64,000 nucleotides of DNA from Winogradskyella schleiferi (GTDB taxonomy: Bacteria > Bacteroidota > Bacteroidia > Flavobacteriales > Flavobacteriaceae), in contig NZ_CP053351.1 of assembly GCF_013394655.1 (NCBI RefSeq), forward strand, positions 868,001 through 932,000. The letters run 5' to 3'. Positions 1-64,000 of the stretch are shown piece after piece. Under the pieces are notes generated by a model. The model saw only the letters and a list, made by a program, of their open reading frames with translations, was not told where the DNA came from and searched no databases. Position 1 is the stretch's first letter, and every line of letters begins with the position of its first letter. A program made the position numbers and the translations under genes.

Positions 1-336
1 GAAGATTTGGAGGACGTTACCGTAAAAATAGGGGACGAAACCAAAACCATCCTTGGTTATGAATGTCAACAAATAATTGTTACTTTGAAACAAAATGGGC
101 AAGACATGGATATGCAAATGTTTGTAACAGATAAAATTTCTGCAATTAGTCCAAATACAACGGCTATGGGAGATAAGGTAGAAGGATTTCCGCTGTATTT
201 CACAATGACAACGAATCAAATGGGAGTAACTATGACCGTGAGTAGTGAGGTTATAAGTATAGAACAAGTAGATGTACCAGATGAGAAGTTTGATATGACT
301 CCTCCAGAAGGATATACAAAGATGGAAGGCATGTAA
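1..336 (+). CDS. DUF4412-like protein, 3' part only
   Basis: The reading frame is open from the first base of the window, so the true start lies upstream; the TTG at base 7 is only an internal codon. The 109+ visible residues hold a 'LGYECQQIIVT' strand, methionine-rich stretches and 'DEKFDMTPPEGYTKM' near the end. This is the pattern of the DUF4412 / outer-membrane lipoprotein-sorting-like proteins of Bacteroidota, in which the substrate-like 'tK.I.GY.C' strand precedes a C-terminal 'P..y' motif. Function is unknown; such proteins are usually secreted. A hairpin followed by T residues sits 40 bases downstream, so the gene ends a transcript. The family assignment is by eye and moderate. Confidence 0.6.
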   Translation, partial: EDLEDVTVKIGDETKTILGYECQQIIVTLKQNGQDMDMQMFVTDKISAISPNTTAMGDKVEGFPLYFTMTTNQMGVTMTVSSEVISIEQVDVPDEKFDMTPPEGYTKMEGM

Positions 337-376
337 AGTGGCCTTGTTGTTTAAACAAAATATATATACTATTGGA

Positions 377-409
377 AATACTCTCGTATGCTGACGAGGG
401 TATTTTTTT
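377..409 (+). terminator. Rho-independent terminator after the DUF4412-like gene
   Basis: An inverted repeat (aatactctcg ... cgagggtatt, with one or two G-T pairs) with an 8-base loop is followed by seven T residues. Confidence 0.7.
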
Positions 410-445
410 GTAACTTTTCTACCCTATTAAATCCTTAACTGAATC

Positions 446-805
446 GTGAAGAAGAAAAAAATATTGGCGCTATTATTATTTGTTATAGTTGGTCAACTCG
501 TAGCTTTTACGCTTTGTTATTTTACCGACTTAAAATATTCTTTCTTTTATGTGCCAGCTTTGGGAGGTTCATTAGTGAGCTTTATTTTTGGATATAAACC
601 TGATCTTGACTCTATAAAAAGCCACAAACTATTACTGGCCTTATTATTATTTGTTGTAGTTGGTCAACTCGTAACTTTTACGTTTTGTTATTTTACCGAA
701 TTAAAATATTCTTTCTTTTATGTGCCAGCTTTGGTGGGTTCATTGGTGGGTTTTATTTTTGGATATAAAGGCAATGTTGACTCTGTAGAAAGTCAGAAAT
801 TATAA
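446..805 (+). CDS. Small membrane protein made of two tandem copies of one unit
   Basis: I do not recognise the family. The 119-residue product begins with a GTG start and a Lys-rich stretch (KKKK). It consists of a 57-residue unit repeated twice: both copies carry 'ALLLFVxVGQLV', 'CYFT(D/E)LKYSFFYVPAL' and 'FIFGYK'. Each unit contains two hydrophobic helices, so four membrane segments are expected. The duplication is plain at DNA level with a 171-bp period (compare 471 onward with 642 onward), so it is recent. A single 57-residue unit would probably be the ancestral protein. There is no obvious operon partner; the next gene is 170 bases away. Confidence 0.6.
   Translation: MKKKKILALLLFVIVGQLVAFTLCYFTDLKYSFFYVPALGGSLVSFIFGYKPDLDSIKSHKLLLALLLFVVVGQLVTFTFCYFTELKYSFFYVPALVGSLVGFIFGYKGNVDSVESQKL
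471..794 (+). repeat. Tandem 171-bp in-frame duplication
   Basis: Bases from 471 and from 642 match closely over most of a 171-bp unit, giving two near-identical protein modules in the gene at 446-805. Confidence 0.8.
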
Positions 806-894
806 ATGCTCTAGAAGAGACATTCAGAATAAGGATTAAATTCAACTATCCAAGAGTTTGTGTTTATATGAAATATAGATAATTAGATTTTTAG

Positions 895-915
895 CCTGCC
901 TGTTCGGCAGACAGG
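895..915. repeat. GC-rich intergenic palindrome (cctgcctg/cagacagg)
   Basis: An imperfect 8-base stem with a 5-base loop, much richer in G+C than its surroundings. A related core (cctgtctgcc ... ggcagg) occurs inside the repeat at 4858-4898, which suggests a dispersed element. Confidence 0.6.
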
Positions 916-942
916 CGCACAAAATGACATTAGAGTATACTT

Positions 943-972
943 TTGAGACACTCTTTTTTTTACCTATATTTG
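943..972 (+). promoter_or_regulatory. Bacteroidota-type promoter upstream of the gene at 977
   Basis: TTG at 943-945 and TATATTTG at 965-972 are separated by 19 bases, matching the -33/-7 consensus of the Bacteroidota primary sigma factor. The -7 box lies only 4 bases from the ATG, so the message would have almost no leader. Confidence 0.6.
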
Positions 973-976
973 CCGC

Positions 977-1588
977 ATGAAAACCAAACTGCATTTTGGG
1001 ATAATAGTGATACTCTTGGCGTTTTTAGGAACGTTTATAGAGCAAACAACGCTACCAAATCAGCAGATTGTAATTCAGTTTTCGGATAAAGCTGTTACAG
1101 CTGAAGATACCGAAAATGCTATTGAAGCGATTCAAAATAAACTACAAAGCATTGGTGTTTCCCAAATTCAAATAGGTCAAACTGAAAATGGTCAATTTAG
1201 AATAACCTATCATAGCGATGCTGAGGTTTCACATATTCAAGCGGTACTTTTTAAATCTGAAAATTTCAAAATAGCATACGAGGATTCTAAAAATCCTTCA
1301 GATCGACTTCCCGAGAACCAAAGTTCAAATGACTACGAACTTAATATTTCTGAAATTAAGACGAGTAGTAAAGTTAATTGGGATTTCAATAGTGTTCAAA
1401 TTACCGAGATCAATCAAAAAACCGATCACTCCAACCCAACTAAAGTCGATTATTCAGGAGTTCAAATTCATACAAAACAAAGCAACAACATCATAAATGT
1501 TGCACTTTTAGCTAATAATACAGTTGCCATTGCAATTGATAATATTTCCTATAAGATTCCTGAAGTTAGGGCAGGACCAACTTTATAA
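977..1588 (+). CDS. Membrane-anchored protein resembling the SecD periplasmic (P1) domain
   Basis: The 203-residue product has one N-terminal membrane segment (about residues 6-22) and then a soluble part. Residues ~46-100 (AIEAIQNKLQSIGV ... GQFRITYHSD ... FKIAYED) line up with the SecDF P1 region encoded by the next gene (AFEVLRKRIDKFGV ... GRILLELPGA ... LQFWETY). The C-terminus (VAIAIDNISYKIPEVRAGP) lines up with SecD's NIAIVLDNIVYSAPSVSTGP segment. It therefore looks like a free-standing, anchored version of SecD's first periplasmic domain that lacks all the translocon helices. It lies 181 bases before secDF on the same strand but each gene has its own promoter. A role alongside SecDF in export is inference only. 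Confidence 0.65.
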   Translation: MKTKLHFGIIVILLAFLGTFIEQTTLPNQQIVIQFSDKAVTAEDTENAIEAIQNKLQSIGVSQIQIGQTENGQFRITYHSDAEVSHIQAVLFKSENFKIAYEDSKNPSDRLPENQSSNDYELNISEIKTSSKVNWDFNSVQITEINQKTDHSNPTKVDYSGVQIHTKQSNNIINVALLANNTVAIAIDNISYKIPEVRAGPTL

Positions 1589-1676
1589 AAAGGATTATTT
1601 AAATCTGAAATAATTCTTACTTCAACATTAAAGCTTTTATCAATCAAAAAGCTAAAAATCAAATTCATAAAAAACA

Positions 1677-1707
1677 TTGTCGGGTTATAGCGTAAACTAT
1701 ATATTTG
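1677..1707 (+). promoter_or_regulatory. secDF promoter
   Basis: TTG at 1677-1679 and TATATTTG at 1700-1707 with a 20-base spacer. Transcription would start close to the perfect palindrome at 1716-1733, placing that palindrome in the secDF leader. Confidence 0.55.
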
Positions 1708-1715
1708 CGCGCCAG

Positions 1716-1733
1716 TTCCGATAGCTATCGGAA
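1716..1733. repeat. Perfect 18-bp palindrome in the secDF leader
   Basis: ttccgatagctatcggaa is fully self-complementary and lies between the promoter and ATG of secDF. It could be a dispersed palindrome that happens to be here, or a binding site. Confidence 0.75.
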
Positions 1734-1769
1734 TCAACTAAATATTCGACATTAAATAAAATAATCACA

Positions 1770-4700
1770 ATGCAAAACAAAGGAATAATTAAGCTTTTTG
1801 CGCTTTTATTTGGTTTGGTAAGTATTTACCAATTATCATTTACGTTTAAAGCCAATCAAATTGAGGATACTGCCGAACAGGCAGCAGTTGCCAAAATCCC
1901 AGAAACCGAAGAGGATTACCAGTCTAAGCGAAACCTAGAGGAAGTACGTTACTTAGATTCTTTAAAAACCACTAAAATACAAGACGGCGAAAAATTTGAG
2001 CCAATTGAGGTTTATGATTTAGGTGTAGCAGAATATTCTTATACAGAAGTAGAAAACAATGCCATGAATTTGGGTCTTGACCTTAAAGGTGGTATTAATG
2101 TTATTCTTCAGATTTCGGTAAGGGATATTTTAGAAGGATTAGCGAATAATAGTAGAGATCCGATTTTTAACAAGGCTTTGGATGATGCTGAAGAACTTCA
2201 AAAAGATGCACAGGAATCTTACTTGGAATCTTTCTTTAGAGCATTTGATGCTATTAAAGGCGATACAAAATTAGCCTCTCCTGATATTTTTGCGAATCGT
2301 ACGTTAAGTGACGAGATTAAATTCGATATGTCGGATAATGAAGTTAAAGGCATTATTGAAACAAAAATTGATGAGTCTATCGTTTCGGCTTTCGAAGTAT
2401 TACGTAAACGTATTGATAAATTTGGCGTAACGTCTCCAAATATTCAACGTTTAGGAAACTCTGGTCGTATTCTTTTAGAATTACCAGGCGCTAAGGATAT
2501 TGAACGTGTTAAGGATTTAGTTACTAAAACGGCTCAATTACAGTTCTGGGAAACTTATAAGACTGAAGAAGTGGCACCTTATATAATGGAGGTCAACCAA
2601 GCTTTGGTTGAAGCAAATAAAAAGGAAGACACTCAAGAAGCATCTGATGAAGTGATGGAAGAAACGATCGTTGATCAAGATTCCACTTCAAATGCCATTG
2701 ATGAATTGACAGGTCAGATGGAAACGGATTCAACTTCGGTTGAAAATGCCTATCCGCTTGGTATTCAGAGCTTCGGAAGAGGTGGTCCGGTGATCGCTGT
2801 ATTCTTGGCTAAGGATAAAGAGAAAGTTATGGAGCATTTAAATGATCCAAAAAATAGAGCATCATTGCCATCTGATATGCGCTATGTGAAATTTGCTTGG
2901 GGAATACAACAAGAAGATTCAGAATATGTAGATCTATATGCTATTAAAGGAAATAGAGATGGTGTCCCACAATTAAGTGGTGCTGTGATTTCGGATGCAA
3001 GACAAGATTATGACCAAGTAAGCCGACCAGCCGTGAGCATGCAAATGGATGCAAGAGGTGCTAAAATTTGGGAAGAAATGACCAAAACGGCTTATGAGAC
3101 GCAAGGTAATATTGCTATTGTACTAGATAATATTGTGTATTCTGCACCGAGTGTTTCTACTGGACCAATTGCTGGCGGAAATTCTCAAATTTCAGGATCG
3201 TTTTCATTAACTGAAGCGGTCGATTTAGCGAACGTTTTAAGAGCTGGAAAATTACCTGCTTCTGCGCAGATTGTTCAAGCAGATGAGGTTGGGCCATCTT
3301 TAGGTCAAGAAGCTATTGATAGTGGTATGAAATCATTCTTAATTGCATTGGCTTTTGTATTGCTTTGGATGATATTTTACTACGGAAAAGCAGGTGGTTT
3401 TGCTGATGTCGCTTTGTTGTTTAACATCTTATTGATCTTTGGTGTATTGGCAAGTTTAGGAGCCGTATTAACCTTACCAGGAATTGCAGGTATTGTATTG
3501 ACCATAGGTATTTCAGTCGATGCCAACGTACTTATTTTTGAACGAATAAGGGAAGAATTAGCCAAAGGTAAATCGCAAAAAGAATCCATTAAAGATGGTT
3601 TCTCTAATGCATTATCTTCAATCTTGGATGCGAATATTACTACAGGTTTAACGGCGTTAATCTTATTTGTATTCGGTACAGGTCCAATTAAAGGTTTTGC
3701 CACAACGTTAATCATTGGTATTTTAACGTCTTTATTTACCGCGATTTTCATTACACGTTTACTCGTGGATTGGTACGTTAATAGAGGTGGAAGTTTAGAT
3801 TTCTCAACAGGAATTACTAAAGGCTTATTTAAAAATATTAACATCGATTTCTTAAGAAAACGTAAGATTGCTTATGTGATTTCTGGAGCTTTTATAGTAG
3901 CAAGTTTAGGGTCTTTGTTTGTTGGACCTGGGTTAGATCAAGGAATTGACTTTGTTGGAGGAAGAACGTATCAAGTGCGTTTTGATCAGGATATGAGTGT
4001 TGAAGAAGTTAAAAATGATTTGGAAGCAGTATTTGAAAGTGCTGAAGTAAAAACCATTGGTGGGCCAAATCAATTGAAGATTTCTACGAAATATTTAGTT
4101 GAAGACAGTTCTATTGAAGCCGACGAAAAAGTACAATCCATGTTGTTTACAACATTGCAAAAGTACCTTCCTGAGGGCATGACCTACCAAGAGTTTTTAG
4201 ATGGTTCGGGAGACCAAAAAATCGGTAAGATGTTATCGAGTAAAGTAAGTCCAACAATTGCAGATGATATTAAGAAGTCATCAATTTGGGCGATTTTAGG
4301 ATCTTTAGTGGTGGTATTCTTATATATCTTATTACGTTTTAAGAAATGGCAATTTTCTCTTGGAGCGGTAGCTGCTGTATTCCATGATGTATTAATTGTA
4401 TTGGGAATCTATTCTTTAACTTGGCGTTTTATGCCATTTAGCATGGAGATTGACCAAACATTTATTGCGGCAATCTTAACCGTAATTGGTTACTCGCTGA
4501 ATGATACGGTTGTTGTTTTCGATAGAATTAGAGAATATTTCAATGAAAATTTAGGTTGGAAATTCGATACCACAATCAACAAATCGATTAACAGTACCAT
4601 CAGTAGAACATTAAATACCTCCTTAACCACCTTAGTGGTGTTATTGGCTATGTTCTTGTTTGGTGCAGATTCACTTAAAGATTTATTGTTCGCATTAATC

Positions 4701-4829
4701 GTTGGTGTCATTGTAGGTACGTACTCTTCAGTATTTATCGCAACACCTATTATGTACGATACAGCTAAAAAAGGAGATGCAACAGATGCACTGAAGAAAA
4801 AAGTGAAAGAAGATGTTGAGGAGGCTTAA
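1770..4829 (+). CDS. secDF: Protein translocase subunit SecDF (fused)
   Basis: Inner-membrane partner of SecYEG that uses the proton-motive force to pull exported proteins through on the periplasmic side. At 1019 residues it is a SecD-SecF fusion, as usual in Bacteroidota. TM1 is at about residues 8-25; 'LGLDLKGG' (101-108) is the SecD signature; a large periplasmic domain follows with an acidic, low-complexity insertion around 280-330. SecD helices occupy about 519-670, with 'DANVLIFERIREE' in them. The SecF half begins near 694 with its own TM, 'GIDFVGGR' and a helix bundle from ~837 containing 'LNDTVVVFDRIRE'. The gene has its own promoter and ends at a hairpin about 90 bases on. No missing parts. 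Confidence 0.97.
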   Translation: MQNKGIIKLFALLFGLVSIYQLSFTFKANQIEDTAEQAAVAKIPETEEDYQSKRNLEEVRYLDSLKTTKIQDGEKFEPIEVYDLGVAEYSYTEVENNAMNLGLDLKGGINVILQISVRDILEGLANNSRDPIFNKALDDAEELQKDAQESYLESFFRAFDAIKGDTKLASPDIFANRTLSDEIKFDMSDNEVKGIIETKIDESIVSAFEVLRKRIDKFGVTSPNIQRLGNSGRILLELPGAKDIERVKDLVTKTAQLQFWETYKTEEVAPYIMEVNQALVEANKKEDTQEASDEVMEETIVDQDSTSNAIDELTGQMETDSTSVENAYPLGIQSFGRGGPVIAVFLAKDKEKVMEHLNDPKNRASLPSDMRYVKFAWGIQQEDSEYVDLYAIKGNRDGVPQLSGAVISDARQDYDQVSRPAVSMQMDARGAKIWEEMTKTAYETQGNIAIVLDNIVYSAPSVSTGPIAGGNSQISGSFSLTEAVDLANVLRAGKLPASAQIVQADEVGPSLGQEAIDSGMKSFLIALAFVLLWMIFYYGKAGGFADVALLFNILLIFGVLASLGAVLTLPGIAGIVLTIGISVDANVLIFERIREELAKGKSQKESIKDGFSNALSSILDANITTGLTALILFVFGTGPIKGFATTLIIGILTSLFTAIFITRLLVDWYVNRGGSLDFSTGITKGLFKNINIDFLRKRKIAYVISGAFIVASLGSLFVGPGLDQGIDFVGGRTYQVRFDQDMSVEEVKNDLEAVFESAEVKTIGGPNQLKISTKYLVEDSSIEADEKVQSMLFTTLQKYLPEGMTYQEFLDGSGDQKIGKMLSSKVSPTIADDIKKSSIWAILGSLVVVFLYILLRFKKWQFSLGAVAAVFHDVLIVLGIYSLTWRFMPFSMEIDQTFIAAILTVIGYSLNDTVVVFDRIREYFNENLGWKFDTTINKSINSTISRTLNTSLTTLVVLLAMFLFGADSLKDLLFALIVGVIVGTYSSVFIATPIMYDTAKKGDATDALKKKVKEDVEEA

Positions 4830-4857
4830 TTCTCTTTAAATAATTAAATAAATCTCA

Positions 4858-4898
4858 CACTGAGCGCCTGTCTGCCGAATAGGCAGGGGGTCGAAGTG
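4858..4898. repeat. Composite dispersed repeat downstream of secDF
   Basis: A cactgagcg ... gtcgaagtg frame, of the type also seen at 59874-59891 and 59940-59960, is split by a second palindrome (cctgtctgcc ... ggcagg) related to the one at 895. It reads like one repeat nested in another. Confidence 0.55.
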
Positions 4899-4912
4899 TT
4901 GATTAAGAATAT

Positions 4913-4949
4913 AAAAAATGCCTTTCTTGATAGAGAGGCATTTTTTTTA
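4913..4949. terminator. Bidirectional terminator between secDF and the minus-strand genes
   Basis: aaaaaatgcct and aggcattttttt form a stem with a loop of about 13 bases; A and T runs on both sides would let it stop transcription from either direction. Confidence 0.7.
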
Positions 4950-4955
4950 TAAAAG

Positions 4956-5306
4956 TTAGCCAATAAGATTTCCAAAAATTATGATAAGAATTATTACTCC
5001 AACTATTACAGCAATAAATGTAACAATCAATTTGAATATTTTCTTTTGATCGTCAAAATCTGAAACAAGGTTCGTTTTTACATTCGCAATAATCTTTTTT
5101 TTAATAATAATGTCATTTATTTTATCCATATCGGAATCAAGTAAAAAATATCTAATTCCACCACTCAGATTTGATTGTTCGTGGATGTTATAATAGAATT
5201 TGATATTGTTGTTTAATAATTGAGATTCGAAAATTATTTGATCTTTCGGTAAGATATACAGTTTATAATGGTCTTGTAGTTTTATATTGAAGTTTGAGTT
5301 TGGCAT
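4956..5306 (-). CDS. Small C-terminally anchored protein, DUF2007-like
   Basis: The 116-residue product has a soluble N-terminal part with 'FESQLLNNNIKFYY' and 'GGIRYFLLDSDMDKINDII', a pattern resembling the small DUF2007 (putative signal-transducing) domain, and a single hydrophobic helix at the C-terminus (about 92-113). The annotation rests only on the alternation of these segments and is weak. It lies 62 bases downstream of the alpha/beta hydrolase on the same strand, so it may be the last gene of the lgt transcript. Confidence 0.5.
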   Translation of the reverse strand: MPNSNFNIKLQDHYKLYILPKDQIIFESQLLNNNIKFYYNIHEQSNLSGGIRYFLLDSDMDKINDIIIKKKIIANVKTNLVSDFDDQKKIFKLIVTFIAVIVGVIILIIIFGNLIG

Positions 5307-5368
5307 TCAGTTTCTATTTTTAACGTGGCAATTATATTAAACTCTAAGATTATGAATGATTAAATTTT

Positions 5369-6232
5369 TTAAGAATGCTTTTCAATCCACTCTTGCGTCA
5401 TCTTCCACAATGAATTTTTAAATTGATGTCTAAAGAACCCAAAATGACCAACATCTGAAATACCCAATTCTTCTGGAATAATATGACGTCTATCCACTTT
5501 AGCATTTGCAAATTGCTTAGCTAGCCAATTTACGGAAGCTTCCGATGCAAATTCATCATTTGTAAAACTTAATGCCAGTAAATTTTTATCAAAATTTTTG
5601 AATTTAAGATCTTCAAAATTAAACTCACTTAACAAATAGTCCTTGTGTTTTCCCCAACGTCGCCATTGATAAGCCATTTGTTTGGGCAGATTTTCAAAAA
5701 GCCCAAATGTCTTTGCAGGAAAATAGCCGAAAAGCGGAGTTAATGTTGGAATCATAATATACCAAAACATAAACATTCTAAAACGTTCAAAACCTTTCCA
5801 ATGTTTCCAATAACCGCTTTGTGAAGCAACGGTAATTATAGTATCTATTTGAGGCGTCGATTTGTTGAAAGCTAATAGTTGTCCGCCAATACTGTGCGTC
5901 ACAACTATTATCTTATGGTTTGGGTTCTGCGATTTAGCGTAATTTACAATTGAAGTTTGGTCATTTTCGCCCCAAGCTTTTAAATTAATAGTGTTTTGCT
6001 TAAGGTGGGAAATGTCTGGGTTTGATTTTCCAATTCCAGAATAATCAAATGTGTAAACTGTATAACCTAATTCTGAAAAATAGGAGGCAAACTTATAATA
6101 GTAACGTTGAAGAACTCCAGTCGCAGAAGAAATAATAATACTCTTATTATTTGAAGTTTGAGGTTTAAAAAAGGTAAGATTTAAATCATGTCCTAAAGGC
6201 GTGTTGATATCTAAACCTAGTGGCTCAGTCAT
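5369..6232 (-). CDS. Alpha/beta hydrolase
   Basis: A 287-residue single-domain alpha/beta-fold hydrolase. The nucleophile elbow is 'VVTHSIGGQ' with Ser114 (T-H-S-I-G, so Thr replaces the usual first Gly); 'FDYSGIGKS' (62-70) is the strand-turn typical of the fold; 'DVGHFGFFR' near the C-terminus supplies the likely catalytic His. The N-terminus has no signal peptide, so it is probably cytoplasmic. The substrate is not evident; it resembles the uncharacterised predicted hydrolases of the YheT/serine aminopeptidase type. It overlaps the upstream DUF192 lipoprotein gene by 8 bases, which together with lgt suggests translational coupling. Confidence 0.85.
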   Translation of the reverse strand: MTEPLGLDINTPLGHDLNLTFFKPQTSNNKSIIISSATGVLQRYYYKFASYFSELGYTVYTFDYSGIGKSNPDISHLKQNTINLKAWGENDQTSIVNYAKSQNPNHKIIVVTHSIGGQLLAFNKSTPQIDTIITVASQSGYWKHWKGFERFRMFMFWYIMIPTLTPLFGYFPAKTFGLFENLPKQMAYQWRRWGKHKDYLLSEFNFEDLKFKNFDKNLLALSFTNDEFASEASVNWLAKQFANAKVDRRHIIPEELGISDVGHFGFFRHQFKNSLWKMTQEWIEKHS

Positions 6233-6728
6233 TGGTGGAGGTAAAACTTATTTGATCTCCAACTGCCAATTCCCATTCATCAGAAAGTCCTCCGTTGATT
6301 TCTAAAACGTACTTTGCAGGAGCTTCAGACGGAAGGGAGGTTTCATTCATTGGCTGTGCGTTCTTTTGAAAACTAACGATGGTTTTATTTTCATCTATAT
6401 AAATAATATCCAAGGGAATCTTGGTATTCTTCATATAGAAACTTCGCATTTGCACATCAGGAAATATAAACAACATCCCATGATTGGTTTCAAGCTTGGT
6501 TCTGTACATTAAACCTGTTTGGGTTTCGTATTCGTCATCCGCAATTTCAATGTCTATAGTTTTTATTATGGAATCGGAATCGGCTTTAATAAGATCTAAA
6601 GTCCCTTCTTTCTTAAAATTAACAACGACTTTATCTTCAGGCTTTGTTGTTTTTTCTTCTTTACAAGACGAAAGAAAAACGAATCCAAAAATGACAAGTA
6701 CAATTATTATGTAGCGTTGAAATTGCAT
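6225..6728 (-). CDS. DUF192 lipoprotein
   Basis: A 167-residue product with a lipoprotein signal (VFLSSC, lipid-bearing Cys22) and a DUF192 domain over about residues 45-165. Typical markers are 'TQTGLMYR', 'GMLFIF', 'FYMKNTKIPLDIIYID' and 'VLEINGG'. DUF192 is a small beta-barrel of unknown role, usually exported. The gene shares one base with lgt (TAATG) and overlaps the following hydrolase gene. Being a lipoprotein encoded directly after lgt, the enzyme that lipidates it, is a neat but probably incidental pairing. Confidence 0.9.
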   Translation of the reverse strand: MQFQRYIIIVLVIFGFVFLSSCKEEKTTKPEDKVVVNFKKEGTLDLIKADSDSIIKTIDIEIADDEYETQTGLMYRTKLETNHGMLFIFPDVQMRSFYMKNTKIPLDIIYIDENKTIVSFQKNAQPMNETSLPSEAPAKYVLEINGGLSDEWELAVGDQISFTSTND

Positions 6729-7555
6729 TAACTCAATTTTGTTTTGGGTTTATACATAAACATAAAGTATAATCCAATCAATATAAACGGAATACTTAGC
6801 CACTGACCAGTATTTAAATTAAACCAATTAATATATTCATCACCTTGTGATTCTTTTACAAATTCGACAAAGAATCTAACCGTCCAAAGTAACACTAAAA
6901 ACAGTCCGAATAAAAAGCCTTGTTGTTCCGATTTCTTTGTTTTCCAATAGAAATAAAAGAGAATTAGGAATACAAATATATAGCAGAAGGCTTCGTACAA
7001 TTGTGCAGGATGTCTGGGTTCCGTTTCACCTAATTGTTTAAATACGACACCGAAATCGCTTCCCGTCTTTTTTCCAATAATTTCAGAATTGATAAAATTA
7101 CCAATTCTCACAAATACAGCTCCGGAAGCTACAGGAATGACTACACGATCCAAAATCCAAATCACGGTTTTGTGCAAAACTTTTTTATTGTAGAGGTACA
7201 TGGAAATAATCATACCAATGGCAGCGCCATGACTTGCCAAGCCTTGAAAGCCAGTAAACTCAAAACCACCTGCAAATTTAAAAGGTAAAAAGATGCTTAA
7301 AAAATCTTCGGTAATTAATTCTGGTTGGTAAAAAATAACATGGCCTAACCTGGCGCCAAGCATAATCCCTAAAACAGAATAAATGAATAATGAATCAAGG
7401 GATTCCTCAGATTCATTTTCATTTTTCCATATACGTTTTGTGATTTGAAAGCCCAAAATAAAGGCAACAATCCACATGAGACTATAAAAGTGAAGTTTAA
7501 AAAAACCTAAATCAATAAACTTAATAGGATCCCAATCGATTTGTAATAAAAACAT
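6728..7555 (-). CDS. lgt: Prolipoprotein diacylglyceryl transferase
   Basis: Inner-membrane enzyme that transfers diacylglyceryl from phosphatidylglycerol to the lipobox cysteine of lipoprotein precursors. The 275-residue protein has about seven membrane segments. It contains 'MLGARLGHVIFYQPEL' (65-80; the conserved Arg/His/Tyr group), 'VRIGNFINSEIIG' (about 149-161; Asn and Glu conserved) and 'HPAQLYEA' (181 onward). Length fits the family. It heads a three-gene set with the DUF192 lipoprotein (1-bp overlap) and the hydrolase. yidD lies 65 bases upstream. Confidence 0.97.
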   Translation of the reverse strand: MFLLQIDWDPIKFIDLGFFKLHFYSLMWIVAFILGFQITKRIWKNENESEESLDSLFIYSVLGIMLGARLGHVIFYQPELITEDFLSIFLPFKFAGGFEFTGFQGLASHGAAIGMIISMYLYNKKVLHKTVIWILDRVVIPVASGAVFVRIGNFINSEIIGKKTGSDFGVVFKQLGETEPRHPAQLYEAFCYIFVFLILFYFYWKTKKSEQQGFLFGLFLVLLWTVRFFVEFVKESQGDEYINWFNLNTGQWLSIPFILIGLYFMFMYKPKTKLS

Positions 7556-7620
7556 AGATATTCTCTTTATTCGGTAAATATAATATTTTGAAACCTTTTG
7601 AAAACCGGATTAACTTAAAA

Positions 7621-7854
7621 TTAGTCTTCTTTCGGAGGAACAGGATCAAAACCACTGCCTCCCCAGGGATGACAACTAAAAATCCGTTTTATGGCCAACC
7701 AACCGCCTTTAAAAAAACCATGAACTTCAAGAGCTTCTTTTGCATAATGAGAACATGTTGGTTGATATCTGCAAGTGGCTGGAGTGAAAGGGGATATAAC
7801 GGTCTGATAGACTTTAATTAAGAAGAGGAAAGGATATGTTAGAATTTTTTTGAT
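7621..7854 (-). CDS. yidD: Membrane protein insertion efficiency factor YidD, no canonical start codon
   Basis: Translation of the minus strand gives a complete YidD: a hydrophobic N-terminus ([12 protein letters not shown]), '[18 protein letters not shown]', '[13 protein letters not shown]' and '[15 protein letters not shown]'. The family sits at the inner membrane and helps YidC/Sec-dependent insertion. Between the upstream in-frame stop at 7903-7905 and the conserved core there is no ATG, GTG or TTG. The codon where family members normally begin is ATC (7852-7854), and an ATT lies at 7870-7872. Either a rare AUC/AUU start is used, or the start was lost by one base change (mutation or sequence error). 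The start given is the homology-based one. Confidence 0.8.
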
Positions 7855-7902
7855 GAGTGAAAGCTGTTTAATTGATTTTCTTTGAGTCGTTAGAGAGTTT
7901 TG

Positions 7903-8085
7903 TTATAGACCAAATGCTCTCGGCATACTTTTGTGTAGAACATTATCAAGACATTTAGCGTGTGCACAAACAGACTGTTTGTCATCCGATTCTCTATCAA
8001 TATTTATCGTAATTTCTATAGCCTTATCAAGCAACAAGTAGTTTCCACAAAAGCAACATAAAACTTCTTGTTCTTTCGTTTTCAT
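7903..8085 (-). CDS. Small Cys-rich protein, putative metal-binding
   Basis: A 60-residue protein that I cannot place in a named family. It has 'CCFCG' near residues 10-14 and 'VCAHAKCLD' near 39-47, a CxxC...CxHxxC arrangement that could bind zinc. It ends 48 bases before the YidD start region and is in the same reading frame as yidD, separated from it by a single TAA stop. It may be co-transcribed with yidD and lgt. Confidence 0.55.
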   Translation of the reverse strand: MKTKEQEVLCCFCGNYLLLDKAIEITINIDRESDDKQSVCAHAKCLDNVLHKSMPRAFGL

Positions 8086-8196
8086 ATAATTTTTTTCTAT
8101 TATAAAGTTTATTTTGATTGTTTATTTGAAACGACAAATCAATTCACAGCAGTGAGCGACATCTCAACGACAAACAACCTCACAACTTAACAGTTA

Positions 8197-9675
8197 TTAG
8201 AAAGTAAACGTCGTCCCTTCCCGACTATCATTTAATTGAATGCCTGCTTCAGCCAATTCATCTCTAATCTTATCAGACAAAGCAAAATCTTTATTCAGTC
8301 TTGCTTCTTTTCTGAGTTTAATTAAAATTTCTACTGCACCAGATAATTTATCACTTCCAGTACTTTCTTTCGAAATATTTACCAAACCAAGAACATCAAA
8401 AACGAAGGTTTTAATTGTTTCTTTTAACAATTCTAAATCATCAGATGTGATACTCGCACTTCCATCTTTCACTTGATTGATGAATTTTACACCCTCAAAT
8501 AATGTGGCAATTAAAATCGGCGTATTAAAATCGTCATTCATCGCGTCGTAACATTTCTGCTTCCATTCCGCAATATTAAATGAAGATGAAGAACTGGTTT
8601 TCAACTTATCGATTAAGCCAATGGCATCCATAAATCTGTGGAATCCCTTTTCGGCAGCTGCTAAACCGTCATCCGTTAAATCCAAAACACTTCTATAGGA
8701 AGCTTGCATCATAAAAAAACGAATGACACTTGGATTATAGGCTTTAGACATAATATCGTTGTCGCCAGAAAGTAATTCCGCCGGATTAATATAATTTCCA
8801 GTTGACTTACTCATTCGAGCGCCATTGAGCTCTAGCATATTGGCATGCATCCAATATTTTACAGGCGCTTGACCTTTTGCGGCTTGGTTTTGAGCAATTT
8901 CACATTCGTGATGTGGGAATTTTAAATCCATTCCACCACCATGAATATCAAAGTAGTCACCCAAATATTTAGTACTCATAGCAGTACATTCTAAATGCCA
9001 ACCTGGGAAACCATCGCTCCAAGGTGAAGGCCAACGCATAATATGGGTAGGTTCTGCTTTTTTCCAAAGGGCGAAATCCTGTGGGTTCTTTTTATCACTC
9101 TGACCATCAAGTGCACGCGTATTATGAATTAAATCTTCTAACTTACGTTTGCTTAAAATACCGTATTCGTTGGATTCATTGTACTTGTGAACATCAAAAT
9201 AAACTGAACCATTAACAATATACGCGAAGCCATTATCAATTATTGATTGAATCAGTTCAATTTGCTCAATGATATGACCCGTAGCAGTGGGTTCGATACT
9301 TGGTGGTAAAAAATTAAATGTGTTGAGCACGTTATGAAAATCCACCGTATAACGTTGTACAATTTCCATAGGTTCAATAGCTTCTAATCGTGCTTTTTTC
9401 GTGATTTTGTCCTCACCAATATCGCCATCATTTTCTAAATGTCCAGCATCTGTGATATTTCGGACATAACGCACTTTATAACCTAAATGTTTAAGATATC
9501 GAAAAATCATATCGAAAGACATAAATGTCCTCACATTACCCAAATGGACGTTGCTATAAACGGTTGGTCCACAAACGTACAAACCTACATAGCCGTCAGC
9601 TATAGGTTGAAAAATCTCTTTTTCTCCTGAAAGGGTATTGTATATTTTTATTTGTTGTTGATTAAATAGAGACAT
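8197..9675 (-). CDS. cysS: Cysteine--tRNA ligase
   Basis: Class I aminoacyl-tRNA synthetase charging tRNA-Cys. The 492-residue length is normal. '[17 protein letters not shown]' (35-51) holds the HIGH-like motif (here HLGN) and the first zinc ligand Cys35. '[10 protein letters not shown]' and 'HHECEIAQ' supply the remaining zinc ligands. 'ARMSKSTGN' near 283-291 is the KMSKS loop. The C-terminal helical anticodon-binding region ends in '[11 protein letters not shown]'. It lies 56 bases downstream of folE on the same strand and may be co-transcribed with it. Confidence 0.98.
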
Positions 9676-9731
9676 GATGAGCTTTTGAAAAATGAATCAA
9701 TTAATTGAATTTGCTAATTGGGATAAGCACT

Positions 9732-10409
9732 CTAAAAATGTGTGTCCAGTTTAATATAGTCTAAAAACTCTCTTCTCGTTTCTTTTTCCTTGAATTTACC
9801 TCCAAATTCTGAAGTGACTGTACTGCTTTCAATATCTCTAATACCACGAGAGTTCACACATAGATGTTTGGCATCAATGACACATGCGACGTCTTCAGTA
9901 TTTAAAACATTCTGAAGTTCTTTTACAATTTGAATTGTTAAGCGTTCTTGAACCTGTGGTCTTTTAGCAAAGTAATCAACAATTCTATTCATTTTAGAAA
10001 GTCCAACAACAGTTCCGTTAGAAATATAGGCCACATGTGCGCGTCCAACTATAGGTAATAAATGATGCTCACAAGTTGAATAGACCGTGATGTTTTTTTC
10101 AACTAGCATTTCACCATATTTGTATTTATTGTCAAATGTGGATGCGCTTGGTTTTTTATCAGGATCTAAACCACCAAAAATTTCATTGACAAACATTTTT
10201 GCAACTCTATTAGGTGTTCCTTTTAAGCTATCGTCACTCAAGTCTAGTCCTAAAGTTTCTAAAATATGTTTAACATCATCTTTAATGATATCAATTTTAT
10301 CATTTCGAGAAAGTTTAAAAGCATCAGCTCTCAAAGGGGTTTCGCTAGAAGAACCTATGTGGTCATCTCCTAGGGCATCAATATCATTAAAATCACTTTC
10401 AATTTTCAT
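9732..10409 (-). CDS. folE: GTP cyclohydrolase I
   Basis: Converts GTP to 7,8-dihydroneopterin triphosphate, the first step of folate/pterin synthesis. The 225-residue protein has 'STCEHHLLP' (111-119), giving zinc ligands Cys113 and His116, with the third ligand in 'DAKHLCV' near the C-terminus. 'GLSKMNRIV' and 'RPQVQERLT' are also typical. The N-terminal ~35 residues are variable, as in the family. A -7-like box (tatctttg read on the minus strand; plus 10448-10455) lies about 40 bases upstream of the ATG. Confidence 0.97.
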   Translation of the reverse strand: MKIESDFNDIDALGDDHIGSSSETPLRADAFKLSRNDKIDIIKDDVKHILETLGLDLSDDSLKGTPNRVAKMFVNEIFGGLDPDKKPSASTFDNKYKYGEMLVEKNITVYSTCEHHLLPIVGRAHVAYISNGTVVGLSKMNRIVDYFAKRPQVQERLTIQIVKELQNVLNTEDVACVIDAKHLCVNSRGIRDIESSTVTSEFGGKFKEKETRREFLDYIKLDTHF

Positions 10410-10447
10410 TGTAAAATAATTGGTTATCTATTCTTTAAAACGAAATG

Positions 10448-10455
10448 CAAAGATA
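10448..10455 (-). promoter_or_regulatory. -7 box of the folE promoter
   Basis: TATCTTTG on the minus strand fits the TAnnTTTG consensus. I could not find a convincing -33 TTG at the right spacing, so confidence is limited. Confidence 0.4.
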
Positions 10456-10605
10456 AACAATAAAAATAGTTTCATTGAGGTAGGAGTTTTATAATTAAGA
10501 CTGTTATATATATAAACTCGTTCAAGTGTCAATATCATTGACGAATTAACACCTGTTTGATTTTAATTTTATTAATTTTCGAAATTCTAAAATTTTGATT
10601 TTACC

Positions 10606-11067
10606 ATGAAAAAATTACACCTTATTCTACCTTTATTATTTTTTAGTATAGCGACTTTTAGTCAAGTTAAAACTGGCACCTCAATTCAATATCCAGAAAA
10701 TGTTGAAGCTCCTCTTACGAAGAAGGAAAAGGCTATGATTGAAGACGTATATCAATCTAAAACCAAGGAGTTGGTTTATGATAATGAGCAATTTTTAAAA
10801 GATATAAAACACCTCTTAAGAAATAGAATTACAATTTACAAAGATAGTAATCCTAAAACTCAGAAAAAGGGTATGTTACTTTCTGATGCACCTTTATTTA
10901 ATGAATATAATAAAGATTTAAAACGGGATGTTGATTTCGATGTAGAAGATTTCAATCCTTTGAAATATCAATTGGATTTTTTTGCCAATGGAACTTACGT
11001 TTACCGTGTTGACGATACCGATTATTTTATTCAGGTGACTTCACAACATAGAAAAATTAAAAAATAA
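10606..11067 (+). CDS. Small secreted protein preceding the giant adhesin
   Basis: A 153-residue product with a clear signal peptide (MKKLHLILPLLFFSIATFSQ, cleavage after about residue 20) and no recognisable domain. The mature part is charged: 'APLTKKEKAMIEDVYQSK' and 'DVDFDVEDFNPLKYQLDFF', ending in 'RKIKK'. It ends 22 bases before the giant T9SS protein on the same strand, so the two are probably one operon and it may assist or accompany that surface protein. Function unknown. Confidence 0.7.
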   Translation: MKKLHLILPLLFFSIATFSQVKTGTSIQYPENVEAPLTKKEKAMIEDVYQSKTKELVYDNEQFLKDIKHLLRNRITIYKDSNPKTQKKGMLLSDAPLFNEYNKDLKRDVDFDVEDFNPLKYQLDFFANGTYVYRVDDTDYFIQVTSQHRKIKK

Positions 11068-11089
11068 TACGAACTGATAAATCAGTATA

Positions 11090-14000
11090 ATGAAAAATAT
11101 TTTACTCTTAGTTACGCTTATATTAACAAGTTTAAGTTTCTCCCAAGATATATTAATGGAAAATGGCACCTTCACACGCTGTGCTCCCGATAAATTTTAT
11201 GATTCAGGAGGACAATTTGGTAATTATTCAGATGATGAAAATTTGGTTACCACTATATGTCCGCAAAATGCAGGTGAATTTATTATGGTCGATTTTACTC
11301 AGTTTAATGTACAACCGAACTTCGATTTTTTAACTGTTTATGACGGTGACGATATAACCGCAGATGTTATTGGAACGTATTCTGCCAATTCGCCTGGTAT
11401 GGTCTCTGCAACAGCAAGTAATACCTCAGGATGCTTAACATTTGCTTTTACCAGTAATGGGGTAATAAACATTAATGGTTGGGAAGCCAATATTATATGT
11501 GCTGTACAATGTCAAACCATTACCGCATCTATTGATGCTACAATTCCACCTGCTGTTTCTGGAACTATTGAGGTAGATCCAAGTGAATTAATTACATTTG
11601 AAGGAAGTGCTACATTTTCAGATGATGGAACTGGAGCAACTTATACTTGGGATTTTGGTAATGGTGTTACTCTTGATGGTGAGGATGTTAATTATGCTTA
11701 TACTAATCCTGGTACGTATACGGTAACTTTTACGGCTACAGATACTAATCCTGTGGGTTGTTCAGATTCTACGAGCACTTTCCAAGTTGTTGTTTTAGAT
11801 AATGACACGTGTGCAGGTGCTTTGCCTATTTGTGGTGACATTGAAGATGTGCCTTCACCTGTTGGATCTGGTGCAGCTGAGTCTGGTATTGATTATGGGT
11901 GTTTGGGTTCGCAACCTAGACCAAGATGGTATTTTTTGCAGACAGGTGATATTCCTGGCGATTTAAGTTTTACTTTGACTCAAACTAATGGTCAAGGTGG
12001 TACAGGTGGTGGTAATGATGTAGATTTTATTATCTGGGGACCTTTTTCTCAACCTGAATGCGGATCGGCAAATTTGAATTCTACAACCCAAGTAGATTGT
12101 AGTTTCTCAGCTGCGGCAACAGAACAAATAGATATACCTAATGCACCTGCCAATCAATATTATGTGCTATTGATAACTAACTATAGTCAGTCTGCTGGTT
12201 ATATTAACTTAGAATTAAATGAAGATCCTAATTCGGATGCGACTACCAACTGTGATATTATATGTCAGGTAGATTTAGGTGAAGATCAAGAACTTTGTAA
12301 TGGAGATAGTTATACTATTGAACCTGATTTCAATGGTGCCTTTAATTCATTTGAATGGCAGTTAGATGGTGAGACAATTCCAGGTGAAACAGGTTCTACC
12401 TTAACAGTTACAGAATCGGGAACATATACTTTACTTGTTGAAGGATTAGATGCTGTCTTTGGAGATCCATGTTCTACTCAAGATGATATTGAAATTGCTA
12501 TTGTTCCTCCATTCAGTTTAAATGATATTTCAGTTACTGAATGTGGTCAAACGGCAACTACAGCTGATTTTAACTTGGATGCAGAGATAGTTGATATATT
12601 AAGTCCATTAGATCCAGCTGATTATACGGTTTCTTTTCATAATAATTTAGATGATGCTGAAAATGCTGTCGCTGCCATTACAGGAACAAATCCGTATAGC
12701 GGAACTGATGGTGAAATTATTTATGTAAGAGTGGAAGCTACTGGTACAAATTGTTTTTCTACCAGTATGGTGACTTTAGCTGCATCATCTCAACCCACCA
12801 TTAATCCAGCTTCAGATTTGGAGCTATGTGATGATGTAAGCAATAACGGAACCGAGCAGTTTGATTTAGATAGTCAGACCTTAGTCGTTTTGGGAACTCA
12901 AGTAGCTGCGGATTTTAATGTTACGTATCATCTAAGTTTCGACGAAGCGGATATGGGCAATAACGCTTTGCCATTGTCATATACCAATACAATGAACCCA
13001 CAGCCGATATACGTAAGGATAGCGAGCGCGAGCGACGTAAGTTGTTATAATGCCTCGACGGATCCTGTATTCGACTTGGTGGTGAATGCAAGAGCCATTG
13101 CCAACACGCCTCCCGATATGCTGGAATGCGACACCGTTGGTAATGACGGTTTAGAGACCTTCGACCTTAGTAGCCAAGAAGCGGTTATTTTGGGCGACCA
13201 AGATCCAGGAACTTTCTCGGTAACGTTCCACAATACCATAGATGATGCAGAAAATGGTGTGGCAAATCTGCCTACAAGTTACCAGAACGTCACACCCAAC
13301 CAGGAGACAATTTATGTACGAGTAGATGACCCTGTTTATCCAGACTGTTACACTACCACAAGTTTCGATTTAGTTATCAATACCTTACCGGCACTAGTCG
13401 GTGTGCCGGCATTACAGGTCTGTGATGATGACATGGACGGTTTCGTGGGCTTTCCATTGAGCACAAGGGAAGCAGAGCTATTAAATGGCCAAACAGGTAT
13501 AGAGGTTTCTTTTCATGAAAGCTTAGTGGGTGCAGAGACAGATGATGCAGAAATATTTGATGGTTATGTTAATACATCAATGACCAACCAGACGGTATTT
13601 GTACGTTTAGAAAACACCACTACAAACTGTTACAATGTAAATACTCTTCAGTTGGAAGTTGTGGTAAACCCAATAGCAAACGTTACGACGGCATTGGAAG
13701 TCTGCGACGATAACGCAGACGGATTTGCTGAGTTCAATCTTAGTTTAAAAGACGCAGAAGTTATAGGTTCGCAAAGCGGCATGACGGTTAGTTATTATGC
13801 TGATCCAGCAGATGCCGAATTAGGGGATAACCCATTGCCAACTACATATACAAATGCGACTCCAGGAGTACAAGAGGTTTCTGTACGTATTGAAAATGGT
13901 GCCACAGGTTGTTATGCTACAACAACATTACAGCTCATCGTTAATCCAAAACCATTGATCACAACGGTAACAGCATATGAGTTATGTGACGATAATCTTT

Positions 14001-17000
14001 CAGGAGACGAAGAAGAAGACTTTGATCTCAGTACAAAAACAGCAGAGATATTAAACGGTCAAGTCAATGTAGCGGTCAATTATTATGCCAACGAAGCAGA
14101 TGCAGATGCAGGAATAAACGAGATAACAGGACCCTATACAAACATTAGCAATCCGCAGACCGTAGTAGCCATTTTAACCAATACGAATACCAATTGTATT
14201 TCAACTACTACCTTCGAATTAATTGTCAACCCTTTGCCAGCGATAACGTCACCGACGGCTTTGGAGGTCTGTGACGACGGCACGGCTGACGGTATAACCG
14301 AGATGGACCTTAGCCTAAAGAACGCAGAGGTGACGGGCAACAACCCGAACTATTCGATAAGCTATTACGAGACCCTGGCGGACCTACAGTCAGGAGCGGA
14401 CCCCTTACCGACACTTTATACCAATACGAGCAACGGCCAGGTCGTTATCGTATATGTGGAGGACATCAACACGGGCTGTTCCGCTACCACGACGCTGGAG
14501 CTGGTTGTGGAGCAGGCACCAGTGGCATTTACACCGTCACCATTGAGATATTGCGACCCAGACAACGACGGCTTTGGGATGTTCGACCTTGCGGGTACGG
14601 CGAACGAGATTACGGGAGGAGCCTCTGGGCTCACGGTAACCTACCACGAAACACAGACCAATGCGGACAATGGCGTGGACGCCATAGATACCACGGTGAG
14701 CTATAACAATATCGTACAAGATGCACAGACCCTATATGTAAGGGTAGAGAGTGCCACCATAGCAACGGACTGTGCCACTATAGTCGTGCTGGAGTTAATA
14801 GTGGAGCCAACACCACAGTTAATGGCGCCAACACCATTGGAGGCCTGTGACGATATCTCGGCCGATGGTTTTGCGGTCTTTAACCTTACGGACAAGGCAG
14901 ACGAGATACTGAACGGCCAGGACCCAACACGGTATATCCTGAGCTATTATGAAAGCGAGGCGAATGCGGCACTAGCGATGAGCCCAATCGGCAACCCGTT
15001 GGCCTATACCAATACGGACGATTTTAACCAAACGATCTGGGTGCGTGTAGAGGACAACACTACGGTAGAAGGCTGTTACAAGCTAACAAGCTTGGAGCTG
15101 ATAGTGAACGCCTTACCGGTTTTGGTAACACCGGCACCATTAGAGCTGTGTGACGCGATCACTTTGGACGATGGGCAGGAAGCCTTTACGCTCGAAGACG
15201 CCAATGCGGAAATACTAAACGGACAAACAGGAATTACGCTAACGTATTACGAGACCCAATCGGACGCGGACAATGCCACTGTTCCAATCGAAAGTCCTTA
15301 TACCAATACGGGCAACCCCCAGACTGTTTTTGTAAGGGCAGAAAACGATATCACGGGCTGTTACAATACGGTAACGCTAACACTGAGGGTCAACCCGATC
15401 CCATCACCGGAAGCAAACCCTGATCCCATAGAGGTCTGTGACGAGGACAATGACGGTTTTGCGGAGTTCGATCTGGAGATCCGAACAATAGAGGTGACCA
15501 ATGGGGAGTCCGATGTCGTGATCACCTATCACGAAACCCAGAGCGATGCAGAACAAGGGGAGAATGCGATCACGGGACTGTACACTAACATCGTGGCCAA
15601 TAACCAGATGATCTATGTGCGCTCGGAGAGCACGCTTACCGGATGCTACAACCTTACCCTTAACACGCTGGAGCTTATTGTGCACCCGGCACCGGAAGTA
15701 CCGACAAGCATAGAACCTTACACGATCTGTGATAGCGACAATGATGGTTCGGCGCAGTTCGACCTGAGCACCAAGGACGAAGAAGTGCTCAACGGACAAG
15801 AACCGACAACAGTGGAACTGACCTACCATGTAAGTGCAGCGAATGCAGAAACAGGGGTCAACCCCATCATCAATGTGGGCAACTATACCAACAACGGTAA
15901 CCCACAAACGATCTATGTACGTTTATACGACCCTATAACGACCTGTTTTGATACGGGTATGTTCGAGCTGATCGTAGCCTTGCCGCCAGAAGCGGTACAG
16001 CCCACACAATTAAACGAATGTGACGACCTAGGGGAAGTACCGGGAGATGAGATCACGGTCTTCGACCTTAGGGTAAAGGATACGGAGATCACAGGGGGCA
16101 ATGCCAGCTGGTCAGTAGCTTATTATGAGACCAGTGCAGATGCGCAGGCACAGGAAAATGCCATACCGGACCCAACACAGTACACCAATACGGAAATAAA
16201 TGGATTGGGTGCCAATCCACAAACGCTGTATGTTGTGGTCACCGATACGGATACGGGCTGTGTCGATTTTACGACCTTGACGATAAGGGTCTTACCGAAC
16301 CCAACACCAACGGCCAGCGATTTGTTGCCCAACATAGAACGCTGTGACGAAGAAAACACGGGAGATGGTACAGAGATGTTTGACCTCACGGAAAACGAAG
16401 ACCTGATCCGCAACGGTGAGAACGGAGTTACCATAACCTATCACGAGACAGAGGACGCTGCCAACGCTGGCACGGACGCAATCCCAGACCCAACACAGTA
16501 CACCAATATAGAAACACCGACGCAGGAGATCTATGTGAGGATGACCAAGGACGCCACGGGCTGTTATGCCCTTGTGGACTTTACCATCGTGGTGAACCCA
16601 TTACCGGAAGTGATAGCGGTAACGGACTTCATCCAATGCGAGCTCTTTACCGACGGCACCGACACTTTTGACCTTGGCACCAAGGACGCCGAAGTATTGA
16701 ACGGACAGGACGAGGCCCAGTTTACGGTCAGTTACCATGATAACCTAACGGATGCGGAAGAAGGGATGAACGGCCTGGTGAGCCCGTACACCAATACGGC
16801 GAACCCGCAACAGATATTCGTGGCCATCACCAACAATGAGACGGGCTGTTCCATCAGCACCCAGAGCTTCAACATCGAGGTACAGGAAGCCGCACAGGCC
16901 AATCCGGATATGGACCCGATCGTTTTCGAGCTGTGTGACGATGAAATGGAGACCGATGGCAATCCGTTGGACGACAGCACCCAATTTGATTTAACGAACA

Positions 17001-17983
17001 TGGACGCAGAGGTATTGGACGGTCAGGACCCATTGAACTACATCGTGACCTACTATGCCACCCAAGAAGACGCGGACGACAAGGTGAACCCATTGCCGAC
17101 CTTATATGAAAATGTAACAAACCCACAGGTGATCTATGCAAGGGTAGACAACGATACGCCAGATGCGGTCACGGCCGCGGACACTTCGATCTGTTATGCC
17201 CTGGCAGCGCTTACGCTGCAGGTGAACCCGTTACCGGAGTTCGACCTGGATGAGAGCTATACCCTGTGCGTAAACACGGACGGGAGCGAAGTGCTGGACC
17301 CATTGGTCATTGACACAGGCCTATCGGCAACGGACTATGGTTTTGTGTGGAGTTATGAGGGCGTGGAAATAACTGGCGAGACAGGGCCGAGCATCATGCC
17401 CACACAGGGCGGTAACTACCGTGTGGATGTTATCGATGTAAGTACCTCGACGCAGACCAGTTGCCCTAACTTCGATACGACTGTGGTGATGGAAAGCGAA
17501 CCGCCGAGCATAACGGTCAACGTGCTGACACAGAACTTTGCGGAGAGCCACGTTCTGGAAGTGGTGCCTGGGGACGAGATAGGGGACTATGAATACAGCC
17601 TGGACAATGGCCCATGGCAGGACGGGACCCTGTTCACTGACGTGTCACCCGGCCAGCACCATATCACGGCAAGGGACAGGAACGGCTGTGGGACCACGAC
17701 CGAACCGGCATTCATAATCGATTACCCGCTGTACTTTACGCCCAACGGAGACGGCCGAAATGAAACTTGGAACATAGAAAGTATTGGAAATGGTGCGAAA
17801 ATTTATATATTTGACCGCTACGGGAAGCTGTTGAAGCAGATCAGTCCGAACGGGACTGGCTGGAACGGCACCTACAATGGCAGTGCTATGCCGACCGACG
17901 GCTATTGGTTTACAGTGGAGTACGACGAGCCTTTGACAGGGGAACGTAAAGAATTTAGAGCCCATTTTACCTTGAAACGATAA
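11090..17983 (+). CDS. Giant repeat-rich surface protein with T9SS type-B sorting domain
   Basis: A 2297-residue exported protein. Order of parts: signal peptide (1-18, ending SFSQ); CUB-like domain (~20-138); PKD domain (~150-235, 'YTWDFGNGV ... YTNPGTYTVTF'); a 'NDTCAGALPICGD' domain (~240-390); an Ig-like stretch; then 16 repeats of about 95-100 residues (~475-2046), each of the form LE(V/L)CDD...G...FDL...EIL.GQ....TYYET..DA......YTN....QT(I/V)YVRVE....GCY....L.L.VNPLP. A further Ig-like segment follows. It ends with the type-B CHU_C sorting domain ('YFTPNGDGRNETWNIE' ... 'IYIFDRYGKLLKQ' ... 'PTDGYWFTVEY'). The protein should cross the outer membrane through the type IX system and stay on the surface, probably as an adhesin or gliding-related protein. 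Base composition rises sharply from about 12990 and especially after 14220, unlike the 5' third. Confidence 0.93.
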   Translation: MKNILLLVTLILTSLSFSQDILMENGTFTRCAPDKFYDSGGQFGNYSDDENLVTTICPQNAGEFIMVDFTQFNVQPNFDFLTVYDGDDITADVIGTYSANSPGMVSATASNTSGCLTFAFTSNGVININGWEANIICAVQCQTITASIDATIPPAVSGTIEVDPSELITFEGSATFSDDGTGATYTWDFGNGVTLDGEDVNYAYTNPGTYTVTFTATDTNPVGCSDSTSTFQVVVLDNDTCAGALPICGDIEDVPSPVGSGAAESGIDYGCLGSQPRPRWYFLQTGDIPGDLSFTLTQTNGQGGTGGGNDVDFIIWGPFSQPECGSANLNSTTQVDCSFSAAATEQIDIPNAPANQYYVLLITNYSQSAGYINLELNEDPNSDATTNCDIICQVDLGEDQELCNGDSYTIEPDFNGAFNSFEWQLDGETIPGETGSTLTVTESGTYTLLVEGLDAVFGDPCSTQDDIEIAIVPPFSLNDISVTECGQTATTADFNLDAEIVDILSPLDPADYTVSFHNNLDDAENAVAAITGTNPYSGTDGEIIYVRVEATGTNCFSTSMVTLAASSQPTINPASDLELCDDVSNNGTEQFDLDSQTLVVLGTQVAADFNVTYHLSFDEADMGNNALPLSYTNTMNPQPIYVRIASASDVSCYNASTDPVFDLVVNARAIANTPPDMLECDTVGNDGLETFDLSSQEAVILGDQDPGTFSVTFHNTIDDAENGVANLPTSYQNVTPNQETIYVRVDDPVYPDCYTTTSFDLVINTLPALVGVPALQVCDDDMDGFVGFPLSTREAELLNGQTGIEVSFHESLVGAETDDAEIFDGYVNTSMTNQTVFVRLENTTTNCYNVNTLQLEVVVNPIANVTTALEVCDDNADGFAEFNLSLKDAEVIGSQSGMTVSYYADPADAELGDNPLPTTYTNATPGVQEVSVRIENGATGCYATTTLQLIVNPKPLITTVTAYELCDDNLSGDEEEDFDLSTKTAEILNGQVNVAVNYYANEADADAGINEITGPYTNISNPQTVVAILTNTNTNCISTTTFELIVNPLPAITSPTALEVCDDGTADGITEMDLSLKNAEVTGNNPNYSISYYETLADLQSGADPLPTLYTNTSNGQVVIVYVEDINTGCSATTTLELVVEQAPVAFTPSPLRYCDPDNDGFGMFDLAGTANEITGGASGLTVTYHETQTNADNGVDAIDTTVSYNNIVQDAQTLYVRVESATIATDCATIVVLELIVEPTPQLMAPTPLEACDDISADGFAVFNLTDKADEILNGQDPTRYILSYYESEANAALAMSPIGNPLAYTNTDDFNQTIWVRVEDNTTVEGCYKLTSLELIVNALPVLVTPAPLELCDAITLDDGQEAFTLEDANAEILNGQTGITLTYYETQSDADNATVPIESPYTNTGNPQTVFVRAENDITGCYNTVTLTLRVNPIPSPEANPDPIEVCDEDNDGFAEFDLEIRTIEVTNGESDVVITYHETQSDAEQGENAITGLYTNIVANNQMIYVRSESTLTGCYNLTLNTLELIVHPAPEVPTSIEPYTICDSDNDGSAQFDLSTKDEEVLNGQEPTTVELTYHVSAANAETGVNPIINVGNYTNNGNPQTIYVRLYDPITTCFDTGMFELIVALPPEAVQPTQLNECDDLGEVPGDEITVFDLRVKDTEITGGNASWSVAYYETSADAQAQENAIPDPTQYTNTEINGLGANPQTLYVVVTDTDTGCVDFTTLTIRVLPNPTPTASDLLPNIERCDEENTGDGTEMFDLTENEDLIRNGENGVTITYHETEDAANAGTDAIPDPTQYTNIETPTQEIYVRMTKDATGCYALVDFTIVVNPLPEVIAVTDFIQCELFTDGTDTFDLGTKDAEVLNGQDEAQFTVSYHDNLTDAEEGMNGLVSPYTNTANPQQIFVAITNNETGCSISTQSFNIEVQEAAQANPDMDPIVFELCDDEMETDGNPLDDSTQFDLTNMDAEVLDGQDPLNYIVTYYATQEDADDKVNPLPTLYENVTNPQVIYARVDNDTPDAVTAADTSICYALAALTLQVNPLPEFDLDESYTLCVNTDGSEVLDPLVIDTGLSATDYGFVWSYEGVEITGETGPSIMPTQGGNYRVDVIDVSTSTQTSCPNFDTTVVMESEPPSITVNVLTQNFAESHVLEVVPGDEIGDYEYSLDNGPWQDGTLFTDVSPGQHHITARDRNGCGTTTEPAFIIDYPLYFTPNGDGRNETWNIESIGNGAKIYIFDRYGKLLKQISPNGTGWNGTYNGSAMPTDGYWFTVEYDEPLTGERKEFRAHFTLKR
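12512..17228 (+). repeat. Sixteen in-frame repeats of about 290-300 bp in the giant adhesin
   Basis: The repeats are recognised at protein level by the recurring CDD, FDL, NGQ, YTN, YVRVE and GCY positions. DNA similarity between units is modest in most pairs, so the array is old rather than a recent amplification. Confidence 0.85.
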
Positions 17984-18005
17984 TTTATAAAATTTAAATA
18001 AATTA

Positions 18006-18040
18006 AAAGCCTGAATATTAAATAATATTCAGGCTTTTTT
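18006..18040 (+). terminator. Terminator of the giant adhesin gene
   Basis: aaaagcctgaatatt and aatattcaggctttttt form a long stem with a T run, 22 bases after the stop codon. Confidence 0.85.
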
Positions 18041-18392
18041 CTTTGTGCTGTCTGGGAAATAAAGAATCGAGAACAAAAATTTTGAGTCATAGAATTCAAA
18101 GGAGGAATTTGATTTTTAGTTAGCGCAACCGCTAACTCAACTAACAACATCAAAATGAACTAAATTTTGAACATGTTAAGAATTAGGTTATAACGATATC
18201 CGAACTTATTGTTTCAGATTTAAAAATTAAACTGTGAGTAAAGGATTTTAGGAAATAAATGCTAAAGAAGTAAAATTTTACAAACAGGTTAAATCTATTT
18301 AAGATATTCTTTAATAAAAGCTAAAGAATTAGTCTTTGAAAAGTAAATAATTGAACTTAGGTGGAAATAAATTGTAGTTCTGAAATAGACAT

Positions 18393-18429
18393 AAAAAAAG
18401 CCTCAATATTATTTAATATTTAGGCCTTT
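18393..18429 (-). terminator. Terminator of the FadL-like gene
   Basis: On the minus strand aggcctaaatatt and aatattgaggct form a stem followed by seven T residues, 20 bases after the stop of the porin gene. Confidence 0.75.
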
Positions 18430-18448
18430 ATTGTGCTTTATACTTTTA

Positions 18449-19957
18449 TTATAGGTTAAAGCCTAGAGTTAAGACGACGTCAGTAAATTTTGATTGTATT
18501 TCTGCTGAATCAGTGAGTCCAACATTATATAATTGATAGTTAATATCGCGTTGCGCTTGACTAAAAGCGATGTCTAAATTGAGATTACCAAAAGCATAGC
18601 CCAATCCAAGAGAATATCCATTAAGATCTCCATAAAAAGTATCGTCTATATAAGGGCTTTCCTCAAAGCGATAACCGCCTCTAAAACTCAGTTGCTTATA
18701 ACGGTATTCGCCTCCAAGTCTATATGAAGCAGCAAAGTCTAAGCTATTATTAATATCGTTGTTTAAACTAGAAAATAAAATGTCAGAAGTTGGCTTGAAT
18801 TTAGTATTACTATAATCCTTTATTGAATAATCAAAGCTAATTAAGCCTTTTATACCAAAAACATAGGCCAAGCTTCCAGTAAATTTTCCAGGGGTTTGTA
18901 ATTTGTACTCTTCGTAGATATTAACAATATTACCAATAAATCCAATATCTGGATCCGCAATATTTGAATCTATACCTTGAACTAACTCATCACTGATTCT
19001 ATACCATGTTGGGGAATTGTAAGACAATCCAACTCTTAAATCATCTGTCAATTTAGCGATAGTTCCTAGTTGAAAAGAAAAACCGCTTCCAGTTGAGGAT
19101 AATAAATTTTCAAAAAAGATATTATTGACCATTGACGCATTATTTGAGTTAGTTTCTCTTAAAATAGTATATTTTTCGTAATTGATAAAATGGCTATTTA
19201 GGTTAATTCCGAAGAATAATCTATCATTATAATCTGTTGCAAAATTAAAGGCTAATTTGCCATTGTAACCTGTGCTTGCGTAGGCATAACGTTGATTATA
19301 GTTTCCTCCATTTACATTTGATATGTAAGCTGTGTTTTCATCAGTATCTTCGACAGGGTCAATTAGAAAACTTTCATAACCCAAAAATGCTTGTTGATTT
19401 TGGAAACCGTAATATGAACCAATTTCAGAATAAGCTTCTGAGTATGATTCACCACTGAATCTAGAAATTTCGTCTAAACGTAAACCTTGTGCATTTCCTA
19501 AAAAATACTCAGCTATCGATGTGATTGGGTTTGTGCCACTTGCAACCCAATCGTCATCATAATTAGCTGAACTATCATAAGCAACCCCTAATGAGAACTT
19601 TTTCCATGGTGAGTTTGAGTTCATATTATTAAATACAAAAGCTGCTCCTAACTGATTTAGATCTAAATTTGTATTAGAAGCGGAATTGTTTCCGTTAAAA
19701 TAACTAATTTCATTTTTAGTGTTAAATATACCTAAGGATAAAGAGGCCTGACTATTATTAAATACCGCTGAGCCAGCAGGATTAATATTAACACTAGACA
19801 TGTCGCCTCCAAGTGCTCCGAAAGCGCCACTCATAGCTCTAAAACGTGCTGTACCTTGAATTTCATCCATGGAATAACGCACGGCATCAGTAACATCCTG
19901 AGCTAAAACATAAGATGAACTTACTAAGCCTATAGCTAGTATAAGTAATTTTTTCAT
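18449..19957 (-). CDS. OmpP1/FadL-like outer-membrane protein
   Basis: Predicted long outer-membrane beta-barrel (OmpP1/FadL/TodX type), which in other bacteria carries hydrophobic molecules inward. I chose the second Met (codon at 19955-19957) because it begins a classic signal peptide (MKKLLILAIGLVSSSYVLAQ), giving 502 residues. After it comes 'TARFRAMSGAFGALGGDMSSVNINPAGSAVF', which is diagnostic for the family. Alternating amphipathic strands run to 'DVVLTLGFNL' at the end, whose aromatic-poor but strand-like C-terminus fits a barrel. The gene shares strand with the lipoprotein upstream (9-36 bases away depending on start) and is likely in the same transcript. Confidence 0.88.
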   Translation of the reverse strand: MKKLLILAIGLVSSSYVLAQDVTDAVRYSMDEIQGTARFRAMSGAFGALGGDMSSVNINPAGSAVFNNSQASLSLGIFNTKNEISYFNGNNSASNTNLDLNQLGAAFVFNNMNSNSPWKKFSLGVAYDSSANYDDDWVASGTNPITSIAEYFLGNAQGLRLDEISRFSGESYSEAYSEIGSYYGFQNQQAFLGYESFLIDPVEDTDENTAYISNVNGGNYNQRYAYASTGYNGKLAFNFATDYNDRLFFGINLNSHFINYEKYTILRETNSNNASMVNNIFFENLLSSTGSGFSFQLGTIAKLTDDLRVGLSYNSPTWYRISDELVQGIDSNIADPDIGFIGNIVNIYEEYKLQTPGKFTGSLAYVFGIKGLISFDYSIKDYSNTKFKPTSDILFSSLNNDINNSLDFAASYRLGGEYRYKQLSFRGGYRFEESPYIDDTFYGDLNGYSLGLGYAFGNLNLDIAFSQAQRDINYQLYNVGLTDSAEIQSKFTDVVLTLGFNL

Positions 19958-19993
19958 AAGTAAATTTTTTGAATTTGGAATCAAATATTTAGC

Positions 19994-21040
19994 TTATCCT
20001 CTGCTTCGTCTGACCGCACGGTTAGAACTACTGCTGCCACTAGATCGTCTAGAACTTCCAGAAGAACGTACGCTACTGGAAGAAGATCGTGAACTGCTAC
20101 TGGATCTTACAGAACCAGAAGATCTGGAACTTCTTGTTGTTGGTGTGGAGATTCTAGTATTAGTTCTTGTTGTCCGCGATGAAGTTGGTCTTGTCACCCT
20201 TGAAGTTGAACTCGATCTCGAAGTGCGGAGTGTTGGCCGAGAACTAGGTGTACTTCTAATGGCTCTAGATGAGGAATTAGAAATAGCTCTAGTGCTTCTC
20301 GTATTTCTTGATATAGCAGCGTTAGATGATCTACGGGAGGAATAATTTCTTCTCGATAAGGCAGAATTGCTTCTACTTCCACGACTCAAATTATTACTAT
20401 AAAGTAAAGATCCTCGTCTAGAGTTGCTATAAGCAAATCTGTTATTATGTGCATAATATCCATTGTTCCAGCCCCAACCAGTATGATACGCCCAACCTGG
20501 GTACCAACCTAAACCAGCGTTCCAGCCCAAACCAGCGTTCCAGCCCCAGCCAGCGTTCCAAGCCCATGGGTTATTCCAGCCCCAGCGATTCCAGCCCCAA
20601 CCCCAGTTATTCCAGCCAAATCCGCCATTCCATAACCAAGGATCGTTCCATCCTATCCAGCCATTATCAATATAATTGATAGTAACGGTAGTTGTATTTT
20701 GTCCCCAACCACCATAGGCTGGTTGTTGTTCTAAGGTGTCTTGAACGGTCTCAACATAATTACTTTCGTAAGAATCTATATCGGTAAATACTTCGTTTTC
20801 TTCTTGAATAGCTTGAACTTCCTCTGAGTTTTGAGCAAAATAGTTCTTGTAATAATTAGAATCATTGGTAGAAGTGGTAACAACAGGCTCTTCAGTTTCG
20901 TTTACATATTCTTCGGACGAATAGATACCATCATTATCGTATCCTGCATACTGAAAAGATCCACAAGAAGTTAGCACAGTCGCTAAACCAAGTGCAACAA
21001 CAAATGGCAATTTTTCGGTTATAATAGTTTTAAATCGCAT
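19994..21040 (-). CDS. Low-complexity lipoprotein: Trp/Gly/Asn-rich then Ser/Arg-rich
   Basis: A 348-residue product with lipoprotein signal (TVLTSC, Cys26). Residues ~35-115 are acidic; ~120-200 are extremely rich in W, G and N with repeated 'WGWN', 'NAGLGWNAGLGW' units; ~205-348 are almost only S, R, T, N, ending in 'RRSRG'. I recognise no enzyme or fold. The layout (lipid anchor, acidic spacer, aromatic-Gly repeats, cationic tail) suggests a disordered envelope or surface protein, perhaps interacting with anionic polymers; that is inference. Divergent from proS with a 101-base gap and probably co-transcribed with the FadL-like gene downstream. Confidence 0.75.
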   Translation of the reverse strand: MRFKTIITEKLPFVVALGLATVLTSCGSFQYAGYDNDGIYSSEEYVNETEEPVVTTSTNDSNYYKNYFAQNSEEVQAIQEENEVFTDIDSYESNYVETVQDTLEQQPAYGGWGQNTTTVTINYIDNGWIGWNDPWLWNGGFGWNNWGWGWNRWGWNNPWAWNAGWGWNAGLGWNAGLGWYPGWAYHTGWGWNNGYYAHNNRFAYSNSRRGSLLYSNNLSRGSRSNSALSRRNYSSRRSSNAAISRNTRSTRAISNSSSRAIRSTPSSRPTLRTSRSSSTSRVTRPTSSRTTRTNTRISTPTTRSSRSSGSVRSSSSSRSSSSSVRSSGSSRRSSGSSSSNRAVRRSRG

Positions 21041-21141
21041 ATCTCATTTATTTTATTGTTGAACATAGCAAAAATAGTTAGTTTTGCTGTATTATTTAAT
21101 ACATTTAACATAAGCACAATATTTGTGCCAAAACACTAAAA

Positions 21142-22620
21142 ATGGGCAAAAATCTTACTAGTAGAGCTGAAGATTATTCAAAATGGTATAATGAATTGGT
21201 TGTGAAAGCCGATTTAGCCGAAAATTCAGCGGTTAGAGGTTGTATGGTTATTAAACCTTATGGTTACGCTATTTGGGAAAAAATGCAAGCTGAACTAGAT
21301 AGAATGTTCAAAGAAACAGGGCATGAGAATGCTTATTTTCCATTATTTGTGCCTAAAAGCTTATTTGAGGCGGAAGAGAAGAACGCAGAAGGTTTTGCTA
21401 AAGAATGTGCGGTAGTTACCCATTATCGCTTACAAAATGATCCTGATAATCCAGGGAAGTTGAGGGTAGATCCTGAAGCAAAATTGGAAGAAGAACTCGT
21501 GGTGCGACCAACGAGTGAAGCGATTATTTGGAATACCTACAAAGGGTGGATCCAAAGTTACAGGGATTTACCAATCTTAATTAATCAATGGGCAAATGTT
21601 GTCCGCTGGGAAATGCGAACACGTCTATTCTTGAGAACAGCTGAGTTTTTATGGCAAGAAGGACATACTGCACATGCGACAAAATCGGAGGCACTGGTGG
21701 AAGCAGAGCAAATGAATGATGTCTATGCGGAATTTGCAGAAGACTTTATGGCCATTCCTGTTATTAAAGGGGTAAAAACTGAAAGCGAACGTTTTGCAGG
21801 TGCCATAGAAACCTATTGTATTGAAGCTTTGATGCAGGATGGGAAAGCACTTCAAGCTGGTACTTCCCATTTTTTAGGACAGAATTTTGCGAAAGCATTT
21901 GATGTGAAGTTTACGAATAATGAAGGCAAATTAGATTACGTTTGGGCGACATCCTGGGGTGTTTCAACTCGATTAATGGGAGCATTGATCATGACCCATA
22001 GTGACGACAAAGGGTTAGTTTTACCACCAAATTTAGCACCATCTCAGGTCGTAATTGTCCCTATATACAAGACGGATGAACAATTTGATGCCATTACGGA
22101 AAAAGCTGAAAACATAATAAAAGAGCTTAAATCATTAGGTGTAAGTTGCAAATTTGATAAAAGAACGACACACAGACCAGGTGCAAAATTTGCGCAACAC
22201 GAATTACAAGGCGTACCGTTACGAATTGCGATAGGTCCAAAAGATTTAGAGAATAATACTATTGAATTGGCAAGACGCGACACGCTCACCAAGGAAATTG
22301 TGCCAATGGATGAGTTGACATCTAAGGTTAAGAATCTGTTGGAAGTTATTCAAGAAGAACTATTTAAAAAGGCTTTGAATTTTAGAAACGAGCATATTAC
22401 TGAGGTTGATGATTTTGATACCTTTAAAAAAGTTTTAGAAACAAAAACAGGTTTTATTTCGGCACATTGGGATGGTACTGATGAGACAGAGCAAAAGATC
22501 AAAGAGCTTACCAAGGCAACAATTCGTTGTATTCCTATGAACAATAAAATGGAAGATGGCAAGTGCGTTTACAGTGGGCAACCATCAAACCAACGCGTGC
22601 TATTTGCAAAGGCTTATTAA
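21142..22620 (+). CDS. proS: Proline--tRNA ligase (short archaeal/eukaryote-like type)
   Basis: Class II synthetase for tRNA-Pro. The 492-residue size and absence of the ~180-residue editing insertion mark the type-3 form, with '[15 protein letters not shown]' near the start, '[12 protein letters not shown]' and '[31 protein letters not shown]' (motif 2 region), and '[27 protein letters not shown]' (motif 3). The anticodon-binding domain follows ('[12 protein letters not shown]', '[24 protein letters not shown]') and the C-terminal domain ends '...[14 protein letters not shown]'. Tyr at the extreme C-terminus is typical of this group. Confidence 0.98.
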
Positions 22621-22646
22621 AATATTTAAAAAAAATTAGTTAGGTG

Positions 22647-22676
22647 TTGCAGAATTTAAAAATAGTTGTATTTTTG
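22647..22676 (+). promoter_or_regulatory. Promoter of the tRNA-Glu/rpsT unit
   Basis: TTG at 22647-22649, 19-base spacer, TATTTTTG at 22669-22676: a full match to the Bacteroidota -33/-7 pattern, about 53 bases before the tRNA. Confidence 0.7.
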
Positions 22677-22728
22677 CATCCGCAATGGAAACATTGTAGG
22701 TTCATTTAAATAATAATATAACCAAAAT

Positions 22729-22800
22729 GGCCCGTTCGTCTATCGGCTAGGACGCATGGTTTTCATCCATGTAAGAGGGGTTCGATTCCCCTACGGGCTA
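22729..22800 (+). tRNA. tRNA-Glu (anticodon UUC)
   Basis: 72 bases folding as a cloverleaf: acceptor ggcccgt/acgggct (first pair G-T), D arm gtc...gac, anticodon arm gcatg-gttttca-catgc style stem with anticodon TTC, T arm agggg-ttcgatt-cccct, discriminator A. CCA is not encoded (followed by CAATTT). rpsT begins 24 bases later, so both are probably on one primary transcript. Confidence 0.95.
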
Positions 22801-22823
22801 CAATTTTAATAAGAAAAAATACA

Positions 22824-23075
22824 ATGGCAAATCATAAGTCAGCTTTAAAAAGAATTAGAAGTAACGAAAAAAGACGTGTACTTAATAAGTATTATCATAA
22901 AACGACGCGTAATGCAATTAAGAAGTTACGTGAAATTACTGATGCAAAAGAAGCACAAGCAATGTTGCCTTCTGTACATAGCATGATTGATAAGTTAGCA
23001 AAGAAAAATATTATTCATGCTAACAAGGCTGGTAACTTAAAGTCAAAGTTAACTAAACATGTTGCGGCAATATAG
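22824..23075 (+). CDS. rpsT: 30S ribosomal protein S20
   Basis: An 83-residue, Lys/Arg-rich protein with the usual S20 start '[17 protein letters not shown]' and '[14 protein letters not shown]' at the end. S20 binds 16S rRNA early in small-subunit assembly. The N-terminal Ala-Asn-His-Lys-Ser run and overall length match the family exactly. It directly follows tRNA-Glu and ends at a hairpin terminator 25 bases downstream. Confidence 0.98.
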
Positions 23076-23100
23076 TTTTGCTTTCTACTAAGATATTTAA

Positions 23101-23129
23101 AGTCTTTCCTTTTGGAGAGACTTTTTTTT
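23101..23129 (+). terminator. rpsT terminator
   Basis: agtctttcc / ggagagact stem (one G-T pair) with a 5-base loop, then eight T residues. Confidence 0.8.
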
Positions 23130-23182
23130 ACTTCTAATTTTAATTGAATTTCGATTCCTATTGAATGTTGAAGTATTGAAAT

Positions 23183-23803
23183 TTAAAAATTCTCGATATT
23201 AAGAATTCCCCATCCTTTGATCTTTATGAGAACCCATAAATGGTCATCTTTTAATTTAATATGGGAAATGCTTAAATTTTCTAAAGATCCAATTAGTGAG
23301 ATACCTTCCTTGAGTTCAAAATTTGAAGCGAGTTTGGTATTTATTGAATTCAAATTATCTTTCACAATGGGTTTTAGGTCAAAGGCTAATTTTTTAATAA
23401 TTTTTTGATAGATAAAAGTGTTTACAATAGACTTTAGCATTTGATCGGTAAACCAGCTTTTACCCTTGCTATCAATTTTATAATTAGCAACAAATAGTTT
23501 CTGTTTGTCAACATTTAATATTAGCTCTGCTGAGATCGTGATGTTCAGTTCTCTATTGCGGTAAAGAAATGTAAGCGTTTGTAATTTTATTATTATCTCA
23601 ATGTTGTATGTTTCAGAATTGCTCTTGGCTATTTTTATATCAATAATTTTAGCATACTTAATTTCCTTTCCCTTAGTATCTACTTTACTTATAATTTCCC
23701 CAGCAAATTTTTCATTCAAATAGTTTTCAATAGCTGTAAAATTTACTTTTACGGGAATAGTTATTGAGATGTCATTACTAACGGGAATTTCACTATCATC
23801 CAT
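23183..23803 (-). CDS. DUF4403-like protein, half-length
   Basis: The 206 residues correspond to the C-terminal half of DUF4403 proteins, which are normally about 450 residues with a lipoprotein signal: 'ITIPVKVNFTAIENYLNEKFAGEI', then 'ANYKIDSKGKSWFTDQMLKSI', and a closing 'IKLKDDHLWVLIKIKGWGIL'. No signal peptide is visible, and the N-terminal half is absent, so it is either a naturally short, cytoplasmic version or a remnant. The frame is intact. DUF4403 has a lipid-binding-like fold predicted in relatives; the role here is unknown. Confidence 0.6.
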   Translation of the reverse strand: MDDSEIPVSNDISITIPVKVNFTAIENYLNEKFAGEIISKVDTKGKEIKYAKIIDIKIAKSNSETYNIEIIIKLQTLTFLYRNRELNITISAELILNVDKQKLFVANYKIDSKGKSWFTDQMLKSIVNTFIYQKIIKKLAFDLKPIVKDNLNSINTKLASNFELKEGISLIGSLENLSISHIKLKDDHLWVLIKIKGWGILNIENF

Positions 23804-23842
23804 TTTATTTTAGCCTTAAAATAATTGAAGTATTAAATGTTA

Positions 23843-24808
23843 TTACCTGAGTATTTGATTCATAACCCAAGCCGTATGTGCAGCAGTCTCACCGGTTGAG
23901 GGATGCGTGATTTGGTTCCATAAATGTTTCTTTATATTCTGCACATGATGCAACTGAATATTTTCAGGATTTTCAATCATTATACTTTTCGATTTACCAT
24001 TACATTCAAGTTTGACTGGGTTTTCATCAAAGATTGAAAATTCAATTTTTCCTTCGCTTCCAAATATTTGGACAAGGTCTTCCCGTTTTTCAGTACCGAA
24101 ATTCCAACTACCAGAACCTGTTATTCCAGATTTGTGAAGCCAATTTCCTGTAACAGCATCCATTGCTGAATATAAACCTTGTTGGTTTATCGCTATACCA
24201 TGAGCTTGCGAAAAGTCTCCTAATAAATAGGCGAACAAATCTAATCCATGTGATGCTAAATCATCAAAATAACCAGCAGGAGCAATGTTGGCGTCTGTAC
24301 GCCAATTATAAGTTTTAGATAAATCGATGGCGCTGGCTGGTTTGCAGAGTTGCCTACTGATATGCCTTACCTTACCAATTTTGTGTTCATCAATCCAAGA
24401 TTTAATTTGCGTAAATCGAGGTAAGGAACGCCTGTAGTAGGCCACGAACAATGGCAGATTTTTAGATTGAAAAGCTTTATTGATATTTAAACAAGCTTCA
24501 TAAGTTGGCGCCATAGGTTTTTCAATACAACAGATCTTATTTGCTTTAGCGACTTTTAGGGCATAATATTCATGGGAATCTGGAGGTGTTGCTATATAAA
24601 CGGCATCAATATCAGAATCATTTATAAGGTCGTCAGCTTCTACGTGAAATTTCGGAACTTTATGTCTTTTGGCATAATCTTTCCCTTTGGATATATCTCT
24701 TCGCATTACGGCAGATAAATTAAAGCCGTCTGTTTTTTGATAAGCAGGTCCACTTTTTAATTCTGTTACATTGCCGCAACCAATAATTCCCCAATTATAT
24801 GTCTTCAT
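23843..24808 (-). CDS. Gfo/Idh/MocA family oxidoreductase
   Basis: NAD(P)-dependent sugar or polyol dehydrogenase family. The start chosen is the ATG at 24806-24808, because 'MKTYNWGIIGCGNVTELKSG' then begins the Rossmann fold with GxGxxxx at the very N-terminus, as in relatives (321 residues); the longer frame adds 28 residues without family features. 'CIEKPMAP' supplies the conserved EKP lysine, and 'DDLASHGLDLFAYLLG' carries the H/D pair of the catalytic region. Substrate cannot be told. It is isolated, with neighbours on both sides unrelated. Confidence 0.88.
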   Translation of the reverse strand: MKTYNWGIIGCGNVTELKSGPAYQKTDGFNLSAVMRRDISKGKDYAKRHKVPKFHVEADDLINDSDIDAVYIATPPDSHEYYALKVAKANKICCIEKPMAPTYEACLNINKAFQSKNLPLFVAYYRRSLPRFTQIKSWIDEHKIGKVRHISRQLCKPASAIDLSKTYNWRTDANIAPAGYFDDLASHGLDLFAYLLGDFSQAHGIAINQQGLYSAMDAVTGNWLHKSGITGSGSWNFGTEKREDLVQIFGSEGKIEFSIFDENPVKLECNGKSKSIMIENPENIQLHHVQNIKKHLWNQITHPSTGETAAHTAWVMNQILR

Positions 24809-25090
24809 GATTTGATATTTGGTCTTTATGTATTTCAAATATATCATAAAATCATAGGTATTAATTGCCAATGCTTGTTTAAAATTTAGCAATTAATTTT
24901 CATTTATAATCTTGTGTTCTCAAGAATTTAGTTTTTTTATCTAATAACTAATAGCATCAACAAAAAATTGATATGGACTAATCGGAAATAATTTACACCG
25001 ATAATTTTATAACAGAGAAATTCGGGAATATCAAAAAATATTCTTTTTGAACTTTCTAAAACAAAATGTTTAATTAATAAATCAAAAATT

Positions 25091-25621
25091 ATGAAACGTA
25101 GAAATTTAATACTAACAATGGCATTGCTGTTTGTAACTGTATTTGCATTTGGGCAAAATAAAGATGATAAGCGTGTAATGATGGATGCCGAAAAATCCAC
25201 TAAGTTACTTAAGAGCTCAGATGAAGGTATAGAGAAATTTATGGATAACGCTGCAGGTTATGTTGTATTTCCTAATGTAGGGGAAGGTGCATTAATTGTA
25301 GGAGCAGCATCGGGAAATGGAGTGGTATATAGCGACGGAATGCCAATTGGTATGGCCAGTTTAAAAAAATTAGATATTGGTCTGCAAGCAGGAGGCGAAG
25401 CTTATACCGAAATTATTTTCTTTGAAACAGAGGATGCGCTAAACGAATTTAAAGAAGGCAATTTTGAGCTTTCGGCAGAAGCAAAAGTGATAATGGTAGA
25501 TAAAGGCGCAAGTAAAAACGCCAATTATAGCGATGGCGTCATAGTCTTTGTAAGACCTAAAGCAGGAGCTATGGCTGATATTTCTGTGGGTGGCCAAAAA
25601 TTTAGTTATTCAGAATTTTAA
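25091..25621 (+). CDS. Secreted SYLF/Ysc84-domain protein
   Basis: A 176-residue product with signal peptide (about 1-21, ending AFGQ) and a SYLF lipid-binding domain: 'STKLLKSSDEGIEKFMDNAAGYVVFPNVGEGALIVGAASGNGVVY', 'GLQAGGEAYTEIIFF' and 'VDKGASKNANYSDGVIVFVRP'. In eukaryotes this domain binds phosphoinositides; bacterial versions are periplasmic or envelope proteins of unclear role. It is followed at once by a strong terminator, so it is monocistronic. Confidence 0.88.
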   Translation: MKRRNLILTMALLFVTVFAFGQNKDDKRVMMDAEKSTKLLKSSDEGIEKFMDNAAGYVVFPNVGEGALIVGAASGNGVVYSDGMPIGMASLKKLDIGLQAGGEAYTEIIFFETEDALNEFKEGNFELSAEAKVIMVDKGASKNANYSDGVIVFVRPKAGAMADISVGGQKFSYSEF

Positions 25622-25645
25622 ATAAAGAATTAAATTTTAATATAG

Positions 25646-25674
25646 AAAAGTCGATTTTCATAATCGACTTTTTT
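25646..25674 (+). terminator. Terminator of the SYLF-domain gene
   Basis: aaaagtcgatt / aatcgactttt stem with a small loop and T run, about 25 bases after the stop. Confidence 0.8.
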
Positions 25675-25802
25675 GTTTTTAATATGTTGAGTTTTGTTTC
25701 CATCAGAATTTTCTTTTTTGGGATAAATAGTTTAATTTTTTAATATTAAATTTGGGGAATATAAGTTGAGACTAAATTCATCTAAATATAATACTTGTTA
25801 GA

Positions 25803-26363
25803 ATGAAGTTATTTTTAAAATTCGATTTCACTAAAATTAGCAATGTTATTCTAGAAGAAAAATTGAAGGCTTGCAATTTTAAATACCGGCAAACTTCCTT
25901 CGGAGAAATTGAACTTTTGGAAAGGGTCTCTAGCCAGCAATTAGAAACATTTAAGAACAGCATTAAGGACTATGGTATTTATATTGTTGAAGATGCTAAA
26001 AAAATAATGGTTGAGAAGATTAAGGATACTATAATGGATATGATTTTTAACGAAAAGAATGAGATCAACGTTAAAACTTCAGTCTTTTTGTCCGAAAAAT
26101 TGAATCAAAGTTATAGTTATCTTTCAAACTTATTTTCGGAAGTTACGTTTACCTCCATTGAGAATTTTATAATTTTGCAAAAAATAGAATACACTAAGAG
26201 GTTACTGACAAATGAAGAATTATCCTTAACCGAAATAGCTTATAAACTCAATTATTCTAGTGTGGCTCATTTGAGCAAGCAATTTAAAAATACTACAGGA
26301 ATTACCCCTTCAGCTTTTCAGCGAATTATAGCAAAGCGAAAAGAACATAAGTTGGACTCATAA
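25803..26363 (+). CDS. Helix-turn-helix regulator with ferredoxin-like N-terminal domain
   Basis: A 186-residue two-part protein. Residues 1-65 have the beta-alpha-beta look of a heavy-metal-associated/ferredoxin-like fold ('LKACNFKYRQTSFGEIELLERVSSQQLETFKNSIKDYGIYIV'), but no metal-binding CxxC. Residues ~85-180 form an AraC-type HTH pair ending in 'SLTEIAYKLNYSSVAHLSKQFKNTTGITPSAF'. It should bind DNA; the ligand is unknown. It is 14 bases before the response regulator and 3 bases further comes a histidine kinase, so the three form one signalling operon. Same arrangement is common in Flavobacteriaceae. Confidence 0.8.
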   Translation: MKLFLKFDFTKISNVILEEKLKACNFKYRQTSFGEIELLERVSSQQLETFKNSIKDYGIYIVEDAKKIMVEKIKDTIMDMIFNEKNEINVKTSVFLSEKLNQSYSYLSNLFSEVTFTSIENFIILQKIEYTKRLLTNEELSLTEIAYKLNYSSVAHLSKQFKNTTGITPSAFQRIIAKRKEHKLDS

Positions 26364-26377
26364 AACACGTTGAAATT

Positions 26378-26824
26378 ATGAATGAAGATTATATTTATAT
26401 TGCCTTGGCCGACGATGATGAAGATGATAGGTTCTTTTTTACTGAAGCATTTGAAGAATTAAAAGTAACGAATAAAGTTTCAACCTTTAAGGATGGTGCA
26501 GAATTGATGCATTATTTAGAAGCACCTGACAATGAAATTCCAGATCTGTTGTTTTTAGATTTGAACATGCCGAAAAAATCAGGAATAGAATGCTTAAAGG
26601 ACATCAAGGCCAATAAAAAATTTAAGGATTTAGTCATAGCCATTTATTCCACATCGTCCTCAGAAGAAGATGTAGAAGAAACCTTTGTTTTGGGCGCGAA
26701 TATCTACATTAAAAAACCCAATGATTTTGAAAAATTAAAGAAGGTTCTTTCTGAAGTGGTAACCACGAATTGGCAGTATCATACTAATGGTTTAAATAAA
26801 GAAAACTTTTTATTGCGTCTCTAA
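26378..26824 (+). CDS. Single-domain response regulator
   Basis: The 148 residues are one receiver domain: acidic pocket 'ADDDEDD' (11-17), phospho-acceptor Asp61 in 'LLFLDLNMPKKSG', Ser/Thr at 91-92 ('YSTSSS') and Lys112 in 'IYIKKPND'. There is no output domain, so it would act through protein contact, perhaps as a phospho-relay for the kinase that follows 3 bases later. Such free-standing receivers paired with PAS kinases are frequent in Bacteroidota. Confidence 0.93.
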   Translation: MNEDYIYIALADDDEDDRFFFTEAFEELKVTNKVSTFKDGAELMHYLEAPDNEIPDLLFLDLNMPKKSGIECLKDIKANKKFKDLVIAIYSTSSSEEDVEETFVLGANIYIKKPNDFEKLKKVLSEVVTTNWQYHTNGLNKENFLLRL

Positions 26825-26827
26825 ACT

Positions 26828-28606
26828 ATGTCTTTAGCTCCTAGTAAACTTTTAAAGATTGTATTTGGTGTAGGACTCTTTGTTATACTTTGTATCGGAG
26901 GGTTTACTTATAAACACATTAAGTCTCTTTCTGAAACCTCTGAAATTGTTAACGATACGTTTACACTGCGGATTGAGTTAGAGCAGATAATTTCTAATCT
27001 TAAGGATGCAGAAATAGGACATAGAGGATTTTTGCTTACACATGATTCTTTATTTTTAGAGCCCTACCAAAAAAGCCTTCAGAAAATCAATGCCAATCTT
27101 ACTAAATTAGACACACTAATAATACGCAATAAAGTTCAACGGGAAAACCTAGAAAAATTAGAAATAGATATTTCAAAACGCTTCGCAATATTTAATAAAT
27201 CTTTAAATATTGCCGACGATAAAGCTATCCTTAGCCAAGAATTATTGCTGTTGTTGCACGAAGGGAAAATTAGAATGGATCGTATCCGCGAGGACATTTC
27301 TGTTATGCTTGATTTTGAAAATAAATTATTGATTGACAACCAGAAAAAGAACGAAAAAGCAATAGGGATAACACCATTGCTCTTGTATGGAATATTAATA
27401 ATCACATTGGTTATTTTGCTTATAGCGTATGCAAAAATTAATAAGGATTTAGCGCATTTTAAAAGAACTAATGAAGATCTTAAAATATTTAAAAAATTAA
27501 CAGAGCAAGCAGAAATAGTCAGTAAAAGTGGTACTTGGATATGGTATGTCGATAAGAATAAATATCATTTTTCGGATAATCTATATAGGCTATTTGGAAC
27601 AGAGCCTCAAAGTTTTGAGGCCAATTTAGAGAATTTCTTTGGAGTTGTCCATGAAGACGATAGAGAAGGTCTAGGCCAGGTAATAAATAATATGATCAAA
27701 CATGAAGATTTACCCTTCACAACATATCGTGTTGTGCAACCCGATGGAACAATTAGACATTTAAAAGCGTATGCCAAACTTATAGAAAAGGGGTTTAGAT
27801 ATAAAAAATTACTCGGGGTAACTATGGATGTTACCGATGAGTTTGAAAATTTTAAATTAATTGAAGAGCGTAATTTAGAATTAGAACGCAATAATAAGGA
27901 ACTATCAGATTTCAACTATGTTGCCAGTCATGATTTACAAGAGCCGTTAAGAAAGATTCAGACCTTTATTTCACGTTTAGAAATACAAGATAATAATAAG
28001 CTTTCTGAAAAGGGACAATTCTATATAGAAAAAATAAAATCCTCCTCGGCAAGAATGCGAATGCTCATAGAAGATTTATTGCAATATTCCCGTACTTCCA
28101 ATGTAGAGAGTGATTTTAAGATTACAAACATGAACATGCTATTGGAGCATTCTAAGAATGAACTTTCAGATAGTATTAAAAATAGAAAAGCCAAAATTAT
28201 TAATGATGATTTACCTACAATGGAGGTGATTTCGTTTCAAATGGAACAACTGTTTATTAATTTAATCAGTAATTCTTTGAAGTATTCAAAAGAAGGAATC
28301 GCACCCACAATAGAAATCAGATATCAAGAGGTGGAATCTAAAACCATAGCCGTATTGAAAAATTCCTTATTCAAATACCATCATAAAATCTCGTTTAGAG
28401 ATAACGGCATTGGATTTGAACCAAATTATAGCGAAAGTATTTTTGAGCTCTTTAATAGGCTACATGGTAAAACAGAATATTCCGGTACTGGAATTGGTTT
28501 GGCTATATGCAAAAAAATTGTTGAAAACCATAAGGGTATTATTTTGGCCGAAGGAAGTCTTAATATTGGCGCAACTTTCACAATTTATCTCCCTTTTTTA
28601 AAATAA
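26828..28606 (+). CDS. Membrane histidine kinase (CHASE3-PAS-HisKA-HATPase)
   Basis: A 592-residue sensor kinase. TM1 is at ~9-27 and TM2 at ~179-203, with a CHASE3-like extracytoplasmic sensor between ('EIGHRGFLLTHDSLFLEPYQ' is typical). A PAS domain follows (about 235-350). The HisKA phospho-acceptor is His368 in 'VASHDLQEPLRK'. The ATPase has the N box 'LISNSLKYS', G1 'DNGIGFE' and G2 'GTGIGLAICKKI'. It probably phosphorylates the receiver protein encoded just upstream. The stimulus is unknown. Confidence 0.93.
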   Translation: MSLAPSKLLKIVFGVGLFVILCIGGFTYKHIKSLSETSEIVNDTFTLRIELEQIISNLKDAEIGHRGFLLTHDSLFLEPYQKSLQKINANLTKLDTLIIRNKVQRENLEKLEIDISKRFAIFNKSLNIADDKAILSQELLLLLHEGKIRMDRIREDISVMLDFENKLLIDNQKKNEKAIGITPLLLYGILIITLVILLIAYAKINKDLAHFKRTNEDLKIFKKLTEQAEIVSKSGTWIWYVDKNKYHFSDNLYRLFGTEPQSFEANLENFFGVVHEDDREGLGQVINNMIKHEDLPFTTYRVVQPDGTIRHLKAYAKLIEKGFRYKKLLGVTMDVTDEFENFKLIEERNLELERNNKELSDFNYVASHDLQEPLRKIQTFISRLEIQDNNKLSEKGQFYIEKIKSSSARMRMLIEDLLQYSRTSNVESDFKITNMNMLLEHSKNELSDSIKNRKAKIINDDLPTMEVISFQMEQLFINLISNSLKYSKEGIAPTIEIRYQEVESKTIAVLKNSLFKYHHKISFRDNGIGFEPNYSESIFELFNRLHGKTEYSGTGIGLAICKKIVENHKGIILAEGSLNIGATFTIYLPFLK

Positions 28607-28766
28607 TCGTCGTCTTCTGAACTTGAAATAATATAACGGAAATAAAATATTGTATAACACTTTCTGTTGACATTTGTTAATATTTGTTAATGAATGTTTG
28701 ACCATTCTCGTATTAACCCTTACCCTTAAATATGGCTTAATACGGTGTACTAACTAACTTTATTTT

Positions 28767-28925
28767 ATGCCTTACATAATGAGATCTTTCCTTTACATAG
28801 TTTTGGTACTACTCATAATTTTTTGGGCACTCGGTTATTTTGTTTTTTATATGTCTTCAGCAGTCCACTTATTATTATTAGGTGCCATTATTGTTCTCAT
28901 CGCAATACATATGAAAAAGTCATAA
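28767..28925 (+). CDS. Lmo0937-like small membrane protein
   Basis: A 52-residue product too short for a 60-residue cutoff. Starting at residue 5 it reads MRSFLYIVLVLLIIFWALGY and then 'SSAVHLLLLGAIIVLIAI', two hydrophobic helices separated by a short turn with a conserved H near 'vHlLL'. This is the layout of the lmo0937/DUF5670 family of tiny membrane proteins (two helices, often stress-linked). Either ATG 28767 or the in-frame ATG 12 bases later could be the start. Confidence 0.65.
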   Translation: MPYIMRSFLYIVLVLLIIFWALGYFVFYMSSAVHLLLLGAIIVLIAIHMKKS

Positions 28926-29174
28926 TGCATTTGGACTCATGTTATAAATGCTTTCCTATATACTCTCTTCTTGTCCTTAGACTTTTAAAGTTTTAATCTA
29001 CTATTTACTCAAAGCAAAATTAAAGCATCTATAATAAAGGTCATATTAGGCCTTTTTAAGCTTTGTTTAACACAAGACTGTAATCATATAACAAAACAAA
29101 ATAATTGTATAACAGATTCAGCGTATTCAGGTTGTTACTTTGTTAAAAGAAAATTGAACTCAAAATTTACAACC

Positions 29175-29297
29175 ATGAAATCACTATCACAGCACATCCA
29201 AAAACAATTTGCCAAGGTTGGAAGAATATTTCCAAAACCAATATTGAGAAGCAATTTTAATACTACTTCTAGAACCAATTTAAAAAGCAAATTGTAG
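29175..29297 (+). CDS. Possible 40-residue strongly basic peptide
   Basis: ATG to TAG frame of 40 residues with six Lys, three Arg, one His and no Asp or Glu; begins 'MKSLSQHIQKQFAKVGRIF'. It lies 57 bases before the AraC-type gene on the same strand. No family is recognised. Evidence is limited to a clean start, spacing and biased composition, so it may be real or chance. Confidence 0.35.
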   Translation: MKSLSQHIQKQFAKVGRIFPKPILRSNFNTTSRTNLKSKL

Positions 29298-29354
29298 ACG
29301 CAATATAAAGTCTAAATCAATATCACAAATTGTCTAACCAAAAAATCAACACTC

Positions 29355-30371
29355 ATGAAAACTATAGAAATAAAAGCACACAATCTTCAATCCATGTTCC
29401 ATACATTGAAAAATGAAATTGGCGGCACATTCTCGACACAGCTTAATGAAGGAGAGTTGCAAATCGATAATCTTTTGGGTAAAGGTATTATTAGAGGTAT
29501 ACAACTAGAAAGAGATACTGTTTTTTTAGAGTTTGATATTAAATTTAAAGAAGATGTCAAATTTATTTTAGCAAGCCCTAAACAATCAGTAGTTAATTTT
29601 TTGTATTGTGCTGACGGCAAATTATCTCATTCATTTTCAGATTCAGGTAAAATAAAAACAGTGGGTACTTTTCAAACAGGAATATCGGCAAACTTAGTTT
29701 CAGACGAGCATCATGTTTATTTTTACAAAGATACGTATGTGAACTCAACCCTTATTTCTGTAAATGTATCTCAATTAAGTTCTGCAGAACACCATATCAA
29801 CAAAATGGTTTCTGAAATATTTATAGAAAACAACGAATCGGATTATTGTTATGTAGGGTCTTACAACCTAAAAATTGCTGATAGTATCAATCAACTCAAA
29901 GCCATAAAGCAAAAAGGTGTTGTGAGAACTTTATTAATTCAAGGATTGGTTAACATGATATTGGCGTTAGAGATAGAACAGCATTCAGTGGATATAGCAA
30001 GTTCCCAAAATTCCAAAGGTTCACTTACCACTTTTGAGTTGAAACAGGTAAAGGAACTGTCGGACTTTATTAATAATTTTCCTGAAACAAATCTTAATGT
30101 TACGGAATTGGCGGCTAAGGTTTCCATAAATCCAGCAAAAGTGCAAGAAGGTTTCAAACTAATGCATGGTAAAACTTTAAATACTTACATAAGATTTGTA
30201 AGGGTAACAAAATCGGAAGAGCTTATTAAAAATACGGATTTAAACATATCAGAAATTGTGTATTCATTAGGATTTTCAAGTAGAAGTTATTTTTCTAAAA
30301 TTTTTAAAGATCAATATAAATGCTCACCGATAGAGTATAAACAAAACATTAAATTAGCTGCAACAGCATAG
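29355..30371 (+). CDS. AraC-family transcriptional regulator
   Basis: A 338-residue regulator. The N-terminal ~220 residues form a ligand or sensing domain I cannot name ('LEFDIKFKEDVKFILASPKQ'). The C-terminal AraC-type double HTH occupies about 235-332: 'NVTELAAKVSINPAKVQEGFKLMHGKTLNTYIR' and 'ISEIVYSLGFSSRSYFSKIFKDQYKCSPIEYK'. The ligand is unknown. Behind it, 30540-30640 carries what looks like a decayed copy of its last codons, suggesting a former tandem paralogue. Confidence 0.88.
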   Translation: MKTIEIKAHNLQSMFHTLKNEIGGTFSTQLNEGELQIDNLLGKGIIRGIQLERDTVFLEFDIKFKEDVKFILASPKQSVVNFLYCADGKLSHSFSDSGKIKTVGTFQTGISANLVSDEHHVYFYKDTYVNSTLISVNVSQLSSAEHHINKMVSEIFIENNESDYCYVGSYNLKIADSINQLKAIKQKGVVRTLLIQGLVNMILALEIEQHSVDIASSQNSKGSLTTFELKQVKELSDFINNFPETNLNVTELAAKVSINPAKVQEGFKLMHGKTLNTYIRFVRVTKSEELIKNTDLNISEIVYSLGFSSRSYFSKIFKDQYKCSPIEYKQNIKLAATA

Positions 30372-30589
30372 TATATAACTAAATGAGATTGTCTGAAAAA
30401 GTCAATTTAAGGGAAAATAAATGATTTATTGAGCTCAAGTATTTTGTTGAAGCTTCAACGTTAACAGTCAGAATTTATTAACACTATTAATAATTAGTTT
30501 TTGACAGCACTCAAGCAGACAATCTCTTTTTTTACTAATAATATTCAGCTTGGGATTATGGAATTATTGGTAGAAATCACAAAAATAGA

Positions 30590-30640
30590 AGAAAGATTAA
30601 ACCAAACTTTAAGTTAGCTGTAACAGCATGCTATAAATAA
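30590..30640 (+). pseudogene. Remnant of an AraC-regulator C-terminus
   Basis: Read in one frame this gives K-P-N-F-K-L-A-V-T-A, which parallels the K-Q-N-I-K-L-A-A-T-A end of the AraC regulator at 30371, and the nucleotide runs (ttagctgyaacagcat) match as well. Nothing else of the gene survives nearby. Confidence 0.5.
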
Positions 30641-30642
30641 TG

Positions 30643-30690
30643 GAGCTTGAATAAATATTACTGATAATATTTGTTCAAGCTCTTTTTCAT
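30643..30690 (+). terminator. Strong hairpin terminator before the methyltransferase gene
   Basis: gagcttgaa...aatatta and taatattt...ttcaagctc form a stem of about 18 base pairs with one mismatch and a tiny loop, followed by TTTTTC. Confidence 0.8.
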
Positions 30691-30699
30691 TTCAATTGA

Positions 30700-30730
30700 T
30701 TGAGAAGATAATTTGAAATTTATATTTTTG
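30700..30730 (+). promoter_or_regulatory. Promoter of the TrmH-family gene
   Basis: TTG at 30700-30702, 20-base spacer, TATTTTTG at 30723-30730, four bases before the ATG; the transcript would be nearly leaderless. Confidence 0.5.
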
Positions 30731-30734
30731 ATTA

Positions 30735-31193
30735 ATGAATGATAATTTGAAAAACGAATTCTTCGGGATAGGAATACAAAACGGAAAGACACCTGAAAAT
30801 TTAGGCGTACTTTGGCGATCGGCACAAAATCTTGGAGCGAGTTTTATTTTTACTATAGGCAACCGTTATGCCAAGCAAGCCTGTGATACGCACAATGCTG
30901 TAAAATCGATGCCTTATTTTCATTATGAAACTTTTGAGGATTTCTTCAACAATTTACCAAAAGGAGCAAGGCTTGTTGGTGTGGAGTTAACTGATGAAGC
31001 TGTTCCGCTAGAAACCTTTAACCATCCCAGACGCTGTGTATATTTATTGGGCGCAGAAGATCATGGATTATCTAAACAAGCAATTGAGAATAGTCATTTT
31101 TTAATAAAATTTCAGTCTCAATTAAGTCTTAATGTTTCTGTGGCTGGCAGTATTGTTATGTATGATCGTGGTATTGATAAACCACGTGTTTAA
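30735..31193 (+). CDS. TrmH-family RNA methyltransferase
   Basis: A 152-residue SPOUT-fold 2'-O-methyltransferase without an extra substrate-binding domain. Motif 1 is 'NGKTPENLGVLWRSAQNLGA'; motif 2 is 'YLLGAEDHGLSKQAI'; motif 3 is 'LSLNVSVAGSIVMYD', which carries the S-adenosylmethionine knot. It should methylate a ribose in tRNA or rRNA; the small size recalls TrmL or TrmH types but the exact target cannot be read off. It has its own promoter. Confidence 0.85.
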   Translation: MNDNLKNEFFGIGIQNGKTPENLGVLWRSAQNLGASFIFTIGNRYAKQACDTHNAVKSMPYFHYETFEDFFNNLPKGARLVGVELTDEAVPLETFNHPRRCVYLLGAEDHGLSKQAIENSHFLIKFQSQLSLNVSVAGSIVMYDRGIDKPRV

Positions 31194-31272
31194 AATATGT
31201 TTTTGTTGAATTGGAATAATGATAATTAAGCTTTGTCTTGATCTGAAAGTTGTCGCTGAAAAAAATATCTAC

Positions 31273-34200
31273 CTATCTTGATTTTGAAACTTTTTTATTT
31301 CTTATAAATAACACCAATGCCAAAATTATTGTAACAATTAGCAAAGTCCATATCCACCAAAAATTTGGTGATTCTAAATTAATAGGCGCTGCATCTCCAA
31401 TTAACACCAAACCAGCCCAATATTGAGGAGAAATTGTTCTCCCTTCTGCAGTAGCTATATAATCTAATTTTGCTTTTTGTAAGGCTTCATCTTTTGGTAA
31501 CCCTTCTTTGAGGTATCCATAAAAATTTTCGATAATCGTTGCACTCGATTGTTCATCTATTTTCCATAAGCTCGTTAATATACTCTCGCTGCCAGCATAA
31601 TTAAAAGCATGTGCTAAAGAAATCATGCCTTCGCCTGGCTGGAATGTTGGTTTTCCCGTTTCACAGGCAGTTAGAATGGCTAAATTAGATGCTAAATTTT
31701 GATTGTAAATCTCGTAAGTGTAAAGTGAATTGTTATCCGTATTATCGCTGTCGTCCAGGTTCTTCGCAAATATTAATCGTGAAAACTCAGGAGAAACATT
31801 ATTAGATTCAGCATGTGTTCCAATATGAATGATTTTATGTTCTTTTGCCTGCTGTGAAAAGACTTGCTTGGAGGCCTTTTCATTTGTAAATGAATTACCA
31901 CTAAATAGCTGAGAATATTCTTTAGCTAAATCTACTGTAAAAGGCTGAGGTAATAGTTTAAGATAGGTTATATCTAATAGGATAGAGTCTTTTATGGCAA
32001 TTTTATAATTGTTTTTCATCTGCTCGGTAAACTCAGGAGTAAAAGCGACAAAATTATTTTCGAAAAATTTTGGTGTTTTGTTTTTATCAATTAATAATAG
32101 ACTATAGTTATAAGATAGGTTGTATTTACTTAACAAGCTCTTTTTATACAACTCCTTGAATGAATCAACTTTAGTCGTTGTCAATACTTCAAAACTTAAA
32201 TTAAAGAGTTCACCATCCGGAACTATAATAACACTTTTATTGGTAATTGAATTTTCAAATGGTTTCCATAAAATATTGTATAAATTGCTATAAGGTTTTA
32301 AATTATCATCTAATAAATTATCAGTATTTTCATAGGAAGCTAACTCATCTTTTAACTTATCTGTGTCCAATAAATAGGATTCAATTCTATTTTTTTCAAT
32401 TAGGAAAGCATAGAGTTTTTCCTGAATGAAAACATATCTAACGATAGACTTATTATCAGGAAAATTAGAAGTACTTAGGTTTAAAGATTGTGATATCGAG
32501 GCATATTTTAAGTTGTAGTATTTAGGATAATCACGCTTTAAGGTTTCAAGTAAAACAGACCAGTTTTTATTGGTTTCGAAAAATGTCTCCAATCCACCCT
32601 CAATGTTTAGGGTTGAATTAAATTCGTCTTTTAGTAGCTTTTCTGCTTCAAGTATTGATTTTGGAATATCATCTAAAATAAAATCAGATTGTACATTCAG
32701 TTGCTGTCTAATCTTATTATAGAGTTTTGATTCGTGAATACTTAATATTTCTTTTAAAAATTTTTTATCTTTAGTTTCTTCATAGATCACCATGGCTATT
32801 GCCTTTGCTAATTCGAAAACTTGATCATTATCAGCAAGAATAATAGAAATATTTTGATCTTCTATAGCCATAGTTTTTTGCTGTTCTAAAATAGTGATGG
32901 CCTCTTTAAGGCTTTTAAACTGATCTTTAAGAAATAAGGTGTCTTTATCCTTGGTTAGTTTTAATTCTATCTCAGACTTAAGTAATAAAGCCCTTGGTTT
33001 TTCTAAAAAATTTAGTTCATTAACTTCTGTAGCATAAGAATCGCTTAAAATCGCTAATGCTTTATTTATTTGTTTTGAGGCTTCTAGGTAATTATTGGAT
33101 TTATACTGAATTCTTGCTAGATTTACTAAAAGGGAATATTCTAAAACCGTACTCTTACCTTGATTATTAACTACGTAGTTATAAATAGTAGTTGCCATGT
33201 CAATGGCTTTATCAGTATAGCCGTTTTTTGCATAAAATCCAGAGAGTGTGGTCATAGCGCTTAAATAGAAAGCGTCATAACTATCTCCAAATACACTTTC
33301 ATAATAGCTTTTGCTTTTTTCGTAGCATTCTTTTGCCGTTTCTATATTGCCTAAGGATTCGTTTACGACGCCTTTATAGTAATAGCCATCGGCAACCCCT
33401 AAATAATCCTTTTGGTCTTGGTTGGTATAAATATCTAAGCTTTTATTGATGAACTTTTCTGCGGTTTTGAAATCTTTTAATTTTAAGTGCGAATTGGCAA
33501 CTTGCAAATAAGAATAGGCTAATTCAGGATCATCCTTAGCCAAATATTTTTTCTTTTCTTCAAGTGCATAAGTGTTTAATTCCTTTGCCTTTTGCAGGTT
33601 ACCTTGTTTACTAAAATCACCAGCATAATTTTCTATTGATATATATAAAAATTTACGCGCTTCTTCTTTGAAAAAGTCCTTGCCTTCGGTATTTGATTTA
33701 AGAAAGTCAAGGTAATTTTTTATGGCTTTCTCGTTGTACTTTAAAGATTCCATTGTGTTACCTAGTGTAGCATGTACCGATGCAATATTAGCTTGATTAG
33801 AGGCTGTATGATAATGCTTGTTCATTGGATTTGGATCTAAATCAGAAATGATCTCTTCTCCCTTTTGAAAATAATACAAGGCACTATCTATTTTGTAAGC
33901 ATCCCACATTCTGCCGCCTAAAGAATTGTAAGCATCTAGAATTTTAGTTTTGTCAGATTTGGGATAAGACAAGTAATGTTTTAAGGACATACGGCTATGC
34001 TTCGTGGATGCTTTAATATTGCCAAGTCGTCTATAATCTACACCTAGATTATGATGAATAATACCAAATAAATCACCAGTCGCATCAGGCATTCTCTTTG
34101 TGATTTCTAATGCCATTAAATTTTGTTCTGAAGAATTTTTGTAATCATGGAGGTATACATAAAACCGTGAGAGTACCAAGTGCTTTTGCCTCGCAACAGA

Positions 34201-34521
34201 CAAAGAATCAGTTAAATCAGTAATGCTATTTGCAAAATCATTTGCTTTCGTTATGGCTATTGCTTCGCCTTCTAGCTTTGCAGTAATTTTTCCGACATAG
34301 TAAATACGTTTAGTTAACTCTAGATAGGCTTTTTCCTGTTTTAGTTCATTGATATGATCAATTAATATGAAGTCCGCTTTTTTGAATTCTTTGTTTGAAA
34401 TTAATGAATCAATACGCTTAGTATTTGATAACGAATGTGTCTGCGCAATTAAACTGAAAGAGACACTCATGATGCACACAATCATTATTACAAATTTATT
34501 ACAACGGGATAATGCCTTCAT
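31273..34521 (-). CDS. TPR-CHAT peptidase-like protein A, membrane-anchored
   Basis: A 1082-residue protein: signal peptide or N-terminal helix (about 9-27, ending LIAQ), TPR repeats over about 100-480, a linker of helices, and a C-terminal CHAT domain (about 780-1045). CHAT is a caspase-like cysteine peptidase fold; the catalytic pair is intact, His903 in 'IHIGTHAESN' and Cys953 in 'ILTACETGKP'. 'GEGMISLAHAFNYAGSESILTSLWKIDE' is also typical. One hydrophobic helix (about 1054-1073) then a basic tail (RNKKVSKSR) anchor it with TPR and CHAT on the periplasmic side. It overlaps the preceding paralogue by ATGA and is the last gene of the sigma-factor operon. Confidence 0.9.
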   Translation of the reverse strand: MKALSRCNKFVIMIVCIMSVSFSLIAQTHSLSNTKRIDSLISNKEFKKADFILIDHINELKQEKAYLELTKRIYYVGKITAKLEGEAIAITKANDFANSITDLTDSLSVARQKHLVLSRFYVYLHDYKNSSEQNLMALEITKRMPDATGDLFGIIHHNLGVDYRRLGNIKASTKHSRMSLKHYLSYPKSDKTKILDAYNSLGGRMWDAYKIDSALYYFQKGEEIISDLDPNPMNKHYHTASNQANIASVHATLGNTMESLKYNEKAIKNYLDFLKSNTEGKDFFKEEARKFLYISIENYAGDFSKQGNLQKAKELNTYALEEKKKYLAKDDPELAYSYLQVANSHLKLKDFKTAEKFINKSLDIYTNQDQKDYLGVADGYYYKGVVNESLGNIETAKECYEKSKSYYESVFGDSYDAFYLSAMTTLSGFYAKNGYTDKAIDMATTIYNYVVNNQGKSTVLEYSLLVNLARIQYKSNNYLEASKQINKALAILSDSYATEVNELNFLEKPRALLLKSEIELKLTKDKDTLFLKDQFKSLKEAITILEQQKTMAIEDQNISIILADNDQVFELAKAIAMVIYEETKDKKFLKEILSIHESKLYNKIRQQLNVQSDFILDDIPKSILEAEKLLKDEFNSTLNIEGGLETFFETNKNWSVLLETLKRDYPKYYNLKYASISQSLNLSTSNFPDNKSIVRYVFIQEKLYAFLIEKNRIESYLLDTDKLKDELASYENTDNLLDDNLKPYSNLYNILWKPFENSITNKSVIIVPDGELFNLSFEVLTTTKVDSFKELYKKSLLSKYNLSYNYSLLLIDKNKTPKFFENNFVAFTPEFTEQMKNNYKIAIKDSILLDITYLKLLPQPFTVDLAKEYSQLFSGNSFTNEKASKQVFSQQAKEHKIIHIGTHAESNNVSPEFSRLIFAKNLDDSDNTDNNSLYTYEIYNQNLASNLAILTACETGKPTFQPGEGMISLAHAFNYAGSESILTSLWKIDEQSSATIIENFYGYLKEGLPKDEALQKAKLDYIATAEGRTISPQYWAGLVLIGDAAPINLESPNFWWIWTLLIVTIILALVLFIRNKKVSKSR

Positions 34522-37500
34522 TTTTTAAATTTTCTTAATATTACTATTATAATAATTATACCAATAATTCCCAATAACCAAAACACTAAATTTGATGATG
34601 TTGTTAAATTTATAGGAGCTGTATCTCCAATTAAAACCAAGCCTGCCCAATATTGTGGCGAAACCGTTCGTCCTTCTGCAGTAGCTATGTAATCTAATTT
34701 TGCTTTTTTTAAGGCTTCGTCTTTAGGTAACCCCTTTTTAAGGTACCGATAAAAATTTTCAATGATGGCAACACTAGACTGCTCGTCTATTTTCCACAGA
34801 CTTGTTAAAATACTTTCGCTACCAGCATAATTAAAGGCATGCGCTAATGAAATCATACCTTCACCAGGTTGAAAGGTCGGTTTGCCCGTTTCGCAAGCCG
34901 TTAAAATAGCGAGATTGGAAGACAGATTTTGGTTATAAATTTCGTAGGTGTAAAGTGAGTTGTCTTCCGAATAAATCGTGTCATTAACATTTTTTGCAAA
35001 TATAAGTCGTGATAATTCGGGTGATATATTATTTGATTCTGCGTGCGTACCAATATGAATAATTTTATGTTCCTTGGCCTGTTCTGTAAATATTTGTTTT
35101 GAAGCGTTTTCGTTTAGAAAGGATTTGCCATTAAATAATTTAGTGTATTGCTTGGCAAGAGCTGTTGCAAAGGGTTGCGGAAGTAGTGTTAAATAAGTTT
35201 TATCAAGTGAAATAGAATCTGTAATTGTCAATTGATAATCGGTTTTCATCTTAGAATTAAACTCAGGCGCAAAAGCAATAAAATTATCGGTATAATCTAT
35301 CACTATGCTGCTTTGGTTTATTAAAAATAAACTGTAATTATATGATATGGTGTACGTATTTAATAAACTATGGTCAACGAGCTCTTGATAGGAATTAACC
35401 AAAGATTTAGTTAGCATTTCAAAATTTAGATTAAATAATACCTGATCAGGCACTATGGTTACTTTATTGGTTTTAATAGAACCTGCTATAGGTTGCCAAA
35501 GCGTAAGGTATAAATCATTTAAGGTTTCAAAATTTAATTCTTTGAATGGATTGTTACTTTGAAGGCTATTAATTTTTTTAGTCAGGTTTTTTGTTTCTAA
35601 ATTAAAAACTTCTAAATCTCGATTATGAATAACAAATACATAGAGTTTACCGTCTATAAATGTATATCTAACAAGCGTTTTGTTTTCAAGATTTTTATTT
35701 TCTATTTGTTCATGTATTGATTTAGATATTGCAGCATATTTTAAATCATGATACATTGGATAGTCTTTTTTTAATAGTACTAAAAATTCTTCCCATTCTC
35801 TATTGGCTTGAAAAAAAGATTCTAAAGCGTCATCTTTTAGGATTGAAGAACTTAGAGCTTGTTTAATGCGCTTTTCGTCTTCAATGATAGTTTTTGGAAT
35901 ATTATCAAATGTTAAGAATGTTTTTGAGTTTAATCTATTTCTGATGCGATTGTATAACATAGACTCATGCATACCTAAAACAACCTTTAAATACGATTTT
36001 GATTGTGTTATTTCGTAAAGTTCGAGGGCTATTTTTTTTGTAAATTCAAAAATATCGATATGGTCTGATATTAACATAGAAATAGTGTTGTCATCAGTAA
36101 TTTTGGATTTTTGTTCTTCTATAATAGTAATTGCGTCTTGTAGTTCTTTCAATTGTGTTTTTAAGAAAATACTGTCTTTGGTCTTTTTCAATTGATATTC
36201 AGATACAACCTTAATTATGGTTGCTCTTGGTTTCTGCACTTCAATCTTTAATTTTCCTAATTTTGTGTTCTTTGTAAATGTTTCGTCATTAAGAAGGTTT
36301 AAGGCTAATTTACTTTTTTCTAAAGCTGCTGTATAATCTTTAAGTATATAATAAATACCAGCAAGATTTACAACTTGATGATATTCTAGCAAGGTCTTTT
36401 CACCTTGATTTGCTACAATATAATCGTGTGCTTTGTTAGCCATTTTCAGTGCTTTTTCAGAATAACCGTTTTCTGCATAGAAACCTGAAGCGGTATCCAC
36501 AAAGTCTAAATAAAGTTCGTCATAATATTCGCCTAATGAAGATTTGTAATATTCTTCAGCTTTTTCATAACAATCAAAAGCACTTTCTATGTCTTTAATT
36601 TCCTCAAGGACTCTAGCCTTATAATAATACGCATCTGCTAGCCAATTGAAATAATTACTTGGGTTTTCATTCAACTCTAAAATTCCCTCGTTAAGATATT
36701 TCTCCGCCTCATCATATTCTTTCAAAGCCAGGTTTATTTGACCCAAAAGGATTTTTCCTTTTGAAATTTCTGGGCTTTCTGGACTTAAATGCCTTCTTTT
36801 TTGATGGAATGAATATTCAATCAATTCTTTTGCTTTTCTATAATCTCGAATGTCTTTATAGATACCTCCATAATTATCAATAGCTTGAAACAAAAATTCT
36901 TGGGCATAATCTCTTCGTGCTTCAGTAATGTCTGATTTTAAAAATAAATTAAGGTTTGTTATGGTTTTTTGCATGGCATTTATGGATGCGTTTACATCTC
37001 CCTGAATATTGTGGATGCCAGCCATATTATTATTTAAAATCGCAGGTCTTAAGTATTTATTGTCAGGGTTTTGCTCTAAACTGCTTAAGATGTGCTCTGC
37101 CTTTTTGTAATAGACTAGAGCACTATCTATTTTAGATACATACCACATCATTCCACCAAGTGCATTGTTGGTAATATATAATCGTTGCTTATTTGTATCA
37201 GAATAAGAATTGAAAAATTCCAATGCTTTTTTATGGTACTTTAACGCCGTAGTTTGGTTGCCCATTCTCATATTGAACGTACCGAGATTACTATAAATAA
37301 TACCAAAAAGCTCTCCATTTTTATCTGGCATTTTTTTAGTGAATTCTATGGCCTCAAGATTATAGTCGCTAGCTGTTTTATCGTCTCCTAAGAACTCATA
37401 AAACGAACCAATTTCTAATTTTAATTGCCTTAATGTTTTTGGGTCAGTAGTGCTTGAGCTAATTCGCTTACCAAAGTCGAGAACTGCTTTTTCTGCTGTG

Positions 37501-37766
37501 TAACTGTTTTTTAGTTCAAAGTTAAGTTTGCCTATAAAATAAATGTAGTCTGTTGCTTCATAGTAAGATTCTTGAGTTATTAATCTATCTAAATAAAAAT
37601 TCAGTTTTTGTTGGGCAATATCAAGTTTTTTTTCAGAAATTAATTTATCAAGTACTTTCAATCCTGAGATAGAATCTTGCTGAGCAAAACTCATTTGAAA
37701 TAAGCTTAATACTAAAATATAAAACATAGGATGCCTAGAACAATTATAAAATCGTCTCATAATCAA
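34518..37766 (-). CDS. TPR-CHAT peptidase-like protein B, membrane-anchored
   Basis: Tandem paralogue of the next gene and also 1082 residues, with the same order: N-terminal signal (about 12-29, ending SFAQ), TPR units ('ALKYHKKALEFFNSYSD', 'ALVYYKKAEHILSSLE' and others), long helical linker, CHAT domain with His908 ('IHIGTHAESN') and Cys958 ('ILTACETGKP'), and a C-terminal helix with a basic end (LRKFKK). CHAT parts of the two proteins are nearly identical while the TPR halves are clearly diverged. The gene starts 24 bases after the TPR/anti-sigma-like gene. Expected role: periplasmic peptidase or protease-like switch; substrate unknown. Confidence 0.9.
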   Translation of the reverse strand: MIMRRFYNCSRHPMFYILVLSLFQMSFAQQDSISGLKVLDKLISEKKLDIAQQKLNFYLDRLITQESYYEATDYIYFIGKLNFELKNSYTAEKAVLDFGKRISSSTTDPKTLRQLKLEIGSFYEFLGDDKTASDYNLEAIEFTKKMPDKNGELFGIIYSNLGTFNMRMGNQTTALKYHKKALEFFNSYSDTNKQRLYITNNALGGMMWYVSKIDSALVYYKKAEHILSSLEQNPDNKYLRPAILNNNMAGIHNIQGDVNASINAMQKTITNLNLFLKSDITEARRDYAQEFLFQAIDNYGGIYKDIRDYRKAKELIEYSFHQKRRHLSPESPEISKGKILLGQINLALKEYDEAEKYLNEGILELNENPSNYFNWLADAYYYKARVLEEIKDIESAFDCYEKAEEYYKSSLGEYYDELYLDFVDTASGFYAENGYSEKALKMANKAHDYIVANQGEKTLLEYHQVVNLAGIYYILKDYTAALEKSKLALNLLNDETFTKNTKLGKLKIEVQKPRATIIKVVSEYQLKKTKDSIFLKTQLKELQDAITIIEEQKSKITDDNTISMLISDHIDIFEFTKKIALELYEITQSKSYLKVVLGMHESMLYNRIRNRLNSKTFLTFDNIPKTIIEDEKRIKQALSSSILKDDALESFFQANREWEEFLVLLKKDYPMYHDLKYAAISKSIHEQIENKNLENKTLVRYTFIDGKLYVFVIHNRDLEVFNLETKNLTKKINSLQSNNPFKELNFETLNDLYLTLWQPIAGSIKTNKVTIVPDQVLFNLNFEMLTKSLVNSYQELVDHSLLNTYTISYNYSLFLINQSSIVIDYTDNFIAFAPEFNSKMKTDYQLTITDSISLDKTYLTLLPQPFATALAKQYTKLFNGKSFLNENASKQIFTEQAKEHKIIHIGTHAESNNISPELSRLIFAKNVNDTIYSEDNSLYTYEIYNQNLSSNLAILTACETGKPTFQPGEGMISLAHAFNYAGSESILTSLWKIDEQSSVAIIENFYRYLKKGLPKDEALKKAKLDYIATAEGRTVSPQYWAGLVLIGDTAPINLTTSSNLVFWLLGIIGIIIIIVILRKFKK

Positions 37767-37790
37767 TAGATTATTAAAATAGGTTCGTTG

Positions 37791-38528
37791 TTAATCGTTT
37801 AGCTCAGACAAAAGGGCTTTACTGTTTTCTACATTGGATTTTTGTAAACTAGCCTTCGCTTTTTCTACATTATCTGCTTTCAAATAGGCCAATCCTAAAT
37901 AATAATGAGCATCATTAATAAGTGCAAATTCAGAATTTTGCGCTACACCTTCCAAAAGAGGAATTGCGATTTCTTCATTTTTATTCGCCAAATAAGCAAC
38001 TCCGATAAAGTAATTTAGAGTATCGTTATTTGGTTTTGCCTTTTGCAAAGTTTCCCATTTGGCTATTGCTGTTTTATAATCACCTTGTTTATAATTTACC
38101 ATAGCTTCATAAAAATCATAGTTGTCAGAACTACCCATTGTTGTTGGTAAGCCAGGATCTGGTGTAAAGTAATTGGCATAGAGTCGTTCGTTAGAATTGC
38201 CTCCTAAAAACCAAAAACTACCTGCGGTAATAATAAGTGCAGCAGCTACTAAAAGTCGTTTCCAATTTAGAGTATGCACTTTGGTATCTTCTTTTTCGGG
38301 TGGATTTGAAACGTTATCAATATCCTCATGAAAAATATCTAACTGTTCTTTTAAGGCTTGGGTTTCAATACCAGTTAAGACCGTTTTAATATCTTCAACT
38401 TTAGATTTAAATTCGGCTTCTGTTTGCAAGCGTTGCTCAAATTGTTTTAAATCTAAAGGATCTAGATTTCCATTGAGATACTTCTCAATATACTCTAGTT
38501 CTTCTTGTGTTATGTGTTGTAAATCCAT
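37791..38528 (-). CDS. One-TM TPR protein in the anti-sigma position
   Basis: A 245-residue protein with a cytoplasmic N-terminal helix region (1-88: 'ITQEELEYIEKYLNGNLDPLDLKQFEQRLQTEAEF', of the type seen at the start of Bacteroidota anti-sigma-like proteins), one membrane helix (about 91-109) and a periplasmic part with about three TPR-like units ('YKTAIAKWETLQKAKPNNDTLNYFIGVAYL', 'AHYYLGLAYLKADNVEKAKASL'). No zinc-binding HxxxCxxC motif is present. It begins 9 bases after the sigma-factor gene. Being next to the sigma factor and bridging the membrane, it is the obvious candidate anti-sigma factor, but that is inference. Confidence 0.75.
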   Translation of the reverse strand: MDLQHITQEELEYIEKYLNGNLDPLDLKQFEQRLQTEAEFKSKVEDIKTVLTGIETQALKEQLDIFHEDIDNVSNPPEKEDTKVHTLNWKRLLVAAALIITAGSFWFLGGNSNERLYANYFTPDPGLPTTMGSSDNYDFYEAMVNYKQGDYKTAIAKWETLQKAKPNNDTLNYFIGVAYLANKNEEIAIPLLEGVAQNSEFALINDAHYYLGLAYLKADNVEKAKASLQKSNVENSKALLSELND

Positions 38529-38537
38529 TGCTAATAA

Positions 38538-39116
38538 TCAATTTTTCAGGGCTAAACTTTTTAGTTTTTGCATACATCTGTATTTTTTATTTCGGGTCGA
38601 AGCCGAGTCTAATGCCAATTCTTCAGCAATTAATTTCATCGACTTTTTTTCAAAATAGAACATACGTAATAAGCTTTTACATGCTTGGCCTAAATTCTTA
38701 AAGGCTAGCATTACATCTTCTAATCGTTTATCTTTTAAAATGTCATCATCAATATCATTATTTTCTTCGTCTTTTATTTCAAAATGTCCTAATTGTGAAG
38801 CCACAATTGTCTTTTTATAGCCGCTGGATCTTAAGACATCCAACCATTTATTCTTTGCAATTGTATAAAGGTAGCCGTTGATTGAAGATTCACTTTTTGG
38901 AATAAATTTGTCTTGTTTAATATTTTGCCAAACGGCTAAAAATGCATCTTGGTAAATGTCCTTGGCTTGATCTTTTGAGCCACTATTTCTTAATACTAAA
39001 ATTTCTATTTTAGGATAGTTGTTAACGTACAGGTTTTTTAAAACTTGTGGATCATTATTTTTAACAGCTTCGATAAAGCTATCGTTTAAAGAAAGGGTTG
39101 GATTTTTCTCTTGCAT
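38538..39116 (-). CDS. ECF-type RNA polymerase sigma factor
   Basis: A 192-residue sigma-70 family protein of the extracytoplasmic-function type. Region 2 is about 25-95 ('AKDIYQDAFLAVWQNI', 'INGYLYTIAKNKWLDVLR'). Region 4 is about 125-185, with the HTH-like 'FEKKSMKLIAEELALDSASTRNKKYRCMQKLKSLA'. It heads an operon with the TPR/one-TM protein and two CHAT proteins. Upstream on the minus strand TTG and TATCTTTC are spaced about 20 bases, a near-match to the housekeeping promoter. Confidence 0.93.
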   Translation of the reverse strand: MQEKNPTLSLNDSFIEAVKNNDPQVLKNLYVNNYPKIEILVLRNSGSKDQAKDIYQDAFLAVWQNIKQDKFIPKSESSINGYLYTIAKNKWLDVLRSSGYKKTIVASQLGHFEIKDEENNDIDDDILKDKRLEDVMLAFKNLGQACKSLLRMFYFEKKSMKLIAEELALDSASTRNKKYRCMQKLKSLALKN

Positions 39117-39318
39117 ATAACAATGAAAGATATGTGAAAGGATTGAACTTTACAACCTATTTAGTTTAAATACGTTTTTTTAAAGATAAAAGTCATAGTC
39201 CAATGCTATTTTTTCGGTTTTCAAATATTGAATAATGTTCTTTCGAAAAAAAAGATATGGAAATTTACTGAAACGGATAGAGTAGAATAAGATAAAAAAT
39301 ATAAAATGACAGGTTTGT

Positions 39319-39471
39319 TTACCCAAGCGCATTTTTTGTTACATAAACCCGCCAGCCTATTATAGCAAGTTGAAATTTAGATGCTTTGCTAAGGTCTAAT
39401 TGTTTCTTGCTGTAAGACGGTAATACGGCTTTGTTAATTTTGGCCAAAGCTTTAAAGATTAATTTCTTCAT
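39319..39471 (-). CDS. Small conserved flavobacterial protein (50 residues)
   Basis: Minus-strand ATG to TAA frame of 50 residues: N-terminus 'MKKLIFKALAKINKAVLPSY', then 'SKKQLDLSKASKFQLAIIGW' and 'RVYVTKNALG'. I know closely similar short proteins in many Flavobacteriaceae, sometimes mis-labelled SsrA-binding protein because of a spurious match; it is far too short to be SmpB. The strongly patterned sequence (basic amphipathic start, hydrophobic 'FQLAIIGWRVYV') argues that it is real. Function unknown. Confidence 0.7.
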   Translation of the reverse strand: MKKLIFKALAKINKAVLPSYSKKQLDLSKASKFQLAIIGWRVYVTKNALG

Positions 39472-40057
39472 TTCTTGTAAAGACACTTTTTGCTTAATGT
39501 AGCTTTAAAACAAAAATAGTAAAACTTATTCTAGAACTAAGTCCTACTTATTTTTTTTGATTGGTGGTTTGGTTGGGTTTGAATTTAGAATATTGCTAAA
39601 ATAATTTCAATAATCAGTTTTGCTAAGGTCATCATAATAGTTTGGTTTTAGAGGTTAATAAATACGTTGTTTGTTTAATTGAGTTTTCAATATATATTTT
39701 CAACACATTATGTTCCAAACGTTTCCGTAAAAATCCGCGAAATTGAATTCTAATTTATAACTAAAAAGATGATATGTGTTTTAATTATTTGTGACTTTCC
39801 TATATATAAGTTTTAAAATATTATAACAATAATCAATTATAGTTTCATTTAAATACTTTTATAGAGCATTTTTGAAGGCGTTTTCGATTTCGTAGAGGAC
39901 TTTCATCTTTCAAAGTGTCAAATTTTAAGAGTTCATCTTTTTTCTAATTGTTTTAACATGATAATTTTCATGTTTTAAATGAAGCTTTTTTCGTATTTAA
40001 TTCTGACTTAACAGGTGAGTTGAATTTTAAAACTATCTTTGTAAAAAAAAAGCAGAA
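39472..40057. other. 586-bp AT-rich intergenic region
   Basis: Apart from a possible 16-codon hydrophobic ORF at 39585-39635 (minus), which I do not accept as a gene, nothing specific is seen. A -7-like TATCTTTG at 40034-40041 lies 17 bases before the nuclease ATG, so part of it is the promoter of that gene. Confidence 0.4.
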
Positions 40058-42016
40058 ATGAAAAAAATTACGTTTATAGTATTGCTATTAATTTCGGGAT
40101 TGGGTTGGTCACAGGTTTTAGTGATTAATGAATTGGATGCCGATAATCCTAGTACAGATACTGAAGAATTTATAGAGTTGAAATCCCAAACCCCTAATTT
40201 TTCTACTGATGGTTATATATTAGTGTTTTTTAATGGCTCGAGTAGTGGTAATGATTCTAGTTATTTTGTATATGATTTAAATGGCTATTCAACGGATAAT
40301 AATGGATTGTTGGTAGTGGGAAGTTCTAATGTGTCGCCATTCCCTCAAGCTTTAATGTCCGAGAATGTAATACAAAATGGAGCAGATGCTGTTGGTATTT
40401 ACCAAGCGTCGGTAATTGATTTCCCTGAAGAGACTGTTGCTACGCAAACCAATCTAATCGATGCAATGGTTTATGGCACAAACGATGCTGACGATACTGA
40501 TTTATTGGCGTTACTTGGTCAAAGTGTTCAGCATAATGATAATGGCACCAATGCTAATCCTAAATCAATTCAACGTTTTGTTGACGAATTTGATGTCGTG
40601 ACGTTTTCTGCTGCGACGCCAACTCCAAGAAGGGAAAATGATGGTTCTGGAATTCCAATAAATCCCATTGCCATTTCTGTTGCCGAGACCCAATATGGAG
40701 AAGGGGATGTTTTTGATATAACCTTTACGACAGAAACAAATATGACTTCAGATCTAAACTTTAATATCAGTTTAACTAATTTCGGATTTAACAATTCAGA
40801 TTTTACGGGAAATACTAGCTTAACCATACCTGCTGGTCAAAATTCTACCAGCACGACGATTACCTTAATAGATGATTCATTGGATGAAGGTGATGAAGTT
40901 GCGCAAATTCATTTTTTGGATTTGGTAGAGCCAATTGTGGCGTCGAACAATTTTGTTGAGGTTAGAATAGTGGACAATGATTTTACGGTTGCCCCTTTTG
41001 GTACACCACTTAACCCAACAACAGGAATTGTACAAAGTACACAGCCAACAGGTTATTACGATAGTGCAGATGGATTATCAGGTATAGCACTAAGACAAGC
41101 ATTACAAGATATTATTGCAGACCCAACAACGGTTAGGGCACAGACTTATGCTGATATTATTGCTATTTTGAATGAAGCCGATCAAAATCCTGCCAACAGT
41201 AACCAGGTTTGGTTAGTGTATTCTGAAGAAGGACGTGCAAAATTAGATATACAGACGGGATCAGATAATACCGATAAATGGAATAGGGAACATACGTTTC
41301 CAAGATCCAGAGGTGGCTTTTTCGATATTGAAGAAGATGAAATAGCAGATGGTATTAATATATTTTGGACGACCAAAGCAGATTCGCTACGTCATGGAAA
41401 TTCGGACGCACATGCGCTGAGAGCGGCTGATGCTGCGGAGAACAGCACACGTAACAATCAGCATTATGGAGAGTACAATGGTCCATCCGGAAATGCAGGT
41501 AGTTTTAAAGGAGACGTGGCCCGAAGTGTGTTGTATATGGAAATTCGATATAATGGATTGGAAGTGGTCAATGGATTTCCGGATATAACAGGGCAATTAG
41601 GTGATTTGGCTACCTTATTGGATTGGCATAGAAACGATCCTCCAGATGATTTTGAAATGAACAGAAATAATGTGGTCTGTAACTGGCAAAAAAATAGAAA
41701 TCCATTTATAGATCAACCGCTTATGGTTGAATATATTTGGGGAAATAATGTTGGAGATACTTGGAATCAATCTTTAAGTATTGATGGAAATGATTTATCG
41801 AATATTTCGATATATCCCAACCCTACTTATAACAGAGTTTTTATTTCAGGGTTAAAGCCGAGTACTGAAGTTGAATTATATTCTGTTGAAGGCAAACTTT
41901 TAAAGCGCTTTGCTAATGTTGAAAATTATATAGATTTAGAAGTGGCATCAGGATTATATCTATTGCAAATACGAACTGGTGAACAAATTGCTGTTAAAAA
42001 AATAATAGTGAATTAA
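40058..42016 (+). CDS. Secreted endonuclease I-family nuclease with T9SS type-A sorting domain
   Basis: A 652-residue multi-domain exported nuclease. Order: signal peptide (1-18, ending GWSQ); lamin-tail domain (about 20-190: 'VLVINELDADNPSTDTEEFIEL'); Calx-beta-like domain (about 205-310: 'GEGDVFDITFTTE ... DDSLDEGDEVAQI'); endonuclease I domain (about 330-570) with 'WNREHTFPRSRG' and 'SDAHALRAADAAENSTRNN' supplying the His-metal residues and 'GDVARSVLYMEIRY'; and a C-terminal type-A sorting domain ('ISIYPNPTYNRVFI ... VEGKLLKRF'). It should be exported across the outer membrane and degrade extracellular DNA or RNA for nutrients. Confidence 0.92.
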   Translation: MKKITFIVLLLISGLGWSQVLVINELDADNPSTDTEEFIELKSQTPNFSTDGYILVFFNGSSSGNDSSYFVYDLNGYSTDNNGLLVVGSSNVSPFPQALMSENVIQNGADAVGIYQASVIDFPEETVATQTNLIDAMVYGTNDADDTDLLALLGQSVQHNDNGTNANPKSIQRFVDEFDVVTFSAATPTPRRENDGSGIPINPIAISVAETQYGEGDVFDITFTTETNMTSDLNFNISLTNFGFNNSDFTGNTSLTIPAGQNSTSTTITLIDDSLDEGDEVAQIHFLDLVEPIVASNNFVEVRIVDNDFTVAPFGTPLNPTTGIVQSTQPTGYYDSADGLSGIALRQALQDIIADPTTVRAQTYADIIAILNEADQNPANSNQVWLVYSEEGRAKLDIQTGSDNTDKWNREHTFPRSRGGFFDIEEDEIADGINIFWTTKADSLRHGNSDAHALRAADAAENSTRNNQHYGEYNGPSGNAGSFKGDVARSVLYMEIRYNGLEVVNGFPDITGQLGDLATLLDWHRNDPPDDFEMNRNNVVCNWQKNRNPFIDQPLMVEYIWGNNVGDTWNQSLSIDGNDLSNISIYPNPTYNRVFISGLKPSTEVELYSVEGKLLKRFANVENYIDLEVASGLYLLQIRTGEQIAVKKIIVN

Positions 42017-42040
42017 TAGATTATAAATTTGAACGTTTAA

Positions 42041-42074
42041 AGCCAAACTGAAATTCTTTAGTTTGGCTTTTTTT
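42041..42074 (+). terminator. Terminator of the nuclease gene
   Basis: agccaaact / agtttggct stem followed by seven T residues, about 25 bases after the stop. Confidence 0.8.
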
Positions 42075-42196
42075 ATGAAATTCATTTGTTTTATATGGAA
42101 TTTACAAAGCAAAAGCATAGTTTTTAGATGGTCTTAATATGAAATATTATCTTCGCACATTAAATGAAAAATAAGTAATAAATAATTTGATAAGGA

Positions 42197-43147
42197 ATGA
42201 GTGTATTTCTAGTTTTAGCTGGTTTGGCTTTATTGGTTGTTGGTGGTGACTTTTTGGTAAGAGCTTCAGTTGGACTTTCATTTAAGTTGAAAATTTCAAA
42301 GCTAGTTATTGGTATGACGGTGGTTTCTTTTGCTACATCCGCGCCAGAATTATTAGTGAGTTTACAGGCGGCTTTAGATGGTGTTTCAGATATTGCCTTA
42401 GGTAACGTGATTGGATCTAACATCGCTAATATTGGGTTGGTTTTAGGAATAACAGCTATCATTTCACCTTTGGCAGTAGATAGGGAATTCTATAAATTAA
42501 ATTGGCCAATGATGATGCTGCTGTCTTTTGTGTTGTATTATTTTCTGAAGAATGATTTGGTGCTTACAGCAATAGAAGGCGCGATTATGTTTGTTGCTTT
42601 AATTGTGTTTTTAATTATTTTGATTAGAAGCTCTCGTAAATCGACAAAGGCAAATATGGAAGAAGTGGATGATACTTTGGCCGAAGTTTCTAATTTTAAA
42701 ATTGTAATGTGGTTGCTAATTGGTGCAGCAGGTTTATATTATGGTTCGCTTTGGCTGGTTGATGGCGCAAAACAATTAGCGGCTCAAGTAGGAATTAGTG
42801 ACTACGCTATTTCTGTAACAGTAATTGCGATAGGTACAAGTGTTCCGGAGTTAGCAGCTTCGGTAATTGCTGCATTAAAGAAAGAAAAGGCTATTTCGTT
42901 AGGAAACCTTATAGGTTCTAACATTTTCAATATTGCCTCTGTTTTGGGCTTAACGGCAATTATCAAACCAATTATAGTTAATCCAGAAACTCCAGAAATA
43001 TTATCGACAAACATTTGGTGGATGATTGCATTTGCTGCGATTTTAATTCCGTTGATTATGGTTCCAAAACGCTTCGAAATTGGAAGACTAAAAGGGATGT
43101 TGTTATTTGGTGCTTATTTAGTATTCATTTATATAGCCCTTAAATAA
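42197..43147 (+). CDS. Calcium/sodium antiporter
   Basis: A 316-residue inner-membrane exchanger of the CaCA superfamily (YrbG/MaX1 type). Two inverted alpha-repeats are visible: 'TSAPELLVSLQAALDG ... LGNVIGSNIANIGLVLG' and 'GTSVPELAASVIAALKK ... LGNLIGSNIFNIASVLG'. The conserved acidic and Asn residues that bind Ca2+ are in these GNxxGSN motifs. Ten helices are expected. Ends at a hairpin terminator shared with the minus-strand GSII gene. Confidence 0.95.
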   Translation: MSVFLVLAGLALLVVGGDFLVRASVGLSFKLKISKLVIGMTVVSFATSAPELLVSLQAALDGVSDIALGNVIGSNIANIGLVLGITAIISPLAVDREFYKLNWPMMMLLSFVLYYFLKNDLVLTAIEGAIMFVALIVFLIILIRSSRKSTKANMEEVDDTLAEVSNFKIVMWLLIGAAGLYYGSLWLVDGAKQLAAQVGISDYAISVTVIAIGTSVPELAASVIAALKKEKAISLGNLIGSNIFNIASVLGLTAIIKPIIVNPETPEILSTNIWWMIAFAAILIPLIMVPKRFEIGRLKGMLLFGAYLVFIYIALK

Positions 43148-43156
43148 AAGCAAAAA

Positions 43157-43183
43157 AAAGCTCCGATGAATTTCGGAGCTTTT
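43157..43183. terminator. Bidirectional terminator between antiporter and GSII genes
   Basis: aagctccga / tcggagctt stem with A and T runs on opposite sides. Confidence 0.75.
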
Positions 43184-43204
43184 GTCATTTTATGAGTATA
43201 CTAA

Positions 43205-44233
43205 TTAAGAAGAAATATTAGCACTCTTTACAGTTTTGATAATTCTACCTGCAATTTTATATGGATCACCATTAGAAGCTGGTCGTCTATCTTCTAACCA
43301 ACCTTTCCAGCCTTTTTCTACTGTAATAATTGGAATACGGATTGAAGCCCCTCTGTCAGAAACACCATAGCTGAAATCATTAATAGATGCCGTTTCATGA
43401 TCACCTGTTAAACGTTGATCGTTAAATTCACCATAAACTTCAATATGTTCTTTTACCACTGGTCTAAAAGCTTCACATATCTTCTCGTAAGTTTCTTTGC
43501 TACCACATGTTCTCAACACTTCGTTAGAGAAGTTAGCGTGCATACCAGAACCGTTCCAGTCCATATCCTTACCTAATGGTTTTGGATGGTATTCTATATA
43601 GTAACCATATTTTTCTGTTAAACGATCTAATAAATATCTCGCAATCCAGATTTCGTCTCCTGCTTTTTTGGCACCTTTAGCAAACAATTGGAATTCCCAT
43701 TGTCCAGAAGCAACTTCTTGATTGATACCTTCAAAATTTAAACCTGCCTCGATACATAAATCTGCATGCTCTTCAACTAGACCTCTTCCGTGAGTATGTA
43801 GTCCACCAACAGAACAATAATACATACCTTGTGGTGCAGGGTAACCACCAATAGGGAAACCTAATGGTAATTGTGTTTTAGTATCCATAATGAAATACTC
43901 TTGCTCAAAACCAAACCAGAATTCATTGTCTTCGTCTTCAATTGTTGCTCTACCATTAGAAACGTGTGGTGTTCCATCAGCGTTTAAAACTTCCGTCATT
44001 ACCAAGTAACCGTTAATTCTGTCTGGGTCTGGATAGATCGCTACAGGTTTTAATAAACAGTCAGAAGATCCACCTTCAGCTTGTCTGGTTGACGATCCGT
44101 CAAAAGACCACATACCTAATTCTTCTAAGGTACCTTTAAAGTTTTCGTGCTCTTCAACTTTGGTTTTACTTCTCATATTTTGAGTAGGGAAGTACCCATC
44201 GAGCCAAATGTATTCTAATTTAATTTTTGCCAT
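43205..44233 (-). CDS. Glutamine synthetase, type II (eukaryote-like)
   Basis: ATP-dependent ligase making glutamine from glutamate and ammonia. At 342 residues and with a beta-grasp start ('LEYIWLDGYFPTQNMRSKTKV') and 'MWSFDGSSTRQAEGGSSDCLLKPVAIYPDP', it is the type II (GlnII) form. The glutamate/ATP site appears as 'FGFEQEYFIMD', 'GINQEVASGQWEFQ', 'DWNGSGMHANFS' and 'DRGASIRIP'. Type II is rarer in bacteria than type I, but is known in Flavobacteriaceae. It is divergent from the GSIII gene, with about 180 bases between the starts used here. Confidence 0.95.
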   Translation of the reverse strand: MAKIKLEYIWLDGYFPTQNMRSKTKVEEHENFKGTLEELGMWSFDGSSTRQAEGGSSDCLLKPVAIYPDPDRINGYLVMTEVLNADGTPHVSNGRATIEDEDNEFWFGFEQEYFIMDTKTQLPLGFPIGGYPAPQGMYYCSVGGLHTHGRGLVEEHADLCIEAGLNFEGINQEVASGQWEFQLFAKGAKKAGDEIWIARYLLDRLTEKYGYYIEYHPKPLGKDMDWNGSGMHANFSNEVLRTCGSKETYEKICEAFRPVVKEHIEVYGEFNDQRLTGDHETASINDFSYGVSDRGASIRIPIITVEKGWKGWLEDRRPASNGDPYKIAGRIIKTVKSANISS

Positions 44234-44386
44234 AATAAAAATTTTGTTTATCTAAAAATATAGATACAAATATTGTTATTTTTTTCTTTAGGTCAAAAAA
44301 AATAGGGCACTTTAGGTGAAATCCATTCAATTATTATAAATAACCCTATTTTGGTATGGGTGTTATAGATATTTTTAAAGATTTTG

Positions 44387-44394
44387 TATTTTTG
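44387..44394 (+). promoter_or_regulatory. -7 box of the GSIII gene
   Basis: TATTTTTG lies 18 bases upstream of the ATG at 44413 and inside the longer reading frame that begins at 44356, which argues that the shorter start is correct. The -33 element is not clear. Confidence 0.5.
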
Positions 44395-44412
44395 TTCCAA
44401 AATATTATCAAT

Positions 44413-46599
44413 ATGTCAACACTTAGATTTCATGCTGTAAAAGCATCTTTAAAACGAAAACCAAAAGATATTAAGGAAGAGAAACGACGTTCCGAAATTT
44501 TTGGGCAGAATGTGTTCAACGAAGCCGCAATGCGTCAGTATTTAACCAAAACAGCCTTAAGTAGTATAATGGAAGCTATTGAAAAAGGGACGAAGATAAA
44601 TCGCTTAGTTGCCGACCATATTTCAACAGGAATGAAAGAATGGGCAATTGCCAAAGGAGCAACACATTATACCCATTGGTTTCAGCCCTTAACTGGTGCG
44701 ACTGCAGAAAAGCACGATGCCTTTTTTGAAACGATAGGAGACGGACTTGCTATTGAAAAGTTTGGTGGAAACCAGTTAGTTCAGCAAGAGCCCGATGCAT
44801 CCAGTTTTCCAAATGGTGGAATTAGAAATACCTTTGAAGCTCGTGGATACACGGCTTGGGACCCAACGTCTCCTGCCTTTATATATGGTACAACATTATG
44901 TATTCCTACAGTGTTTGTTTCTTACACAGGTGAAGCCTTAGATAATAAGACTCCACTTTTACGAGCACTTCAAGTGGTGGATAATGCAGCTGTTGCGGTT
45001 TGTAAGTATTTCGATAAAAATGTAAAGAAAGTAAATGCATCTTTGGGATGGGAACAAGAGTATTTTTTAATCGATAGTGATTTAGCATCATCTCGACCAG
45101 ATATTGTATTGACAGGTCGAACATTATTAGGACATTCGCCAGCTAAAGGACAGCAACTCGATGACCATTACTTTGGTACCATTCCAAATAGAGCAATGGC
45201 TTATATGCGTGATTTGGAAAACGAATGTATGTTATTAGGTATTCCTGTAAAAACAAGACATAACGAGGTCGCTCCTAATCAATTTGAGCTGGCGCCTATT
45301 TTTGAAGAGGCTAATTTGGCCGTAGATCATAACTCCTTGCTGATGGATGTGATGCAAAAAATAGCTAAACGTCATAATTTTACGGTATTACTTCACGAAA
45401 AGCCATTTGCTGGTGTTAACGGTTCTGGTAAACATAATAATTGGAGTTTGAGTACTGATACAGGTATTAACTTGTTATCGCCTGGAAAAACGCCAATGAG
45501 TAATCTTCAGTTTCTAACTTTCTTTATTAATACTATAAAAGCGGTTCAAAATAATGAAGAACTATTGAGGGCGGCCATAGCATCCGCAAGTAACGACCAT
45601 CGTTTGGGTGCTAATGAAGCGCCTCCAGCCATAATTTCGGTTTTTATAGGCCAGCAATTGACTAATGTTTTAGATGAATTGGAAACAGTTACAAAAGGAA
45701 AATTGTCACCAAAAGAAAAAACAGATTTAAAACTGAATGTGGTTGGGAAGATTCCTGAAGTCATTCTAGATAATACGGACAGAAATAGAACGTCGCCATT
45801 TGCCTTTACAGGAAATAAATTTGAATTCAGAGCGGTTGGTTCCACAGCAAATTGCGCCAATCCTATGACGGTTCTGAATACCATAGTTGCGAAACAATTA
45901 ATGGATTTTAAAGTTGAAGTTGATGCTTTGATCGACAAAAAGGGAATGAAAAAGGATGATGCTATCTTTAATGTCTTAAGAGAGTATATTAAAACGTCTA
46001 AAGCAATTCTTTTTGAAGGTAATGGTTATAGCGAAGCTTGGGAAAAGGAAGCTAAAAAACGTGGCCTAAGTAATAATAAAACCACTCCCGAAGCACTTAA
46101 GGTTAAGATTGCTAAATCTACAATAGAGCTATTTGAAAACTTAGGCGTTATGAATAAGGTGGAATCCGAAGCGCGATATGAAATAGAAATGGAAGAATAT
46201 ATCCTTCATATTCAAATTGAAAGTCGCGTATTAGGAGATATCGCCCGTAATCATGTAGTTCCAACTGCTGTGCGCTATCAAAATATACTAATTGAAAATG
46301 TTACAGGCCTCAAAACTATTTATGGAGATAAGTTTAAGGACTTTGCCAAAGAACAGTTGTTTTTAATAGAGCAAATATCCTTACACATAGAAGCTATTAA
46401 TTCCTTGGTAACTAAAATGACGGATGAGCGTAAAGTTTTGAATAAGCAAACTGAAATAGGAACCAAAGCAAGTGGTTATTGTAATAAGGTAAAACCATTG
46501 TTCGAGGAGATTAGATATCATTGTGATAAACTAGAACTAATGATCGATGACGAACTCTGGCCATTAACCAAATATAGAGAGCTTCTGTTTACTAAGTAG
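44413..46599 (+). CDS. glnN: Glutamine synthetase, type III
   Basis: Large glutamine synthetase of 728 residues from the ATG at 44413, as usual for type III enzymes of Bacteroidota. I reject the earlier in-frame start at 44356 because a -7 box lies inside it and the family begins 'STLRFHAVKASL'. Key segments: 'FNEAAMRQYL', 'THYTHWFQPLTGATAEKHDAF', 'ASLGWEQEYFLID', 'HNEVAPNQFELAPIFEEAN', 'FAGVNGSGKHNNWS' and 'NRTSPFAFTGNKFEFRAVGS'. It is divergent from GSII, so the two genes may share control and answer nitrogen supply together. Confidence 0.96.
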   Translation: MSTLRFHAVKASLKRKPKDIKEEKRRSEIFGQNVFNEAAMRQYLTKTALSSIMEAIEKGTKINRLVADHISTGMKEWAIAKGATHYTHWFQPLTGATAEKHDAFFETIGDGLAIEKFGGNQLVQQEPDASSFPNGGIRNTFEARGYTAWDPTSPAFIYGTTLCIPTVFVSYTGEALDNKTPLLRALQVVDNAAVAVCKYFDKNVKKVNASLGWEQEYFLIDSDLASSRPDIVLTGRTLLGHSPAKGQQLDDHYFGTIPNRAMAYMRDLENECMLLGIPVKTRHNEVAPNQFELAPIFEEANLAVDHNSLLMDVMQKIAKRHNFTVLLHEKPFAGVNGSGKHNNWSLSTDTGINLLSPGKTPMSNLQFLTFFINTIKAVQNNEELLRAAIASASNDHRLGANEAPPAIISVFIGQQLTNVLDELETVTKGKLSPKEKTDLKLNVVGKIPEVILDNTDRNRTSPFAFTGNKFEFRAVGSTANCANPMTVLNTIVAKQLMDFKVEVDALIDKKGMKKDDAIFNVLREYIKTSKAILFEGNGYSEAWEKEAKKRGLSNNKTTPEALKVKIAKSTIELFENLGVMNKVESEARYEIEMEEYILHIQIESRVLGDIARNHVVPTAVRYQNILIENVTGLKTIYGDKFKDFAKEQLFLIEQISLHIEAINSLVTKMTDERKVLNKQTEIGTKASGYCNKVKPLFEEIRYHCDKLELMIDDELWPLTKYRELLFTK

Positions 46600-46824
46600 T
46601 GATATGGCAGTAGTTTAAGTCTGTTGAATTACAGATTTTTGGGTTGAATGTACGTAGGTTCACGTACGTAATAAGGTTGGAAAATTGCAATTCGTGTCGT
46701 TTGTCGATAACATCAAACTAGTTATCGAAAAGGTGGTGCTTTGATGATAAATAATTGGTAATAGTCATTTTAATAATACGTTTGTTTCGTATTTTTGTAG
46801 GGCTATTAATCAATATTTGTAAAA

Positions 46825-46962
46825 ATGAAAAAGTTACTACTAAGTGTAGCTATACTTGTTGGTGCGACTCTTATTCTTTCACAAGATAAATCAGAAGATT
46901 TAAATAAAGTGACTAATGAAAAGGTTGTAAATGTACAAGCCAAGTTACAAGCAGAATCTTAA
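46825..46962 (+). CDS. Small secreted protein, 45 residues
   Basis: ATG frame with a signal peptide (MKKLLLSVAILVGATLILSQ) and a 25-residue charged mature part (DKSEDLNKVTNEKVVNVQAK...). A -7-like TATTTTTG is at 46790-46797, 27 bases upstream. A strong hairpin terminator follows at 47007. No family known; small, but promoter, signal peptide and terminator together support it. Confidence 0.6.
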   Translation: MKKLLLSVAILVGATLILSQDKSEDLNKVTNEKVVNVQAKLQAES

Positions 46963-47006
46963 AAATTAAGATGACTAATTAAGGTATTTTTTACCATTAA
47001 CATAAT

Positions 47007-47043
47007 AAGGATAAAATCGATAGGTCGGTTTTATCCTTTTTTT
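47007..47043 (+). terminator. Terminator of the small secreted-protein gene
   Basis: aaggataaaatcg / cggttttatcctt stem, small loop, T run. Confidence 0.8.
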
Positions 47044-47206
47044 GTTTTACATAAATGCGATTGATATTTATGAAATACTAAATATTTTTCTATATTGCCG
47101 CCCCTCATTATATGGAATGAATTTTAAAACAAATTATATAATTTATTTTAATGTTTATTTGATATTCAATCTACAATGCAATAAACTATCTTCTAATTAG
47201 AAGTAT

Positions 47207-47881
47207 ATGATTTTCAAATTCAATGCTATTGTCCTAAGTGTAGCAGTGACTATTTTTTGTTTTAATTCAGCTTTTTCTCAAGATAGCGATGAAAAAAGTG
47301 AAAAATCCATTGAACGTAGATATGCTTTTTTCAATTTAAGAGGTTCCAATGCTATTGATATAGCAGCAGGTTCTGCAATGATAGAAGGTGACTACCCAGA
47401 AACTGAGTTCGATGTGTATTTTAAAATTGGCTATAAACATCACATTACGAGTCATCTAAATATTAACTTTTCGTATCATAAATATAACGTGGTGGTCAAA
47501 GATATATATAACGAAGGTTTTATGTCTTTCGATTTAAATTTAGAATTTCTGTTCAGTCCCTACACAAAGTTTTCCCCATTTTTATATGCTGGAAGTGGTT
47601 ATAATGCCTCTAATTATTTTGAAAACACAGCAACAAAGGCCCAAGGAGGTGCAGGTTTTGAATTTATTTTCACAGAAGGTTTAGGTCTAAAACTTTTTGG
47701 GGAATATAATTATTTGTTTACCGATGAACTCGATGGACTAGTGGGTGGTGAATCTGATGATGTCTTATTTAGAGCAGGATTAGGTCTCCATTTTTACTTT
47801 GGAGGTAATAAGAAAAAGGAAGCATTACGCCGAAAAATGAAAACTGTTATTAATTCCAACCAAATCATTCCATATAAATAA
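47207..47881 (+). CDS. Outer-membrane beta-barrel protein
   Basis: A 224-residue product with signal peptide (about 1-25, ending AFSQ) and a succession of amphipathic strands ('FDVYFKIGYKHHITSHLNINFSYHKYNVVV', 'SFDLNLEFLFSPYTKFSPFLYAGSGY', 'GGAGFEFIFTEGLGLKLFGEYNYLF', 'LFRAGLGLHFYFGG') typical of a small OmpA-like or porin-type barrel of Bacteroidota. A short cytoplasmic-looking tail (KKKEALRRKMKT...) follows the last strand, which is odd for a barrel whose end should be the signal for BAM. No specific function. purM begins 43 bases later. Confidence 0.75.
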   Translation: MIFKFNAIVLSVAVTIFCFNSAFSQDSDEKSEKSIERRYAFFNLRGSNAIDIAAGSAMIEGDYPETEFDVYFKIGYKHHITSHLNINFSYHKYNVVVKDIYNEGFMSFDLNLEFLFSPYTKFSPFLYAGSGYNASNYFENTATKAQGGAGFEFIFTEGLGLKLFGEYNYLFTDELDGLVGGESDDVLFRAGLGLHFYFGGNKKKEALRRKMKTVINSNQIIPYK

Positions 47882-47924
47882 AAGCAATTCTTACTTTTGT
47901 AACAACTATTAATATTATTGTTCC

Positions 47925-49103
47925 ATGGGTAATTCGGTAAGTAAGAGATATACACAAAGAGGTGTTTCTGCATCAAAGGAAGACGTTCACAATGCCATTA
48001 AAAATATCGATAAGGGCTTGTTTCCTAAGGCGTTTTGCAAAATTGTACCCGATTACTTAACCAATGACGATGATTTTTGTTTGATTATGCATGCTGATGG
48101 CGCAGGTACAAAATCGTCATTAGCATATATGTATTGGAAAGAAACTGGTGATATTTCAGTTTGGAAAGGTATTGCCCAAGATGCGCTAATAATGAATATT
48201 GACGACTTGCTTTGCGTTGGTGCAACGGATAATATTATGTTGTCGTCTACAATAGGAAGAAACAAGAATTTGATTCCTGGAGAGGTGATTTCTGCAATAA
48301 TCAATGGAACTGAAGAATTAATTGAAGATTTGAAATCCTTTGGCGTTACCATTCATTCCACAGGAGGAGAAACCGCAGATGTTGGTGACTTGGTAAGAAC
48401 TATAATTGTGGATTCTACAGTAACAGCTCGCCTGAGACGAAGCGATGTTATAGACAATGCAAATATTACCGAAGGCGATGTTATTGTCGGTTTAGAGTCA
48501 TTCGGACAAGCATCTTATGAAACCCAATACAATGGAGGAATGGGAAGTAATGGCTTAACTTCAGCAAGGCACGACGTGTTTTCTAAATATTTAGCCCATA
48601 AGTATCCAGAAAGTTATGATGCGGCTGTGCCAGAAGAATTAGTATATTCCGGTCAAACTAAATTAACAGATACCATTGAAAATTCACCAATTGATGCAGG
48701 TAAATTAGTCTTATCGCCAACAAGAACATATGCTCCAATCATAAAAGCAATTTTAAATAAATACAAGAGCGATTCTATTCACGGTATGGTGCACTGCAGT
48801 GGTGGCGCTCAAACCAAAATTCTACACTTTATTGACGAACTTCATATTATAAAGGATAATATGTTTACAGTTCCGCCGTTATTCAAACTGATTCAAGAAC
48901 AATCTAAAACAGATTGGAAAGAAATGTATCAAGTATTTAACTGTGGTCATCGTATGGAACTTTATGTAAAACCAGATGTTGCAAATGCCATTATCGAGAT
49001 TTCTAAGTCTTTTAATGTAGATGCTAAGGTTATGGGTAGAGTGGAACGAGCAAAACAAAAGAAACTGACCATAAAAAGTGATTACGGTACATTTCAGTAT
49101 TAA
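47925..49103 (+). CDS. purM: Phosphoribosylformylglycinamidine cyclo-ligase (AIR synthase)
   Basis: Fifth step of purine synthesis, closing the imidazole ring with ATP. The 392-residue length matches the longer Bacteroidota form. Evidence: 'RYTQRGVSASKEDVHNAI', 'IMHADGAGTKSSLAYM', 'WKGIAQDALIMNIDDLLCVGATDNIMLSSTIGRNK', 'HSTGGETADVGDLVRT', 'MGSNGLTSARHDVF' and 'IHGMVHCSGGAQTKILHF'. A TAnnTTTG-like box (47892-47899) is upstream. The DUF3078 gene starts 10 bases after it, so the two may be co-transcribed. Confidence 0.93.
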   Translation: MGNSVSKRYTQRGVSASKEDVHNAIKNIDKGLFPKAFCKIVPDYLTNDDDFCLIMHADGAGTKSSLAYMYWKETGDISVWKGIAQDALIMNIDDLLCVGATDNIMLSSTIGRNKNLIPGEVISAIINGTEELIEDLKSFGVTIHSTGGETADVGDLVRTIIVDSTVTARLRRSDVIDNANITEGDVIVGLESFGQASYETQYNGGMGSNGLTSARHDVFSKYLAHKYPESYDAAVPEELVYSGQTKLTDTIENSPIDAGKLVLSPTRTYAPIIKAILNKYKSDSIHGMVHCSGGAQTKILHFIDELHIIKDNMFTVPPLFKLIQEQSKTDWKEMYQVFNCGHRMELYVKPDVANAIIEISKSFNVDAKVMGRVERAKQKKLTIKSDYGTFQY

Positions 49104-49113
49104 TTTTTATAGC

Positions 49114-50118
49114 ATGAAAAACTATTTGTGGCTTATTTTTAGTGTCATTTTGTTCTCGTCAACTGACATAGCAGCACAACCAGATTCTTTGTATTTTTTG
49201 AAAAAAAAGGAAGCTCCTATTGAATTGGGATGGCGTACAAAAAAAGAAGTGGGTTTAACCCTTAATCAAGTGTCGTTCACCAATTGGAACGCTGGTGGAA
49301 CCAATTCCATTACTGGAATCGTGACTGGTAAAGCAACCGCAAAATACAAAAAGGAAAAATACTTTTGGAATTCCAATTTCAATGTGCGATATGGTTTAAA
49401 TAAGCAAGCAGATCGAGACATTAGAAAGACCGAAGATGTTATTGAAGTAATTTCTAATGTTGGATTAGAGAAAAACCCAATGAGTAATTGGTTCTATTCG
49501 GCAAAATTTAGTTTTAATTCTCAATTGGCTAACGGCTATAATTATCCCAACAGAGATGAGCCCATATCAAAATTTCTAGCGCCTGGTTATATGTTTTTTG
49601 GTTTGGGTATGGAATATGGGCGACATATTGAACGTTTATCGTTTTACGCTTCACCATTCACGTTAAAAACTACATTCGTTTTAGATGATGATTTGGCAAA
49701 TAGGGGAGCGTTTGGTGTCGATCCTGCAATTTATGATTTAGAAGGAAACATTTTGAGGGACGGAAGTAAAGTAAGACAAGAATTGGGCATTTTATTGACT
49801 AACCAATACGAAGAAGAAATGTTCGAGAATATAAAAGTGACGAGTCTTCTGCGCTTGTACACGGATTATATCAATAGTTTCGGAAATATTGATGTAGAAT
49901 GGGAATTGAACTTGGACATGAAAGTCAATAAATATGTAAAAGCCACTTTAGGCTCACATTTAAGATATGATGACGATATAAAAGCTGAAGTTGAAATCAA
50001 CGACATGACCAACGAGGAAATCGTTATTGAAGGTCCAAAATTACAGTGGAAGCAAATTTTAGGTGTCGGAGTCGTTGTGGATTTGGATAATATTATAAAA
50101 TCCAATGAATCTTCTTAA
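49114..50118 (+). CDS. DUF3078 outer-membrane protein
   Basis: I use the ATG at 49114, which begins a good signal peptide (MKNYLWLIFSVILFSSTDIAAQ); the longer frame starts within purM. The 334-residue protein carries the DUF3078 pattern: 'GWRTKKEVGLTLNQVSFTNWNAGGTNSITGIVTGKATAKYKKEKYFWNSNFNV' and later alternating strands ('KNPMSNWFYSAKFSFNSQL', 'ILGVGVVVDL' at the end). It is predicted to be an outer-membrane barrel of unknown role found throughout Flavobacteriaceae. Confidence 0.88.
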   Translation: MKNYLWLIFSVILFSSTDIAAQPDSLYFLKKKEAPIELGWRTKKEVGLTLNQVSFTNWNAGGTNSITGIVTGKATAKYKKEKYFWNSNFNVRYGLNKQADRDIRKTEDVIEVISNVGLEKNPMSNWFYSAKFSFNSQLANGYNYPNRDEPISKFLAPGYMFFGLGMEYGRHIERLSFYASPFTLKTTFVLDDDLANRGAFGVDPAIYDLEGNILRDGSKVRQELGILLTNQYEEEMFENIKVTSLLRLYTDYINSFGNIDVEWELNLDMKVNKYVKATLGSHLRYDDDIKAEVEINDMTNEEIVIEGPKLQWKQILGVGVVVDLDNIIKSNESS

Positions 50119-50173
50119 TTCATCTTTATAATCTGAAATTTGCATAGAGATTTATTAAATCTTCATAAGTCAG

Positions 50174-50461
50174 TTATGTAAATTCCCTAAAAACAGTCAA
50201 ATAAATAACGGTTAAAATACAATCTATAAGAAACATAATCGAAAATAGCTTAAAAGGCGATATGCCTAAATTCTTGTAAAACGTTAATTTGCGTTTATTC
50301 GGAGTTTCGCTCATATAATACCATGCAAAAACCGTAAGAAATAATTTGGTCGCTATGGCTGGTGCTATTTGCGCATTAAAAAAAGCGACTACAGCAGTAA
50401 CCAGAAATGACCAAATCACAAATGGTTTATAAAAGGATAGTATAGCTAGGAGACGATACAT
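50174..50461 (-). CDS. Small membrane protein, three helices
   Basis: A 95-residue, strongly hydrophobic product with helices at about 14-30, 35-52 and 70-90, the first containing 'WSFLVTAVVAFFNA' and the last 'LFSIMFLIDCILTVIYLTVF'. No domain recognised. The gene is convergent with the DUF3078 gene (56 bases between ends) and isolated. Confidence 0.55.
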   Translation of the reverse strand: MYRLLAILSFYKPFVIWSFLVTAVVAFFNAQIAPAIATKLFLTVFAWYYMSETPNKRKLTFYKNLGISPFKLFSIMFLIDCILTVIYLTVFREFT

Positions 50462-50779
50462 AGTTAATGAATAACGTTATTTGGTGTCATTTATTTTTAC
50501 ATTAAAAATTTGATTTCCTTTAAATTTTATAAAAAGAACCTAGACCGCTGCGCTTATAGATTTTAGAGCCTAGACTAAAACTCGTTTCAAGTTGTTAATA
50601 CTGTAACATTTTAAATTTCCATTTCTTAATTTTAAAAAGTGTGATTGCTACCTTGTTCAACTAAAAGAACTAAAGTTTTTCATGAAGTAATCTTTCAGAG
50701 TCTTGTTTCTATTATCTAACAGCGAAGCGGTCTTTAATCTAAAAAAATTGTATTTTTGAAATCCAATTTTTGAAGAGCC
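50462..50779. other. 318-bp region with an inverted repeat pair and the prfA promoter
   Basis: agaccgctgcgct (50542-50554) and agcgaagcggtct (50721-50733) are inverted copies with one mismatch, 166 bases apart. TATTTTTG (50751-50758) serves as the probable prfA -7 box, 21 bases before its ATG. No gene is seen. Confidence 0.5.
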
Positions 50780-51859
50780 ATGTTAGAGAAAATACAAATT
50801 ATAAAACAACGTTTTGATGAGGTAAATGACCTTATCATTCAACCCGATATTATATCCGATCAGCAACGCTACACCAAGCTGATGAAAGAATACAAGGATC
50901 TTAAACTTATTGTAGATAAAGGCGAAATTTATAAGGAAGCTTTAGATAATATTTCTGAAGCTGAAGAAATTATTGCGGATGGTTCTGATGCTGAAATGTT
51001 AGATATGGCAAAATTGCAACTTGATGAAGCAAAAGAGACCATAGACAAGCTAGAAGAAGAGATTCGTTTTATGCTGATTCCAAAGGATCCAGATGACGCT
51101 AAAAACGTGGTCGTGGAAGTACGTGCTGGAACAGGAGGTGACGAAGCCAGTATTTTTGCAGGCGATTTATACCGTATGTATTCCAAATATTGCAGTGATA
51201 AAGGGTGGAAGGTCGATGTGGTGAGCCAGAGTGACGGAACATCTGGAGGTTTTAAGGAGATAATATTTGAAGTTTCAGGAGAAGATGTTTATGGCACCTT
51301 AAAGTTTGAAGCTGGTGTACATCGTGTACAACGTGTACCACAAACCGAAACTCAAGGTCGTGTGCATACAAGTGCAGCAACAGTTATGGTTTTGCCAGAA
51401 GCAGAAGAATTTGATTATGAATTAGATATGACCGAAGTGCGTATAGAACGCACCACGTCAACTGGTCCTGGAGGGCAGTCGGTTAACACAACCTATTCAG
51501 CAATTAAGTTACATCATGAACCTACGGGAATGATTGTGAGTTGTCAAGATCAGAAATCATCGCACAAAAACTTAGAGAAAGCCTTAAAGGTGTTACGCTC
51601 GCGTTTATACGATTTAGAATTAGCAAAACAACAAGCTGCTGATTCTGAAAAACGAAAAAGCATGGTAAGCTCTGGCGACAGAAGTGCTAAAATTAGAACT
51701 TACAATTATCCGCAGGGACGAGTGACCGATCATAGAGTGCCAGGTTTAACACTTTATGATTTATCAAATATCATTGATGGTGATATTCAAAAAATTATTG
51801 ACGAATTAATGTTGGCTGAAAACACCGAGTTGTTGAAGGCTAGTGATGATTTGATTTAG
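50780..51859 (+). CDS. prfA: Peptide chain release factor 1
   Basis: Recognises UAA/UAG and hydrolyses peptidyl-tRNA. A 359-residue class I factor with GGQ at 231-233 ('[14 protein letters not shown]'). The tripeptide in the stop-codon-reading loop is PQT (187-189, in '[15 protein letters not shown]') instead of the PAT or PVT of textbook RF1; I believe PQT is common in this lineage but have not checked. '[12 protein letters not shown]' near the end is also typical of RF1. Monocistronic. A -7 box at 50751-50758 lies just upstream. Confidence 0.96.
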
Positions 51860-51877
51860 TTCCTGCGAAGGCAGGAA
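51860..51877. repeat. Short palindrome downstream of prfA
   Basis: ttcctgc gaag gcaggaa: a perfect 7-base stem with a 4-base loop, directly overlapping the end of prfA's stop codon region. It is GC-rich in an AT-rich surround and could also act as part of a terminator, though no T run follows. Confidence 0.6.
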
Positions 51878-51960
51878 TCTTATGAATTATAAATGATTTT
51901 TTATGTTTTATTTTATTAAAGCTAACGATAACAGAAGTTGCCACCAATTTAAATAAGCCC

Positions 51961-52170
51961 GTGAAAAGTGAAAATCACAATAAAAATAATTGGACTTATA
52001 GCTTTACTAATATTTCTATATTTTGTGGAAGTGTTAATTTTCCTTTGATTTTTGGAGAAGGTGGACAGGCAAGTCAAACTTTAAATAACGGACTTAATAA
52101 ACTTGTAATGTATATTTTACCACTTTTTATAATTGGAGGAATTTCATATAGAATGTTTAAAAGAAAATAA
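51961..52170 (+). CDS. Possible small single-helix membrane protein
   Basis: A 69-residue frame starting at GTG, with 'ITFTNISIFCGSVNFPLIF'-like hydrophobic stretch and a clear C-terminal membrane helix (about 48-63, 'KLVMYILPLFIIGGISYRMF'). Asn/Ser-rich N-terminus. No family; start weak, but the C-terminal helix with a positively charged end (KRK) is protein-like. Confidence 0.35.
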   Translation: MKSENHNKNNWTYSFTNISIFCGSVNFPLIFGEGGQASQTLNNGLNKLVMYILPLFIIGGISYRMFKRK

Positions 52171-52311
52171 GAAAACGAAATAAAGAACGTGTGGTATAAC
52201 CCTTGATACTCCTTGTTTATAACAGGTTAAAGTAAAGGTGATTACAAACACAACTTCATGTTAATTGATTGTGAATCCTTAAATTAACAATCGTGAATTA
52301 GTGGCAAAAAA

Positions 52312-53133
52312 ATGACAACAACCCAACTAACAACACAAATCCAACAAAAGAAATCCTTCCTCTGCATAGGCTTAGACGTCGATTTAAATAAAATCCCACA
52401 ACATTTATTAAAAGAAGAAGATCCCATCTTCGCTTTTAATAAGGCCATTATAGATGCAACACATCATTTATGCGTTGCCTACAAACCAAACACCGCTTTT
52501 TACGAAGCTTACGGCATTAAAGGTTGGCGAGCTTTAGAAAAAACAATCGACTATCTCAACGAAAAACATCCTGAAATTTACACCATTGCTGACGCTAAAC
52601 GAGGCGATATTGGTAATACAAGTACCATGTATGCCAAAGCGTTTTTTGAGGATTTAGGTTTCGATAGTGTAACGGTTGCACCATATATGGGAAAGGATTC
52701 CGTAGAACCTTTTTTAGCTTTTAAAGATAAGCATACCATTCTTTTAGCCTTAACCTCCAATCAAGGCGCTTTTGATTTTCAGACAAAAACAGTAGATGGC
52801 GTAGAGTTATACAAACAAGTTTTGGAAACCTCTAAATCTTGGCAGAATTCAGAAAACTTAATGTACGTGGTTGGTGCGACCAAAGCGGAGTTTTTAGCTG
52901 ATATTCGTAAAATTATTCCTGATAGCTTTTTGTTGGTGCCTGGAGTTGGTGCCCAAGGCGGCAATCTTCAAGACGTGTGTAAATATGGTATGAATAGTTC
53001 GGTTGGTTTATTAATAAATTCATCACGTGGTATAATTTACGCTTCCCAAAATGAAGATTTTGCGCAAGCTGCTGCTGTAAAAGCTGAGGAATTGCAGGTG
53101 CAAATGGAAGCTGTTTTGAGTGAAAAGTCTTAA
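52312..53133 (+). CDS. pyrF: Orotidine 5'-phosphate decarboxylase
   Basis: Last step of UMP synthesis. The 273-residue size fits the longer type-2 subfamily. Motifs: '[11 protein letters not shown]' (15-25), catalytic Asp-x-Lys-x-x-Asp in '[11 protein letters not shown]' (94-104), '[16 protein letters not shown]', '[31 protein letters not shown]' and '[10 protein letters not shown]' for phosphate binding. The gene is followed by a hexanucleotide tandem repeat (53139-53210). Confidence 0.97.
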
Positions 53134-53138
53134 TTAAC

Positions 53139-53210
53139 AGTCATAGTCATAGTCACAGTCACAGTCACAGTCACAGTTACAGTTACAGTCTCAGTCACAG
53201 TTTACAGTTT
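53139..53210. repeat. Degenerate hexanucleotide tandem repeat (agtcac)n
   Basis: Ten hexamers in register from 53139 to 53198 (agtcat x2, agtcac x4, agttac x2, agtctc, agtcac), then imperfect units to 53210. It lies 3-75 bases after the pyrF stop and 50 bases before the next gene. Confidence 0.85.
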
Positions 53211-53259
53211 CTCATATGAGTAAGCCTGAAAACTGATACTACGACTAAAAACTAAAAAG

Positions 53260-54060
53260 ATGAAGGATCAACTCAACAGAAAATTTCAACTAGAGAAAAC
53301 GCCAAAACGAATCATCTCACTAGTACCTTCCCAAACCGAATTGTTGGTCGATTTAGGTATAGAAGACTTAATCGTTGGTGTGACTAAATTCTGTGTGCAT
53401 CCAAAACATCTGCGACTATCAAAAAAGGTGGTTGGCGGTACAAAGCAAGTTAATCTTCAGAAAATAATGGATTTAAATCCTGATATCATTCTTTGTAATA
53501 AAGAAGAGAATACAAAAGAAATGATTGCAGAACTTGAAACTATTGTGCCAATTCATATTAGTGATATTTACGATTTGGAAGATTGTTTTGAGTTGATAAA
53601 AATGTATGGCAATATATTTCATAAAGAAAAACGTGCTTCAGAGTTAATTTCAAATATTCGAAATGCACGTGAGGCATTTCAACTCCAAATTAAAGCGAAA
53701 GAGGAATTAAAAGTTGCTTATTTCATTTGGAAAAATCCTTGGATGGTGGCAGCGTCAATTAATTTTATCGATGCTATGATCTCGGAAGCCGGATTCACAA
53801 ATGCGTTTAAAGTAGAAGAGCGTTATCCGGAAATCGACTTAAACAATTCAAAATTAAAAGAGGCAGATCTTATTTTCTTGTCCAGCGAACCGTTTCCCTT
53901 TAAGTCGGAACATATTTTAGAATTGAAATCAAAATTTCCTGAAAAGACAGTTAAAATTGTGGATGGCGAATTATTTTCTTGGTATGGCAGCCGTTTATTG
54001 AAGTCCTATCCGTATTTTAAAACGCTACATGATGAAACGCAAAAAGTCGATACTATCTAA
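53260..54060 (+). CDS. Helical-backbone metal-binding protein (BtuF-like), no signal peptide
   Basis: A 266-residue protein with the two-lobed substrate-binding fold of the BtuF/FhuD/ZnuA-like helical-backbone family: 'KRIISLVPSQTELLVDLG', 'GVTKFCVHP', 'TKQVNLQKIMDLNPDIILCNKEEN' and 'YFIWKNPWMVAASINFIDAMISEAGFTNAF'. No signal peptide or lipobox is seen, so it may act in the cytoplasm or need a different start. No permease or ATPase is next to it, so it is an orphan relative to the usual ABC cluster. Substrate unknown (B12, haem or siderophore are possible). Confidence 0.8.
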   Translation: MKDQLNRKFQLEKTPKRIISLVPSQTELLVDLGIEDLIVGVTKFCVHPKHLRLSKKVVGGTKQVNLQKIMDLNPDIILCNKEENTKEMIAELETIVPIHISDIYDLEDCFELIKMYGNIFHKEKRASELISNIRNAREAFQLQIKAKEELKVAYFIWKNPWMVAASINFIDAMISEAGFTNAFKVEERYPEIDLNNSKLKEADLIFLSSEPFPFKSEHILELKSKFPEKTVKIVDGELFSWYGSRLLKSYPYFKTLHDETQKVDTI

Positions 54061-54178
54061 AATACCGACTTCAACTAACTAATTCGAGATTTAACTAACT
54101 CAATCTTTTGCATTACAAAGATGCTTATATTCTGTGAGTTGAATGTTATGTTACTATTAGGAAAGTATTAAATATCGA

Positions 54179-54376
54179 TTAATTAGCCTGTAAGGCAGTA
54201 TCTCCAACAACAAATTTTAGCTTATTGATTTTATGTAGCACTTTGGTGGCTTTATACTCAGAAAAATCGCTTAATGCATGATCGGTTTGTCTTAAATTAT
54301 AAGCCTCTTCAATAAGCTGCTTATATTTTTTATTTAGCTTTTTCTTTTTATTTAGAAGTCGATTCAAATTAGCCAC
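54179..54376 (-). CDS. Lacal_2735-like small protein
   Basis: A 65-residue charged helical protein. The core 'KKLNKKYKQLIEEAYNLRQTDHALSDFSEYKATKVLHKINKL' matches the pattern of the Lacal_2735 family (short coiled-coil-like proteins with 'LqxkYkkLxEEAykLsttnr..SD.kyaeA..i...I..L'). It starts with 'MANLNRLLNKKKK'. Function unknown; lies between two unrelated genes. Confidence 0.65.
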   Translation of the reverse strand: MANLNRLLNKKKKLNKKYKQLIEEAYNLRQTDHALSDFSEYKATKVLHKINKLKFVVGDTALQAN

Positions 54377-54464
54377 AACGGAATGTGTTATTAGTTACTC
54401 GTTGAAAGTTAGTAATTTATATCTAAAAAGAATGTTAAAGCCTAAAAAAATATTTTAACTTTTT

Positions 54465-55175
54465 CTAGTCTTGCAAAGCAAATACCTTCCTCAATAAATC
54501 CGTAGTTCGAGAAGACACTTTGTTTCTTATTTCTATTTCTTCAACAGCAATCATGGTGTAAACACCTTTTAAAGCTTCGCCAGTGACATAATCCGTTAGA
54601 TCTGGATTCACGTTATTGGTTAAAGGCAAATTATTGTATTTGGTAATAAGATTCGTCCAAATTTGGTCAGCACCCACTTTACTAAATGAATTGTTGATTA
54701 CTGGTTTGAATTTATCGTAAAGTGCCGTTTGTGTTTTGGATGTTAAATAAGAGGTTGCTGCAGTATCATCGCCAAGCAATATATTTTTAGCATCATCAAA
54801 AGTGATGCCTTTCACAGCATTTACAAAAATAGGTGTCGCTTCTGATACGGCATCCTCTGCAGCTCTATTCAGTACTTTTAAGCCTTCGTCAGCTAAACTG
54901 CTTAAGCCTATTTTTCGCAACGTTTCATCGACTTTCTTTAATTCATCTGGTAAAACGATTTTAACTAATTCATTCTTAAAAAAGCCATCTTCAGCAGTTA
55001 ACTTAGTCACTTGTTTGTCAATGCCTAAATCTAAGGCTTGTCGCAATCCGGCAGCAATATCAGCATTGCCCAACACGTCTCCCGTACCTTCAGGTAACGA
55101 ATCAACTACCTGTTGTAATTCTGCACAAGCTGTTAAATTGAAAATAATAAGTAAAGCAAAGATTTTCTTAATCAT
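54465..55175 (-). CDS. DUF4197 lipoprotein
   Basis: A 236-residue protein with lipobox 'LTAC' (Cys17) and the DUF4197 domain: 'ALDLGIDKQVTKLTAEDGFFKNELVKIVLPDELKKVDETLRKIG', 'ATSYLTSKTQTALYDKFKPVINNSFSKVGADQIW' and a C-terminal 'TDLLRKVFALQD'. The domain is found as a single exported protein in many Proteobacteria and Bacteroidota, role unknown. Confidence 0.9.
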   Translation of the reverse strand: MIKKIFALLIIFNLTACAELQQVVDSLPEGTGDVLGNADIAAGLRQALDLGIDKQVTKLTAEDGFFKNELVKIVLPDELKKVDETLRKIGLSSLADEGLKVLNRAAEDAVSEATPIFVNAVKGITFDDAKNILLGDDTAATSYLTSKTQTALYDKFKPVINNSFSKVGADQIWTNLITKYNNLPLTNNVNPDLTDYVTGEALKGVYTMIAVEEIEIRNKVSSRTTDLLRKVFALQD

Positions 55176-55314
55176 GATTTGTTTTTTATAATTTGAGCAA
55201 AGATAATTTATTATATATGCAAAGGTTTCAATATTTATGCTGTTTCTAAATTTGAAAACCTATTTAAGCGTTTCTGTTAGACATTAGACCTAATTAAAAT
55301 AATAAGTCACATTA

Positions 55315-56169
55315 TCAGGAAAAAATAACTGTTTTATTATTAAACACCATAACTTTTCTATTAGCATGAAGTTTAATGGCATTAGATAGTACAATTTTCT
55401 CTAAATCACGTCCTTTGGCAATTAAGTCTTTAATAGAATGTGAATGAGAAACATGAGTAACACCTTGCTCAATGATTGGTCCTGCATCCAATTCTTCTGT
55501 AATATAATGACTTGTGGCGCCTATAATTTTTACGCCTCGTTTGTAAGCTGAATGATAAGGTTTAGCACCTACAAAAGCAGGCAAGAATGAATGATGGATG
55601 TTAATGATTTTGTTCGGGTACTTATCGATTAAAGTTCCAGACACAATTTGCATGTACCTTGCCAATACTATAAAATCAATTTGATGTTTTTCTAATAGTT
55701 CTAATTGCTTCTGCTCAGCTTCATGTTTTGTGGTTTTTGTCACTGGAACATGAAAAAATGGAATTTTAAAACTTTCTGCGATAGGTTTTAAATCGAGATG
55801 ATTGCTTAAAATGAAAGGAATTTCAAGAAACAATTCTCCCGAATTATAACGACTTAAAATATCGTACAAACAATGGTCATATTTGGAAATAAACAATGCC
55901 ATTCTTGGTTTCTTATCGGCTGCATACATACGCCATTTAAGCTTAAATTTTTCCGCCAACGAATTTTTAAATAGGGCTTTAAATTTATCAATAGAAAATA
56001 CGTTTGAAGTAAATTCACATTCCAAACGCATAAAAAAGATGTTTTGTTCTCTATCGACATGCTGATCTATATATACAATGTTTCCGTCGTTGGAAGCCAT
56101 AAAACTAGTAACTGAAGCAATAATATTTGGTTGATCTTCACAGTGAATAAGTAGCGTTATTTTTTGCAT
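55315..56169 (-). CDS. purU: Formyltetrahydrofolate deformylase
   Basis: Hydrolyses 10-formyl-tetrahydrofolate to formate and THF. The 284 residues comprise an N-terminal ACT domain (about 5-85) and a formyl-transferase-like domain (about 90-284): 'RMALFISKYDHCLYDIL', 'QIDFIVLARYMQIVSGTLIDKYPNKIINIHHSFLPAFVGAKPYHSAYKRGVKIIGATSHYITEELDAGPIIEQ', holding the catalytic Asn/His/Asp. Residue 1 is the M of 'MQKITLLIHCEDQP'. It is divergent from the mutase gene at 56315. Confidence 0.95.
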   Translation of the reverse strand: MQKITLLIHCEDQPNIIASVTSFMASNDGNIVYIDQHVDREQNIFFMRLECEFTSNVFSIDKFKALFKNSLAEKFKLKWRMYAADKKPRMALFISKYDHCLYDILSRYNSGELFLEIPFILSNHLDLKPIAESFKIPFFHVPVTKTTKHEAEQKQLELLEKHQIDFIVLARYMQIVSGTLIDKYPNKIINIHHSFLPAFVGAKPYHSAYKRGVKIIGATSHYITEELDAGPIIEQGVTHVSHSHSIKDLIAKGRDLEKIVLSNAIKLHANRKVMVFNNKTVIFS

Positions 56170-56279
56170 AAAATTGACATTGAATGAATTGTTAAAAGTA
56201 ATTAAAATTGTAAGCTATTCGCCCTTTCTTAAAGATTTAGATAATTAATGATTATTGCTTTAAATTTTTGAATATTCCT

Positions 56280-56287
56280 TAAATTTG
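56280..56287 (+). promoter_or_regulatory. -7 box of the icmF gene
   Basis: TAAATTTG fits TAnnTTTG and lies 28 bases before the ATG at 56315, i.e. upstream of the start chosen and overlapping the TTG (56285) used by the longer frame. The -33 spacing (TTG 56255-56257, 22 bases) is loose. Confidence 0.4.
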
Positions 56288-56314
56288 CCATTCAAATTAG
56301 TAATTTTTTTACGA

Positions 56315-59300
56315 ATGAAACAAGCTACACCTTATAAACCAAAACATAAAGTACGTATAGTAACTGCAGCATCCCTATTTGATGGACACGACGCGGCAAT
56401 TAATATTATGCGTCGCATTATTCAATCAACAGGTGTTGAAGTGATTCATTTAGGCCATGATAGAAGTGTAGAGGAGGTTGTAAATACTGCCATTCAAGAA
56501 GATGCGAATGCTATTGCCTTGACCTCTTATCAAGGTGGTCACAATGAGTATTTTAAATATATGTACGATTTGTTAAAGGAAAAAGGAGCAGGTCATATCA
56601 AAATCTTTGGAGGTGGCGGAGGCGTTATTCTTCCTGAAGAAATCAAAGAATTAATGGATTATGGGATTACCAGAATCTATTCGCCAGATGACGGAAGAGC
56701 ACTAGGTTTACAAGGCATGATTAATGATTTGGTGGAGCAGAGTGATACTAGCCCATCCCTAACCCTTCCAAAAGGGAAGGGAATAAGTACTGAATTAAAA
56801 GAAAAAGACGTAAATACAATAGCACGTTTAATAACAGTTGCTGAAAACGAACCCGAAAAATTCAGCACTATATTAAATGCGAATGCTGAGAGATTTTCCT
56901 CTTTGGGGAAAACGGGAAAAGGGACTCCAGTTCTCGGAATCACAGGAACAGGAGGTTCCGGTAAATCATCCTTGGTAGATGAATTGGTACGTCGCTTCTT
57001 AATTGATTTTCCCGAAAAATCGGTTGGCTTGGTTTCTGTAGATCCTTCCAAACGAAAAACGGGTGGTGCACTTTTAGGAGATAGAATTCGTATGAATGCC
57101 ATTAATTCGCCAAGAGTTTATATGCGAAGTTTGGCAACACGTCAATCTAACCTTGCATTGTCTAAATATGTAAATGAAGCTGTTGAGGTTTTAAAAGCGG
57201 CTGAATATGATTTGATCATTCTTGAAACCTCAGGAATCGGACAATCAGATACCGAAATTATAGAACATTCTGATGTGTCTTTATACGTCATGACTCCAGA
57301 ATTTGGAGCGGCTACACAGCTTGAAAAAATTGATATGCTCGATTTTGCAGATTTAGTAGCCATAAACAAATTTGATAAACGTGGTTCTTTAGATGCGCTT
57401 CGAGATGTGAAAAAGCAATACATGCGCAATAATAATCTTTGGGATATTCCTCAAGATGAGTTACCAGTTTATGGCACCATTGCCTCGCAATTCAACGATC
57501 CAGGAATGAATACGCTTTATAAGGCCGTTATGGACAAACTGGTTGAAAAAGCGGATGCAGAATTAAAATCGACTTTTGAAATTTCTAAGGAAATGAGTGA
57601 GAAGATTTTTGTGATTCCACCGTCAAGAACACGATACTTGTCAGAAATCGCAGAAAATAATAGAGGTTATGATAAAACGGCCAACGAACAGGTAGAAGTT
57701 GCTCAGAAACTATATGGAATTTATAAAACGATATGTTCGGTTGGAAATGTCACTTTAAATTCCGTCGAAAAGTCTTTCATTGGAAAATTAGGTTTAGATG
57801 AAGATGAGATTCTTCGACAAGCTCAGAATGACAAAGGTAATGTCATTCCGACAGAAGGAAGTGCGACTGACAAGGAATCTCAATATCAGTTGTTGAATCT
57901 TTTGATTAAAGAATTCGACCGTGTAAAACTAAATCTTGATCCTTACAATTGGGAAGTTATAACAGGTTGGGACGACAAAGTAAATCGATATAAAGATCCT
58001 GTTTATGCGTTTAAAGTCAGAGATAAAGAAATTAAAATTGAAACCCACACCGAATCGCTTTCACATACGCAAATCCCAAAAGTAGCCTTGCCAAAATATC
58101 AGGCTTGGGGAGATATTTTAAGATGGTGTTTGCAAGAAAATGTACCTGGCGAATTTCCATATACAGCCGGTTTATATCCATTTAAAAGAACAGGAGAAGA
58201 TCCTGCAAGAATGTTTGCAGGTGAAGGTGGTCCAGAACGGACCAATAGACGTTTTCATTATGTCAGTGCAGGTTTACCGGCAAAACGATTGTCGACAGCT
58301 TTTGATAGTGTAACACTTTATGGAAATGACCCTGATTTACGTCCAGATATTTATGGTAAAATTGGAAATGCTGGTGTTTCCATCTGTTGTTTGGATGATG
58401 CTAAAAAACTGTATTCTGGTTTTGATTTGGCAAATGTGATGACTTCTGTGAGTATGACCATCAATGGTCCTGCGCCAATGTTATTGGGCTTTTTTATGAA
58501 TGCAGCGATAGACCAGCAATGTGAAATCTACATCAAAGAAAATGGTTTAGAAAAAGAAGTAGAAAAGAAAATTGAAGCCATTTATAAAGATAATGAGCGA
58601 CCAAAATATAACGGTAAACTTCCAGAAGGAAACGACGGTTTAGGTTTAATGCTTTTAGGTGTTACGGGTGATCAAGTTTTACCTTCCGATGTTTATGCCG
58701 AAATAAAAAAGAACACCATCGCACAAGTTCGAGGAACAGTTCAAGCTGATATTTTAAAAGAAGATCAGGCTCAAAATACCTGTATTTTCTCTACTGAATT
58801 CGCGCTGCGTTTAATGGGAGATGTTCAGGAATATTTCATTGAAAATAATGTTCGGAATTTCTATTCGGTCTCTATTTCCGGTTATCATATTGCCGAAGCA
58901 GGAGCAAACCCAATAACACAACTAGCATTGACTTTATCCAATGGGTTTACTTATGTAGAATATTATTTAAGTAGAGGCATGGACATCAATAAGTTCGGAC
59001 CTAATTTATCCTTCTTCTTTTCAAATGGTATAGATCCCGAATACGCGGTTATAGGTCGTGTGGCACGTAAGATCTGGTCTAAAGCGATGAAGCACAAATA
59101 TGGTGCGAATCCTAGAGCGCAAATGTTGAAATATCACATTCAAACTTCTGGACGTAGTTTACATGCCCAAGAAATTGATTTTAATGATATCAGAACAACA
59201 CTTCAAGCTTTATATGCGATTTATGATAATTGTAATTCATTACATACCAATGCTTATGATGAAGCAATTACAACACCTACGGAAGAGTCAGTTCGACGAG

Positions 59301-59824
59301 CGATGGCAATTCAACTGATAATTAATAAAGAGTTAGGATTGGCTAAAAATGAAAACCCAATCCAAGGTGCATTCATCATTGAAGAATTGACCGATTTGGT
59401 AGAAGAAGCCGTTTTATTGGAGTTTGATCGCATCACGGAAAGAGGTGGTGTTCTCGGAGCCATGGAAACTATGTACCAACGCAGCAAAATCCAAGAAGAA
59501 AGCCTGTATTATGAAACCTTAAAGCATAACGGACAGTTTCCAATTATTGGTGTGAACACCTTTTTGAGTAGTAAAGGTTCGCCAGCGGTTCAGCCAGCAG
59601 AAGTGATTAGAGCAACTGAAGACGAAAAGCAGTTTCAGATAAAAACTTTAGAACATCTGCATAATGCACATGATACTGAAGAATTATTGAAAAATTTGCA
59701 AAGCAAAGCCATTAATAACGAGAATATTTTTGAAGCGTTGATGGAGGTCTGTAAGGTTTGTTCGTTGGGGCAAATCACATCTGCCTTGTTTGAGGTTGGT
59801 GGTCAGTATCGCCGTAATATGTAA
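56315..59824 (+). CDS. icmF: Fused isobutyryl-CoA mutase-type B12 enzyme with G-protein chaperone
   Basis: 1169 residues from ATG 56315 (the longer frame's TTG start sits inside the promoter). Order: B12-binding domain (~1-135, with '[10 protein letters not shown]', His25 as the cobalt ligand), linker, MeaB-like GTPase (P-loop '[12 protein letters not shown]' at 208-219), and the acyl-CoA mutase TIM barrel (~570-1090). The mutase has '[21 protein letters not shown]' (~613) and 'AAIDQQCE', i.e. Phe and Gln where methylmalonyl-CoA mutase has Tyr and Arg, so isobutyryl/butyryl-CoA is favoured over methylmalonyl-CoA as substrate. Two in-frame stretches (residues ~143-159 and ~498-528) look like intergenic-type repeat DNA. 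Confidence 0.92.
56763..56781 (+). repeat. In-frame palindrome in icmF linker
   Basis: cccttcc / ggaaggg stem with a 5-base loop within the codons for 'LTLPKGKG' (residues about 149-156), between the B12-binding and GTPase domains. The preceding ccctaaccc continues the pattern. Same G/C-rich hairpin style as the intergenic repeats of this window. Confidence 0.5.
57806..57891 (+). repeat. In-frame long imperfect palindrome in icmF
   Basis: gagattctt ... aaggaatctc ends and an inner agaatgaca / tgtcattcc pair form a nested hairpin across ~86 bases encoding residues ~498-525 ('[24 protein letters not shown]'). Its left end contains ttcgacaagctcag, similar to gtcgaag...ctgagc motifs in the repeats at 59826-59965 and 4858. 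Confidence 0.55.
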
Positions 59825-60242
59825 ACAGAGAACCACTTTTTGCTTTTTGCAAAAAGTGAGTGAATCGCTTATGCTGAGCGCAGTCGAAGTATCTCAGAGA
59901 ACCACTTTTTCTTTTTCTGAAAAAGTGTTTGATTAGCCTGTCCTGAGCTAAGTCGAAGGGCTTATGCTGAGCATTACTGAGAAACAAAAGATATTTAGTT
60001 AAGAGAGTAGTCAATAACGTTTGCCGAATTATCTAAGAGAACCTTTGCTTTTTCTTAAACTACCAAGTAAAAGGTGAAAAAGAACAGATTGAAAATGTTT
60101 TCACGTTCTTGTGGCTTCAAAATGAATAATGAAGGTTATTTAGTTGGGTAAATTCGAGATAAAGCTTACTGTAAAGTCTGTCATTAATGATATCTTTGCT
60201 TGAGATAGCACTATTGTAATTTGCTATTTAAAAATAGCGATA
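59825..60242. other. 418-bp intergenic region dominated by repeats
   Basis: Aside from the repeat cluster (59826-59965) only AT-rich sequence is present up to the helicase-like gene at 60243. No gene is accepted. Confidence 0.6.
59826..59965. repeat. Cluster of dispersed repeats downstream of icmF
   Basis: cagagaaccacttttt...aaaaagtg occurs twice (from 59826 and from 59895), each forming a hairpin. These copies alternate with gctgagcgcagtcgaag and cctgagctaagtcgaaggg motifs. A third partial copy (agagaacctttgctttttc) follows near 60036. The minus-strand frame 59775-60014 is just a translation of these repeats. Confidence 0.7.
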
Positions 60243-60851
60243 ATGTCATTCAAAAAACTGCACCCTTTATTAAAAGAATCCTTAGAAAATGAAGGGTTTG
60301 AAACTTCAAATGCATTTCAGAAAAAAGTGTTGCCAATTTTAAAAGGTGGTTCCGATGCTTATGTGATTGCACCAAAAGACAGTGGAAAAACCACTGCACT
60401 AATTATAGCGACCATCCATAAATTAAAAGCAGCGGCTTTCGAAGATTCGCCAAGAGCCATTATAGTAGTCAATGACAAACAAAGTGCTTTAGATTTAAAA
60501 GATGAATTTGAGCGCTTTACAAATACAACGGATTTAAGGGTGTATACACTTTATGACGAATACGATATTGAAAAGCAAAAAACAGAAGTCTATTACGGTC
60601 AAGATATTGTCATAGCAACACCTGCGCGTTTAAGCAAAATTTATTTTCTGAATGGTATTCATTTAGGCGAAGTTCAATTATTTGCTATAGAAGATGCGGA
60701 TTATTTAGGTCGTAATAATGCCTACAATCATATTTTACGGTTGTCTGAAAGTCTTCATAAATGTCAGTTTATGATTATTTCTGATACTATGAATTCTAAA
60801 ATACAGAATTATCAAAATGCATTTATGAGTAATGCACAAGTGATTAAATAA
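60243..60851 (+). CDS. One-domain DEAD-box helicase-like protein
   Basis: A 202-residue protein equal to only the first RecA domain of a DEAD/DEAH-box helicase. Visible: Q-motif-like 'FETSNAFQKKVLPIL', Walker A 'APKDSGKTT' (43-51), 'DIVIATPARL' (motif Ib-like), and 'IEDADYLG' with EDAD (150-153) in place of DEAD; a motif III-like 'ISDTMNS' follows. There is no second RecA domain, so ATP-driven unwinding alone is unlikely; it may be a regulator or partner protein. The frame and the neighbouring gap are intact, so it is not simply truncated by a stop in a longer frame. Confidence 0.75.
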   Translation: MSFKKLHPLLKESLENEGFETSNAFQKKVLPILKGGSDAYVIAPKDSGKTTALIIATIHKLKAAAFEDSPRAIIVVNDKQSALDLKDEFERFTNTTDLRVYTLYDEYDIEKQKTEVYYGQDIVIATPARLSKIYFLNGIHLGEVQLFAIEDADYLGRNNAYNHILRLSESLHKCQFMIISDTMNSKIQNYQNAFMSNAQVIK

Positions 60852-60870
60852 AGTTGAACTTTTAAGTCTT

Positions 60871-61260
60871 ATGAAATATTCTATCGCAATTCTTCTACTA
60901 ATGGCTTCAATTTCTTTGAAGAGTCAAAATAAATCAGTTGAAAACTGGGTTCAAGATATCGTAGCTGATATGATTGAAATGAATGATTTAGATCGTTATA
61001 GTTCAGAAGAGTTATCACCAGATGTTAATGTGAATTTCATTTTGGTGGAATCTGTAAAGGATATTGACATAAAAGGAAGTACAATTACTATGCTTGTAAA
61101 TCATGGCAAGGGTACCTATTGTACTAAATTGACTTTTAATTACATTGAGAAAAACGGGAATTTCCATTTGGTCTTTTCAAAACCTGAAACTAAAATAACT
61201 TTAGGGAAAGAAACGACGTGGATTACCCCTTGGATTGCTAAAACTAATATTTGTAATTAA
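60871..61260 (+). CDS. Small secreted protein of unknown function
   Basis: A 129-residue product with signal peptide (about 1-18, ending SLKSQ) and a mature part containing 'VQDIVADMIEMNDLDRYSSEELSPDVNVNFILVE' and 'HGKGTYCTKLTFNYIEKNGNFHLVFSKPETK', suggesting a small beta-sheet protein with one Cys pair possible (TYCT and INICN). It begins 19 bases after the helicase-like gene, so may be co-transcribed. No family recognised. Confidence 0.55.
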   Translation: MKYSIAILLLMASISLKSQNKSVENWVQDIVADMIEMNDLDRYSSEELSPDVNVNFILVESVKDIDIKGSTITMLVNHGKGTYCTKLTFNYIEKNGNFHLVFSKPETKITLGKETTWITPWIAKTNICN

Positions 61261-61270
61261 TGCTTATCAA

Positions 61271-61687
61271 TTACAAGGTCATCATCCAGTGATGTTTCAG
61301 CTTTCTGAATTTTTTCAACTCACCACGAAGGATAGGTAAATAATCCCGTCCATTACTGTTCGATTTTTCTAGTCTTCTGCAATTACTGTATAGTCGTGTT
61401 GTTAAACGATCTAAGCTTTCAAGATGCTTACTTTTTTTGTCAGAACAACGTTCTTGTTCAGCACTTATGATTTTAGGCGCAAGATTTGTGGATTGTTGTA
61501 CAATATCACCTGTAAAGTAAATATGTTCATCCTCGGAACCATCAGGATTTAAATAGGATAAATCTTGATTTAGATAGGTTGAAATGCTTCGGGAAAGTAT
61601 AATAATATCCATAGCCTTTTGGTAAACAGGCAATTCGGAAAAATGTGATGGTAAGTTGTAATTCATGTTTTCAATAGCAATGTACAC
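61271..61687 (-). CDS. Four-helix-bundle-like protein
   Basis: A 138-residue helical protein. 'FSELPVYQKAMDIIILSRSISTYL' and 'FTGDIVQQSTNLAPKIISAEQER' resemble the first two helices of the 23S-rRNA-intervening-sequence/avd four-helix-bundle family ('f..L.vyqkA..l...I' and 'i..QlrrSa..I..nIaE'). Similarity is distant. The frame offers a second start, M8 (61664-61666). Convergent with the small secreted protein gene and divergent from the Lrp regulator. Confidence 0.55.
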   Translation of the reverse strand: MYIAIENMNYNLPSHFSELPVYQKAMDIIILSRSISTYLNQDLSYLNPDGSEDEHIYFTGDIVQQSTNLAPKIISAEQERCSDKKSKHLESLDRLTTRLYSNCRRLEKSNSNGRDYLPILRGELKKFRKLKHHWMMTL

Positions 61688-61783
61688 GAAATTAAGGACT
61701 TAAATTGAAATTGAGCTTTAATAATTAAAGTCATTTAGTATATTTGCTTTAATAATTATGTTTTTATAGGTAAATATCTTTAA

Positions 61784-62224
61784 ATGAAAATCGATAATTT
61801 AAACTGGAAAATTCTAAAGTGCCTTCAGCAAAACGCGCGAATGTCAAGTGCCGAAATTGGCCGACAAGTGGGAATAACGTCTCCTGCAGTTTCTGAGCGT
61901 ATAAAAAAAATGGAAGATGCTGAAATTATCCAAGGTTATACCACTTTTGTGTCGCCTTTTGAAGCTGGTTATCAATTGAAAGCGTTGATTACTTTACGAG
62001 CATTTATGGGCATGTTAAAACCATTTTTGGAAAAAGTGAAAACCTATGATGAGGTCGTGAACTGCTATCGAATTACAGGCAACGAAAATATAGTGATGGA
62101 AGTGGTTTTAAAAAACCAAAAACATCTGGAATCGTTTATAGATCAGTTAATCAGCTATGGGGAAACCAAAACACAGATTGTATTATCTCATGTGGTTAAA
62201 TATAAGGAGATAAAGCCTTTATAG
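61784..62224 (+). CDS. Lrp/AsnC-family regulator
   Basis: A 146-residue regulator with an N-terminal winged HTH ('LNWKILKCLQQNARMSSAEIGRQVGITSPAVSERIKKMEDAEIIQGY', about 5-52) and a C-terminal RAM (ACT-like) domain ('YQLKALITLRAFMGMLKPFLEKVKTYDEVVNCYRITGNENIVMEVVLKNQKHLESFIDQL'). Typically responds to an amino acid and forms octamers or dimers; the ligand and targets are not evident. A palindrome follows the stop immediately. Confidence 0.93.
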   Translation: MKIDNLNWKILKCLQQNARMSSAEIGRQVGITSPAVSERIKKMEDAEIIQGYTTFVSPFEAGYQLKALITLRAFMGMLKPFLEKVKTYDEVVNCYRITGNENIVMEVVLKNQKHLESFIDQLISYGETKTQIVLSHVVKYKEIKPL

Positions 62225-62244
62225 GGACAAGTCGCGACTTGTCC
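62225..62244. repeat. Perfect 20-bp palindrome after the Lrp gene
   Basis: The 10-base half-site ggacaagtcg is followed by its exact reverse complement. It overlaps the TAG/end of the gene region and is GC-rich; a dispersed palindrome rather than a terminator, as no T run follows. Confidence 0.8.
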
Positions 62245-62271
62245 GTACCGCATTAAATGTGTGGTATTTAA

Positions 62272-62778
62272 TCAATCCTCATCAAAAAAATCATTAGGAT
62301 CAAACGGGATGTCATCATCAGGATCGTGGTCGTCGTAATTCACTCCTGGCGGATTAAAAAGTCCCCAACGATCAATAATATAATTCCACTCGTCAAACGT
62401 TTTCACCCATTCGGCAAAAAGGATTCTAAACTCTTCTACCGCAGTTCTTAAAAGGTCAAGATATGCGGTGTCTTTGTAGCCATGCATTTGCAATCCTCTA
62501 GCATTCGTAATCAGTTCTCGTGCCGCTTTTCTTATGATTGCGGCATTTTCCATACGTAAATCGTAGAGAGTATCTTCACTGGCAACACCAGCTATCTTTG
62601 CAGGAATTATTAAAGAATTTTCGCGTAAATAATCCAAATTACTTTCTAACATTTCTGCTCTAATGTCATCTTCAAAATCAATATCAGTATTTTCAACAGC
62701 TGTAACAATATGATCTACCAACTCACTAATTTCTGTTGCTTTTATAAATAGTGGTAGTTTTTCCCAGTCGTCTTCCAA
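62272..62778 (-). CDS. Helical protein, acidic C-terminus, distantly like the gene at 61271
   Basis: A 168-residue protein with 'LPLFIKATEISELVDHIVTAVENTD', 'LRENSLIIPAKIAGVASEDTLYDLRMENAAIIRKAARELITNARGLQMHG' and an acidic tail ('DDHDPDDDIPFDPNDFFDED'). The first helices share the spacing of the four-helix-bundle protein at 61271-61687 ('LP..KA.ei' then 'I..ipakIag...E'). It lies 2 bases downstream of the YpdA-like gene on the same strand and should be translated from the same message. Confidence 0.55.
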   Translation of the reverse strand: MEDDWEKLPLFIKATEISELVDHIVTAVENTDIDFEDDIRAEMLESNLDYLRENSLIIPAKIAGVASEDTLYDLRMENAAIIRKAARELITNARGLQMHGYKDTAYLDLLRTAVEEFRILFAEWVKTFDEWNYIIDRWGLFNPPGVNYDDHDPDDDIPFDPNDFFDED

Positions 62779-62780
62779 AA

Positions 62781-63755
62781 CTATTCTTTGTTATTTTCTA
62801 TATGGTTGGCAATGAGTTTTGCATGGATTCTAGAGTTTTCAATAAACCATTTATGGGTTTCCATACCACCACAGATGACTCCTGCTAAATAAAGTCCTTC
62901 AACATTGGATTCCATGGTTTCGGGATTGTAAATAGGAATGTGCTTTTCATCCTTTGAAAATTCAATTCCAGCGTTAGCCAAAAATTTAAAATTAGGTCGA
63001 TAACCCGTCAGAGCCACGACATAATCATTCGAAATTGTAATATCGCCTTCATTTGTTTTTACAATAATTTCTGTGGCTTTAATTTCCTTGATTTCTGAAT
63101 TAAAATAGGCTTTAATGCTGCCTTCTTCAATACGGTTTAAAATGTCTGGTTTTACCCAATATTTTACGCGTTCGCCAATAGTGTTTCCTCTAACAATCAT
63201 GGTAACGTTACCACCTTTTCTATAGATTTCGAGTGCTGCATCCACGGACGAATTACTGGCGCCTACAACCGCAATATTTTGCAAGGTATAAGGATGTGCT
63301 TCCTTATAATAGTGAAACACTTTGGGTAAAACTTCGCCAGGAACATTCAATAAATTTGGAATATCATAAAAGCCAGTAGCGATGATTACTTTTTTAGAAT
63401 AATAGATGGCTTTATCAGATGCAATTTTAAATCCGTTTTTTGCCTTGTTGATATCCAATACCTTCTCATACAGATTAATATTCAAATTATTGGATGTAGA
63501 AACGCGTCTATAATATTCTAAAGCTTCGTTTCGAGTGGGTTTGGGGTTATTGCTGATAAAAGGAATTTCATCAATTTCCAATTTTTCAGACGTTGAGAAA
63601 AACGTCATGTTCAACGGATAATTGAACAATGAATTGGTCAATGCGCCTTTTTCAATTATGGTATAATCCCAATTCCTTTTTTTGCATTCTAATGCACATG
63701 CTATTCCTATTGGTCCAGCTCCAATAATTATAATGTCTTTATAAATAGTTTCCAT
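62781..63755 (-). CDS. YpdA-like FAD/NAD(P)-binding disulfide reductase
   Basis: A 324-residue two-dinucleotide flavoprotein: FAD site 'DIIIIGAGPIGIACALECKKRNW' (7-28), NAD(P) site 'NIAVVGASNSSVDAALEIYRKGGNVTMIVRG', and 'ATGFYDIPNLLNVPGE' between them. This is the layout of the YpdA (putative bacillithiol-disulfide reductase) family: no CxxC active site is visible, as expected. The gene is followed after 2 bases by the helical protein at 62272-62778 and preceded by a VOC gene 9 bases upstream. Confidence 0.88.
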   Translation of the reverse strand: METIYKDIIIIGAGPIGIACALECKKRNWDYTIIEKGALTNSLFNYPLNMTFFSTSEKLEIDEIPFISNNPKPTRNEALEYYRRVSTSNNLNINLYEKVLDINKAKNGFKIASDKAIYYSKKVIIATGFYDIPNLLNVPGEVLPKVFHYYKEAHPYTLQNIAVVGASNSSVDAALEIYRKGGNVTMIVRGNTIGERVKYWVKPDILNRIEEGSIKAYFNSEIKEIKATEIIVKTNEGDITISNDYVVALTGYRPNFKFLANAGIEFSKDEKHIPIYNPETMESNVEGLYLAGVICGGMETHKWFIENSRIHAKLIANHIENNKE

Positions 63756-63764
63756 TTAATTTTT

Positions 63765-64000
63765 TCAATTTATTCTCCATGGAGGATTTTTACGATTTTT
63801 TCCTGCATGATAGATAATAATAGTATTTCCATCAGGATCATTTAGATAAATTTCACTCCACAACCAAGATTGCTCTAAAATTTCGGTATTAAAAGTAATA
63901 CCTTTTTGTTGGAGTTCCGAAACTGTTTTTGAAAGATTTTCGACTTCAAAATATAGCGTAACGCTATTATTGATTGGTAAATCTTCCACTTGATGTATTG
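63765..64000 (-). CDS. VOC/glyoxalase-family protein, 5' end beyond the window
   Basis: The visible residues are the C-terminal beta-alpha-beta-beta-beta module of a VOC protein ('VTLYFEVENLSKTVSELQQKGITF' and 'WSEIYLNDPDGNTIIIYHAG'). VOC proteins normally have two such modules in about 120-130 residues, and the frame stays open to the window end (a GTG at 63987-63989 is internal), so the first module lies outside. Probably co-transcribed with the YpdA-like gene. Confidence 0.75.
   Translation of the reverse strand, partial: IHQVEDLPINNSVTLYFEVENLSKTVSELQQKGITFNTEILEQSWLWSEIYLNDPDGNTIIIYHAGKNRKNPPWRIN

Follow-up and report, generated by a model that had tools for sequence, protein, structure and literature searches.

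In Myxococcus xanthus, the DdvS/DdvA system brings together an ECF sigma factor, a transmembrane anti-sigma factor and a TPR-CHAT protein, with the anti-sigma domain, transmembrane segment (TM) and TPR-CHAT part carried on the single chain of DdvA; the anti-sigma domain reportedly binds zinc (CHCC), and the active site is said to be incomplete. The type III-E CRISPR protease system (Csx29 TPR-CHAT, Csx30, CASP-sigma) also places a TPR-CHAT protein beside a sigma factor and an inhibitor-like protein. Anti-sigma factors under regulated proteolysis, such as RseA and RsiW, have a one-TM layout, the site-1 protease of the RseA/DegS/RseP system being DegS, and in the eukaryotic protease separase, whose substrate is cohesin, a helical array is followed by a catalytic half that is CHAT-like. 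In PMC10028731, Csx29 is described as cutting its substrate, and RseA as being cut by a first protease and then by RseP and ClpXP.

Here we describe a gene row from Winogradskyella schleiferi, located in a window of 64,000 nucleotides (NZ_CP053351.1, positions 868,001 to 932,000), in which counterparts of the DdvS/DdvA components were recognised from sequence and prediction. Among the matches listed in a search of open-licence PMC papers, no description of this flavobacterial row was found. The initial annotation knew of no described system with this exact layout. A system built from the same parts has been described, namely DdvA, in which anti-sigma and TPR-CHAT form one chain that corresponds here to two or three separate proteins.

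Gene layout and upstream region

Four open reading frames were found on the minus strand where the initial annotation had placed them, preceded by a promoter-like site:

39125..39155, minus strand: promoter-like site ahead of the sigma factor gene (TTG, 20 bases, TATCTTTC)
38538..39116, minus strand: ECF-type sigma factor, 192 aa (Sigma70_r2 and TIGR02937, both over cut-off)
37791..38528, minus strand: TPR protein of 245 aa with one TM, occupying the anti-sigma slot (hydropathy, AF2 model)
34518..37760, minus strand: CHAT-A, 1080 aa; signal peptide, TPR array, CHAT, C-terminal TM (PF12770 at 138.8 bits, AF2 model, fold matches)
31273..34521, minus strand: CHAT-B, 1082 aa, built like CHAT-A (PF12770, hydropathy)

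Re-derived coordinates agreed with the annotated 9 bp gap between the sigma and TPR genes and with the 4 bp overlap (ATGA) of the two CHAT genes. The annotated length of 1082 residues was correct for CHAT-B but not for CHAT-A, which has 1080 residues and lies 30 bp from the TPR gene when counted from the ATG at 37760; the earlier values of 1082 residues and 24 bp arose because a TTG start had been assumed. PADLOC identified no defence system among the four proteins and returned one weak TPR match only. Assignment of the first gene to the ECF sigma factors was borne out by matches to Sigma70_r2 (4e-10, Pfam) and to the sigma70-ECF model TIGR02937 (65.5 bits, cut-off 42.9); a match to TIGR02985 (78.5 bits) fell under its cut-off of 126.4, and the PHROGs matches were to sigma/regulator entries only.

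The pattern TTG-N17-23-TAnnTTT was present upstream in 36 of the 83 CHAT-linked loci, where shuffled sequences gave 7.2 on average, and the stricter form TTTG-N17-22-TAnnTTT[GC] in 20/83, where shuffling gave 1.0. We take motifs of this type to be the Bacteroidota primary-sigma consensus. Autoregulation by the ECF sigma factor was therefore rejected, as the shared motif resembles this presumed primary-sigma promoter instead and its strict form is absent from 63 of the 83 loci.

Conservation of the gene row

A sigma factor, a one-TM TPR protein and a CHAT protein encoded on one strand were found in 65 of 78 contig loci retrieved by CHAT alone (the best 78 of 231), including three (L052, L071 and L077) in which the row adjoins the stand-alone CHAT that retrieved the locus. 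Eleven of the remaining 13 loci lacked the row (10 Aequorivita records and L068) and two were contig ends. Across 397 genomes of Flavobacteriaceae, the TPR protein and CHAT occurred together in 45, the TPR protein only in six and CHAT only in three, and the two genes were adjacent in 43 of the 45 genomes having both. On these neighbourhood counts the row exceeds chance, and the proposal that its order is conserved in the family, rather than a one-off, was upheld. A second, convergent layout, with CHAT on the opposite strand, was found in the window genome and across Bacteroidia.

The window genome also contains a match (G000:C1:4174790-4176112) that is 52% identical to a protein scoring above the RseP cut-off of TIGR00054. 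We considered RseP as a general member of the row and rejected it: an RseP gene adjoins the sigma and TPR genes only in L090 and L126, both from one genus, and this adjacency is therefore a lineage trait. One further locus, L019, has an RseP gene 1.5 kb past its CHAT.

The TPR protein and its juxtamembrane loop

The following features were assigned to the TPR protein, for which the AF2 model had a pLDDT of 87.2:

38304..38528, minus strand: helical domain at the N-terminus (residues 1-75), predicted to be cytoplasmic and anti-sigma-like (AF2 model, family matches)
38328-38333, minus strand: F66-H67 (conservation counts)
38199..38255, minus strand: TM (hydropathy, residues 92-110; AF2 model, helix 89-109)
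38136..38168, minus strand: juxtamembrane loop FTPDPGLPTTM, residues 121-131, candidate CHAT recognition or cleavage site (AF2 model, column conservation)
37794..38129, minus strand: TPR domain, residues 134-245, predicted periplasmic (Pfam TPR families, AF2 model, fold search)

A single central TM was found by hydropathy in 82 of 83 relatives, and charge placed the N-terminus inside in 69 of these 82, with 11 further ties. The N-terminal domain, modelled as three helices (8-18, 24-36 and 38-71), is predicted to have an anti-sigma role. Two anti-sigma models, one of them NCBIfam NF052375 (best match 6.8e-8), matched 45 and 32 of 74 family members, with the window protein below the cut-off for both. 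A profile of residues 1-84 matched no anti-sigma chain among structures found by sequence, and the fold search with the whole protein was filled by TPR structures. His67 was kept in 90/90 loci with a sigma gene and in 0/3 loci without one, and F66 in 76 of 83 linked loci. This tracking of sigma presence, together with the anti-sigma-like domain, is consistent with the anti-sigma slot given to the protein in the initial annotation, and the TPR protein is likely a sigma inhibitor. Unlike DdvA, it carries a small TPR domain of its own together with a conserved loop, and it has no Cys in residues 1-75, in contrast to the zinc-binding CHCC domain that DdvA is said to possess.

Residues 121-133 form neither helix nor strand in the model, and a motif PDPGLPTxM is conserved here between membrane and TPR domain in CHAT-linked loci; patterns in our motif comparison were defined after inspection of the sequences. 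As the columns of our initial loop count were picked on the linked loci themselves, its high linked values were partly by construction. With columns picked outside the clade, loop positions were kept in 145/147 cases in CHAT-linked loci compared with 25/49 in seven CHAT-less loci, and TPR columns, used as a control, in 529/567 and 159/189, respectively. In these alignments, loop constraint decays where CHAT is lost. P values calculated in this analysis take no account of kinship. The earlier suggestion that CHAT could cut the periplasmic TPR part is supported in that constraint on one part of the TPR protein tracks CHAT, but the stretch concerned is the loop at residues 121-131 and not the TPR repeats.

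The CHAT proteins

Both CHAT proteins were matched by PF12770 far above its cut-off of 24 bits (135.4 and 138.8 bits; E-values 3e-39 and 3e-40, Pfam), and the following features were assigned:

35043..35045, minus strand: CHAT-A His906, catalytic candidate (invariant His column)
34893..34895, minus strand: CHAT-A Cys956, catalytic candidate (invariant Cys column)
34536..34592, minus strand: CHAT-A C-terminal hydrophobic segment, tail RKFKK (hydropathy)
31813-31815, minus strand: CHAT-B His903 (His/Cys intact)
31663-31665, minus strand: CHAT-B Cys953 (His/Cys intact)
31303-31359, minus strand: CHAT-B TM (hydropathy)

The His/Cys pair, correctly described as intact in both proteins, was invariant in 120/120 distinct long CHAT frames. 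By fold, the CHAT-A model (pLDDT 85.5) matched Craspase Csx29, separase and Myxococcus DdvA (PDB 8rot, 8rw5); DdvA was also matched at the sequence level by a profile, which gave no match to separase. CHAT-A and CHAT-B each have a signal-peptide-like N-terminus, as annotated. In both, a hydrophobic segment near the C-terminus precedes a positively charged tail. Using hydropathy only, with thresholds set along the way, we found an N-terminal hydrophobic stretch in 107/113 CHATs with a short window (53/100 with a strict 19-residue window), a C-terminal hydrophobic segment in 99/100 and a positive tail in 99/99. CHAT is accordingly predicted to be exported, membrane-anchored and facing the periplasm, the extracytoplasmic location proposed earlier. 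The predicted export signal and anchor distinguish these proteins from the type III-E protease, which has neither and is switched by RNA-bound Cas7-11, and the single TM of the inhibitor-like protein is a further difference from that system. Compared with DdvA, the TPR protein and CHAT each have their own TM, and there are sometimes two CHATs, which in the window share 38% identity in the TPR arrays and 84% in the catalytic part.

A proposed membrane switch and its alternatives

On balance we lean towards reading the row as a membrane switch, in which the TPR protein holds the sigma factor, CHAT cuts its loop and a second cut frees the sigma factor. The sigma factor is predicted to be bound through the N-terminal domain of this protein, and a membrane-anchored, periplasm-facing CHAT, with its TPR array as sensor, would cut the PDPGLPTTM loop just outside the membrane. 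We infer that RseP acts after CHAT, and this second cut, likely by RseP, would release the sigma factor. The place of DegS would be taken by a caspase-like protein, and the sensor, unlike that of RseA/DegS/RseP, would be the CHAT TPR array. With diverged TPR arrays and like catalytic parts, two CHATs would allow two signals to act on one inhibitor.

The collinear layout, with CHAT downstream of the sigma and TPR genes on the same strand, would also suit CHAT as an output, the sigma/TPR pair sensing and setting the level of a CHAT that acts on other periplasmic proteins. We consider this quite unlikely, as CHAT in the convergent layout lies on the other strand and still adjoins the pair, some loci have what we presume to be a primary-sigma-like promoter for the operon, and an output role leaves unexplained the loss of loop constraint with CHAT. 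The weak anti-sigma family matches, below the curated cut-off for the window protein, and the lack of an anti-sigma structure matched by sequence to residues 1-84 would fit a TPR protein that is a membrane tether or an activator needed by the sigma factor; the gene slot, the modelled three-helix domain ahead of one TM and the DdvA precedent make this very improbable, and His67, missing only from loci without the sigma gene, fits any sigma-binding role. The loop and linkage data also fit a CHAT that binds the loop in the manner of a sensor or clamp, controlling the TPR protein through a change of shape with no cut, and the reportedly incomplete active site of DdvA points the same way. Docking of this kind is nevertheless unlikely, since it would need neither the His nor the Cys that all 120 long CHAT frames retain, and since Csx29 does cut, according to PMC10028731.

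If loop cleavage by CHAT is true, the row represents a family of bacterial envelope-to-gene switches that are driven by caspase-like proteases and lie outside CRISPR. It would also be a two-gene form, carried by dozens of flavobacterial genomes, of a switch that in Myxococcus is a single protein. In the split system the protease can be mutated independently of the inhibitor, making testable what inactivates DdvA; a short loop, with two motif classes, is named as the likely point of action, and the CHAT-less loci, with their lost loop constraint, serve as natural knock-outs. A broader scheme, which we put forward tentatively and regard as doubtful, is that periplasmic caspase-like CHATs are the site-1 proteases of sigma signalling in Bacteroidia, with two specificity classes: collinear CHATs would cut after Met in a GLPTxM loop of the inhibitor, and convergent CHATs after Arg in an Arg-Gly/Ser loop of theirs. 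Tandem CHATs that differ in their TPR sensors would form an OR gate on one inhibitor, and DdvA would be a fused cousin.

Variation among CHAT proteins

Gene conversion was rejected as the origin of the similarity between the CHAT-A and CHAT-B catalytic parts, as fourfold sites agree in only 13/54 cases there and in 14/53 in the TPR part. Other tandem CHAT pairs showed fourfold-site agreement of 0.37-0.45 in the catalytic part and 0.28-0.38 in the TPR part, and partial exchange may have occurred in these pairs. Separately, we looked for an acidic residue such as a CHAT cutting after Arg might carry: position 868 was Glu in 11/11 convergent CHATs, and collinear CHATs hardly ever have an acidic residue there.

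The sigma factor, TPR and CHAT genes of the window

The initial annotation had read four minus-strand genes here, and all four were found where it placed them, as open reading frames whose names agree with Pfam and NCBIfam:

38538-39116, minus strand, sigma factor gene
37791-38528, minus strand, TPR protein gene (one transmembrane segment, anti-sigma slot)
34518-37760, minus strand, CHAT-A gene
31273-34521, minus strand, CHAT-B gene

Only the start of CHAT-A had to be revised, the ATG at 37760 being the better choice and giving 1080 aa and a 30 bp gap. A genome search returned four CHAT matches, namely CHAT-A, CHAT-B, a third that belongs to a second sigma/TPR locus, and a fourth within an 1803-aa frame of different build (L004 481-3801, G000:C1:2930469-2931299). 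The window also holds an endonuclease I (40058-42016), which bears a type IX sorting tail and is divergent from the sigma gene, and a 2297-aa open frame (11090-17983).

Conservation of the row

Contigs of named genomes were searched with the CHAT alignment alone, and the best 80 of 231 relatives gave 78 distinct loci. The order sigma factor, TPR protein, CHAT on a single strand, as read in the window, was borne out in 65 of these 78, including three (L052, L071, L077) in which the matching CHAT stands alone and the row adjoins it; 11 loci were without the row, 10 of them Aequorivita records, and two lay at contig ends. Median gaps were 4 bp between sigma and TPR genes and 7 bp between TPR and CHAT genes.

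Named relatives are in the majority Winogradskyella and Psychroserpens, and the family was accordingly taken to be Flavobacteriaceae. Of its whole genomes, 397 were surveyed: the TPR protein (E ≤1e-40) was present in 51 and CHAT (E ≤1e-100) in 48, with both in 45, the TPR protein only in 6, CHAT only in 3 and neither in 343 (Fisher p 5e-49, kinship ignored). Of the three CHAT-only genomes, G408 and G486 hold a mere fragment, and completeness does not exceed 80% in G140 and G486. By coordinates, 43 of the 45 genomes with both have CHAT adjoining the TPR gene, among them G044 with a broken CHAT; the remaining two (G027 and G508) belong to a single genus and carry CHAT elsewhere. In that genus the gene immediately upstream of sigma encodes RseP (L090 6625-8796, L126 4983-7148).

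Convergent loci and promoter

The second set of the same genome (L005, G000:C1:257000-274000) has a convergent CHAT gene:

L005 6349-13974, second sigma/TPR/CHAT set, CHAT convergent, lipoprotein-like and sorting-tail genes between TPR gene and CHAT

On one strand the sigma gene is joined by the gene of a one-TM TPR protein (238 aa), by two short genes that are lipoprotein-like, and by a gene whose product has a type IX sorting tail and may be part of the set's output. CHAT was convergent with sigma-TPR in 8 further loci, picked for that pattern, the 3′ ends overlapping in 6 and lying 19–25 bp apart in 2. Beyond the family, 15 of the 20 best TPR hits in Bacteroidia had a CHAT within about 1.5 kb (10 read as stretches and 10 judged by coordinates, at most three candidates per genome being scored for CHAT); the other five showed no CHAT in the 14–15 kb read.

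The sigma gene is preceded by TTTG-N17-22-TAnnTTT[GC] in 20 of 83 linked loci (CHAT beside the TPR gene), where shuffles gave 1.0; for TTG-N17-23-TAnnTTT the figures were 36 of 83 and 7.2. We take this motif to resemble the primary-sigma promoter of Bacteroidota, so expression of the row probably precedes any signal, as would suit a sensor.

Two classes of loop

The TPR protein carries a loop (FTPDPGLPTTM, residues 121-131) between membrane and TPR domain. With patterns set after viewing the sequences, GLxxM was found in the loop of 86 of 87 loci with CHAT collinear (exception L102), and all 12 of the convergent loci have an Arg there directly before a Gly, Ser, Asn or Asp. The 15 loci without CHAT in range comprised 3 with GLxxM (two with CHAT elsewhere), 4 with the Arg form and 8 with neither, the last being six of the seven CHAT-less loci (all but L086) plus L113 and L117, where the loop Arg is present and was missed by the pattern. 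A candidate specificity site is residue 868 of CHAT-A (window 35157-35159), where all 11 convergent CHATs compared have Glu and the 86 collinear ones mostly Leu. Separase cleaves after Arg. In Craspase, Csx30 is cleaved within a flexible loop, at a site between residues 427 and 429, and cleavage ceases when M427 is lost (PMC10028731). A cut after M131 of the TPR protein is thus no more than a guess.

Loci without an intact CHAT

Seven loci have a TPR gene without an intact adjoining CHAT (L086, L087, L088, L089, L105, L123, L124), and three of these (L088, L089, L123) are also without the sigma gene. In L124 (6556-8470) the TPR gene is intact, the sigma frame beside it is split in two, and of CHAT a remnant of 113 aa persists; its congener L125 has the row intact. 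On a tree made without the loop the seven form four groups, and supported branches require at least three label changes, which we read as CHAT losses. L093 (6951-10163), where six stops interrupt CHAT and the adjoining sigma and TPR genes are intact, is a fresh loss.

Columns kept in ≥85% of the 83 linked loci, a choice that favours those loci, were retained at 94% (linked) vs 33/63 (CHAT-less) in the loop, 95% vs 161/182 in the TPR domain and 91% vs 56/70 in the N-terminal domain. Scoring was therefore repeated with columns picked outside the clade, from 62 linked loci, and tested inside it on 21 linked and 7 CHAT-less loci, giving 145/147 vs 25/49, 529/567 vs 159/189 and 142/147 vs 38/49, respectively. 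The loop scored 9/9 in two loci with CHAT elsewhere in the genome and 8/9 in one with an adjoining CHAT pseudogene. His67 was kept in 90/90 loci with a sigma gene vs 0/3 without. From small numbers and mutually dependent columns, we read this as conservation of the loop on account of CHAT, and of the region around His67 on account of the sigma factor.

Several observations weaken this reading. Over every site the CHAT-less loop is about as variable as the remaining protein, and by that count L124 shows no excess loop change against L125, whose own loop scores 7/9; the other domains are also relaxed in CHAT-less loci, to a lesser degree. Moreover, 5 of the 7 CHAT-less genomes match a broad CHAT model, through long, more distant frames elsewhere (G036, G049, G121, G393) or through remains and a TPR-type match (G600); G132 and G429 gave no match to this model at E ≤1e-20.

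A proposed switch

Most likely, residues 1-75 of the TPR protein would hold the sigma factor, a signal would act on the TPR array of CHAT, CHAT would cleave the loop, and RseP (a match in the genome is 52% identical) with cytoplasmic proteases would complete the degradation and free the sigma factor. If CHAT were instead set by sigma/TPR and acted on other proteins, it would have to be explained why it stays adjacent in convergent loci though off the sigma transcript, and why loop conservation tracks CHAT.

The same parts and logic are already known from the Myxococcus anti-sigma DdvA, where the key papers reportedly place the anti-sigma and TPR-CHAT functions within one chain, and from Craspase, where the trigger is RNA. 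Literature searches, which covered open-licence PMC papers, brought up nothing on a split form anchored in the membrane, on its occurrence across Bacteroidia or on the loop and its two classes.

Tandem CHATs

Identity between CHAT-A and CHAT-B is 38% across the TPR array and 84% across residues 861-1046. For seven two-CHAT loci, four with tandem CHATs in the row, the corresponding values were 24–36% and 73–82%. Of the fourfold sites of CHAT-A and CHAT-B in residues 861-1046 only 13/54 agree, so it is selection rather than recent exchange that holds this part alike. The pattern would fit different sensors for a single target, but relatives with similar TPR identity reach 72–78% in the same part, and the bulk of the contrast is thus general constraint.
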